This document shows, piece after piece, positions 1 through 36,305 of a stretch of 36,305 nucleotides of DNA. How positions within the stretch are numbered: position 1 is the stretch's first letter; every line of letters begins with the position of its first letter. The stretch covers positions 1 to 36,305 of the forward strand of contig DBXZ01000009.1 in assembly GCA_002309795.1 (NCBI GenBank), in the 5' to 3' direction. Origin of the DNA: Bacteroidales bacterium UBA1199. Its GTDB lineage: Bacteria > Bacteroidota > Bacteroidia > Bacteroidales > UBA932. The position numbers and the translations under genes are program-made. The notes beneath the pieces are model-generated. The model saw only the letters and a program-made list of their open reading frames with translations, was not told where the DNA came from and did no database searches.

Positions 1-70
1 AATTGTTTGTTTGAATCACTGTATTGGAGGGCAAAGGTAAGAAAAAATATCCCTTATGTTAAAAAATTGT

Positions 71-78
71 TATCTTTG
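71..78 (+). promoter_or_regulatory. -7 box for the amidohydrolase gene
   Basis: TATCTTTG matches the Bacteroidota -7 consensus TAnnTTTG and lies 22 nt before the ATG at 101, in an AT-rich leader unlike the GC-rich genes. No TTTG -33 box is visible at the usual 19-20 nt spacing, so the assignment rests on the -7 box and position. Confidence 0.55.
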
Positions 79-100
79 ATAAATTTTAGAAGCCACTCTC

Positions 101-1363
101 ATGAGTTCCATTCTCCTCAAACAAATCACGCTGAACGGCGCCAAGGCGGACATCCTGATCGAAGGAAACCGGATTGCCCGCATCGCCCCGGATCTCGGCG
201 AGCGGGTGGGTGCCGACCGCGAAATCGACGGCCGCCACTTTACCGTGGTCCCCGGATTCGTCAATATGCACACCCACGCCGCCATGACCCTGACGCGCGG
301 CATCCGCAAAGACACCACCCTCCAGAAATGGCTGGACAACGTCTGGCAGATCGAGAAGAATCTGGACGAAGAAGCCGTCTACTGGGGCTCCAAGCTGGCT
401 TTCCTGGAGATGATCAAGACCGGCACCACCGCATTCCTGGACATGTACTGGTTCCCCAAGGAAGTGGCGCGCGCGGCGGAAGAGATGGGCATGCGCGGCG
501 TGATTACCTACGTCTTCCTGGACTCCTTCGACAAGGCCAAGGCTGCACGGCAGAAGCGCGAATGCATGGAGGCCTTCTCCGCGGCGCAGGAGTGGTCGGA
601 GCGGATTCGTTTCGGCGTCTCCATCCACGCGGACTACACCACCTCGGAAGAGACGATGGCCTGGGCCGGCAAGTTCGCCGCGGAGAATGACCTGCTGCTG
701 AACATTCATCTCTCCGAGACGGAGCTCGAGACCCGCAAGGATGTGGAGCGGCTGGGCCTCACCCCTACGCAGCATTTCGACAAGTTCGGCCTGCTGGGTC
801 CGCGCACCGTGGCCGCACACTGCATCTGGCTGAACGACGAAGATATCGAGATCCTGGGCAGCCGCCGCGTGAACGTGGCGCACAATATCAACTCGAACCT
901 GCTGCTCAGTTCGGGTTATAAATTCAAATTCAACGAGTTGGAAGATGCGGGCTGCAACGTCTGCATCGGTACCGACGGCGCCGGATCGTCCGACAACCTG
1001 GATATCCGCGAGAGCCTGAAGACCGTCGCGATGGTCCAGAAGGCGTGGCGCAAGGAGCCCAAGTCGCTGCCGTTCAGTACGCTGATGGAGGCATCCTCGC
1101 TCCGCGGCGCCCGTGCGCTCGGATTCGACGCCGGCCGCATTGAAGAGGGCGCGCTGGCCGACCTGCTGCTGGTCAACACCCACTGCGAGGCCTTCGTCCC
1201 TAACTACGATTTTACCAGTAACTTTATCCTTTCGGCCAACAGTTCCTGCATCGATACCGTCATCGTGGACGGCAAGATCCTGATGGAGAACCGCAAGGTC
1301 GCCGGCGAAGACGAGATTCTGGACCGCGCCGACACCCTGGCCTGGAAATTAATGAGACAATAG
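101..1363 (+). CDS. Amidohydrolase, MTA/SAH deaminase-like (MtaD/SsnA/TrzN group)
   Basis: A cytosolic metal-dependent hydrolase of 420 aa, the usual length for the group that deaminates 5'-methylthioadenosine, S-adenosylhomocysteine or related purines. Visible motifs: HTH at residues 57-59 (metal ligands) after the VVPGFVNMH start of the barrel, NIHLSETE at 201-208 (H203 metal ligand, E206 catalytic), AAHCIWL at 238-244 (H240) and GTDGAGSSDNLD at 290-301 (D292 metal ligand). The spacing matches characterised MTA/SAH deaminases. The ATG at 101 is chosen because it follows a -7 box and gives a family-typical N-terminus. The purine nucleoside phosphorylase gene starts 3 nt after the stop, so the two are surely co-transcribed and suggest a purine salvage or detoxification pair. 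The exact substrate cannot be read from the sequence; guanine- or chlorohydrolase-type activity is a less likely alternative. Confidence 0.88.
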   Translation: MSSILLKQITLNGAKADILIEGNRIARIAPDLGERVGADREIDGRHFTVVPGFVNMHTHAAMTLTRGIRKDTTLQKWLDNVWQIEKNLDEEAVYWGSKLAFLEMIKTGTTAFLDMYWFPKEVARAAEEMGMRGVITYVFLDSFDKAKAARQKRECMEAFSAAQEWSERIRFGVSIHADYTTSEETMAWAGKFAAENDLLLNIHLSETELETRKDVERLGLTPTQHFDKFGLLGPRTVAAHCIWLNDEDIEILGSRRVNVAHNINSNLLLSSGYKFKFNELEDAGCNVCIGTDGAGSSDNLDIRESLKTVAMVQKAWRKEPKSLPFSTLMEASSLRGARALGFDAGRIEEGALADLLLVNTHCEAFVPNYDFTSNFILSANSSCIDTVIVDGKILMENRKVAGEDEILDRADTLAWKLMRQ

Positions 1364-1366
1364 ATT

Positions 1367-2194
1367 ATGGATGATAGAATGTTGAAGATCGGCGAAGCGG
1401 CCGACTATTTGAAGAAACGCCTCGGCGGTTTCGTGCCGATGGTGGGCATCGTGCTCGGAAGCGGACTCGGCTCCCTGGCTGAGGCCATCGAGCCTGTGGA
1501 CGTTATTCCTTATAAAGATATCCCCCATTTTGCCGTCTCCACGGCCATCGGCCACAAGGGCAACTTTATCTTCGGCCGTCTGGGCGGAAAGAACGTCTGC
1601 GCCATGCAGGGCCGGTTCCACTACTACGAAGGCTGGCCCATGTCGCAGGTCACCCTGCCCGTCCGCGTGATGAAGGTGCTGGGCATACAGTACCTCTTTG
1701 TCTCCAACGCGGCCGGTGGCCTGAATTTCGACTACAAGCTGGGCGATCTGATGATCATCCGCGACCATATCAATCTGCTACCCAACCCGCTGATCGGTCC
1801 GAACCTCGACGAGTTCGGTCCCCGCTTCCCGGATATGACGCGTCCCTATGACCTGGAGTTGATTGCCCGGGCGGAGAAGATTGCGGCCGAAGAGGGCATC
1901 AAGGTGCACAAGGGCGTCTATATCGCCGGAACGGGTCCTTCCTACGAGACGCCGGCAGAGTACAATTTCTTCCGGACGGTCGGAGCGGACGTCGTGGGTA
2001 TGTCCACGATTCCCGAGGTGATCACCGCGCGCCACTGCGGCATTCCGGTATTCGGCATGTCGTGCGTCACCAATGAAGCACACGGCGACTTCGCGGAGGA
2101 TTATGAGAACAACGGGGACGACGTGATTGTAGCCGCCGACGCTGCGGCAGGCCGGATGCAACGTATCTTCACCCGCCTGATAGAATCGCTCTAA
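1367..2194 (+). CDS. punA: Purine nucleoside phosphorylase (trimeric type)
   Basis: Cleaves inosine, guanosine or related purine nucleosides with phosphate to a free base and ribose-1-phosphate in the cytosol. The 275 aa length fits the trimeric PNP/MTAP family. Seen: GIVLGSGLG (residues 27-35, phosphate loop), QGRFHYYEG (81-89, with phosphate-contacting R and H), SNAAGGL (113-119), PSYETPAEY (191-199) and GMSTIPEV (211-218, purine and ribose site), then SCVTNEA (232-238), where N236 is the purine-specific base contact. MTA phosphorylases usually have Asp in that region, so inosine/guanosine phosphorylase is favoured. It follows the deaminase gene by 3 nt: deamination of an adenine-type nucleoside followed by phosphorolysis would make a coherent salvage step, which is an inference from gene order. 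Confidence 0.93.
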
Positions 2195-2215
2195 CCCCTT
2201 GAATCCGGCGGTGCG

Positions 2216-3037
2216 ATGACGCATTTCGTCAGTCTCTCCAGCGGAAGCAACGGAAATTGCTATTACATAGGAAACGAATGTACCGGCATCCTGATCGATG
2301 CCGGTATTGGTACGCGTACCATCAAAAAGCGGCTTGGAGAGGTCGGGATTCCGGTCGAGCGGATCCGCTGCGTGCTGGTCTCGCACGACCATTTCGACCA
2401 TATCCGTTCGCTGGGGACCTTTGCCGAACGGTTCCACAAGCCGGTCTACGCCACGGCGCCCTGTATCGCCGCCTTCAACCGCCACTACTGTACCCGCGGC
2501 TATCTGGGCCCGGGACGGTGTCATGAGCTGGTGCCGGGGGAGTGGCTGGAGATAGAATCTGTCGGCACGGAGGTTCCAGGCGCGCGTGGGGGGATCTTTG
2601 TTCTCCCTTTCCGCGTACCGCATGATGCGACGGATACGGTGGGATTCTTTATCGATTTCTTCGGGGAGACGTTTACTTTTTTGACGGATCTGGGCGCTGT
2701 GACAGACGACGCTGTTTTGTTTGCTTCCCGTTCCCGCCACCTGATTGTCGAGGCCAACTACGACCCGGAGATGCTTCGGAGGGGATCCTATCCGCCTGAT
2801 CTCCAGCAACGTATCCGCAGCGGTCACGGCCACCTGGCCAACGCCCAAACCGCCGAGCTGATTCTCCGCGCCCTGGCCGCCGAGCAACTTCTGCAGGACG
2901 TTTTTCTCTGTCATCTCAGCGAGAACAACAATACCCCGGAACTGGCTTTGGAGACGGTCTCCGCTGCGATCCCCAAAGACATTCGCCTCGTCGCCCTCCC
3001 CCGCCGCGAACACTCCACCCTCTTCACCTGGCAATAG
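2216..3037 (+). CDS. YycJ/WalJ-like metallo-beta-lactamase-fold hydrolase
   Basis: A 273 aa cytosolic MBL-fold protein. The N-terminus FVSLSSGSNGNCYYIG is the signature of the YycJ/WalJ group, and HDHFDH at residues 57-62 supplies the dinuclear metal site. Further ligands are plausible at GHGHLAN near residues 203-209 and the late histidine in FLCHLSENN. Family members have been tied to DNA processing and cell-wall control in Firmicutes (5'-3' exonuclease activity is reported for YycJ-like proteins); the substrate here is not deducible. It starts 21 nt after the PNP stop on the same strand, so it is likely the third gene of that operon. Transcription runs into the GGCGGG/CCCGCC hairpin that begins 5 nt after the stop. 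Confidence 0.86.
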   Translation: MTHFVSLSSGSNGNCYYIGNECTGILIDAGIGTRTIKKRLGEVGIPVERIRCVLVSHDHFDHIRSLGTFAERFHKPVYATAPCIAAFNRHYCTRGYLGPGRCHELVPGEWLEIESVGTEVPGARGGIFVLPFRVPHDATDTVGFFIDFFGETFTFLTDLGAVTDDAVLFASRSRHLIVEANYDPEMLRRGSYPPDLQQRIRSGHGHLANAQTAELILRALAAEQLLQDVFLCHLSENNNTPELALETVSAAIPKDIRLVALPRREHSTLFTWQ

Positions 3038-3038
3038 C

Positions 3039-3059
3039 GGTGGCGGGATTGAACCCGCC
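3039..3059 (+). repeat. GGTGGCGGGAT-led hairpin after the MBL gene
   Basis: GGCGGG (3042-3047) pairs perfectly with CCCGCC (3054-3059) around the loop ATTGAA. The leading GGTGGCGGGAT is identical to the start of the hairpin at 30507-30485 on the minus strand, so this is the 5' part of a repeat shared with that region. The reverse complement resembles a tRNA T-arm but has a six-base loop, so no tRNA is called. There is no U-run, so if it ends transcription of the upstream operon it is not a classical terminator. Confidence 0.6.
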
Positions 3060-3064
3060 GATTA

Positions 3065-3104
3065 TTCCGGCGCGCGGCACGCGCGTCGGTTAATATTGCC
3101 GGAA
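3065..3104 (+). repeat. Nested inverted repeat in the 3038-3340 gap
   Basis: TTCCGGC (3065-3071) pairs with GCCGGAA (3098-3104), and inside it GCGCG (3072-3076) pairs with CGCGC (3080-3084) around GCA. The rest of the gap from 3105 to 3187 shows no ORF, promoter or clear RNA gene. Confidence 0.45.
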
Positions 3105-3188
3105 CGGCACTTCTGCGCACGATCTCCTACTGCCAGCGGAATCGCGCTAGCGAACAGGTTTTCCTTTAATATAAACTCGGAACGGTTT

Positions 3189-3305
3189 GGCCGGCAGCGG
3201 GCGGAACCACGCCCAGCCAGCGAGGAGGGCTTTACACGGAGCCCCCCGCAGCTGGCTGGAGGATAAGCCGCTGCTCACCGGGTTCGAGCAGCGGCGCTGC
3301 CGGCC
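3189..3305 (+). repeat. Cloverleaf inverted-repeat element, copy A
   Basis: An 11-bp outer stem, GGCCGGCAGCG (3189-3199) with CGCTGCCGGCC (3295-3305), encloses three hairpins. The first is GGCG/CGCC (3200-3213). The second is CAGCCAGC/GCTGGCTG (3214-3258), which contains GGGCT/AGCCC. The third is GCCGCTGCTC/GAGCAGCGGC (3267-3295), a 10-bp stem. The whole is a four-way junction with no long ORF, between convergent genes (MBL protein and nfo). A second copy with shared primary sequence lies on the minus strand at 30387-30480. It could be a structured RNA, a REP/MITE-like DNA repeat or a terminator-type barrier; orientation of transcription is unknown. Confidence 0.7.
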
Positions 3306-3340
3306 ATTGCGTGCCCGTTAAATATCTATAATACAGACTT

Positions 3341-4219
3341 TTAATTGACGCCCAAAATCATCTTCAGGCGGGAGATTTCGGCGGGCCAGAGGTCGGGGAC
3401 CGGGGTTTCGAGGATGAGGGGGATGTTGTCGAAACGCGGGTCGGAGGCGATGCGGTCGAAACAGCCGAAGCCGATTTCGCCGGCGCCGAGGCTTTCGTGA
3501 CGGTCCACGCGGGAACCGACGGGTTTCTTGGCGTCGTTCAGGTGCATTCCCTTGAGGTAGCGGAAGCCGATGATGCGGTCGAACTCTGCGAAGACCTGAT
3601 CGAAGCCGGAGGCGCTGCCGAACAGAGAGCCCTCCGAAGCGCCGTCCCGAAGGTCATAACCGGCAGCAAAAGCATGACATGTGTCGATGCAGACGCCCAC
3701 GCGGGTCTTGTCTTCCACCTGGTCGATAATCTCTGCCAGTTGTTCGAATCGGAATCCCATATTGGAACCTTGCCCGGCGGTGTTCTCCAGAACCGCGCAG
3801 ACGCCCGAAGTACGAGCCAGGGCGAAGTTGATGGATTCCGCAATCCGGCGGAGACATTCAGCCTCTGAGATTGCATTCAAGTGACTGCCCGGATGGAAGT
3901 TAAGCCGGTTCAGCCCCAGTTGCTCGCAGCGCTGCATCTCGTCGAGAAACGCAGCACGCGAACGCGCAAGCCCCTCTTCCTCGGGATGACCGAGGTTAAT
4001 CAGATAGCTGTCGTGCGGCAGAATCGAATCGGGTACATACCCCAGCTGGGCGCAACGCTCCTTGAACAGGGTGATGGATTCGGTCGTCAGCGGAGCGGAA
4101 GTCCACTGGCGCTGGTTTTTAGTAAAGAGCGCGAAACCGGTCGCGCCGATTGCCCGCGCATTGAGGGGCGCATTCTCCACGCCACCGCTGGCACTGATAT
4201 GAGCACCGATATATTTCAT
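3341..4219 (-). CDS. nfo: Deoxyribonuclease IV (AP endonuclease)
   Basis: Base-excision-repair endonuclease that cuts 5' of abasic sites using a three-metal cluster. The protein is 292 aa, typical of the EndoIV TIM-barrel family. Seen in order: the start [24 protein letters not shown] (H69 as metal ligand), [31 protein letters not shown] and HLNDAK, the last before a conserved H-E pair ([12 protein letters not shown]). All expected ligand regions are present. The gene lies just downstream of recG on the same strand, 3 nt between recG's stop and the nfo ATG, so the two repair genes form an operon. Its 3' end faces cloverleaf element A. Confidence 0.97.
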
Positions 4220-4222
4220 TCT

Positions 4223-6328
4223 CTATGAGATATTTGAGAAGTCTTTGGTTTCAATCTTCAGATCCTTCAGTCCGGCCACGAGAATCGCATTTTGCGGCGC
4301 CTCGAGCATCGGGTCAGCATCCAGGATAGCCGCTGCGGTCGAGCGAGCGGATTCCAGCACCGGCGAGTCCTTCGCCAGATCTGCAATGTGCAGGTCGATT
4401 GCCAGTCCGCTCTGTCGCGTGCCTTCGAAATCGCCGGGGCCGCGCATCCGCATGTCGGCTTCCGCCAGCTCGAATCCATCGTTGGTCTGGCACATCAGAT
4501 CGATCCGCTTGCGCGAGTCGTCGCCCAGGTTGTAAGCCGTCATCAGGATGCAGTACGACTTGTCCGCACCGCGCCCCACGCGTCCGCGCAGCTGGTGCAA
4601 CTGCGAAAGACCGAACCGTTCGGCGCTCTCGATCACCATCACGGAGGCATTGGGCACGTCCACGCCGACCTCAATGACGGAGGTGGCTACCAGGATGTTG
4701 GCCTTCCCCTTCACGAAAAGATCCATATCGAAGGCCTTGTTTTCCGGCTTCTGCTGGCCGTGGACCACCGCTGTGACATACTTCGGCGCGGGGAACTCCT
4801 CGGTAATGGTTACGTAGCCGTCAATCAAGTTCTTGTAGTCCATCTTTTCCGACTCCTTGATGAGCGGATAGACGATGAAAACCTGTCTCCCGAGCGCAAT
4901 CTGCTCGCGCATAAAGCGGTAGAGCTCACCGCGTTGCGTCTCCGTCCAGTGAACGGTCTGGATGGGCTTGCGGCCCGGGGGAAGTTCATCCAGGACGGAG
5001 ACATCCAGATCGCCGTAAAGGGTCATGGCCAGCGTACGCGGGATGGGCGTGGCGGTCATCACCAGGATATGCGGCGCCAGTTCGGATTTGTTCCAGAGGC
5101 GCGAGCGCTGCTCCACGCCGAACCGGTGCTGCTCGTCGATGACGGCGAGACCGAGGTTCTTGAACTGGACCTTGTCTTCAATCAGCGCGTGCGTACCGAA
5201 GATGATATGGATGGAACCGTCTTCCAGCCCGGCGTGAATGCGCCTACGCTCGGCGGTCTTGGTGTTTCCGGTGAGCAACGCTACCTCTACACCCGTGTCT
5301 TTCAGGTATTTGAATACGCCGTTGTAGTGCTGGTTGGCCAACACTTCGGTCGGAGCCATGATGCAGGCCTGGTAGCCGTTGTCGACCGCCATCATCGCCG
5401 CGAGAATGGCCACGAGCGTCTTTCCGCTGCCCACGTCACCCTGCAGCAGGCGGTTCATCTGCCGGCCGCTGCCCACATCGTCACGGATTTCGTGAAGAAC
5501 GCGCTTCTGGGCGCCGGTCAGCGGGAACGGAATGTTGCTGTAAGTCTTGTTGAAAGCCGTACCTATCCGTTTAAAAACGGCTCCGGCGGCCCCGCGCATC
5601 CGGATGCTCTTCTGCTTGAGCATGGAGAGCTGCAGGAAGAACAGTTCTTCGAACTTGAGCCGTTCCTGCGCCTTCGAGAGCGACTGGATATCTTGCGGAA
5701 AATGAATGTTTTGCAATGCGAACCGCAGCGGGCAGAGACGGCGCTGGAGCAGCAGGTATTCCGGCAGGGTTTCGCGGACTTCGGGCAGCACTTTGGCGAG
5801 CAGTGTGGCCTGCAGTTTTGCGATGGCCTTGTTGCCCAGACCTGCGCTGCGAAGATTCTCAGTACCGTTGTAGACGCCCAGGAAATGGCCGGTGGTCTGC
5901 TGCAGTTTCTCTTCCGTTGCAGGGTCAATCTCCGGATGGACCAGGTTGTACTCGTGGTTGAAGAGGCTGGGCTTGCCGAAAACGATATACTCGCCGCCCA
6001 CTTTCAGGCGATCCTGCATCCACTTGAGTCCCTTGAAGAAGACAAGGTCGATCGTACCGGTTCCGTCCGTAAAGGCGGCAACCAGACGCTTGCCCCGCTC
6101 CGCACCGACCACCTGCAGGGAGGTGACGTGACCGCGCAACTGGATGTAGGTATTTGTCGAGTCGATTTCGCGTACCGAATAGAACTTCGAACGGTCCACA
6201 TAGCGGAACGGGAAGGTATAGAGCATGTCACGGAAGGTGTTGATGCCCAGTTCCTTCTGCAGCAGTTCAGCCCTGCGCGGGCCAACGCCCGGCAGAAACT
6301 TGATTTCACTGTCCAGAATGGTACCCAT
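4223..6328 (-). CDS. recG: ATP-dependent DNA helicase RecG
   Basis: Branch-migrating helicase for Holliday junctions and stalled forks; 701 aa, normal for RecG. The N-terminal wedge (HhH-like FLPGVGPRRAELLQ at about residues 11-24 and an OB fold with RGHVTSLQVVG) precedes helicase motif I GDVGSGKT near 296-303, motif II DEQH near 396-399, motif III MTATPIPRT, and the C-terminal lobe with ATSVIEVGVDVPNA and QLHQLRGRVGRG. Near the end, ADMRMRGPGDFEGTRQSG is the RecG-specific TRG-type region. The ATG at 6328 gives the family start and lies only 7 nt past a TAAATTTG box, so the transcript leader may be almost absent. nfo follows immediately. Confidence 0.97.
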   Translation of the reverse strand: MGTILDSEIKFLPGVGPRRAELLQKELGINTFRDMLYTFPFRYVDRSKFYSVREIDSTNTYIQLRGHVTSLQVVGAERGKRLVAAFTDGTGTIDLVFFKGLKWMQDRLKVGGEYIVFGKPSLFNHEYNLVHPEIDPATEEKLQQTTGHFLGVYNGTENLRSAGLGNKAIAKLQATLLAKVLPEVRETLPEYLLLQRRLCPLRFALQNIHFPQDIQSLSKAQERLKFEELFFLQLSMLKQKSIRMRGAAGAVFKRIGTAFNKTYSNIPFPLTGAQKRVLHEIRDDVGSGRQMNRLLQGDVGSGKTLVAILAAMMAVDNGYQACIMAPTEVLANQHYNGVFKYLKDTGVEVALLTGNTKTAERRRIHAGLEDGSIHIIFGTHALIEDKVQFKNLGLAVIDEQHRFGVEQRSRLWNKSELAPHILVMTATPIPRTLAMTLYGDLDVSVLDELPPGRKPIQTVHWTETQRGELYRFMREQIALGRQVFIVYPLIKESEKMDYKNLIDGYVTITEEFPAPKYVTAVVHGQQKPENKAFDMDLFVKGKANILVATSVIEVGVDVPNASVMVIESAERFGLSQLHQLRGRVGRGADKSYCILMTAYNLGDDSRKRIDLMCQTNDGFELAEADMRMRGPGDFEGTRQSGLAIDLHIADLAKDSPVLESARSTAAAILDADPMLEAPQNAILVAGLKDLKIETKDFSNIS

Positions 6329-6335
6329 CGCTCCG

Positions 6336-6343
6336 CAAATTTA
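6336..6343 (-). promoter_or_regulatory. -7 box for recG-nfo
   Basis: TAAATTTG (minus strand, 6343 to 6336) fits TAnnTTTG. Only 7 nt separate it from the recG ATG, so a start site 4-7 nt downstream would give an almost leaderless mRNA. The -33 region is a poor match (TTCG rather than TTTG). Confidence 0.5.
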
Positions 6344-6354
6344 CCATTTTTTAT

Positions 6355-6362
6355 TATTTTTG
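6355..6362 (+). promoter_or_regulatory. -7 box for pdxA-rnhA
   Basis: TATTTTTG fits TAnnTTTG and lies 29 nt before the pdxA ATG, in the 63-nt AT-rich gap shared with the divergent recG promoter. The -33 box is not clear. Confidence 0.45.
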
Positions 6363-6391
6363 CCGAATAATTAGACCAACGAATTCGACTT

Positions 6392-7471
6392 ATGAAACAT
6401 ACGACGGTAGTCGGCATTACCCAAGGCGACACCAACGGCATCGGTTACGAAACCATCATCAAGGCGCTCTCTGACGCGCGCATGCTGGAATCCTGCACCC
6501 CTGTCATTTACGGCTCCTCCCGCTTTTTCGGTATCTATAAACGCGATATTCCTGAGACTGAGCAACTTGTCACGAATGTTATCAACTCCGCATCGGATGC
6601 GCGCCCCAAACGCGTGAACATCATCAACGCGGTTTCTGACAACCTCGGAATAGAAATCGGCCAGCCTACTGTGGACGGTGCGAAGGCTGCCATGCAGGCG
6701 CTGAGTGCCGGCGTTGCAGACCTCAAGGAGGGAAAGATCGACGCGCTGGTCACTGCTCCTTTCAACAAGCACACGATGTCGCAGGCGAACTTCGGCTATC
6801 CCGGCCATACGGAATATCTCACCAAAGAGTTTGGGGCAAAGGACAGTCTGATGTTCCTCTGCAACCATACGATGCGAATCGGTGTGGCGACCAATCACCT
6901 GCCTATCGCAAAAGTTTCTTCCGCATTAAGCAAAGATTTGATTTTGAGTAAACTGCGCTTGATGAACGAATCTCTCAAACGCGACTTTGGATTCATCCGG
7001 CCCAAGATTGCAGTGCTGGGTCTGAACCCGCACGGCGGTGATGGCGGTTCGATCGGTACGGAAGAAATCGAGATCATTCAGCCGGCAGTCGAGGCGGCCA
7101 ATGCGGAGAATATCCTGGCGTTCGGTCCTTTCTCTGCCGACGGATTCTTCGGTACGGGCATTTTCTCCAATTACGATGCAGTGCTGGCCATGTACCACGA
7201 TCAGGGCCTGATTCCGTTCAAGGCGCTGGCTTTCGACGACGGCGTGAACTACACGGCCGGCCTTCCGGGCATCCGCACGTCACCGGACCACGGAACCGCA
7301 TTCGACATTGCCGGCAAGAACCGGGCGAACCCGGGGCCGATGATGGCAGCCATCTACTGCGCGATCGACATTGCCAACAACCGTCGCCTCTACGATGAGA
7401 TGACGGCCAATCCGATGGAGATCAAGCATTTCGAGGGACCTAAGTACGAGAAGACCTTCGCGCCGGAATAA
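6392..7471 (+). CDS. pdxA: 4-hydroxythreonine-4-phosphate dehydrogenase
   Basis: Catalyses the NAD-dependent oxidation and decarboxylation step of DXP-dependent pyridoxal phosphate synthesis. The 359 aa product is somewhat longer than the roughly 330 aa of E. coli PdxA, as in other Bacteroidota. Visible: VGITQGDTNGIGYE near the N-terminus, VTAPFNKHTM, GHTEYL (metal-binding His), LNPHGGDGGSIGTEE, DGFFGTG, MYHDQGLIPFK (second metal His) and GLPGIRTSPDHGTAFDIAGK, the diagnostic C-terminal PdxA stretch. Its TAA shares one base with the rnhA ATG (TAATG), which indicates translational coupling. PLP made here serves enzymes such as the aminotransferase encoded further right. Confidence 0.96.
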   Translation: MKHTTVVGITQGDTNGIGYETIIKALSDARMLESCTPVIYGSSRFFGIYKRDIPETEQLVTNVINSASDARPKRVNIINAVSDNLGIEIGQPTVDGAKAAMQALSAGVADLKEGKIDALVTAPFNKHTMSQANFGYPGHTEYLTKEFGAKDSLMFLCNHTMRIGVATNHLPIAKVSSALSKDLILSKLRLMNESLKRDFGFIRPKIAVLGLNPHGGDGGSIGTEEIEIIQPAVEAANAENILAFGPFSADGFFGTGIFSNYDAVLAMYHDQGLIPFKALAFDDGVNYTAGLPGIRTSPDHGTAFDIAGKNRANPGPMMAAIYCAIDIANNRRLYDEMTANPMEIKHFEGPKYEKTFAPE

Positions 7472-7953
7472 TGAAACGTCCGCCCATCTTCCTCTACACC
7501 GACGGGGCCTGTTCAGGCAACCCCGGGCCGGGCGGCTATGGCGTGATCCTGCGCTGTGGCTCGCTGGAGCGGGAGATTTCGCAGGGCTACGCCAATACCA
7601 CAAACAACCGGATGGAGCTTCTGGCGGTGATCACCGGCCTGGAGGCAATCCGCTGGGAGAACGCCGATGTAGAGGTCTGGAGCGACTCCTCGTATGTGGT
7701 TGACGCCGTGGAGAAAGGATGGGTGTTCGGCTGGGAGAAAAAGAGCTTCGCCAAGAAGGCTAACGCCGACCTCTGGGTACGTTTTCTCGCCGTCTATCGC
7801 CGCCACAAGGTCCGCTTCAACTGGATCCGCGGCCACAACGGCCACCCGGAGAACGAGCGCTGCGACGCCATGGCCGTTGCCGCCGCCGCTTCCCCGAACC
7901 TCCTGCCCGATACGGGGTATCAAACCGGATCGGAGCAATTGCTGGAGTTTTAG
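7471..7953 (+). CDS. rnhA: Ribonuclease HI
   Basis: Degrades the RNA strand of RNA-DNA hybrids. The 160 aa length matches E. coli RNase HI. Catalytic residues are in place: D11 in YTDGACSGNPG, E49 in NNRMEL, D72 in WSDSSYVV, D131 in ERCDAMA, plus H124 in the flexible GHNGHPENE loop. The basic handle is present (GWEKKSFAKKANADLW). The start overlaps the pdxA stop by one base, so expression depends on the pdxA transcript. Transcription ends at a strong hairpin 38 nt downstream. Confidence 0.97.
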   Translation: MKRPPIFLYTDGACSGNPGPGGYGVILRCGSLEREISQGYANTTNNRMELLAVITGLEAIRWENADVEVWSDSSYVVDAVEKGWVFGWEKKSFAKKANADLWVRFLAVYRRHKVRFNWIRGHNGHPENERCDAMAVAAAASPNLLPDTGYQTGSEQLLEF

Positions 7954-7991
7954 GCGTGGCACTTAAATCATTGAGAATTAGCGAAATAAAG

Positions 7992-8025
7992 AAAATCGGT
8001 CAGCCAAAATAGCTGACCGATTTTT
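7992..8025. terminator. Bidirectional intrinsic terminator (rnhA / Tricorn-like gene)
   Basis: AAAATCGGTCAGC (7992-8004) and GCTGACCGATTTTT (8012-8025) form a 13-bp stem around CAAAATA. The T-run on the + strand serves rnhA, and the matching A-run gives a U-run for the convergent minus-strand peptidase gene ending at 8043. Confidence 0.9.
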
Positions 8026-8042
8026 ATGAGAACCCTACGGGA

Positions 8043-11000
8043 CTATTTGGATTTGTCCGGGGCTGCGGGAGTGCCGGGAAGCGGCTTGTAGGACGTGAGC
8101 TCTTCCTTCAGGACGGAGATGGCTTTGTCCAGCTGGGCGTCGCGGCCCAGGTAGTCCTCGAAGGGATTGATGTCCACATCGATGTCGGGATCTACGCCGT
8201 GACCCTCAATAATCCACTGACCTTCCGTAGAATAGGAGGTGAAGAACGGGGTGCGCATATCCTGCCCGTCAATGAAGCGCTTGGAGGAGGAGATGCCGAC
8301 GATACCGCCCCAGGAGCGTTTACCGATCAGTTTACCCAGGCCAAGCTTGCGGAAGCCGTACGGGAAGAGGTCGCCGTCGGAGGATGAATACTTGTCGATC
8401 AGGCAGACCTTCGGGCCGTAGTGGGTCTGGGCGGGAACCGTACCGTTCATACCGTTGCGGTACATGTTCATGCGGTAAACCTCACGCTGGAGGCGCTCGA
8501 GGATCATCGGGGAGACATTACCACCGCCGTTCATACGGTCGTCGATAATGAGGGCCTTCTTGTCGAGCTGGGTGTAGAAGAGTTTCGTGAACATGTCGAG
8601 ACCTTCGCGGCCCATGTCGGGGATATGGATATAGCCGATTTCACCGTTCGAAGCCTTGTCGACCTTCTCGATATTCTGGCAAACCCACTCATAATAAGCC
8701 AGGTTGGATTCGTCGGAGACGGGTTTCACGTAGACGGTACGGAGGCCCTTCTTGCCGGCAGCGTCGGATGCGAGGACGATGGGGACAATCTTGTCGACCT
8801 TACCGACGAGGGGCTCAGTGATGTCCTGCAGCTTGGAGGCTTCGAAACCGTTGACCTTGACGATGTATTCACCGACCTTGGCAGCCACTGCCGGATCGCC
8901 GAGCGGCGAACGGAGGCTCTTGTCCCAGGTAGCGCCGCGGTAGACCTTCTCGATCTTGAAGTTGCCGGTAGCCTTGTCGCGGCTGAAGCGCGCGCCGAGC
9001 AGACCGGTAGCGATACGCGGAATCTCGGGGAGTTCACCCGGGGAAACATACGCGTGACCCACGTTCAGTTCGCCGACCATCTCGCCCAGGATATAGGTAA
9101 GATCGTGACGGTGACGGACATACGGCAGCAGTGCAGCATATTTGTCGTGGATGGCGTTCCAGTCTACGCCGTGCATATTCTCTACGTAGAAACCGTCGCG
9201 GGTGATGCGCCAGCTCTCTTCGAAGATCTGCTTCCATTCGGCCTGGTGGTCGATCAGCATATCCATATCGGACATGGCGAGCGGCTCTTCCAGACGGCCT
9301 GCACCGTTGGGACCGAAGGAGGTCACATAGAACTTGCCGGCGTCGGAGACGAGGGCTTTCTTGTGGTCTGCCGTCAGGGCGAGCGGAGCCTTCTTGCCGG
9401 CTTCGCTGCTCTTCAGCGTCTTCAGATCAAGTGCCTGCAGGCCAGGACCTCCACCCTGCGGACCGCGCGGACCTGGACCGCCCGGCATGCCGTTGAAGGA
9501 GGAGTAAAAGAGTTTGCCGTTGCAAGCGGCCACAATGCGATAGCGGCCGGGAGCCGGCGGCAGGCAGACGATACGGGATGCAAGACCGTTGACATCGACC
9601 TTGGTAACAGGTTTTGCCTCAGGTTTTTCAGGCTTTTCCGGCTTGCCGGGCCTGTCGCCGTTCGGGCCCTTGGGACCCGGGCCGGGACGGCCTTCCGGAG
9701 CAGCGGGCCTGTCGCCAGCCTGGTCCGGTTCGATGGCCGTCAGGATGGGCGTATCGGCTGCCAGGGAGAGAGCAAAGAGCTGGCTTGCAATCGAATAGGA
9801 TGCGTTCCATTCCACAGAGGAGTACTGCGGCGTGAGGGTGCGCGAAGAGACGAAGAAGAGGTACTTGCCATCGTCCGAGAACTCCGGCTGCGAAGCGTCG
9901 AACCAGCGGTCGGTGACCTGGTAGGACTTGCCGGTCGCTACCTCATAGAGGTAGATGGCTGTCACCTCATTGGGCAGACCCACAGCGTAAGCAGCCCAGG
10001 TGCCGTCCGGCGAGAGGGTGAAGTTACGGTAGCCGGTGGTCTCGGAGACCAGGATGCGGTCGAGCGCACGGGTATCGGTATCCAGGCAGTAGATATCGCG
10101 TTTCTCGGTGGAGAAGTAAACCTTTCTGGAATCGGGCGACCAGAGCAGGCCCTGCGGATAACCGGAGGTGAACTGGGTGAGGGCCTCCCCTTTCGCCAGA
10201 TCGGAAGCGGGAGCCACAAAGATCTGATACTCACCGCCCAGATCGGAGATGTAGGCCACCTTCTTTCCGTCCGGCGACCACTCCACTGCACGCTCGTGCG
10301 CGCCCGGGGTGCGGGTGATATTGGTAACGGCGCCCTTGCCGACCGGAAGTTCGAAGAGGTCGCCGCGGCCGATCATGATCACGCGGCTGCCATCCGGCGA
10401 AAGCGTGTAGCCGCTGATGTTCTTGGAGGCGGAGCCCATCTCGGTGCGGCCGTAGATGGCGTCGCTGGCCAGACGGATGGTAACCTTCTCGCACGCGCCG
10501 GTCTTGACCGTGTATTTATAGATGTAACCGCCATTCTCGAAGACGATGTAATCCTTTGAGAACGAGGGGAATTTGCAGTCATATTCCGTGAAGTTCGTCA
10601 CCTTGCGTGTAGCCTTCGAACGGGTGTTGTAGGCAAAGAGGTTCATCGTGCGGTCGCGGTCGGAGAAGTAGAAAATCTCGTCGCCGATCCACATCGGGAA
10701 GATATCCTGAGCCTCAGGGTCGCAACCCTCGATGCGCTCGATCTTGGTGGTACCTACCTTATGGATCCAGATGTCGTCGGCCTGGCCGCCGCGATAATAC
10801 TTCCAGGTGCGGAATTCGCGGAACATCCGGTTCATAGCCAGCTGTTTACCGTCGGGAGAATAGGAGCAGAAGCCGCCCTCCGAAGTGGGGATATCCACCG
10901 GGGTGCCGCCGTTCATGGCGACCTTTTGGAGCTGGCCGCGCAGGCCGCTGAAGCACCACTGCTTGTTGCGGAAGACAATCTCTTTGCCGTCCGGAGTCCA

Positions 11001-11384
11001 GCACATCACGATGTTGTTGGGACCCATGCGTTCACCCACCAGGTCGCGGCCTACGAGAGCCGTGTAGGTCAAGCGTTTAGGCTCGCCGCCGGTGATAGGC
11101 ATCGAGTAGACTTCGGTGTTGCCGTCGTACTGGCCCGTGAAGGCGATGGTCTTGCCGTCGGGCGAGATGCGCGGGAAAACTTCGTAGCCGACGTGGGAGG
11201 TCAGGCGGGTAGCGAGACCGCCGTCGATACCGACCCGGTAGAGGTCGCCGGCGTAGGAGAAGACAATCTGGTCACCGCCGACTGCCGGAAAACGGAGCAG
11301 GCGGGCCTCGTCGTCACCGGAGGTTCCGGCTGCAAAGGCGCAGACCGGAAGAAGCAATGCGAGAAGCGTAAAAATGCGTTTCAT
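8043..11384 (-). CDS. Secreted Tricorn-like S41 family peptidase
   Basis: A large exported protease of 1113 aa, the size of Tricorn proteins. The signal peptide MKRIFTLLALLLPVCAFAAG has a signal-peptidase I site after AFA, so it is likely periplasmic. Residues about 30-530 carry repeated WD40/TolB-type blades (for example SPDGKTIAFTGQYDGNTEVY, WSPDGKKVAYISD, SPDGSRVIMIGRGD). Two Pro/Gly-rich low-complexity stretches follow (about 555-600 and 632-645). The C-terminal half has the Tricorn C1 domain (MHGVDWNAIHDKYAALLPYV), VGHAYV with the likely catalytic His, a PDZ-like segment, DRMNGGGNVSP near 950 and YSSSDGDLFPYGF near 1000, where Ser should be the nucleophile. Known Tricorns are cytosolic in archaea; secreted forms are common in Bacteroidota, and the natural substrate is unknown. 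A 10-nt-period AAACG repeat lies in its leader. Confidence 0.93.
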   Translation of the reverse strand: MKRIFTLLALLLPVCAFAAGTSGDDEARLLRFPAVGGDQIVFSYAGDLYRVGIDGGLATRLTSHVGYEVFPRISPDGKTIAFTGQYDGNTEVYSMPITGGEPKRLTYTALVGRDLVGERMGPNNIVMCWTPDGKEIVFRNKQWCFSGLRGQLQKVAMNGGTPVDIPTSEGGFCSYSPDGKQLAMNRMFREFRTWKYYRGGQADDIWIHKVGTTKIERIEGCDPEAQDIFPMWIGDEIFYFSDRDRTMNLFAYNTRSKATRKVTNFTEYDCKFPSFSKDYIVFENGGYIYKYTVKTGACEKVTIRLASDAIYGRTEMGSASKNISGYTLSPDGSRVIMIGRGDLFELPVGKGAVTNITRTPGAHERAVEWSPDGKKVAYISDLGGEYQIFVAPASDLAKGEALTQFTSGYPQGLLWSPDSRKVYFSTEKRDIYCLDTDTRALDRILVSETTGYRNFTLSPDGTWAAYAVGLPNEVTAIYLYEVATGKSYQVTDRWFDASQPEFSDDGKYLFFVSSRTLTPQYSSVEWNASYSIASQLFALSLAADTPILTAIEPDQAGDRPAAPEGRPGPGPKGPNGDRPGKPEKPEKPEAKPVTKVDVNGLASRIVCLPPAPGRYRIVAACNGKLFYSSFNGMPGGPGPRGPQGGGPGLQALDLKTLKSSEAGKKAPLALTADHKKALVSDAGKFYVTSFGPNGAGRLEEPLAMSDMDMLIDHQAEWKQIFEESWRITRDGFYVENMHGVDWNAIHDKYAALLPYVRHRHDLTYILGEMVGELNVGHAYVSPGELPEIPRIATGLLGARFSRDKATGNFKIEKVYRGATWDKSLRSPLGDPAVAAKVGEYIVKVNGFEASKLQDITEPLVGKVDKIVPIVLASDAAGKKGLRTVYVKPVSDESNLAYYEWVCQNIEKVDKASNGEIGYIHIPDMGREGLDMFTKLFYTQLDKKALIIDDRMNGGGNVSPMILERLQREVYRMNMYRNGMNGTVPAQTHYGPKVCLIDKYSSSDGDLFPYGFRKLGLGKLIGKRSWGGIVGISSSKRFIDGQDMRTPFFTSYSTEGQWIIEGHGVDPDIDVDINPFEDYLGRDAQLDKAISVLKEELTSYKPLPGTPAAPDKSK

Positions 11385-11410
11385 AAAAAGGTATGGATTA
11401 ATTGAGTAGA

Positions 11411-11447
11411 GACGTTTATAAACGTTTAGTTTAGTTTAGTTTCGTTT
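11411..11447 (-). repeat. 10-nt-period AAACG direct repeat, leader of the Tricorn-like gene
   Basis: Read on the coding (minus) strand, the units are AAACG, AAACT, AAACG and AAACG. Their + strand complements start at 11443, 11433, 11423 and 11413, an exact 10-nt period. The nearest unit lies 28 nt before the ATG. It belongs to the same family as the repeats before rimO, yajC, ftcD and hutU. Confidence 0.7.
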
Positions 11448-11456
11448 AGCGTACGG

Positions 11457-11507
11457 TTCAGTTAAAGCCGGCGAGGCATTTTTTCATGCCGAAGCGGCTT
11501 TACTGAA
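11457..11507. repeat. Long hairpin between yicC and the Tricorn-like gene
   Basis: TTCAGTTAAAGCCG (11457-11470) pairs with CGGCTTTACTGAA (11495-11507) with a single bulged T, and GGCAT/ATGCC forms an inner stem around TTTTTC. It sits 11 nt past the yicC stop. No U-run follows on the minus strand, so it may be a 3'-end stabilising or REP-like structure rather than a simple terminator. Confidence 0.55.
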
Positions 11508-11517
11508 ACGTAGCGGG

Positions 11518-12396
11518 CTATAGTATATTTAAAGACTGTTCTTTTATTTTTTCCAATTCATCCTTCATGCGGACCACCCAGCGCTGGATTTCAGCGTGAT
11601 TGGCCTTGGAGCCCAGGGTGTTGATCTCGCGGCCCATCTCCTGCGCAATGAAGCCGATCTTGCGGCCCGGCATGGCCTCGGCATCCAGCGTCTCGCGGAA
11701 ATAGTTGCAGTGCTGGCGGAGGCGGACCTTCTCTTCGTTGATATCGAGCTTTTCAATGTAGAAGATCATCTCCTGCTCCAGCCGCTCTACGTCGGGTTTT
11801 GCGCCCAGTTCCGCCAGGCGGGCCTGGATCCGTTCGCGCACTGCGTCAATGCGTTCGCGTTCGTATTTTTCAACCTCGGCGACGTAAGATTCGATCTTGT
11901 CCACCTGCGCCAAAACGTCGGCGCGCAGGCTCTGCCCTTCGCGGGCACGGAAAGCCTTCAGGGCCGCCACCGCTTCATGAATGCAACCCTCCAGAACAGC
12001 CCAGTCCGCTTCGGAAAACTCGGTCTCTTCCGGCTTTGCAAGCACGTCCGGCAGCTTGAGCAGGCCGGGGAGCAGCGCTTCGTCGGAGAGGCTTACCCCC
12101 ATCGCATCCAGCGCTTTATGTACGCCGGTGTAGTAACCTTGCAGCAGGTCGGCGTTCACCGGGCGGGCGGATTCGGACGAAGGGTCGCGCCGCAGCGTGA
12201 TGAACAGATCGATACTGCCGCGGCCCAGCTCGGTGGCCAGGTAGCGCCGCACTTCAGGCTCCCGCTCGCGCGGAATCAGGGACGATTTCAGGGAAATGTC
12301 GGCATTCTTGCCGTTCACCGAACGGAGCTCGACGATGTATTTGTCCCGGTCTATCAGGCATTCCGCCTTTCCGTAGCCGGTCATTGAATGAACCAT
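11518..12396 (-). CDS. yicC: YicC family endoribonuclease
   Basis: Member of the YicC/YloC family of RNA endonucleases implicated in stress-related RNA turnover. The N-terminus MVHSMTGYGKAE is the diagnostic family start, so the ATG at 12396 is used. The reading frame continues upstream to 12429, but that would place the start before the -7 box. The conserved C-terminus is complete: NEEKVRLRQHCNYF, GRKIGFIAQEMGREINT and SKANHAEIQRWVVRMKDELE, then the final KIKEQSLNIL. The product is 292 aa, the usual length. It is transcribed from a promoter back to back with that of glnS. Confidence 0.94.
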   Translation of the reverse strand: MVHSMTGYGKAECLIDRDKYIVELRSVNGKNADISLKSSLIPREREPEVRRYLATELGRGSIDLFITLRRDPSSESARPVNADLLQGYYTGVHKALDAMGVSLSDEALLPGLLKLPDVLAKPEETEFSEADWAVLEGCIHEAVAALKAFRAREGQSLRADVLAQVDKIESYVAEVEKYERERIDAVRERIQARLAELGAKPDVERLEQEMIFYIEKLDINEEKVRLRQHCNYFRETLDAEAMPGRKIGFIAQEMGREINTLGSKANHAEIQRWVVRMKDELEKIKEQSLNIL

Positions 12397-12417
12397 AGGT
12401 GAAGAATTATTTATCCT

Positions 12418-12425
12418 CAAAGATA
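12418..12425 (-). promoter_or_regulatory. -7 box for yicC
   Basis: TATCTTTG on the minus strand (12425 to 12418), 21 nt before the yicC ATG. It fits TAnnTTTG; the -33 element is not clear. Confidence 0.55.
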
Positions 12426-12457
12426 TCAAAATATCACCAATTCCGAGTCAATTATTG

Positions 12458-12465
12458 TATATTTG
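12458..12465 (+). promoter_or_regulatory. -7 box for glnS
   Basis: TATATTTG fits TAnnTTTG and lies 26 nt before the glnS ATG, in the AT-rich gap shared with the yicC promoter. Confidence 0.55.
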
Positions 12466-12491
12466 CGTGTTAAGATCATCCTTACTGACCT

Positions 12492-14129
12492 ATGGAAGAA
12501 AAGAATCTCAATTTCCTCGAAGAAATCATCGAAGCCGACCTGGCTTCCGGCAAGTGCAAGACCATCAAGACGCGCTTCCCGCCGGAACCCAATGGGTATC
12601 TGCACATTGGCCACGCCAAGAGCATCTGCCTAAACTTCGGCCTCGCGCAGAAGTACGGCGGTACCACCAACCTGCGCTTCGACGACACGAACCCCGTCAA
12701 GGAAGATACCGAATACGTAGACTCCATCAAGGAGGATATCCAGTGGCTCGGCTTCCAATGGGCGAATGAGTTCTATGCTTCCGACTATTTTGACCAGCTC
12801 TACGAATGGGCGGAAGTGCTCATTAAGAAGGGTTTGGCCTATGTAGACGACCAGACGCAGGAGGAGATCCGCCAGAATCGCGGCACGGTGAGCCAGCCGG
12901 GCGTAGAGAGCCCGTGGCGCAACCGCAGCGTGGAGGAGAACCTGGACCTCTTCCGCCGGATGAAGGCGGGCGAGTTCCCGGACGGCAGCCGCGTGCTGCG
13001 CGCCAAGATTGACATGGCCCACCCGAACATGCTCTTCCGCGATCCACTGATGTACCGCATCATCCACGCAGACCACCACCGCACCGGCAACAAGTGGTGC
13101 ATCTACCCGATGTACGACTATGCCCACGGCGAGTCCGATTCGATCGAGAATATCACCCACTCCATCTGCACGCTGGAATTCGACGTGCACCGGCCGCTCT
13201 ACGACTGGTTCATCGAAAAACTGGAGATCTTCCCGTCGCACCAGTACGAATTCGCGCGCCTGAACCTCACCCACACCGTGATGAGCAAGCGTAAGATGCT
13301 GGAACTCGTGAAGAACGGCTATGTGGACGGCTGGGACGACCCGCGCATGCCTACCATCTGCGGTCTGCGCCGCCGCGGCTATACGCCGGAGAGCATCCGC
13401 GCCTTTGCGGAGAAGGTGGGCGTGGCCAAGCGCGACAATATCATAGACCTCTCGCTGCTCGAATGGTGCGTCCGCGACGACCTGAACCGCCGCGCGAACC
13501 GCTACATGGCCGTGATCGACCCGGTTAAACTGGTGATTGACAACTGGAAAGAGGGCGAAGTGGAATGGTTCAACGCGCCGCTCAATCCCGAGCAGCCCGA
13601 CGGCCCGTTCCGCCGCGTACCCTTCACCCGTGAGATGTATATCGAGCGCGCCGACTTCATGGAAGATGCGCCCAAGAAATACTTCCGCCTGAAACCCGAC
13701 GGCGAGGTGCGCCTGAAGTATACCTATATCGTGAAGTGCGTCAGCTACAAGAAAGACGCCGAGGGCAACGTCACCGAGATCCACTGCACCTACGATCCGA
13801 CCAGCAAGCCGGGCGCAGGCGAGTGGCGCTCCGTCAAAGGCACGATCCACTGGGCTTCCGCAACGCACAGCGAGAAGATTCGCGTCAATATCTTTGACCG
13901 GCTCTTCACGGAAGAAAAGATGGGCGAACTGCCTGAAGGCGTGGACTATAAGCAGTACCTGAATCCGGAATCGCTGGTGGTCCGCGAAGAATGCTACGCC
14001 GAACCTGACCTCTTGAAAGACAACAGCGGTATCGCCGTCCAGTTCGAACGTCTGGGCTATTTCTTTAAAGACAGCAAGAACGGCGGCTACAATAAGGTTA
14101 CAGGCCTCAAGGACACATTCAAGTTATAA
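12492..14129 (+). CDS. glnS: Glutaminyl-tRNA synthetase
   Basis: Class I aminoacyl-tRNA synthetase charging tRNA-Gln in the cytosol; 545 aa. PEPNGYLHIGHAKS (residues 31-44) holds the HIGH motif, RFDDTNP is the GlnRS/GluRS nucleotide-site motif, and VMSKRKM near 262 is the KMSKS-equivalent loop. The C-terminal beta-barrel anticodon-binding domain is present (DFMEDAPKKYFRL, LKYTYIVKC, and the closing FKDSKNGGYNKVTGLKDTF). Direct glutaminylation is expected, so Gln-tRNA synthesis need not depend on GatCAB. The gene is monocistronic and converges on the phosphatase gene across a hairpin at 14132-14217. Confidence 0.97.
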   Translation: MEEKNLNFLEEIIEADLASGKCKTIKTRFPPEPNGYLHIGHAKSICLNFGLAQKYGGTTNLRFDDTNPVKEDTEYVDSIKEDIQWLGFQWANEFYASDYFDQLYEWAEVLIKKGLAYVDDQTQEEIRQNRGTVSQPGVESPWRNRSVEENLDLFRRMKAGEFPDGSRVLRAKIDMAHPNMLFRDPLMYRIIHADHHRTGNKWCIYPMYDYAHGESDSIENITHSICTLEFDVHRPLYDWFIEKLEIFPSHQYEFARLNLTHTVMSKRKMLELVKNGYVDGWDDPRMPTICGLRRRGYTPESIRAFAEKVGVAKRDNIIDLSLLEWCVRDDLNRRANRYMAVIDPVKLVIDNWKEGEVEWFNAPLNPEQPDGPFRRVPFTREMYIERADFMEDAPKKYFRLKPDGEVRLKYTYIVKCVSYKKDAEGNVTEIHCTYDPTSKPGAGEWRSVKGTIHWASATHSEKIRVNIFDRLFTEEKMGELPEGVDYKQYLNPESLVVREECYAEPDLLKDNSGIAVQFERLGYFFKDSKNGGYNKVTGLKDTFKL

Positions 14130-14131
14130 CT

Positions 14132-14217
14132 GCTGCGCCTTGGCGTCAGTCGTCTTGCTGCGCTCGGACAAAAAAATCCTCGCTACGCAAGCGACATGTC
14201 CGCCTAAGCGGCGCAGC
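14132..14217. repeat. Composite inverted repeat between convergent glnS and PHP-phosphatase genes
   Basis: GCTGCGCC (14132-14139) pairs with GGCGCAGC (14210-14217). TTGGCG continues the stem with CGCC-T-AA, CGGACA (14165-14170) pairs with TGTCCG (14197-14202), and TCGCT/AGCGA closes an inner hairpin (14180-14194). The arms fill the entire gap between the two stops. It probably acts as a two-way transcript end or is a dispersed palindromic repeat; there is no clean U-run. Confidence 0.55.
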
Positions 14218-14219
14218 CG

Positions 14220-14966
14220 TTAAAACAAACTCTCGTTGTTAGCTGCTAACTCCCGGACTTTCTCGAACTGGGCGGGAGAGACCTGGAAGTCGGTGTAGCG
14301 TGCCATCTGGCGGGCGGCGTGGATGTCGCTCGCAAGATAGGAGTACCAGCCGTGATCCAGGAAATACTTCAGATTGACCATTGATTCCGGGCCGTAAGCG
14401 CCGGAGAGCGACTGGATGTTCAACTGGAACTTGCATCCCATCTCCTGCAACTGTTCAAGCTCCTCTACGTCGTACGGGCCACGGCGGCCGTAATAGAAGA
14501 CGTAGCGTTCCGGATGGGCCAGCACGGGGGTAAAGCCCTCCTGGACCAGGCGGAAGACGGTGTCGAGCAGGTTGACGCTGCGTACGCCGTACGACATCTC
14601 CACCAGGATATGCCTGTTGTTGTAATAAAGCAGGTCGGTCTGTTCTTCGAAGAACTCGTCAATCATATATTCCGATCCGAGCCGCAGGGAGATCTGCGAG
14701 GCAAGGTCCTCGGGCAGCGTGGCGACCAGATGGTCGAACCGCAGTTTGAGCTCGGAAGCCTTGTTGGGATAGAGGCCGCCGGAGACGTGGGGCGTCAGGA
14801 CAAAGCGCTCCACCCCTGCTGCATGCATCGTCCGGAGAATCTCCAGGGAGGCAGCAAAGTCCCCGGCGCCGTCGTCGACACCGGGGAGAATATGGGAGTG
14901 AACATCGCAGCGGAGACCTATGTCCGCAAACGAATAACGGTTTCTATTGGCGAAGAGGCGAAACAT
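14220..14966 (-). CDS. CpsB/YwqE-like PHP-domain tyrosine phosphatase
   Basis: Manganese-dependent phosphatase of the PHP superfamily that dephosphorylates the tyrosine kinase of capsule/EPS export systems. The protein is 248 aa. DVHSHILPGVDDG (residues 21-33) is the first metal-binding motif, TPHVSGG follows, and GSEYMIDEFFE, VEMSYGVRSVNL, LAHPERY and ASDIHAARQM complete the ligand set. It lies 11 nt downstream of the Wzc-like kinase gene on the same strand, the classic arrangement of a kinase with its phosphatase. This supports a role in cycling the kinase's C-terminal tyrosines. No signal peptide, so cytosolic. Confidence 0.92.
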   Translation of the reverse strand: MFRLFANRNRYSFADIGLRCDVHSHILPGVDDGAGDFAASLEILRTMHAAGVERFVLTPHVSGGLYPNKASELKLRFDHLVATLPEDLASQISLRLGSEYMIDEFFEEQTDLLYYNNRHILVEMSYGVRSVNLLDTVFRLVQEGFTPVLAHPERYVFYYGRRGPYDVEELEQLQEMGCKFQLNIQSLSGAYGPESMVNLKYFLDHGWYSYLASDIHAARQMARYTDFQVSPAQFEKVRELAANNESLF

Positions 14967-14977
14967 CGCGGCGCAGC

Positions 14978-17512
14978 TTATGCGTTACGGTGTTCCGGAT
15001 TATCCGCCTCCTTGGCATGCTTGCGACGCCAGAAGAGGATTCGGTCCTTGAGGGTATCCGGGGCCATCTTCTTGCTGAGCTTGGCCTCGTCGAAACCATA
15101 GCCGTAACCGTAGCCGTAGCCGTAGGTACCGCGGTTGCCGTAGCCGCCATAGCCATAGTGGCCATAGCCGTAGCCGTTGGAGTAGCCGTAGGTATGCGAG
15201 GTCATGTCCACACCGTTGAGAACGATAGCCACATTCTTGAGCTTGCCGTTCTCCACGAAGGAATCCAGTTCGGAGATGAACTTCAGGGCAGCCACACCGG
15301 AACGCACCACCAGCAGGTTGGCGTCCACGTAGGAATTGATGACTGCAGAGTCGGCCACCGGCAGGAACGGCGAGCTGTCGAAGAGGATGTAATCGTACGG
15401 CATCTCTTTGACCTTCCCGATGAACTCTTTCATCCGTTCGCTCTCGATGAGCTCTGACGGGTTCGGCGGAACGCTTCCGGCGAAGATGATATCCAGACCC
15501 TTGACGTCAGCCATATCGTGCTGGATCAGCGGCTCTATCTCGTCGGTCTTGCGAATCAGGTAAGACACCACGCCGTGGGTATGCTCCTTGATGTTGAACA
15601 ACTGGCCCAGACGCGGCTTGCGAAGGTCAACGCCGACGAGCAGCACTTTCTTGCCGGCGTGTGCCAGCGAAGCGGCGATGTTGGCAGAGATATAGGTCTT
15701 ACCTTCGCCCGGGGAGCTGGAGAGCACCTGGTAGACGCGGTAAGGATAGTAGCGGAAGTTGGAACGCAGCACGCGGATAGCCTCTTCGTGCGGATCGCGG
15801 CCCGAGGGACGGATCAGCTGGTCAGCCTTGTCCGTCAGCGGAATGGAAGCGATCACCGGCAGATGCGTACGCGAAGTGATGTCGGTCTTGCCATCCACCG
15901 ATACGCGCAGCGCCTGGCGCAGATAGAACAAGCCCGGCGGGATGATGAAGCCCAGCAGGAATGCCAGCACGAGAATCATCTTCTTGTTGGGAGCGGTGGG
16001 AAGCGCGGTATTGGAAGCGGGATCCACCATCTTGCACTGGTCGGAGACGGAATAGAGGGCGATCAGGGCCTCCTCTTTCTTCTGCTGGAGCAGGATGTAG
16101 AGCGGCTCCTTGATCTGCTGCTGGCGCTCGAATGAAGAGAGGGCCAGCTGCTGTTCAGGAATGTTGGAAATGCGGCGTTTGCCTTCCCGCAGCTTGCTCT
16201 CGATATTCGCCTTCTGCACATTGTAGGACTTCTCGAGGTTCTTGACCGAAGCGCGGATGCTCACGAGCAGCTCGTTGATCTGCGCGTCGGCGGAGACCAC
16301 CAGCGGGTTGGACTCACTGGAGTTGGAAGCCATACGGTTGCGCTCCATCACCAGCGTGTTGTACTGGTTGATGGTGGCGTTCAGTCCGGTGTCGGCGATG
16401 CCGATGTTGGCGGGAATCACGCTCCGGGCGTTGTTCATGTGCTCAATGTAGTCGCGGATGATGGCCAGCAGCTCAATCTGCATGTTCACCTCGTTGAGCT
16501 GTGCCTCGTACTGCTGGTCCTTGTTGAGCGTCAGGCTCGACTGGGTGGAGACATCCACCACGGTGTTGGAACGGCGATACCGCTGGTACTGGCCCTCGAT
16601 CTGGCCGAGTTCCTTGGAAATGGTCTCCAGCCGCTCGTCCAGGAATTCGATGGTATTGTTGGTGGACTGGTTGCGGAAGTTGCGCGAATCCAGGTTGTAC
16701 TGGTAGACCAGTGCGTCGAGGACGGCTTCGCAGCGCTTGGGCAGGTAGTCCTTGTAGGTGAGGCTGATGATATCCGACTGCGCGTAGGATTTGCCGCCCA
16801 CGGTGGCCACGTCCAGATTGCGCATCATGGATTTGGCCGCGTTCAGCGATTTGCGCATGGAAATCTGGTAGCGGTCGCCATAGGCAACAGGGCTGACGCC
16901 GGTCTGGCGGATGGAAAAGGCATGGTCCCACAATTTGACCTCTTCGCCGAACTCGTAATCCATTTTTTCCAGTGGATAGTCGCCATACTGCATCTTGACG
17001 CGCTTGATGGTAAAGTGCAGGCTGTCCGTAGGTACGAAGACGATGACCGCTTCAGCCGGATCCGGATAGTTCTCCTCGCCGTCGTAGGTCAGCACGAACG
17101 GCGACGAGTTCAGGTCGTACATGATGGCCTTGACGGGACGGTGCTTGATGTAGGTATAATTCAAGCCCAGCTGCTCCACCACCCGCTGCATCAGCGTGCG
17201 GGAACGGAGAACGGCCATTTCATTGTCTGCCTTGCTGGTTTTGGTCACGCCCGTGATATCTTTGAGCAGCGCGGACTCCACCGTACCCATGTTGTCGCGG
17301 TTCACCACCATGATGGTGTTATGGGCGGTGAACTGGGTGCGGGTCGCCTTGATGTAGCAGAATCCTGCCACCAGGCAGAGGAAGATCGAAAGGAGGATCC
17401 ACCAGCGCATGCCCCACACGACGGAGAGAATGCTTTTGATATCTACGCCGGAGGACTGTTCCTCTTCCGAAGAGGCTGACGGGCGGTAATTCGAGTTCTT
17501 ACTGTCACTCAT
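14978..17512 (-). CDS. Wzc-like polysaccharide co-polymerase / bacterial tyrosine kinase
   Basis: Inner-membrane protein (844 aa) controlling chain length and export of capsule or exopolysaccharide. Order of parts: a cytosolic N-terminal tail, a transmembrane helix at about 35-55, a large periplasmic Wzz-type domain with coiled-coil segments (about 60-505), a second helix near 509-528 ending in PPG, then the BY-kinase domain. That domain has Walker A SSPGEGKT near 598-605, Walker A' VLLVGVDLRKP near 620-630 and Walker B-like YDYILFDSSP. Residues 773-807 form a Tyr/Gly tail with 12 tyrosines, the autophosphorylation cluster, followed unusually by 37 more residues rich in charge. It is flanked by the Wza-like and phosphatase genes with 11-13 nt gaps, so all three are one unit. 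No polymerase or glycosyltransferase genes are in the window. Confidence 0.95.
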   Translation of the reverse strand: MSDSKNSNYRPSASSEEEQSSGVDIKSILSVVWGMRWWILLSIFLCLVAGFCYIKATRTQFTAHNTIMVVNRDNMGTVESALLKDITGVTKTSKADNEMAVLRSRTLMQRVVEQLGLNYTYIKHRPVKAIMYDLNSSPFVLTYDGEENYPDPAEAVIVFVPTDSLHFTIKRVKMQYGDYPLEKMDYEFGEEVKLWDHAFSIRQTGVSPVAYGDRYQISMRKSLNAAKSMMRNLDVATVGGKSYAQSDIISLTYKDYLPKRCEAVLDALVYQYNLDSRNFRNQSTNNTIEFLDERLETISKELGQIEGQYQRYRRSNTVVDVSTQSSLTLNKDQQYEAQLNEVNMQIELLAIIRDYIEHMNNARSVIPANIGIADTGLNATINQYNTLVMERNRMASNSSESNPLVVSADAQINELLVSIRASVKNLEKSYNVQKANIESKLREGKRRISNIPEQQLALSSFERQQQIKEPLYILLQQKKEEALIALYSVSDQCKMVDPASNTALPTAPNKKMILVLAFLLGFIIPPGLFYLRQALRVSVDGKTDITSRTHLPVIASIPLTDKADQLIRPSGRDPHEEAIRVLRSNFRYYPYRVYQVLSSSPGEGKTYISANIAASLAHAGKKVLLVGVDLRKPRLGQLFNIKEHTHGVVSYLIRKTDEIEPLIQHDMADVKGLDIIFAGSVPPNPSELIESERMKEFIGKVKEMPYDYILFDSSPFLPVADSAVINSYVDANLLVVRSGVAALKFISELDSFVENGKLKNVAIVLNGVDMTSHTYGYSNGYGYGHYGYGGYGNRGTYGYGYGYGYGFDEAKLSKKMAPDTLKDRILFWRRKHAKEADNPEHRNA

Positions 17513-17525
17513 AGTATGTATTTAA

Positions 17526-18305
17526 TTACTTGAGGATAAGTGAAATGATTGCAAGGAGGGTGGTGATGGACGAGAGTACCGTGGACCACAGCGAGGTGGC
17601 TGCCGTACCCTGCATCACGCGGATTGCACTCTGCGGAACGTAGATCACGTCGTTCTGGTGCAGATAGAAATAGGGCGAATTCAGGATGTCGCTCTTGGTG
17701 AGGTCGACCTTGATATGGGTCTGCTTGCCGTCCACGTCGCGGATCAGCAGGATGTTGTCGCGGCGCGCCGTGATGGCCAGGTCGCCCGCCCTGCCGATTG
17801 CCTGCAGGATGGTGTTGCGTTCGCCGTCCATCGTGTAGGTGCCGGGGCTGCGGACTTCGCCGAGCACCGTGACCTTGTAGTTCATGAAGGAGACGGAGAC
17901 AACCGGTTCCTTGACCAGACCGCCATCGCGAAGCATGGTCGTAATCTTGTTCACCAGATCCACGCGGCGCATGCCTTCAACGTGGATGACGCCCAGGCCC
18001 GGCATGTCGATATTACCGTCTGAATCAACCAGATACGGAACGACTGACTGGGTGGTGTTATAGCCGTTCACGTTGTCGCTCAGCGTGAAGTTATACGGAG
18101 TGATGATCGATTTATCCGGACCGGAAATCAGAATCTGGAGCTTGTCGTCTTTCATGATGACCGGCTCGTACTGCTCTTCAATCTTGCGCATTTCCACCTG
18201 ATCGATATCCTGGAAATAGAGGATTTCCTTGCTGGTGGTGCAGGATACGGCAAACGCCCCTATCGCGAGGAGCAGCAGCCATTTGAACTTGCCTGTATTT
18301 TTCAT
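17526..18305 (-). CDS. Wza/BexD-like polysaccharide export lipoprotein
   Basis: Outer-membrane auxiliary export protein of capsule/EPS systems. The N-terminus MKNTGKFKWLLLLAIGAFAVSC is a lipoprotein signal with Cys22 as the acylated residue. The middle holds the Poly_export domain (YEPVIMKDDKLQILISG, with VVPYLVDSDGNIDMPGLG) and an SLBB segment (VTVLGEVRSPGTYTM). The C-terminus has the hydrophobic stretch SSITTLLAIISLILK, typical of the Bacteroidota form. The frame is open to a TTG at 18314, but the ATG at 18305 gives the proper signal peptide and is used. A TAAATTTG box ends 7 nt before it. It starts the three-gene export cassette (259 aa). Confidence 0.94.
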   Translation of the reverse strand: MKNTGKFKWLLLLAIGAFAVSCTTSKEILYFQDIDQVEMRKIEEQYEPVIMKDDKLQILISGPDKSIITPYNFTLSDNVNGYNTTQSVVPYLVDSDGNIDMPGLGVIHVEGMRRVDLVNKITTMLRDGGLVKEPVVSVSFMNYKVTVLGEVRSPGTYTMDGERNTILQAIGRAGDLAITARRDNILLIRDVDGKQTHIKVDLTKSDILNSPYFYLHQNDVIYVPQSAIRVMQGTAATSLWSTVLSSITTLLAIISLILK

Positions 18306-18311
18306 AATCTG

Positions 18312-18319
18312 CAAATTTA
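18312..18319 (-). promoter_or_regulatory. -7 box for the polysaccharide-export cassette
   Basis: TAAATTTG (minus strand, 18319 to 18312) fits TAnnTTTG, between the fabG stop and the export lipoprotein ATG. Only 6 nt separate it from the ATG, so the mRNA would be nearly leaderless. It would let the export genes be driven apart from the upstream housekeeping genes. -33 match is weak. Confidence 0.45.
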
Positions 18320-18335
18320 CGAAATTCTTCTGACG

Positions 18336-19082
18336 TTACATCGCCATTCCGCCGTCAACTTGAATCACCTGACCGGATACATACGATGCGAGATCGGAGG
18401 CGAGGAAGACGCAGACCTTGGCCACCTCTTCCGGCAGTCCGCCGCGGCGCATGGGAATACCCGCCTCCCAGGCCTTCAGGGTCTCGGGGGGCATCTGGGC
18501 CGTCATTTCCGTCAGGATAAAGCCGGGGGCCACCACGTTGGCGCGTACGCCGCGCGGGCCGAGTTCCTTGCCGATGCTCTTGGCCAGACCGATCATGCCG
18601 GCCTTGGAAGCGGCGTAATTGCACTGGCCGCCGTTACCGTGGACGCCCACCACGCTGCTGATGTTGATGATGGAGCCGCAGCGCTGCTTCATCATGCCGG
18701 GGGTAACGGCGTGGATGAAGTTGAAGGCGCTCTTGAGGTTTACCGTCAGCACGGAATCCCACTGTGCCTCGGTCATCCGGACCATCAGGCCGTCGCGGGT
18801 GATGCCGGCGTTGTTGACCAGGATGTCCACGCGGCCCAGCCGGGCGATCACCTGGTCTACGGCGTTGTGCGCCTGCTCGAAGTCAGCGGCGTTCGATGCG
18901 ATGGCAAGCGCCTGTACGCCAAGGGCTTCAATCTCCTTGCGCGTAGCTTCTGCCGTCTCGTCGATGGCCAAATCCGTGAATGCGATATCAGCCCCCTGGG
19001 CCGCCATGGCGAGCGCGATGCTCTTGCCGATTCCGCGGGCGGCACCGGTGATGAGGGCAACTTTTCCGTCGAGAAGTTTCAT
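18336..19082 (-). CDS. fabG: 3-oxoacyl-ACP reductase
   Basis: NADPH-dependent reductase of the fatty-acid elongation cycle; short-chain dehydrogenase fold, 248 aa. Seen: TGAARGIGKSIA (cofactor loop, residues about 12-23), NNAGITRDGLMVRM, the catalytic Ser in INISSVVGVHGNGGQ, YAASKAG (catalytic Tyr and Lys), and the FabG-specific end YVSGQVIQVDGGMAM. The start MKLLDGKVALITG at 19082 is preferred over the longer open frame beginning at 19205, which would overlap rimO by more than 100 nt. It is 10 nt downstream of rimO and probably cotranscribed with it. Confidence 0.94.
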   Translation of the reverse strand: MKLLDGKVALITGAARGIGKSIALAMAAQGADIAFTDLAIDETAEATRKEIEALGVQALAIASNAADFEQAHNAVDQVIARLGRVDILVNNAGITRDGLMVRMTEAQWDSVLTVNLKSAFNFIHAVTPGMMKQRCGSIINISSVVGVHGNGGQCNYAASKAGMIGLAKSIGKELGPRGVRANVVAPGFILTEMTAQMPPETLKAWEAGIPMRRGGLPEEVAKVCVFLASDLASYVSGQVIQVDGGMAM

Positions 19083-19092
19083 ATTCTTGGGT

Positions 19093-20415
19093 TTATAACG
19101 GCTCACCGAGCAGGTCGTACTCGCCGGCGGCCGTAATCTTACATTCTGCGAATGTACCGATAATTTGTGAGGATTGCAACCCTTTCTGGTGGAAAGCCGC
19201 TTCACTGACCAGAATTTCGCCGTCCACTTCGGGGGATTCCCACTGGGAACGGCCCACCAGAACGCCGTCCTGCACGCTGTCGAAGAGCACGCGGGCGGTG
19301 GTGCCGATCCGGGCGGTGTTGAAGGCGGCGGAGATGCCGCTCTGGGCCTCCATCAGGCGGTCGTAGCGCTCCTGCTTGACTTTGGCGGGGATGCTGTCTT
19401 TGAGGTGTTTGGCGCCCCAGGTCCCCTCCTCTTCCGAATACTGGAAGGCGCCCATGCGCTCGAAGCGGGCTTCGCGTACGAAGTCCAGCAGTTCCGCGAA
19501 AGCGGCCTCGTCTTCGCCGGGGTGGCCCACCATCAGGGTGGTGCGCAACACGACGCCGGGAACCCTCTTGCGGATTCGCTCGATCAGCGCGCGGGTCTGG
19601 CGGCCGTCAATGCTGCGGCGCATGGCGGCGAGCACCGGATCGGCGATATGCTGGAGCGGAATGTCCAGGTATTTGCAAAGTTTGGGCTCGGAGGCCATCA
19701 GGTCCAGTACCTCCTCCGGAAATCCGTCCGGATAGGAGTAGTGCAGCCGGATCCATTCGATGCCCCTGACGGCGGCGAGCCTTTCCAGCAGCGGGGCCAG
19801 CTGGCGTTTGCCGTAGAGGTCCAGGCCGTACCAGGTGGTGTCTTGTGCAATGACTATCAGCTCCTTGACGCCGGCAGCGGCCAGGGCTTGCGCCTCGTCC
19901 ACAAGTTGCTCCATGGGCACCGAAACGTGCGGGCCGCGGATGAGCGGAATGGCGCAGTAGGAGCAGCGCCGGTCGCACCCTTCGGCAATCTTGAGATAGG
20001 CGTAGTGCGAAGGGGTGGTGAGGTGGCGGCGGGCGGCGAGCTCGGGACGGTGCGGGAGGCCGAGGGCCGCGAGAATCGCGGCGTGGTCGGCGGCGCCGAA
20101 GAAGCCGTCGACCTCCGGCAGGAGGCCGGGCAACTCGGCCGCGTAGCGCTGGGAGAGGCAACCGAATACGAAGATGTGGCGGATCATCCCCTCACGCTTG
20201 GCGCTGCCTGCCTGGAGAATCATCCCGATGGATTCCTCCTTGGCGTCGCCTATGAAGCCGCAGGTGTTGATCAGGACGGTGTCGACGCCGGCCGCCTCCA
20301 GGGGCTCTCCTTCCGGGGAAATCCCCCACCCCGCCGCGGCTATCTGCCGCAGCAGGTGCTCGGAGTCCACCCGGTTCTTCGAGCAGCCCATGGTTATCAG
20401 TTGAACTTTGGGCAT
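19093..20415 (-). CDS. rimO: Ribosomal protein S12 methylthiotransferase RimO
   Basis: Radical-SAM enzyme that adds a methylthio group to an Asp of ribosomal protein S12. The 440 aa product has the full order: an N-terminal UPF0004 domain with a cluster-binding Cys in TMGCSKNRVDSE and a further one in NTCGFI, the radical SAM motif CDRRCSYC near residues 147-154, then a TRAM domain at the end. The sequence GCSKNRVDSE separates RimO from the related MiaB, whose start reads more like TYGCQMN. It lies between the DUF5606 gene (32 nt upstream, with AAACG repeats in the gap) and fabG (10 nt downstream). Confidence 0.96.
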   Translation of the reverse strand: MPKVQLITMGCSKNRVDSEHLLRQIAAAGWGISPEGEPLEAAGVDTVLINTCGFIGDAKEESIGMILQAGSAKREGMIRHIFVFGCLSQRYAAELPGLLPEVDGFFGAADHAAILAALGLPHRPELAARRHLTTPSHYAYLKIAEGCDRRCSYCAIPLIRGPHVSVPMEQLVDEAQALAAAGVKELIVIAQDTTWYGLDLYGKRQLAPLLERLAAVRGIEWIRLHYSYPDGFPEEVLDLMASEPKLCKYLDIPLQHIADPVLAAMRRSIDGRQTRALIERIRKRVPGVVLRTTLMVGHPGEDEAAFAELLDFVREARFERMGAFQYSEEEGTWGAKHLKDSIPAKVKQERYDRLMEAQSGISAAFNTARIGTTARVLFDSVQDGVLVGRSQWESPEVDGEILVSEAAFHQKGLQSSQIIGTFAECKITAAGEYDLLGEPL

Positions 20416-20424
20416 CGCCGGAGC

Positions 20425-20449
20425 CGTCTTTAAACGTTTAATTACGCTT
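20425..20449 (-). repeat. 10-nt-period AAACG direct repeat, leader of rimO
   Basis: On the minus strand the units read AAGCG, AAACG and AGACG; the + strand complements start at 20445, 20435 and 20425, an exact 10-nt period. The nearest unit starts 10 nt from the rimO ATG and the farthest overlaps the DUF5606 stop. Confidence 0.6.
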
Positions 20450-20867
20450 ATTCAGCTTTTTCTTCCTCGTCGTCTTCGAAATCCAGCGAAGCGTACTGCC
20501 GCAGGCAGTTGTACCACTCGAGAACCTTCTTCATGTGCGACACATAGAAGCGGTCGCCGTCGTAGTCCGGAACCACCTTGTCAAAGAAGGTGCGGATCGC
20601 ATCGGGGGTAGATTTCTGCGAAGGAGCCTCGCCGCCGGCGAGTTCAGCCGCCATTTTGCGGAAGACCTCCTTGAGCGGAAGTTCAGCATCCATCGTAAAG
20701 ATGGAGATGTCGCCCAGGGCGGAAACGCGGGCGTGCGCACCCAGTGTGGTGCGTTTGCCGTTCTCCAGCGCCTCCACAATCATCCCGGCTTTACCATGCG
20801 CCAGATAGCGGAAGAGTCCGTGCTCTCCCGAAACGGAGACAATTTTCTTTAAGTCAGTCTTTTCCAT
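20448..20867 (-). CDS. DUF5606 family protein
   Basis: A small conserved Bacteroidota protein (139 aa) of unknown function. The N-terminus (residues 1-45) reads LKKIVSVSGEHGLFRYLAHGK and then IVEALENGKRTT, the typical start of DUF5606 proteins, suggesting a small beta-rich domain. The rest is mixed helical and the C-terminus ends in an acidic tail (FEDDEEEKAE). No signal peptide or membrane segment is present. It overlaps the 3' end of coaE by 19 nt in another frame, so the two are translationally linked. No catalytic motif is visible. Confidence 0.85.
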   Translation of the reverse strand: MEKTDLKKIVSVSGEHGLFRYLAHGKAGMIVEALENGKRTTLGAHARVSALGDISIFTMDAELPLKEVFRKMAAELAGGEAPSQKSTPDAIRTFFDKVVPDYDGDRFYVSHMKKVLEWYNCLRQYASLDFEDDEEEKAE

Positions 20868-21430
20868 AACTTATCAATTTGCGGGAGCAAGGGCTGCTCA
20901 CCGTCGTTTTCTATTATATAATCAGCTGCATCGCGCCGTTGCTGCTCGCTCCACTGGGCCTTCATCCGTTGCTGGACCGCTTCGCGGGTGACCCCGTCGC
21001 GCGCCATGACGCGTTCGATGCGCACCTCTTCCGGGGCGCTGACCACCAGCACTTTGTCGTAGAGCGGGCGGTATTGCGGATGCTCCAGCAGAATGGCGGA
21101 TTCCATCAGAACGACCGGCGCCGTCTGTGCGTCGCGCCACGCCGTGAAATCGCGGATTACGGCCGGATGGACAAGCGCTTCAACCTGCCTGCGCAGGGCC
21201 GGTTCAGCAAATAGCCGTGCGGCCAGTTTCCTGCGGTCCATCCGTCCCGCTGACGTCAGCACCTCCCTGCCCGTCAACGTCACGACATCGTGCAGCAGCA
21301 CAGGGGCTTCGTCATAAAGCGCCTTGGCGCGCTCATCGCAGTCATAAGCCGGGCAGCCCATCGTCTGAAGGATGTGCACGACAAACGACTTGCCGCTGCC
21401 AATGCCGCCGGTGCAGAGCAGGACCTTCAT
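20849..21430 (-). CDS. coaE: Dephospho-CoA kinase
   Basis: Last enzyme of CoA biosynthesis, phosphorylating the ribose 3'-OH of dephospho-CoA in the cytosol. 193 aa from the ATG at 21430. The P-loop GGIGSGKS is at residues 8-15; YDCDERAK follows in the CoA-binding region; then VLMESAILLE, VVSAPEEVRIERVMARDG (the LID-type Arg region) and QMRKAQW-like QRMKAQWSEQQRRDAAD. The frame is open to 21457, but MKVLLCTGGIGSGKS is the family start. That ATG shares one base with the ybbR-like TGA (TGATG), showing coupling. DUF5606 overlaps its 3' end. Confidence 0.96.
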   Translation of the reverse strand: MKVLLCTGGIGSGKSFVVHILQTMGCPAYDCDERAKALYDEAPVLLHDVVTLTGREVLTSAGRMDRRKLAARLFAEPALRRQVEALVHPAVIRDFTAWRDAQTAPVVLMESAILLEHPQYRPLYDKVLVVSAPEEVRIERVMARDGVTREAVQQRMKAQWSEQQRRDAADYIIENDGEQPLLPQIDKLWKRLT

Positions 21431-22416
21431 CACTCGGCCTTTTCGGAGAGAATGCACTCCACGAACCTCGGTTCACAGGTATAAGAGAAGAGCGAAGCGG
21501 CCACCGACTCATCCGGCCGGGGTGCGACCAGCGCGCTCCGGGAACCCAGGAAGTCGTTGTAATCCACCACGAAAGCGCCATTGGCACGCAGCGGTGCGAT
21601 CTCTGCGCCGAAATGCGTCCGGCAAGTCACATCCAGTTTGGAGGGCAGCAGGATCAACTGCTTGTCCGGGGGCACGTTGACCGTGGCGAGGTTCACCGTG
21701 AAGCGCTGCTCCACATAGCGGGCCACCGGCACAGAGTAGGCCACCTGGGCGGGTTCGATCCGCAGGCCGCGCACCGGCTCGAGCCGGACGTATCCCCGCA
21801 GGGACTTGTCTACGCGCGAAAGGGTTTTGGACTGCGTGGTGACTGCCGTAACGGCCTCCAATTCAGCCGTATTGCCATAGACCAGCACCGAATCGGGCGT
21901 CAGTTCCAGCTCTGAGGTCTCCATATACTGCGGCTTGCAGGCCACGGAGATGCGCGAGACCACCGGCACCTTTTTGTAGGATTGCGGCGCAAACTCGAAC
22001 GAGAGCGGAGTGGTCGGGATGTAATTCACATCGAACGAAGAGCCCACGGCGTCGTCCAGCTGGTCGCGGAACTTGGAGAGGTCCAGCAGGAAGGTGTTCG
22101 GACGCGCGGGATCCGCCTCAAAATAGCGGGCGTCGGCCCTGATTTCCAACTCCTTGCCGCGGCCGTCGCGTTTGCCCAGAATATAGAATCCGGCTGCCTG
22201 ACCGCCCAGCACCAGCTCCTCTTCCGATACCGCCTGCGGGGCGTATCCTTCGAGGTTGGTGGTTACCCGGACGCGGTACTGCAGGTAAACCATATAGTCC
22301 TGCGTCAGGTTGTGGGCCAGCCAGGTCACGAAAGCAAGCAGGAAGGAGAGCACCAACAGAATGATGTTCCCCCTCGTAAGCCTGCGGCCGGAGCGATTAT
22401 GCGGCTGTCCGGTCAT
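21430..22416 (-). CDS. YbbR-like domain protein
   Basis: A membrane-anchored protein of 328 aa with one N-terminal transmembrane helix (about residues 17-38, IILLVLSFLLAFVTWLAHN) followed by an extracytoplasmic region containing YbbR-like beta repeats (for example DSVLVYGNTAELEAVTAVTT and VRLEPVRGLRIEPAQVAYSV). In Firmicutes the YbbR protein CdaR regulates the diadenylate cyclase CdaA; in Bacteroidota these genes are usually placed between yajC and coaE, as here, and their role is uncertain. No cyclase gene is in this window. The ATG directly abuts the yajC stop (TAAATG). Confidence 0.88.
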   Translation of the reverse strand: MTGQPHNRSGRRLTRGNIILLVLSFLLAFVTWLAHNLTQDYMVYLQYRVRVTTNLEGYAPQAVSEEELVLGGQAAGFYILGKRDGRGKELEIRADARYFEADPARPNTFLLDLSKFRDQLDDAVGSSFDVNYIPTTPLSFEFAPQSYKKVPVVSRISVACKPQYMETSELELTPDSVLVYGNTAELEAVTAVTTQSKTLSRVDKSLRGYVRLEPVRGLRIEPAQVAYSVPVARYVEQRFTVNLATVNVPPDKQLILLPSKLDVTCRTHFGAEIAPLRANGAFVVDYNDFLGSRSALVAPRPDESVAASLFSYTCEPRFVECILSEKAE

Positions 22417-22752
22417 TTATGCGTTCTGCTGCGCGTCGGAATAATCCTTCACGAGCGAAGCCTTGTCTACCGTAATGGTGACGTTCTTGTCGATATCCAG
22501 CGTGACACGGGTACCTTTGACCTCGTTGATGGTACCGTAGATACCGCCCACGGTGACGACCTTGTCGCCCTTCTTGAGGCTGTCGCGGAATTTGTTCATC
22601 TCTTTCTGCTTCTTCTGCTGGGGACGGATCATAAAGAACCACATCACCACGAAGATGAGAACGAGCATCAGGATAAAGGAGAGTCCACCGCCTTTAGGCT
22701 GTGCGGCTGCAGCACCGGCTGCTTCCTGGAGGAAGAGTGTTAAAAAGTTCAT
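22417..22752 (-). CDS. yajC: Preprotein translocase subunit YajC
   Basis: Small single-span inner-membrane subunit of the SecDF-YajC accessory complex; 111 aa. Periplasmic N-terminus MNFLTLFLQEAAGAAAA, transmembrane helix about residues 25-43 (LSFILMLVLIFVVMWFFMI), then the hallmark RPQQKKQKEMNKFRDSLKKGDKVVTVGGIYGTI. The downstream gene starts right after its stop. AAACG-type repeats lie in the 53-nt leader between nusB and yajC. Confidence 0.95.
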   Translation of the reverse strand: MNFLTLFLQEAAGAAAAQPKGGGLSFILMLVLIFVVMWFFMIRPQQKKQKEMNKFRDSLKKGDKVVTVGGIYGTINEVKGTRVTLDIDKNVTITVDKASLVKDYSDAQQNA

Positions 22753-22778
22753 AATTTACTGATTATTTGGTTATTATT

Positions 22779-22810
22779 CGTAATCAAACGTTTATTTACG
22801 GTTATTTACG
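22779..22810 (-). repeat. 10-nt-period repeat, leader of yajC
   Basis: CG dinucleotides occur at 22779, 22789, 22799 and 22809, exactly 10 nt apart. On the minus strand the cores are TTACG, AAACG, AACCG and GTCG-like. The element spans the gap to the last codon of nusB. It is more degenerate than the ftcD and hutU copies. Confidence 0.5.
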
Positions 22811-23774
22811 ACTCCCGCAGGCCTCGTTCCACCTTCACAATCTCGCCCGATTCCACCTTGGCGCGGATGAGTTTGTCAAGCATGCCGTTCACGAAGATGC
22901 GGCTGTTTGGCGTGCTGTAATATTTGGCGATTTCCACGTATTCGTTGATGGTCACCTTGACCGGGATGGTGGGGAACGAGACGGCCTCCGCCAGACCCAT
23001 CACGATCAGGGCGATATCGGTGGAGACCAGCCGGTCCGGATCCCAGTTGGAAAGGTTGTCGGAGATCAGTGCGCTGTATTCGGCATAGCCGGCGATGGAT
23101 TCCTGCAGGAGCGTCTGCGCGAAGAGACTGTCGTCTTCGTTCTTGAAAACCTTCTGGGGCACCAGCGCCTTGCGGTGCGCAATCGTCGGCAGGTCGGAGA
23201 TAATCACGTTCAGCACGAAGGCCAGTTCGTCCGACCAGTCGTCCAACCCCTCTTTCCAGGGGCGCTTGAGGGAGATGTCCTCGAAGATGGAGTCCAGCAG
23301 TTCGTTGTCTTCGAACTCCTCTTCGAAGATGCGGGCAAAGAGCCGGCAGTCCGCCTCGAAGGTATCCTCCGCGGCGGTCATATATTCCTTATAATAATCG
23401 GATGCGGTGACGGAAGCGAAGAGTTTCTTTACGAAAACGTCATATTCATGCCAGGAGAGTTTGTGTTTCTGGCAGAAACGGCCGAACTCGGGATCGTCGT
23501 CAATCAGTTTGGAGAGGCGGTTGTTCACGAAGCGGTAGTTCGGGTTGGCCTCTTCTTCGGTCGGATGGAATTTGTGAAGGCCTGCGTCTATCCTTTCCCG
23601 GGCCAGGGAGACCAGCGATCCGGAGATATTGAGCAGAAAACAATAGAGTTCGAGGGTCTTCTCGCACGAGCGGGAGAGCATGTCCGCAGCGGTGGCGGGA
23701 GATTCCGAGCCGGAATTCTCGAAGGCGAAGAGCGCCTTGAAGACCTTGATCCGAATCAAACGACGGTTCAGCAT
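22806..23774 (-). CDS. nusB: Transcription antitermination factor NusB (long form)
   Basis: RNA-binding partner of NusE in rRNA antitermination. The canonical NusB domain is about 140 aa; this protein has 322. The family start MLNRRLIRIKVFKALFAFE is present, then a long helical insert, and the second half holds the conserved NusB region (residues about 240-310, LVSTDIALIVMGLAEAVSFPTIPVKVTINEYVEIAKYYST, then SRIFVNGMLDKL). The expansion is characteristic of Bacteroidota. Its own promoter is divergent from that of the Pur-alpha-like gene, and it heads the minus-strand gene run down to the export cassette. Confidence 0.93.
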   Translation of the reverse strand: MLNRRLIRIKVFKALFAFENSGSESPATAADMLSRSCEKTLELYCFLLNISGSLVSLARERIDAGLHKFHPTEEEANPNYRFVNNRLSKLIDDDPEFGRFCQKHKLSWHEYDVFVKKLFASVTASDYYKEYMTAAEDTFEADCRLFARIFEEEFEDNELLDSIFEDISLKRPWKEGLDDWSDELAFVLNVIISDLPTIAHRKALVPQKVFKNEDDSLFAQTLLQESIAGYAEYSALISDNLSNWDPDRLVSTDIALIVMGLAEAVSFPTIPVKVTINEYVEIAKYYSTPNSRIFVNGMLDKLIRAKVESGEIVKVERGLRES

Positions 23775-23796
23775 ATCAATTTTTATAAATCTTTTG

Positions 23797-23804
23797 CAAA
23801 GATA
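23797..23804 (-). promoter_or_regulatory. -7 box for nusB
   Basis: TATCTTTG on the minus strand (23804 to 23797), 22 nt before the nusB ATG; fits TAnnTTTG. No convincing -33 element. Confidence 0.55.
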
Positions 23805-23827
23805 ACCTTTGTATTCGAATAAAAATT

Positions 23828-23835
23828 TATCTTTG
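23828..23835 (+). promoter_or_regulatory. -7 box for the Pur-alpha-like gene
   Basis: TATCTTTG, 30 nt before the ATG at 23866. A TTTG at 23808-23811 lies 16 nt upstream, shorter than the usual 19, so the -33 assignment is doubtful. The same octamer serves nusB on the other strand. Confidence 0.5.
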
Positions 23836-23865
23836 TGATGGAAAATTAAAAAAAAGTTGAGAGAA

Positions 23866-24198
23866 ATGTATTTTGAAGATTACGACAACAACGCTCAGAA
23901 CGAGCACGGAGGGGACGATGTTTATTCCAAACCGGTAAGGGCAGGTAAAAGAACTTATTTCTTTGACGTCAAGGCAACCAAGGGCAACGATTACTATCTG
24001 ACGATTACCGAGAGCAAGCGCCGTATTGAGCACGATGGCCGCTACGTCTACGACAAGCACAAAATTTTCCTCTATAAAGAAGACTTCGACAAATTCGCTG
24101 ACGGGCTGCAGGAGGTGGTAAACTATATTCGCGAACGTTGCCCCGTCATCGAGACCACGCACGAACCCCGTCACGACGTCCAGTTCGAAGAACTATAA
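23866..24198 (+). CDS. DUF3276 Pur-alpha-like nucleic-acid-binding protein
   Basis: A 110 aa protein of the bacterial PUR family, small single-stranded nucleic-acid-binding proteins common in Bacteroidota. One PUR-type repeat is visible: VRAGKRTYFFDVKATKGNDYYLTITESKRR, then IFLYKEDFDKFADGLQEVV, the beta-beta-beta-beta-alpha pattern. The ATG at 23866 is preferred over a TTG 9 nt upstream. The 3' end overlaps the convergent rluA-like gene by 6 nt, so the two transcripts run into each other. Its role is unknown. Confidence 0.87.
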   Translation: MYFEDYDNNAQNEHGGDDVYSKPVRAGKRTYFFDVKATKGNDYYLTITESKRRIEHDGRYVYDKHKIFLYKEDFDKFADGLQEVVNYIRERCPVIETTHEPRHDVQFEEL

Positions 24199-25449
24199 CA
24201 CAGGTTCCGAACGGAAGGTCATCCGAGCGGCGCTAACGGGATGACGGAAAGAGAGATACGCCGCATGCAGCATAAGCCGGCCGGAGAGATCCGCACCGGC
24301 TTTTATTCCGCCGTAGAGGCGGTCGCCCGCGATAGGCCGGCCCAGTCCGGAGACGTGCGCACAGTGGACGCGCAGCTGGTGCGTCCTCCCGGTGTGGGGA
24401 ATCAGCCGCACGAGCGCGGTGCCGTCCGGATCTTCACGCAGCAGTTCATAGCCCGTCACGGAGGGTTTTCCGTGAAGCGGATCCACCATCTGCCGCGGGC
24501 GGTCGTAGTAATCCGGCATCAGCGGCAGGGAGATGGTGCCGGCGGCCGGTTCCAGCGGGCGGCCGGGAACCAGACGCGCCAGGTAGGCCTTGGAGACCTG
24601 ACGGTTCTCAAACTGCTGCTGCAGGGCACTTTGCGCGGGAACATCCTTGGCATAAACCATCAGTCCGGAGGTATCCATGTCGAGCCGGTGGCAGGGATAG
24701 ATCGAGCAGCCGCATGTCTGCTCCAGCCAGCTGACCAGCGAGCCGCGCGCAGTGCGCCCCGGTACGGCCAGCATGCCGGCGGGTTTCTCCGCCACGACCA
24801 GCGTCTCGTCTTCGTAGCGTATCACGGGGCGGTCCAGCAGCCAGAGCGCGTCACTCTCGAGCGGATTGGGCTCTACATCAACGCCTTGCAACATATAACC
24901 CAGCAGCGGGCCGCACTTGCCGGTGCAGGCGGGATAGAAGCATCCCGGACGGCGCACCTCTTTCTGCGGTGGCCTGCCATACCAGAATTCGCCGATGGCT
25001 AAGGGTTTATAACCGTTTATAAACGTATATTGAAGCAGCTTTGGTGCAGCGCATTCGCCGGTCCCTCCGGGCGGCACCAGGCCGCGCTCCGCAAAGATCT
25101 CATAAATGGAGCGGGTCTCCCCTTTTCCATTGCGCACCCGGTACTGCTCGAATAGCCAGCGCTGGAGCCGCTGCGACTCCTCGGGCGAAGAGGCGACGAT
25201 GGCCGCCGGATCGTAATCGTAGATAGGCGGAACGAATCCCTCTACGCAGCTCCGTTCCCCTGCCCGTCCGGAGAAGGCATACAGGAAATCCCGTGTGCCG
25301 TCGGGCCGCTCTATCTGCAAGATGCCCAGCATCTTACCCTCTTCGAAGAGCGCGTGCAGTTCGGGCGAAGCGTCGATCCGCGCCGCAAGGGCACGGGCCG
25401 CCGCCGCTATCTCCTCCGAAGGAACATAGCAAAACGGATTATTCAACAT
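24193..25449 (-). CDS. RluA family pseudouridine synthase with N-terminal extension
   Basis: RNA pseudouridine synthase, 418 aa. The catalytic domain occupies about residues 205-418: YEDETLVVAEKPAGMLAVPG, the active-site motif HRLDMDTSGLMV with catalytic D257, KAYLARLVPG, and HTGRTHQLRVH near the end. The 200-residue N-terminus is a phylum-type extension holding GECAAPKLLQ (C133) and CFYPACTGKCGP (C170, C175, C179), a possible metal site. The substrate RNA is unknown. Its start overlaps the RlmI-like gene by 11 nt, the last gene of a five-gene operon. A 10-nt-period repeat like those in leaders occurs inside the gene at 25004-25028. Confidence 0.9.
   Translation of the reverse strand: MLNNPFCYVPSEEIAAAARALAARIDASPELHALFEEGKMLGILQIERPDGTRDFLYAFSGRAGERSCVEGFVPPIYDYDPAAIVASSPEESQRLQRWLFEQYRVRNGKGETRSIYEIFAERGLVPPGGTGECAAPKLLQYTFINGYKPLAIGEFWYGRPPQKEVRRPGCFYPACTGKCGPLLGYMLQGVDVEPNPLESDALWLLDRPVIRYEDETLVVAEKPAGMLAVPGRTARGSLVSWLEQTCGCSIYPCHRLDMDTSGLMVYAKDVPAQSALQQQFENRQVSKAYLARLVPGRPLEPAAGTISLPLMPDYYDRPRQMVDPLHGKPSVTGYELLREDPDGTALVRLIPHTGRTHQLRVHCAHVSGLGRPIAGDRLYGGIKAGADLSGRLMLHAAYLSFRHPVSAARMTFRSEPVL
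25004..25028 (-). repeat. 10-nt-period AAACG-type repeat inside the rluA-like gene
   Basis: On the + strand GGTTT (25004), CGTTT (25014) and CGTAT (25024) are spaced exactly 10 nt. On the coding strand this reads ATACG, AAACG, AAACC and encodes YTFINGYKPLA. Its similarity to the leader repeats is clear, but the short length and coding constraint leave chance as a real possibility. Confidence 0.4.
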
Positions 25450-26647
25450 AGAGCAGGAGACCCTTTAGGTATTCGCCTTCGGGGTGATAGATATTGATGG
25501 CGTGGTCGGCCGGCTGACCGAGTCGTGCCAGAATGCGCACGCGGCGTCCGGTCTCTGCGGCCGCGGAGAATACAGCCAGCGTAAAGGCCTGTTTGTCAAC
25601 CGCCTGCGAGCAGCTGAATGTAAAGACGAATCCGCCCGGTGCCACCTTGGCAATGGCATCGGCATTGAGCCGGCGGTAAGCCCTGAGCGCATTGGGAATG
25701 GCCCCGCGGTGCTTGGCGAATGCCGGCGGATCCACAATCATCAGATCATACTTCCCCTCCGGTGTCTCGTGCAGGAAATCCAGCGCATCGCAGCAGTGCG
25801 AAGTATGCGGAGCATCGGCAGCGAACAACGCCACGTTGCGGTCCGTCATCTCGATGGCGCGGGCCGAACTGTCCACGGAATCAACGCTGATCGCCCCGCC
25901 GGAGAGGGCATAGATGGAGAACCCGCCCGTGTAGCAGAAGAGGTTCAGCACCTTGCGTCCGCGGGCGTAACGCTCCACCAGCGCGCGATTTTCCCGCTGG
26001 TCCAGGAAGAAACCGGTCTTCTGGCCGTTCTCCCAGTCCACGTGGAATTTGTGACCGTTTTCCAGCACGAAGCCGGGCATGGCGGCGGCGCCGGACTCCA
26101 GCGCAGGGGCGCGCCAGAGGTAGCCGTCGGCCAGCTCCAAACCGGCCTTGAATGGCGCTGTAGCGGCGCTTTTATCGTAAACGGCCAGCAGCTGGCCGCC
26201 GTAAACTTTCTGCAGGGCAGCGGCAATCCGTTCGCGTGAACGGAACATGCCGGCCGAGTGAGCCTGCAACACGCAGACGCCAGCATAATAATCGATGATC
26301 AGGCCGGGCAGGCCGTCGCCTTCGCCGTGCACCAGGCGGTAGCAGTCGGTCATGCTTGCGCCGTGCAGTCCGAAGGCCTTCCGCGCCTCCAGGGCAGCGT
26401 GCAGCCGTTCTTCCCAGAAATCGGGCAGCAGCGCCGGGGTGCCGAACGCCAGCATGCGCACGGTGATGGAACCCACCTGGTAATGCCCGCAGCCCAGACA
26501 TTCGCCCGCCGCGGAATAGACGCTGACCACGTCACCCTCAGCCGGTTCGCTCCCCTCCATCCGAGCCACCGCCCCGGAGAATACCCAGGGGTGGAAACGG
26601 CGGAGCGATTCGTCGCGGTTCTTCTTGAGGATGATCTTGGCAGCCAT
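25439..26647 (-). CDS. rlmI: RlmI-like 23S rRNA cytosine-C5 methyltransferase
   Basis: SAM-dependent class I methyltransferase, 402 aa. An N-terminal PUA domain (KKNRDESLRRFHPWVFSGAV then GDVVSVYSAAGECLGCGHY) is followed by the Rossmann domain with VLNLFCYTGGFSIYAL, VDSVDSSARAIEM, and the catalytic-loop region YDLMIVDPPAFAKHRG and FTFSCSQAV, in which Cys is the likely nucleophile. Closest family: RlmI (m5C1962 of 23S rRNA). The RNase D-like gene lies 4 nt upstream and the rluA-like gene overlaps downstream, giving an RNA-modification group. Confidence 0.9.
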   Translation of the reverse strand: MAAKIILKKNRDESLRRFHPWVFSGAVARMEGSEPAEGDVVSVYSAAGECLGCGHYQVGSITVRMLAFGTPALLPDFWEERLHAALEARKAFGLHGASMTDCYRLVHGEGDGLPGLIIDYYAGVCVLQAHSAGMFRSRERIAAALQKVYGGQLLAVYDKSAATAPFKAGLELADGYLWRAPALESGAAAMPGFVLENGHKFHVDWENGQKTGFFLDQRENRALVERYARGRKVLNLFCYTGGFSIYALSGGAISVDSVDSSARAIEMTDRNVALFAADAPHTSHCCDALDFLHETPEGKYDLMIVDPPAFAKHRGAIPNALRAYRRLNADAIAKVAPGGFVFTFSCSQAVDKQAFTLAVFSAAAETGRRVRILARLGQPADHAINIYHPEGEYLKGLLLYVE

Positions 26648-26651
26648 ATCT

Positions 26652-27272
26652 TTAGAATACCGGATCGCCCGGCAGGTGTTCGAGTTTTACGAAGGGAGAG
26701 CCCAGCAGTTTGCGGTAGAGCTGAACGCAGATCCAGGCATCTGTGGCGGCGTAGAGCTGCTGCGCCTCGCTGAGCGGATCGGCCTCCCAGTTGGAGCACT
26801 GCTGCGCCTTGGAGACCTTGCGCCCCAGCACGATCGCCGTCATTTTCCGGATGCTTTTCTCGCGCACGCCATAACGGTAAGCGAAGTTCTGCAGGTCGAT
26901 GAAGCGCTGCGGATGAACCGTGCGGTAGTGGCAGAGCCCGTAGATGTCGTCGAGCACCGCCGCGCCTACCTTGGTGATGTAGGGATCGCTCAGGATATCC
27001 ACCACAGACTGCGGAAGTCCCAGGGAATGAAGGCGGAAGAGATAGGCGCGCGTCTCGCTGGCAAGCTGCAGCAGCGCAGTGTGATTCCGCGGAACGTGCG
27101 GCTGAAAGACGGGGCGCGTCTCGGTGTCGAATCCGATCACCCTCTGCTCTTTCAGGTGTGCGACCGCCGCATCCAGCGCCGGTCCCTCTTCCGATATGAC
27201 TTCAATGGGCCCCGGAAAGGAGATTAACTCCAAAGGTTCAATCGCTTCCGGTGCTATGGTCTCGCAAAACAT
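26652..27272 (-). CDS. RNase D-like 3'-5' exonuclease domain protein
   Basis: A 206 aa single-domain DEDD exonuclease. VIGFDTETRPVF carries the first D-x-E (residues about 49-51), KVGAAVLDDIYGL contains the second acidic site, and YAATDAWICVQLY provides the Y-x3-D signature of the DEDDy subgroup. There is no HRDC domain, so it is shorter than true RNase D; proteins like this often trim or mature RNA, but DNA exonuclease action cannot be excluded. Its ATG shares one base with the stop of the racemase-like gene (TAATG). Confidence 0.88.
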   Translation of the reverse strand: MFCETIAPEAIEPLELISFPGPIEVISEEGPALDAAVAHLKEQRVIGFDTETRPVFQPHVPRNHTALLQLASETRAYLFRLHSLGLPQSVVDILSDPYITKVGAAVLDDIYGLCHYRTVHPQRFIDLQNFAYRYGVREKSIRKMTAIVLGRKVSKAQQCSNWEADPLSEAQQLYAATDAWICVQLYRKLLGSPFVKLEHLPGDPVF

Positions 27273-28759
27273 TAATGCATCGTGGGATAGATGAGCGAAT
27301 AGGAGTACGGCAGGAGCTTTTCAACCCGCTTGAGATTGGTCTCGTCTATGTTGGATTTGGAGAAGGGCACCTGTTTGGTGGTGATCTCCTCCGTACCGAC
27401 CTCGCGGCCGTACTTGTATTCATACTTGAGGTTTCCGTCCTCGGTCAGGAACTGCGCATCCAGGTCGCCGTTCGGCACGGAGATGTAGGGCAAAACCTCC
27501 ATTTCCGTGATGCGGAAGGCCAGATTGTTGTCTTTGCGCAGCGTGCGGTAGCACTCGACGGCCGTGTAGGCAGCCGGGTCGATAAACGAGAGATTGTCCG
27601 CAATCAGATGGCGGTAGATGTGGCGTCCGTCCACCGTGTAGTCGCGCAGCTCCTTGACGACCTGCTGCAGGGTTTCGAGCTGGAAGGGATAGTGCGTGCA
27701 GCCCAGGATTACGGCCTTCAACGGCACGGTGCTGCCGCTCTGGCGGTGCCGCTCGACGAGCGAAACCATGCTGAAGCGCGCATAGTTGACGGCGTTGTTC
27801 AGTTGGAAGTCCGTGTATTGGCCGTCTTCGCCCACGGAGGTCAGCACGCGGCCGGCGGTCATGTCGAAGTTGTAGACCGGAAGGAGTTCCTTCTTGATGT
27901 CGGCATCGCCCGTACCGAAACGCGGGCCGCGGTACGTTGCGCGCGGCGCCCTCAGGTAGGCGTTGACGTAATCCGGCTCGCTGTCCACCGACTCTGCGAA
28001 TCCGTAGCTGGCCTGGTTGACCACCACAATCTCCTGCTGGAGACCGCGTTCGGCAGCCATCTCGCGGATGGTGCGCTCGTATGCGCCCGAGGAGATGGTG
28101 CCCTGCGTGGCGAGAACGCCGATCGCGTAGGGCCCCGTCTCATCTTCGAACCGGTCGAGCGTGGCCTTGACGCCGGCGTTGATCACGCCGATCACCTTGA
28201 CGCCGGTCCCGCTCTGCGCGAGCATGGACTGGACGTACTTCAGGCCGTAGGCGGTCGCCGTGTTGCAGGCCACCACCATGATCTTGACGCGCGGCTTTTT
28301 ACCGAGCGCAGGGAACTGGAAGGGGTTCTCGTAGAACTTGTCCCCCATCAGGAAGAGTGCATCCTTGATGACCAGTTCGCGGAGGTAATCCGCTTTGCCG
28401 CAGGCATCATAGACGCCGTAGGGCATGTTGGCCTGGTCTGCCAGGTAGAGGAAGTGCTCGCCCGCAAAGTCCAAAATGCCGTCACGGCCCTGTTCGCCGG
28501 TGATATTCTGGAACGCGTCGAGCGAGAGGATTTTCTCCAGCACGGTCAGTCCGCCGGTTCCGCTGTCGAACACGCCGATCGGCAGGTCCTTCAGGTCGGT
28601 CGGATAATCCGCGAATCCCGCATAGAAGACCGAGGAGGTGTCGCTGAGCGCCTTCTCGATGATGGGGATGTTGTCGAAAACCTCTTTCTTGTTGCCCCTG
28701 CAACCGGTCAGCACGGTCAGGCCGGCCAGCAGAAGGATGGCAATATTCCTGAGTTTCAT
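27272..28759 (-). CDS. Lipoprotein with glutamate-racemase (MurI-like) fold and intact catalytic residues
   Basis: 495 aa, against about 260-280 for cytosolic MurI. The N-terminus MKLRNIAILLLAGLTVLTGC is a lipoprotein signal with lipobox LTGC (C20), so the enzyme should be on the periplasmic face of a membrane. Racemase motifs follow: IGVFDSGTGGLTVLE (residues 61-75, D65), VVACNTATAYG (162-172, catalytic C165) and ILGCTHYPF (351-359, catalytic C354 and H356). Between and after these lie insertions (about 80-155 and 255-320) and a 130-residue C-terminal addition. It lies 9 nt downstream of the aminotransferase gene. Glutamate or aspartate racemase activity outside the cytosol is inferred; a hydrolase or binding role on the same fold is possible. 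Confidence 0.85.
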   Translation of the reverse strand: MKLRNIAILLLAGLTVLTGCRGNKKEVFDNIPIIEKALSDTSSVFYAGFADYPTDLKDLPIGVFDSGTGGLTVLEKILSLDAFQNITGEQGRDGILDFAGEHFLYLADQANMPYGVYDACGKADYLRELVIKDALFLMGDKFYENPFQFPALGKKPRVKIMVVACNTATAYGLKYVQSMLAQSGTGVKVIGVINAGVKATLDRFEDETGPYAIGVLATQGTISSGAYERTIREMAAERGLQQEIVVVNQASYGFAESVDSEPDYVNAYLRAPRATYRGPRFGTGDADIKKELLPVYNFDMTAGRVLTSVGEDGQYTDFQLNNAVNYARFSMVSLVERHRQSGSTVPLKAVILGCTHYPFQLETLQQVVKELRDYTVDGRHIYRHLIADNLSFIDPAAYTAVECYRTLRKDNNLAFRITEMEVLPYISVPNGDLDAQFLTEDGNLKYEYKYGREVGTEEITTKQVPFSKSNIDETNLKRVEKLLPYSYSLIYPTMH

Positions 28760-28768
28760 GCGCGTTCG

Positions 28769-29965
28769 TTATTTGAGTTTGGCAAGCGCCTTCTTGATGC
28801 GCGCGATCGCCTCCACGATGTTCTCGTCGGAGGTTGCATAGGACATGCGGATGCACTCGGGCGAACCGAATGCGTCGCCGCCCACCATGGCAACGTGTCC
28901 CTCTTCAAGCAGATACATGGCCAGGTCGCTGGAGGTGTTGATCACGCGGTCGCCGGCTTTCTTGCCGAAGTATGAGGAGCACTTGGGGAAGAGGTAGAAG
29001 GCGCCTTCCGGCACGTTGACCTCGAATCCCGGAATCTCTTTGGCCAGGCGGACAATCAGATCGCGGCGGCGCTGGAATGCCTTGCGCATCTCTTCCACGC
29101 AGCTCTGATCGGCGTTCCAGGCCAGCGTTGCGGCTTTCTGGCTGACGGAGCAGGGACCGCTGGTGTACTGGCCCTGCAGCTTGTTGCAGCCCTTGATGAT
29201 CCAGAGCGGAGCGGCCATGAAACCGATACGCCAGCCGGTCATCGCGTATGCCTTGGAAACACCGTTGATGATGATGGTGCGTTCGCGCATGCCTTCGACG
29301 GCAGCGATGGAGGCGTGCTTGCCTATGTAATTGATGTGTTCGTAGATTTCGTCTGCAAGGACGTAGAGGTTGTCGTGCTTTTTGATGACCTCTGCCAGTG
29401 CCTCGAGTTCTTTGGCGGAATAGACCGAACCGGTCGGGTTGCTCGGCGAGCAGAGAATAATCATCTTGGTCTTGGGGGTGATGACCGATTCCAGCTGTTC
29501 CGGCGTGATCTTGAAGTCCGCTTCGATCTTGGCCTCCACGAAGACCGGCGTACCTTCCGCAAGCTTGACCATCTGCGGATAGCTCACCCAGTACGGTGCC
29601 GGGATGATAACCTCGTCGCCAGGGTTGACCAGCGCCAGGACGGCGTTGCAGACGCACTGCTTAGCACCGTTGGAGGTGAGAATCTCGTCGGTGCTGTAGT
29701 CCAGGTTGTTTTCGCGTTTCAGCTTGTCGCTGATGGCCTTCTTCAGATCGGGATAACCCGGGACGGGAGAGTAGCGGGTCCAGTTTTCGTCGATGGCTTT
29801 CTTGGCAGCATCCTTGATGTGGTCAGGAGTATTGAAATCCGGTTCACCTACGGAGAGGTTGATGACATCCACGCCCTGCGCCTTGAGTTCACTGCTGCGC
29901 TGCGACATGGCCAGCGTTGCGGACGGCGAGAGCTTGTTCAAACGGTCAGAAAGGATATTGTTCAT
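28769..29965 (-). CDS. aspC: Class I PLP-dependent aminotransferase, aspartate aminotransferase type
   Basis: Transfers amino groups between aspartate and 2-oxoglutarate, or related pairs, in the cytosol. From the ATG at 29965 the product is 398 aa. Seen: INLSVGEPDFNTPDHI (substrate loop), NGAKQCVCNAVLALVNPGDEV, SNPTGSVYS with the PLP Asn, YVLADEIYEHI (Asp binding the pyridine N), and the Schiff-base lysine in NGVSKAYAMTGWRIG. This is the Ib subgroup. The frame is open to 30013 but the later ATG gives the family start MNNILSDRLNKL. It heads a minus-strand operon with the racemase-like lipoprotein 9 nt downstream; its promoter has a perfect inverted repeat. Confidence 0.92.
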   Translation of the reverse strand: MNNILSDRLNKLSPSATLAMSQRSSELKAQGVDVINLSVGEPDFNTPDHIKDAAKKAIDENWTRYSPVPGYPDLKKAISDKLKRENNLDYSTDEILTSNGAKQCVCNAVLALVNPGDEVIIPAPYWVSYPQMVKLAEGTPVFVEAKIEADFKITPEQLESVITPKTKMIILCSPSNPTGSVYSAKELEALAEVIKKHDNLYVLADEIYEHINYIGKHASIAAVEGMRERTIIINGVSKAYAMTGWRIGFMAAPLWIIKGCNKLQGQYTSGPCSVSQKAATLAWNADQSCVEEMRKAFQRRRDLIVRLAKEIPGFEVNVPEGAFYLFPKCSSYFGKKAGDRVINTSSDLAMYLLEEGHVAMVGGDAFGSPECIRMSYATSDENIVEAIARIKKALAKLK

Positions 29966-30001
29966 GATGAATGGTTGTAGATTGTTTCTTGCTTTATCCT
30001 G

Positions 30002-30028
30002 CAAATATAGCACTTATTTATATAAGTG
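30002..30028 (-). promoter_or_regulatory. Promoter of the aspartate aminotransferase operon with spacer palindrome
   Basis: TATATTTG on the minus strand (30009 to 30002) fits TAnnTTTG, 36 nt before the ATG. Just upstream, CACTTAT (30011-30017) and ATAAGTG (30022-30028) form a perfect 7-bp inverted repeat with a 4-nt centre. It fills the usual -33 to -7 spacer almost exactly, the position of a repressor operator. The -33 box itself is weak. Confidence 0.55.
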
Positions 30029-30044
30029 GGATGAGTGTGAATAT

Positions 30045-30075
30045 TTTGGCATTTCAGAAAATGTTTTTACCTTTG
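30045..30075 (+). promoter_or_regulatory. Promoter of tRNA-Cys
   Basis: TTTG (30045-30048) and TACCTTTG (30068-30075) with exactly 19 nt between match the Bacteroidota sigma-ABfr consensus at both boxes. The tRNA starts 12 nt after the -7 box. Confidence 0.8.
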
Positions 30076-30086
30076 CACTGGAAAAT

Positions 30087-30160
30087 GGTGCTTGGGCCGG
30101 GAGGTTAGGCACTGGTCTGCAAAACCAGTTAGAGCGGTTCAATTCCGCTAGGCACCTCCA
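30087..30160 (+). tRNA. tRNA-Cys (anticodon GCA), CCA encoded
   Basis: The acceptor stem is GGTGCTT/AGGCACC with a T discriminator at 30157 and an encoded CCA at 30158-30160. The anticodon arm CTGGT-CTGCAAA-ACCAG places GCA in the loop; the T-arm is AGCGG-TTCAATT-CCGCT. The U73 discriminator fits cysteine tRNA. No other tRNA is adjacent. Confidence 0.95.
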
Positions 30161-30201
30161 AAACAGACGAGACTGCAGCCGCAGCCTCGTCTTTGTTTTG
30201 G
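30157..30201 (+). terminator. Hairpin at the tRNA-Cys 3' end
   Basis: TCCAAAACA (30157-30165) pairs with TGTTTTGGA at the far end, GACGAG with CTCGTC, and CTGC/GCAG closes an inner loop. The arm begins in the tRNA CCA end and has a T-rich descending side. It probably sets the end or 3' processing of the tRNA precursor. Confidence 0.55.
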
Positions 30202-30204
30202 AGA

Positions 30205-30340
30205 TGCCTTCGGGCAGTCATATTTACGGGGCATATCCCCGAACCCCTTCGCTCCGCGAAATAAGCAGCACGCCTCCGGGCGCGCTGCCTCCGCGGCCTC
30301 TGGCCGGAACTTCCCTCTCCCATAGGTCCAAAATCTCCCC
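30205..30340. repeat. Run of short hairpins between tRNA-Cys and the 18-bp hairpin
   Basis: No gene is supported here. Successive short inverted repeats are visible: TGCC-TTC-GGGCA (30205-30216), CGGGG-CATAT-CCCCG (30227-30241), TTCGC-TCC-GCGAA (30248-30260), GCAGC/GCTGC with CGCC/GGCG inside (30265-30288), and GGCC-TCT-GGCC just after. Codon-like structure is absent. Confidence 0.5.
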
Positions 30341-30382
30341 AAGTGATACTGGTGTCCCGAAAATGGGACACCAGTATCACTT
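30341..30382. repeat. Perfect 18-bp inverted repeat
   Basis: AAGTGATACTGGTGTCCC (30341-30358) is followed by the loop GAAAAT and its exact reverse complement at 30365-30382. There is no T-run, and it sits 4 nt from cloverleaf copy B. The perfection suggests a recent palindromic repeat (REP/MITE-type) or an operator, not a degraded terminator. Confidence 0.75.
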
Positions 30383-30386
30383 ACAA

Positions 30387-30480
30387 TCCGCCGGCAACGC
30401 CGCTGGCAGCGGCGTCCAGCCGCTTCGGGGCCACAAGGCCCCTCGCAGGCTGGGCGGGGCTCCGCCACGCTGCCGGCGGA
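30387..30480 (-). repeat. Cloverleaf inverted-repeat element, copy B
   Basis: A 10-bp outer stem, TCCGCCGGCA (30387-30396) with TGCCGGCGGA (30471-30480), encloses ACGCCGC/GCGGCGT, CCAGCC/GGCTGG with GGGGCC/GGCCCC inside, and GGCGG/CCGCC. On the minus strand it reads CCGGCAGCG, GGCGGA.CC.CGCC, CAGCC.GCGAGG, GCCGCTGC, TGCCGG in the same order as copy A on the plus strand. It therefore belongs to one family. Confidence 0.7.
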
Positions 30481-30484
30481 ACGC

Positions 30485-30512
30485 GGTGGGGCTCCGATCC
30501 CGCCACCTTTTT
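30485..30512 (+). terminator. Hairpin with T-run before bcp, also the GGTGGCGGGAT end of the repeat
   Basis: GGTGGGG (30485-30491) pairs with CCCGCCACC (30499-30507) with one bulge, followed by TTTTT (30508-30512), a terminator shape on the + strand. On the minus strand it starts GGTGGCGGGAT, as does the hairpin at 3039. Confidence 0.6.
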
Positions 30513-30525
30513 ACCTGAAAAGTGT

Positions 30526-30533
30526 TATCTTTG
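30526..30533 (+). promoter_or_regulatory. -7 box for bcp
   Basis: TATCTTTG fits TAnnTTTG, 18 nt before the bcp ATG and directly after the T-run terminator. No TTTG at -33. Confidence 0.55.
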
Positions 30534-30551
30534 GGAAAATATTCAGAGATT

Positions 30552-30995
30552 ATGAAAATCGGTGACAGAATGCCGGAGTTTTCGGCGGAAGATCAGAACG
30601 GAAAAGTTTGGACGGCAGATGCGCTGCGCGGAAAAAAGACCGTGCTGTATGCGTATCCCAAAGACAGTACTCCCGGATGTACGGCGGAAGCCTGCGACCT
30701 GAGGGACAATTACCAACGATTCATGACCCTTGGCTATAACGTACTGGGTATCAGCAAAGACAGTGTAGCATCGCACGTAAAGTTCGCTGCCAAATACGAA
30801 CTCCCCTTCCCGCTTCTTTCCGACCCGAATCACACCCTGCTCGAATCACTTGGGGCCTGGGGAGAAAAGAAGCTTTACGGGAAACCTTTCATGGGCACCC
30901 TGCGCAAGACTTTCATCTTTGACGAGGCGCTCGTCTGCACCGATATCATTGACAAAGTGGATACCAAGAACCACACCGCCCAGATATTGAAATAG
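30552..30995 (+). CDS. bcp: Thiol peroxidase of the BCP (AhpC/TSA) family
   Basis: Cytosolic peroxiredoxin (147 aa) that reduces hydroperoxides using thioredoxin-type electron donors. The start MKIGDRMPEF at 30552 is the family N-terminus; the frame is open 30 nt upstream but lacks homology. The motif YPKDSTPGCTAEACDLRD holds the peroxidatic C43 and the probable resolving C48. The later GKPFMGTLRKTFIFDE is the BCP pattern. The Nudix gene begins one base after its stop, so the two are one operon. Confidence 0.95.
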   Translation: MKIGDRMPEFSAEDQNGKVWTADALRGKKTVLYAYPKDSTPGCTAEACDLRDNYQRFMTLGYNVLGISKDSVASHVKFAAKYELPFPLLSDPNHTLLESLGAWGEKKLYGKPFMGTLRKTFIFDEALVCTDIIDKVDTKNHTAQILK

Positions 30996-30996
30996 C

Positions 30997-31548
30997 ATGA
31001 TTCCAAAGCTTGAAAACCGTAAGTGGAAGGTGCTGAGCAGTGAAAGGCTGCTGGATAAGGGCGTGTGGATGCGGCTGCGGCAGGAACGGGTGCAGCTTCC
31101 CTCGGGCGCAATCGTTCCGGAGTGGTTCATCCTGGATTTTCCCAATTGGGTCAACGTGATCGCCATCACAAAAGAGGGTAAGTTCGTAATGGAAGACCAG
31201 TACCGGCATGCCTTGGGCGAGACCCATTTCGAGCTGATTGCCGGCGTGATAGACCCGGGCGAAACGCCCCTGCAGGCCGCTCAGCGCGAACTTGGCGAAG
31301 AGAGCGGCTACGGCGGCGGCACTTGGGAACTCTTCATGACGGTGGCCCCCAACCCCACCAACCAGAGCAACCTCAGCTATACCTTCCTGGCCACCGGCGT
31401 CGAGCGCCTTTCCGAACAGCATACGGAGGCCACGGAAGATATCCGCGTGGACCTTTTCACGCGTGACGAAGTTCAGGAACTTCTCCGCAGCGGTCAGATT
31501 ATCCAGGCGATGCATCTGGCTCCGCTCTGGAAGTATTTTGCAGTGTAA
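30997..31548 (+). CDS. Nudix hydrolase, ADP-ribose pyrophosphatase-like
   Basis: Cleaves nucleoside diphosphate derivatives; 183 aa. The Nudix box is GVIDPGETPLQAAQRELGEESGY at residues 83-105, fitting Gx5Ex7REUxEExGU with all metal-binding Glu residues. The preceding FVMEDQYRHALGETHFEL resembles ADP-sugar hydrolases, where the base stacks and the sugar-phosphate is bound; ADP-ribose or a related nucleotide sugar is a guess from that. It is coupled to bcp. The -33 box for the next transcript lies within its last codons. Confidence 0.88.
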   Translation: MIPKLENRKWKVLSSERLLDKGVWMRLRQERVQLPSGAIVPEWFILDFPNWVNVIAITKEGKFVMEDQYRHALGETHFELIAGVIDPGETPLQAAQRELGEESGYGGGTWELFMTVAPNPTNQSNLSYTFLATGVERLSEQHTEATEDIRVDLFTRDEVQELLRSGQIIQAMHLAPLWKYFAV

Positions 31549-31567
31549 TCGGGAATGAGTACATTTG
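31537..31567 (+). promoter_or_regulatory. Promoter of the cobalamin-riboswitch transcript
   Basis: TTTG (31537-31540) and TACATTTG (31560-31567) are separated by exactly 19 nt, a full match to the Bacteroidota consensus. The riboswitch P1 stem starts 5 nt after the -7 box, so the transcript begins at or just before the aptamer. Confidence 0.85.
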
Positions 31568-31572
31568 CGCCC

Positions 31573-31728
31573 GGATTCGGGTTCCGATAAGGATTAATAG
31601 GGAATCCTGTGCGAATCAGGAACTATGCCCGTAGCTGTGAGTCCCGCGCAATCCGCCTGCACCATGTCACTGGTTTTCACCGGGAAGACGCAAAGCGGTG
31701 GGATGAGTCAGAAGACCTGCCCGTATCC
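31573..31728 (+). ncRNA. Cobalamin (adenosyl-/methyl-B12) riboswitch
   Basis: P1 is closed by GGATTCGGG (31573-31581) and CCCGTATCC (31720-31728), with a single mismatch. Conserved parts follow in order: GGTTCCGATAA, AATAGGGAATCCTGTG, AATCAGGAACTATGCCCG, TAGCTGTGAG, CACTGGTTTTCACCGGGAAG, and the B12 box GTCAGAAGACCTGCC near 31707-31721. The aptamer is complete. An AGTTTT/AAAACT hairpin (31738-31755) sits between the aptamer and the ATG and may take part in hiding the ribosome site. The downstream gene is a CoA-transferase, an unusual target. Confidence 0.93.
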
Positions 31729-31764
31729 AATAATGCAGTTTTCGGGACCAAAAACTAGCCGCTT

Positions 31765-33081
31765 ATGAAAAAATTCTATCAACCCGTGACGGCAGAAGAA
31801 GCCGTCAAGGTCGTCAAATCCGGCGACCATGTTCACATCAGCTCCGTCTCCAACGTTCCTCAGTGCCTGGTGAACGCCCTCTGCAAGCGCGGACGCGCAG
31901 GCGAATTGAAGAATGTTTACATCCACCACCTCCACACGGAGGGTGCCGCTCCTTATGTCAGCCCCGAGTTCGAGGGTGTATTCCAGCACAACGCTTTCTT
32001 TGTGGGCGCAAACGTCCGCGAAAGCGTCCAGAAAGGCCTGGCCGACTATATTCCTGTCTTTCTGGGAGAAACCTCCCGTCTCTACCGCGAAGGCTATCTC
32101 AAGTGCAACGTGGTGATGCTTCAGGTATCGCCGCCGGACCGCTTCGGTTACGTCTCCCTGGGCCCGTCGGTGGATGCCACGCTGGCCGCCATCGAGAATG
32201 CGGAATTCACCATCGCGGTCGTCAACAGGAATGTGCCCCGCACCTTCGGGGACTCCCTGATTCATATCAGTCGTATCAACTATGTCGTAGAAGAGGACAA
32301 TCCGCTGATTACCGTGGATTTTGCGGCGCCTACGGCCGTCGAGAGCACAATCGGCCGCTACTGCGCGGAACTTATTGAAGACGGTGCCTGCCTGCAGATG
32401 GGTATCGGTTCCATCCCCAACGCCATCCTCTCCTGCCTGCATAACCACAAAAACCTGGGCATCCACACGGAGATGTTCTCCGACGGCATCCTGCCGCTGG
32501 TCAAAAAGGGCATCATCAACGGTTCGAACAAAAAACTGGACCCCGGTAAGATCGTATCGACCTTCGTGATGGGTTCACAGAAGATTTACGACTTCATCAA
32601 CGGCAACCCGCAGGTGATGATGAAAGACGTGGAATACACCAACGATCCTTTCATTATCGCGCAGCAGCCCAAGATGACCTCCATCAACTCCGCCATCCAG
32701 ATCGACCTTTCCGGACAGGTCTGCGCCGATTCGCTCGGCGACCGCATCTACTCCGGCGTGGGCGGCCAGATAGATTTCGTCTACGGTGCCTCCAAATCCA
32801 AGGGCGGCAAGGCCATCATCGCGATGCCCACCACCACGAAAAAGGGTATCAACAAGATTGTTCCGGTGCTGGACCTGGGTTCAGGCGCAGTCACCACGCG
32901 CAACCATATCCACTGGTTCGTCACGGAGTTCGGCGCCGTGAACCTCTACGGCCGGTCGCTGCAGGAGCGTGCCCGACTCATTATCTCGGTGGCGAATCCC
33001 AAGTTCCAGGAGATGCTCGACGAGGCGGCTTTCCGCCGGTTCGGCCCTCATTATCACTACGTTAAAAATTCTCTACTCTAA
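31765..33081 (+). CDS. Acyl-CoA:carboxylate CoA-transferase (acetyl-CoA hydrolase/transferase family)
   Basis: Moves CoA between acyl-CoA and a free carboxylate through a glutamyl-CoA intermediate. The 438 aa length equals that of 4-hydroxybutyrate CoA-transferase (AbfT), and the family motifs are present: the N-terminal KVVKSGDHVHISSVSNVPQ, MGIGSIPNAIL with the oxyanion region, GIHTEMFSDG (residues 232-241) with catalytic E236, and the C-terminal SGVGGQIDFVYGASKSKGGKAI. No signal peptide. The substrate pair is uncertain: butyryl-/4-hydroxybutyryl-/propionyl-/succinyl-CoA with acetate or succinate are all possible. A cobalamin riboswitch controls it, which suggests a link to the B12-dependent methylmalonyl-CoA mutase route. 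The small membrane protein gene starts 1 nt after its stop. Confidence 0.92.
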   Translation: MKKFYQPVTAEEAVKVVKSGDHVHISSVSNVPQCLVNALCKRGRAGELKNVYIHHLHTEGAAPYVSPEFEGVFQHNAFFVGANVRESVQKGLADYIPVFLGETSRLYREGYLKCNVVMLQVSPPDRFGYVSLGPSVDATLAAIENAEFTIAVVNRNVPRTFGDSLIHISRINYVVEEDNPLITVDFAAPTAVESTIGRYCAELIEDGACLQMGIGSIPNAILSCLHNHKNLGIHTEMFSDGILPLVKKGIINGSNKKLDPGKIVSTFVMGSQKIYDFINGNPQVMMKDVEYTNDPFIIAQQPKMTSINSAIQIDLSGQVCADSLGDRIYSGVGGQIDFVYGASKSKGGKAIIAMPTTTKKGINKIVPVLDLGSGAVTTRNHIHWFVTEFGAVNLYGRSLQERARLIISVANPKFQEMLDEAAFRRFGPHYHYVKNSLL

Positions 33082-33082
33082 T

Positions 33083-33370
33083 ATGCACACCTTCAGCATC
33101 TGGGAGGTTCTCTTCCTCCTCTGTTTCGCGGTCAGCTGGCCTATCTCGATTGCCAAATCGCTGCGTACCAAAGTCGTAATCGGGAAAAGCCCCATCTTCA
33201 TGGGACTCATCATCCTGGGTTATATCTTCGGCATTGTCCACAAACTGCTGCACAACCCGGACATCGTGACCTGGCTGTACGTGTTCAATGCTACGCTTGT
33301 GGCAATTGACCTGGCACTCTACTTCACCTACGTGGGTAGAAACCGGCGCGAGTTACTGAACAAGAAGTAG
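33083..33370 (+). CDS. Small PQ-loop/SemiSWEET-like membrane protein
   Basis: 95 aa from the ATG at 33083, one base after the CoA-transferase stop, so under the same riboswitch. About three membrane segments are visible: WEVLFLLCFAVSWPISIA (8-25), GLIILGYIFGIVHKLL (41-56) and WLYVFNATLVAIDLALYFTY (64-83). The pattern SWPISIAKSLRTKVVIGKSP resembles the first helix and loop of PQ-loop (SemiSWEET) transporters, where a Pro in helix 1 is followed by a basic loop. It could be a solute exporter for the acid handled by the CoA-transferase, which is inference. The open frame begins upstream at 32969 but would overlap the CoA-transferase. Confidence 0.7.
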   Translation: MHTFSIWEVLFLLCFAVSWPISIAKSLRTKVVIGKSPIFMGLIILGYIFGIVHKLLHNPDIVTWLYVFNATLVAIDLALYFTYVGRNRRELLNKK

Positions 33371-33374
33371 TTAA

Positions 33375-33782
33375 TCAGTAGTTGAAGGAGATGGTCTCCT
33401 TGATGTCGGGATGCAGACTGTTCCCGACCGGGCAGGTCTTGGCCGCATTCTCGATGATGGTCTTCTCCCTGGCCGTGTAATTATTGCCTTCGGGGAAGTT
33501 GATTTCGAGGTGAAGCTCCGCTACGCGGCGGGGGTTCGCAGCCATCACTTTCTCGGTGGTAACCGTCGTCCCGTCGATGCTGAAACCATGCGTTCGGGCA
33601 GCGATTCCCATAATAGTTAACATGCAGCAACCCAGCGAGGTAGCGAAGAGATCGGTGGGCGAGAAGCAATCGCCTTCGCCGTTGTTGTCCTTGGGCGCGG
33701 AGGTCATGATCTTTGCGCCCGAATCGAGGTGGACGGCCTCGCAATGGAGGTTGCCCACGTAGGTTGTTTTCATCTTGGTCAT
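33375..33782 (-). CDS. OsmC family protein
   Basis: 135 aa OsmC/YhfA-type protein, usually a thiol-dependent peroxidase of the cytosol. The central FSPTDLFATSLGCCMLTIMG contains C52 and C53, and the later AAKTCPVGNSLHPD contains C117, the expected pair of reactive cysteine sites. The start MTKMKTTYVG is plausible; an ATG at the fourth codon is an alternative. It is transcribed convergently with the small membrane protein gene and divergently from ftcD. Confidence 0.9.
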   Translation of the reverse strand: MTKMKTTYVGNLHCEAVHLDSGAKIMTSAPKDNNGEGDCFSPTDLFATSLGCCMLTIMGIAARTHGFSIDGTTVTTEKVMAANPRRVAELHLEINFPEGNNYTAREKTIIENAAKTCPVGNSLHPDIKETISFNY

Positions 33783-33807
33783 AGCGGTCTTTCGGTTTTC
33801 TTGTCTA

Positions 33808-33815
33808 CAAAGTTA
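33808..33815 (-). promoter_or_regulatory. -7 box for the OsmC gene
   Basis: TAACTTTG on the minus strand (33815 to 33808) fits TAnnTTTG, 25 nt before the ATG. No clear -33 box. Confidence 0.5.
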
Positions 33816-33876
33816 AACATTTAAAAGAATCGGGCCCGAAAATCTAAAAAATATGCGTACCTTTACCGATTGCAAT

Positions 33877-33921
33877 AAACGTTATTAAACGTTTAAAAAC
33901 GATTACAAACGAAACAAAACG
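33877..33921 (+). repeat. 10-nt-period AAACG direct repeat, leader of ftcD
   Basis: Five exact AAACG pentamers start at 33877, 33887, 33897, 33907 and 33917, each followed by a five-base variable spacer (TTATT, TTTAA, ATTAC, AAACA). The last ends 3 nt before the ftcD ATG. It is the best-preserved copy of the repeat in the window. A TACCTTTA at 33858-33865 may be the -7 box. Confidence 0.85.
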
Positions 33922-33924
33922 CAT

Positions 33925-35634
33925 ATGAAACAACTGATTGAATGTGTCCCCAACTATAGCGAGGGACGTGACCGCGCGGTGATTGACAAGATTGTCGCCG
34001 CTATCGCCACCGTAAAAGGCGTCAAAGTGCTTGACGTTGACCCCGGCGAGGCCACCAACCGTACCGTCGTAACCTTTGTAGGATCGCCGGAAGATGTCTG
34101 CGAGGCAGCTTTCCGCGGCGCTGCCAAGGCCCAGGAACTGATTGACATGCGTGTGCATCACGGCGCACATCCCCGTTCGGGAGCCACCGACGTGCTTCCG
34201 CTGATTCCTGTGTCGGGCATTACGCTCGAAGAGTGCGCTTCATTGGCCAGAGAGCTTGCGAAGCGTCTTTTTGTTGAACTGGGTATTCCCTGCTATTGCT
34301 ATGAGGCTGCCGCTTTCAAGCCTGAGCGCAAGAACCTGGCTGTGTGCCGCGCCGGCGAATACGAGGCGCTGCCCGAAAAGGTTGCCGATCCCGAACGCCG
34401 TCCGGACTTCTCGCCGGAAAGCTGGAATGAGGTCGCGGCCCGCAGCGGCGCTACCAACGTGGGCGCCCGCAACTTCCTGGTGGCTGTGAACTACAACCTC
34501 AACACCACCTCCACCCGCCGTGCGATGGCTGTCGCATTCGACGTCCGCGAAAAGGGCCGCAAAGCCCGCGAAGGCGGCTCGCTCACCGGCAAGCTGCTGA
34601 AGGATGAGAACGGCGAGCAGATCTGGATCCCCGGCACGCTCAAGGGCTGCAAGGCAATCGGTTGGTATATTGATGAATACGGCATTGCCCAGGTATCGAT
34701 GAACATCACCGATATCGAAGCTACGCCGCTCCACGTGGCTTACGAAGAGGTGTGCCGTGCTGCAGCAGCCCGCGGTCTGAAGGTGACGGGCGCCGAGATT
34801 GTGGGCCTCGTGCCCAAGAAGGTGCTGATGGAAGCAGGCCGTTTCTACCTGGCCCGCCAGCAGCGTTCACTCGGTATCGACGAAGAGGAGATCCTGAAGA
34901 TTGCCGTGAAGTCGATGTCGCTCGACGACCTCAAGCCGTTCAACCCCAAAGAGAAGATTATCGAATACCTGATGCAGGACGAGACCGAGGAGGCGCGCAG
35001 GCACCGCCTGATCCGGATGACGGCAGAGGGTTTTGCCAAGGAGACCGCTTCCGAATCGCCCGCTCCGGGCGGCGGATCCATCTCCGCATACATGGGCGCG
35101 CTCGCTGCTGCGCTCGCTACGATGGTTGCCAACCTCTCGAGCCACAAGCGCGGCTGGGACGACCGTTGGGAAGAGTTCTCCAACGTCGCCGAGAAGGGCC
35201 AGGCGCTGATGCGCGAACTGCTGGACCTGGTGGATGAAGACACCGCCGCATTCGACCGCATCATGGACTGCTTCTCGATGCCGAAGAATACGGAAGAAGA
35301 GAAGGCTGCCCGCGCCGCTGCACTGGAAGAGGCAACGCTCTACGCCGCATCGGTTCCGCTCCGCACCATGGAGGCCTGCCTGAAGGCACTTCCGCTGGCC
35401 AAAGAGATGGCCGTGAAGGGCAATCCCGCTTCCGCATCGGATGCCGGCGTGGCTGCACTGGCCGCCGTTGCAGGTATCCGCGGCGCCGAACTCAACGTCC
35501 GCATCAACGCTTCCGGCCTGAAAGACAAGACCCCTGCCCTGCCGCTGATCGAGCGTGCTGCAGAGATTGTCCGCGAGGCTGCCGTCCTGCAGGGCGAAGT
35601 GCTCGAGGCTGTGAACGGCCACATCGACGCCTAG
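33925..35634 (+). CDS. ftcD: Bifunctional glutamate formimidoyltransferase / formiminotetrahydrofolate cyclodeaminase
   Basis: Two steps of histidine breakdown in one 569 aa protein: transfer of the formimino group from formiminoglutamate to tetrahydrofolate, then deamination to methenyl-THF. The N-terminal transferase (about 1-300) begins IECVPNYSEGRD and has the HHGAHPRSGATD motif with H82, the catalytic His of mammalian FTCD. The C-terminal cyclodeaminase (about 360-569) opens FAKETASESPAPGGGSISA, the diagnostic cyclodeaminase start, and ends with LKDKTPALPLI in the last helices. hutU follows on the same strand 57 nt later with the same repeat in the gap, so both are likely in one hut operon. 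Confidence 0.95.
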   Translation: MKQLIECVPNYSEGRDRAVIDKIVAAIATVKGVKVLDVDPGEATNRTVVTFVGSPEDVCEAAFRGAAKAQELIDMRVHHGAHPRSGATDVLPLIPVSGITLEECASLARELAKRLFVELGIPCYCYEAAAFKPERKNLAVCRAGEYEALPEKVADPERRPDFSPESWNEVAARSGATNVGARNFLVAVNYNLNTTSTRRAMAVAFDVREKGRKAREGGSLTGKLLKDENGEQIWIPGTLKGCKAIGWYIDEYGIAQVSMNITDIEATPLHVAYEEVCRAAAARGLKVTGAEIVGLVPKKVLMEAGRFYLARQQRSLGIDEEEILKIAVKSMSLDDLKPFNPKEKIIEYLMQDETEEARRHRLIRMTAEGFAKETASESPAPGGGSISAYMGALAAALATMVANLSSHKRGWDDRWEEFSNVAEKGQALMRELLDLVDEDTAAFDRIMDCFSMPKNTEEEKAARAAALEEATLYAASVPLRTMEACLKALPLAKEMAVKGNPASASDAGVAALAAVAGIRGAELNVRINASGLKDKTPALPLIERAAEIVREAAVLQGEVLEAVNGHIDA

Positions 35635-35642
35635 TCGTAATC

Positions 35643-35677
35643 AAACGAAAAGAAACGTAACTAAACGTTTAAAAACG
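35643..35677 (+). repeat. 10-nt-period AAACG direct repeat, leader of hutU
   Basis: Four exact AAACG copies start at 35643, 35653, 35663 and 35673, a perfect 10-nt period, filling most of the 57-nt gap between ftcD and hutU. The last ends 14 nt before the hutU ATG. Confidence 0.8.
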
Positions 35678-35691
35678 GATAACATTCCACC

Positions 35692-36305
35692 ATGAATAAA
35701 TTCCAAGAAGCCATCCTGGCCGGTATTCCGGACATTCTGCCGGAGGCACGGCCCTACGACCCGGCGGTGAACCACGCGCCGCGTCGCAAGGAGATTCTCA
35801 CCCCTGAAGAGAAGGTGCTCGCCCTGAAGAACGCGCTGCGTTACTTCCCGCAGAAACACCACGCCGCACTGGCGCCGGAGTTCGCACAGGAACTCGAGAC
35901 CTACGGCCGCATCTATATGTACCGGTTCCGTCCGACCTATGAGATGTACGCCCGTCCCATCAACGAATATCCCGCCAAGTGCGCCCAGGCTGCAGCCATC
36001 ATGGCCATGATCCAGAACAACCTGGACCCGCGTGTGGCGCAGCATCCCCACGAACTCATCACCTACGGCGGCAACGGCGCCGTCTTCCAGAACTGGGCAC
36101 AGTACCTGCTCACCATGCAGTACCTGGCCACGATGACGGAAGAGCAGACGCTTGCCATGTTTTCCGGCACGCCGATGGGCCTCTTCCCGTCGCACAAGGA
36201 CGCGCCGCGCGTGGTGGTGACCAACGGTATGGTGATTCCGAACTATTCGAAACCGGACCACTGGGAGAAGTTCAACGCACTGGGTGTCAGCCAGTACGGC
36301 CAGAT
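35692..36305 (+). CDS. hutU: Urocanate hydratase, 5' part (runs off the window)
   Basis: Converts urocanate to imidazolonepropionate in histidine degradation. The first 204 codons are present and the frame continues past 36305. The product matches the long Bacteroidota form: an N-terminal extension (MNKFQEAILAGIPDILPE) precedes the family core with ITYGGNGAVFQNWAQYLLTM, MFSGTPMGLFPSH, VVTNGMVIPNY and, at the edge, GVSQYGQ. The catalytic NAD-binding region is beyond the window. ATG at 35692 follows the AAACG repeat. hutI and hutH probably lie downstream, unseen. Confidence 0.93.
   Translation, partial: MNKFQEAILAGIPDILPEARPYDPAVNHAPRRKEILTPEEKVLALKNALRYFPQKHHAALAPEFAQELETYGRIYMYRFRPTYEMYARPINEYPAKCAQAAAIMAMIQNNLDPRVAQHPHELITYGGNGAVFQNWAQYLLTMQYLATMTEEQTLAMFSGTPMGLFPSHKDAPRVVVTNGMVIPNYSKPDHWEKFNALGVSQYGQ

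Follow-up and report, generated by a model that had tools for sequence, protein, structure and literature searches.

Phased AAACG arrays in the window

The window, that is, the whole stretch of DNA analysed here, comprises 36,305 nt of contig DBXZ01000009.1 from Bacteroidales bacterium UBA1199 (GCA_002309795.1), and its genes were named from NCBIfam matches. Two of these genes, ftcD and hutU, are each preceded by an array of AAACG units (Table 1). The ATG of ftcD is located 3 nt past the last unit of its array, and the hutU array sits between the ftcD stop codon and the hutU start codon. The encoded FtcD has a C-terminal fusion that resembles methenyltetrahydrofolate cyclohydrolase, with a match below the cutoff of that model. 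The hutU match is also below cutoff, as the gene is cut by the window end. Upstream of the ftcD array lies a promoter-like TACCTTTAC, which we take to resemble the Bacteroidota −7 box TAnnTTTG; with this box as promoter, the ftcD array would fall within the 5′ leader.

Table 1. Genes, arrays, and promoter-like element of the window
Feature	Positions	Strand	Remarks
TolB-propeller / S41 peptidase-like large gene	8043..11384	−	Family matches below cutoffs
Third array, 10-nt period	11413..11447	−	AAACG 11447, AAACT 11437, AAACG 11427, AAACG 11417
Weaker run, three phased CG cores	20422..20449	−	Relaxed scan
Promoter-like TACCTTTAC	33858..33866	+	Read from sequence
ftcD array, five AAACG	33877..33921	+	Starts 33877, 33887, 33897, 33907, 33917; exact 10-nt period
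ftcD, glutamate formimidoyltransferase	33925..35634	+	NCBIfam TIGR02024, 331.8 bits, above cutoff
hutU array, four AAACG	35643..35677	+	Starts 35643, 35653, 35663, 35673; 10-nt period
hutU, urocanate hydratase	35692..36303	+	NCBIfam TIGR01228, partial

The five units before ftcD and the four before hutU, at exact 10-nt steps, had been described in the original prediction and were confirmed here; the three-unit AAACG pattern did not occur in any of 100 dinucleotide shuffles of the window. Beyond these two arrays, the window contains a third array, downstream of which lies the TolB-propeller/S41 peptidase-like gene, and a weaker run just upstream of an ORF starting at 20415 on the same strand. 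When CG cores flanked by AAA/TTT were counted at lag 10, the window had 2 runs of at least 3 cores compared with 0 in each of 200 shuffles, and 5 runs of at least 2 cores compared with a shuffle mean of 0.165 (largest 3). The spacers, which had been thought unrelated to each other, are not fully so: both hut arrays contain AAACGTTTAAAAACG in common, and across relatives the spacer shows a preference for TA.

A consensus of TA-n-[AC]-CG-TTT-A emerges from the 70 phased boxes found at small-ssb promoters in the genus (described below), with A at position −3 in 93% of them, and the 479 boxes of all the sites with an exact triple of AAACG units have the same base preferences. We write this box TAnMCGTTTA, or TAAACGKnTA on the other strand.

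Conservation of the arrays in orthologous leaders

The closest FtcD relatives come mostly from rumen and gut Bacteroidales, and the nearest (locus L001 of genome G001, the sheep rumen MAG RGIG7030) is 96% identical. Inspection of the 90 nt upstream of ftcD in 80 loci of FtcD relatives, L001 included, revealed the array in none of them; the L001 leader keeps a TACCTTTAC-like promoter-like stretch, is shorter, and lacks the array. Before hutU, L001 has three AAACG units. A hutU match was found in 27 of the 40 genomes of the genus, and among the 28 leaders inspected, the array was present in that of G001 alone. In a hand alignment, at the right end, of the hutU array of the window with the homologous stretch of L001, the cores differ at 1 of 20 positions and the spacers at 7 of 20. 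These differences, together with spacers that vary within and between arrays, led us to reject a simple tandem repeat. Among 30 leaders fetched for orthologues of the S41 gene, that of genome G260 (L300) contains the array and the other 29 do not.

This near-absence from orthologous leaders makes the window arrays at ftcD, hutU, and the S41 gene look young. In the original prediction, absence from such leaders, combined with no binding protein and no effect of mutation, had been named as a refutation, as had a lack of enrichment over shuffled sequence. The outcome is divided: the motif is enriched (see below), but among the hutU orthologues examined, the array occurs in the window and its nearest relative only, and the ftcD array is missing from that relative.

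Enrichment of phased units in the genus

In G001 (764 kb), AAACG/CGTTT is the top-scoring 5-mer for lag 10, with 16 pairs compared with 1.4 from the neighbouring lags, and the signal echoes at lags 20 and 30. Runs of at least 3 CG cores flanked by AAA/TTT number 5 at lag 10 and 0 at lags 7–9 and 11–15, and the control cores GC, CC, GG, and TG gave 0 runs at lags 9–11. In genome G266, the top 5-mer is another one than AAACG; flanked CG cores form 2 runs at lag 10 and 1 at lag 14, CG-box pairs number 6 at lag 11 and 3 at lag 10, and intergenic runs number 5 at lag 11 compared with 2 at lag 10. An AAACG cluster of mixed spacings including 11 nt, near 35461–35540 of G266:C1, adds to the lag-11 count.

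The exact triple was found in 28 of the 40 genomes of the genus, compared with 2 of 40 for a reversed-pattern control. The corresponding counts are 66 and 28 of 299 genomes in the family, 38 and 26 of 259 in the family outside the genus, and 17 and 30 of 393 in the order, the control counts being our own tally from the tables. Enrichment outside the genus is not convincing by genome counts. Counts thus tie the exact triple to the genus; outside it, what speaks is where the arrays are located, not how many there are. The comparison with chance that the original prediction had proposed as a check shows a strong excess of the motif in G001 and in the genus, whereas most of the orthologous leaders examined have no array. 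A perfect AAACG pentamer microsatellite (L362, genome G424) is a false positive of the 10-nt pattern.

Position and orientation of the arrays

The sites examined comprised 105 distinct triples, to which we added the three arrays of the window and the locus L143. Among the 69 sites of the genus, 42 sense and 5 antisense sites lie within 60 nt of a called start; the others are in divergent regions (8), farther off (9), in coding sequence (4), or otherwise placed (1). After the sites were collapsed by hand to ortholog groups, the ratio was 26:5 (one-sided p ~1e-4). The strand bias relative to start codons, which the original prediction had proposed to examine, is therefore strong in the genus; of the 40 sites outside the genus, 4 sense and 3 antisense ones are this close to a start. 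At eight sites (L081, L084, L098, L100, L103, L198, ftcD, and L143), the last unit lies exactly 3 nt before the called ATG. Some arrays are located inside operons, one of them (L082) overlapping the end of the upstream gene, and a promoter-like box precedes some leader arrays. The longest run noted has six abutting boxes (L248).

The genes that follow the G001 sites are aspS-, lgt-, hutU-, C69-peptidase-, amidohydrolase-, and CobW-like, as named from a reading of their translations, most without a family-library run; three of the G001 arrays have AAACGTAAG[T/C]AAACGATTATAAACG in common. A tie to histidine degradation as such is unsupported: the hut operon is one of many array places in the sub-lineage of the window. 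At the hut genes, the arrays appear to have been recently reused in leaders, with a sense bias. In leaders of M6-protease genes, the array begins right after a conserved promoter-like stretch, and some species have AAATG, AAAAG, and similar cores in the same register. When the seven discovery genomes were removed from the 18 leaders of this set, 2 of the remaining 11 had a phased pair; therefore, the M6-protease set adds little.

Several arrays lie near other kinds of genes, named from their sequences or translations: one near a REP-associated-transposase-like gene (L109, genome G239), a five-unit array in two genomes (L108 and L115), flanked by mutS-like and ksgA-like genes in divergent orientation, and triple patterns within a polA-like coding sequence in two family genomes (L226 and L227).

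Phased boxes at small ssb promoters

Among the 105 triple sites, 20 lie at a distance of 59–92 nt from a small ssb start and 5 at 60–72 nt from recA, the SSB and RecA identities being based on Pfam for one example each. The recA arrays come from one set of genomes with near-identical RecA; among 31 recA upstream stretches fetched, one has a phased pair. At both small ssb and recA, the arrays are located upstream of promoter-like boxes and have mixed orientation.

A set of 31 small-ssb promoters of the genus was fetched by orthology, 5 of them from the genomes whose arrays had led us to ssb. These promoters are related, so the counts are not independent. They contain 31 strictly flanked (AAA/TTT) CG pairs at lag 10 and 0 or 1 pair at each of the lags 5–9 and 11–17. 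At least 2 boxes are present in 19 of the 31 promoters with strict flanks and in 23 with relaxed flanks, and at least 3 relaxed boxes in 12, compared with a shuffle mean of 0.02. Without the discovery genomes, the 26 remaining promoters still have 19 pairs at lag 10 compared with 0–1 at other lags, and at least 2 boxes in 14 (strict) or 18 (relaxed). By eye, AAACG and CGTTT boxes share one phase, and the boxes stop close to a −33-like stretch that is followed by TTTACTTTGC-like boxes. Sub-lineage variants of the spacer, TAACT/TAAGT in G260 and TAAGT in G001, were found in the ssb boxes and also in leader arrays of the same sub-lineage, which argues that one factor reads both.

Outside the genus, 3 of the 16 order genomes other than G001 that have a triple carry it ahead of a small ssb gene, at a distance of 113–157 nt (L371, L373, and L375), and a fourth (L367) carries it upstream of a gene for a treble-clef protein (described below). 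A small order-wide ssb set, fetched by orthology and containing none of the discovery genomes, includes 9 first small-ssb genes with 5 strict pairs at lag 10 compared with 0–2 at other lags, and at least 2 boxes in 4 of 9 (strict) or 6 of 9 (relaxed). Among the 21 long-ssb genes of the same order-wide search, none showed this pattern with strict flanks and 1 did with relaxed flanks. Small ssb genes stand in tandem, two or three, in L473, L461, L472, and L373. Thus, phased boxes recur at the promoter of the small ssb paralogue across species, and they are real and genus-enriched.

Comparison with known systems

The known systems are compared here as the available excerpts of the cited papers describe them. 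Operators built of tandem boxes are already known as a kind, and the BldC operators of Streptomyces, 9-bp directional direct repeats AATTXXXXC (PMC5859096), are the closest among those compared. Like the arrays here, they consist of a varying number of short direct repeats with an AT-rich part and a C-G contact; their repeats lie on about one face of the DNA and, in whiI, at −50 to −80 (PMC5859096). BldC repeats are 9 bp long and directional, whereas the arrays here have a period of 10 bp, another consensus (TAnMCGTTTA compared with AATTXXXX(C)), and both orientations in one array, and a BldC-type operator was rejected on the period and the consensus.

The consensus of the LytTR-type regulator AgrA, the 9-nt (TA)(AC)(CA)GTTN(AG)(TG) (quoted in PMC8826819), matches 30 of the 70 small-ssb boxes, 148 of the 479 site boxes, and 4 of the 14 window units, compared with a background of 41 of 1680 unphased CGTTT in G001 and G266, an enrichment that comes partly from AT-rich flanks. 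LytTR sites consist of two repeats separated by 11–13 nt (PMC4847170), whereas the boxes here follow one another directly at 10 bp, up to six in a row, and every second box is 20 bp away, and the strongest extra position here is an A outside the LytTR 9-mer.

Non-canonical LexA repressors of Bacteroidetes bind the palindromes CTAA-N5-TTAG and GGA-N5-TCC, and their targets include recA and, in several species, ssb, as do the arrays here (PMC8565304). We rejected a non-canonical LexA operator, as the box consensus differs from both palindromes. In the excerpt of that paper, both of these repressor groups, as well as the S24-family repressor, are reported absent from Bacteroidales.

Start codons of Bacteroidota without Shine-Dalgarno sites have Kozak-like leaders that are A-rich upstream (PMC6847099). 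The starts here are also preceded by A-rich sequence, with A peaks near −6 and −13, but Kozak-like leaders as described show a general A enrichment, as opposed to the AAACG phased at 10 nt here. We know of no such phased AAACG in Kozak-like leaders. In the literature searched, we found no description of the box, of its 10-bp period with mixed orientation, or of its tie to small ssb in Bacteroidales.

Interpretation of the arrays

The reading that we favour, and hold to be somewhat better than an even bet, is that the repeats form a tandem operator of 10-bp boxes, which a putative protein would read as double-stranded DNA on one helical face, and which has apparently been reused in leaders. Protein binding, cooperativity, and regulation, including its direction, are what we infer from the sequence patterns. 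The phased pairs at small-ssb promoters, the spacer variants found in both contexts, the smaller change of cores than of spacers at hutU, and the lag-10 excess of AAACG in G001 speak for this reading. The putative protein would occupy one face of the helix on TAnMCGTTTA boxes, probably cooperatively. The sub-lineage of the window would have gained arrays before the start codons of hutU, ftcD, and the S41 gene, and G001 before those of aspS, lgt, and others, with the ATG on one side and a promoter-like box or the stop codon of the preceding gene on the other. The simplest effect of protein binding at such a place would be that of an operator or roadblock. A preference for the AAACG strand there may arise because A-rich sequence suits translation initiation in a phylum that does not use Shine-Dalgarno sites. 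Given both orientations and the location upstream of promoter-like boxes at ssb, we read the array as DNA. The suggestion of the original prediction that a protein reads the core once per helical turn is thus the best reading and fits the small-ssb promoters, with direct binding being a suggestion from sequence.

The sense bias in leaders, which a pure reading of DNA does not require, counts against this operator and keeps an RNA-level role possible there. Further points against it are the near-absence of the hutU and ftcD arrays from orthologous leaders, the genome counts outside the genus, the larger lag-11 counts in G266, and the small yield of the M6-protease and recA sets. The leader repeat may act in the mRNA, an A-rich, unstructured or protein-bound 5′ leader determining how mRNAs that lack Shine-Dalgarno sites initiate translation or how stable they are, and the DNA array at ssb would then be a separate use. 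We regard this as rather improbable. It fits the bias of 42:5, the fixed 3-nt distance to the ATG at eight sites, the arrays inside operons, including the one that overlaps the end of an upstream gene, and the promoter-like box before some leaders. It is at odds with the arrays of both orientations upstream of the promoter-like boxes of small ssb and recA, and with the use of one box vocabulary in both promoters and leaders. Predicted folds are weak (z −1.05 and −2.19), and a search of 33300–36305 gave no Rfam match at E up to 1, so that a known structured RNA leader was rejected.

Neutral or mutational spread, through tandem duplication of 10 bp and copying of leaders between genes with little function, could account for the sequence that three G001 arrays have in common and for the differences in array presence between close species. 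We consider it unlikely, given that hutU cores diverge less than spacers, that the arrays recur at orthologous small-ssb promoters, and that boxes on both strands are kept in one phase. Slightly less likely still is that phased short A-tracts act through intrinsic curvature or anisotropic flexibility without a sequence-specific reader. TA and CG steps do alternate in the unit, which presumably resembles the TATAAACGCC bendable repeat, and AAA has a peak near lag 10 in the intergenic DNA of all four Bacteroidales sets (G001, G266, and FtcD loci). While all four sets have this peak, the excess at exactly 10 nt in G001 is specific to AAACG among all 5-mers and is not shared by the control cores; intrinsic bending alone, which the original prediction had considered, is thus discounted as the cause.

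Candidate readers of the boxes

For the tandem operator, two candidate regulators seem most likely: a treble-clef protein whose gene is divergent from that of small ssb, and a LytTR-type factor. The treble-clef protein has mostly 114–124 residues (89–97 in four loci), and this divergent arrangement occurs in many loci of the genus and, elsewhere in the order, in L375, L463, and L472. A strict phased pair within 220 nt upstream was found for 16 of 28 treble-clef genes, and 15 of these genes share the array with ssb. Locus L367, where no ssb match was found, has the array upstream of its treble-clef gene. The copies of G001, L463, and L472 have no strict phased pair within 220 nt upstream. The G001 gene lies ~6.7 kb from ssb on the same contig, and its lack of an upstream pair counts against simple autoregulation.

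Homologues of the treble-clef protein occur widely; Flavobacteriaceae and Cyclobacteriaceae are among the names listed, and some homologues are annotated as "DUF2116 family Zn-ribbon protein". The Pfam match is below cutoff. The predicted model is confident (pLDDT 88.4, pTM 0.63) with weak structural matches, and its C-terminal half may weakly resemble a winged helix. An Arc-like ribbon-helix-helix protein encoded upstream of pgk was rejected as the regulator: it was found in only 19 of 40 genomes and had no match in the array-carrying G001, G260, G227, and G251 (assemblies of unknown completeness).

Implications for Bacteroidales

Bacteroidales are major gut bacteria. We tentatively suggest, as a possibility well short of a probability, that they have their own array-reading regulator on 10-bp boxes, perhaps the treble-clef protein, which would control a set of genes for DNA processing (small ssb and, in one clade, recA), and whose operator would have been recruited into leaders of the genus. 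Neither of the two described groups of SOS repressors of the phylum is reported from Bacteroidales (excerpt of PMC8565304). If the suggestion is true, repeated recruitment has brought the operator into leaders in one genus, among them those of peptidase and amino-acid genes. The putative 10-bp operator at small-ssb promoters offers a DNA bait with which a regulator of DNA processing could be sought in this order, and its appearance before further genes of a single genus would show operator recruitment at work.
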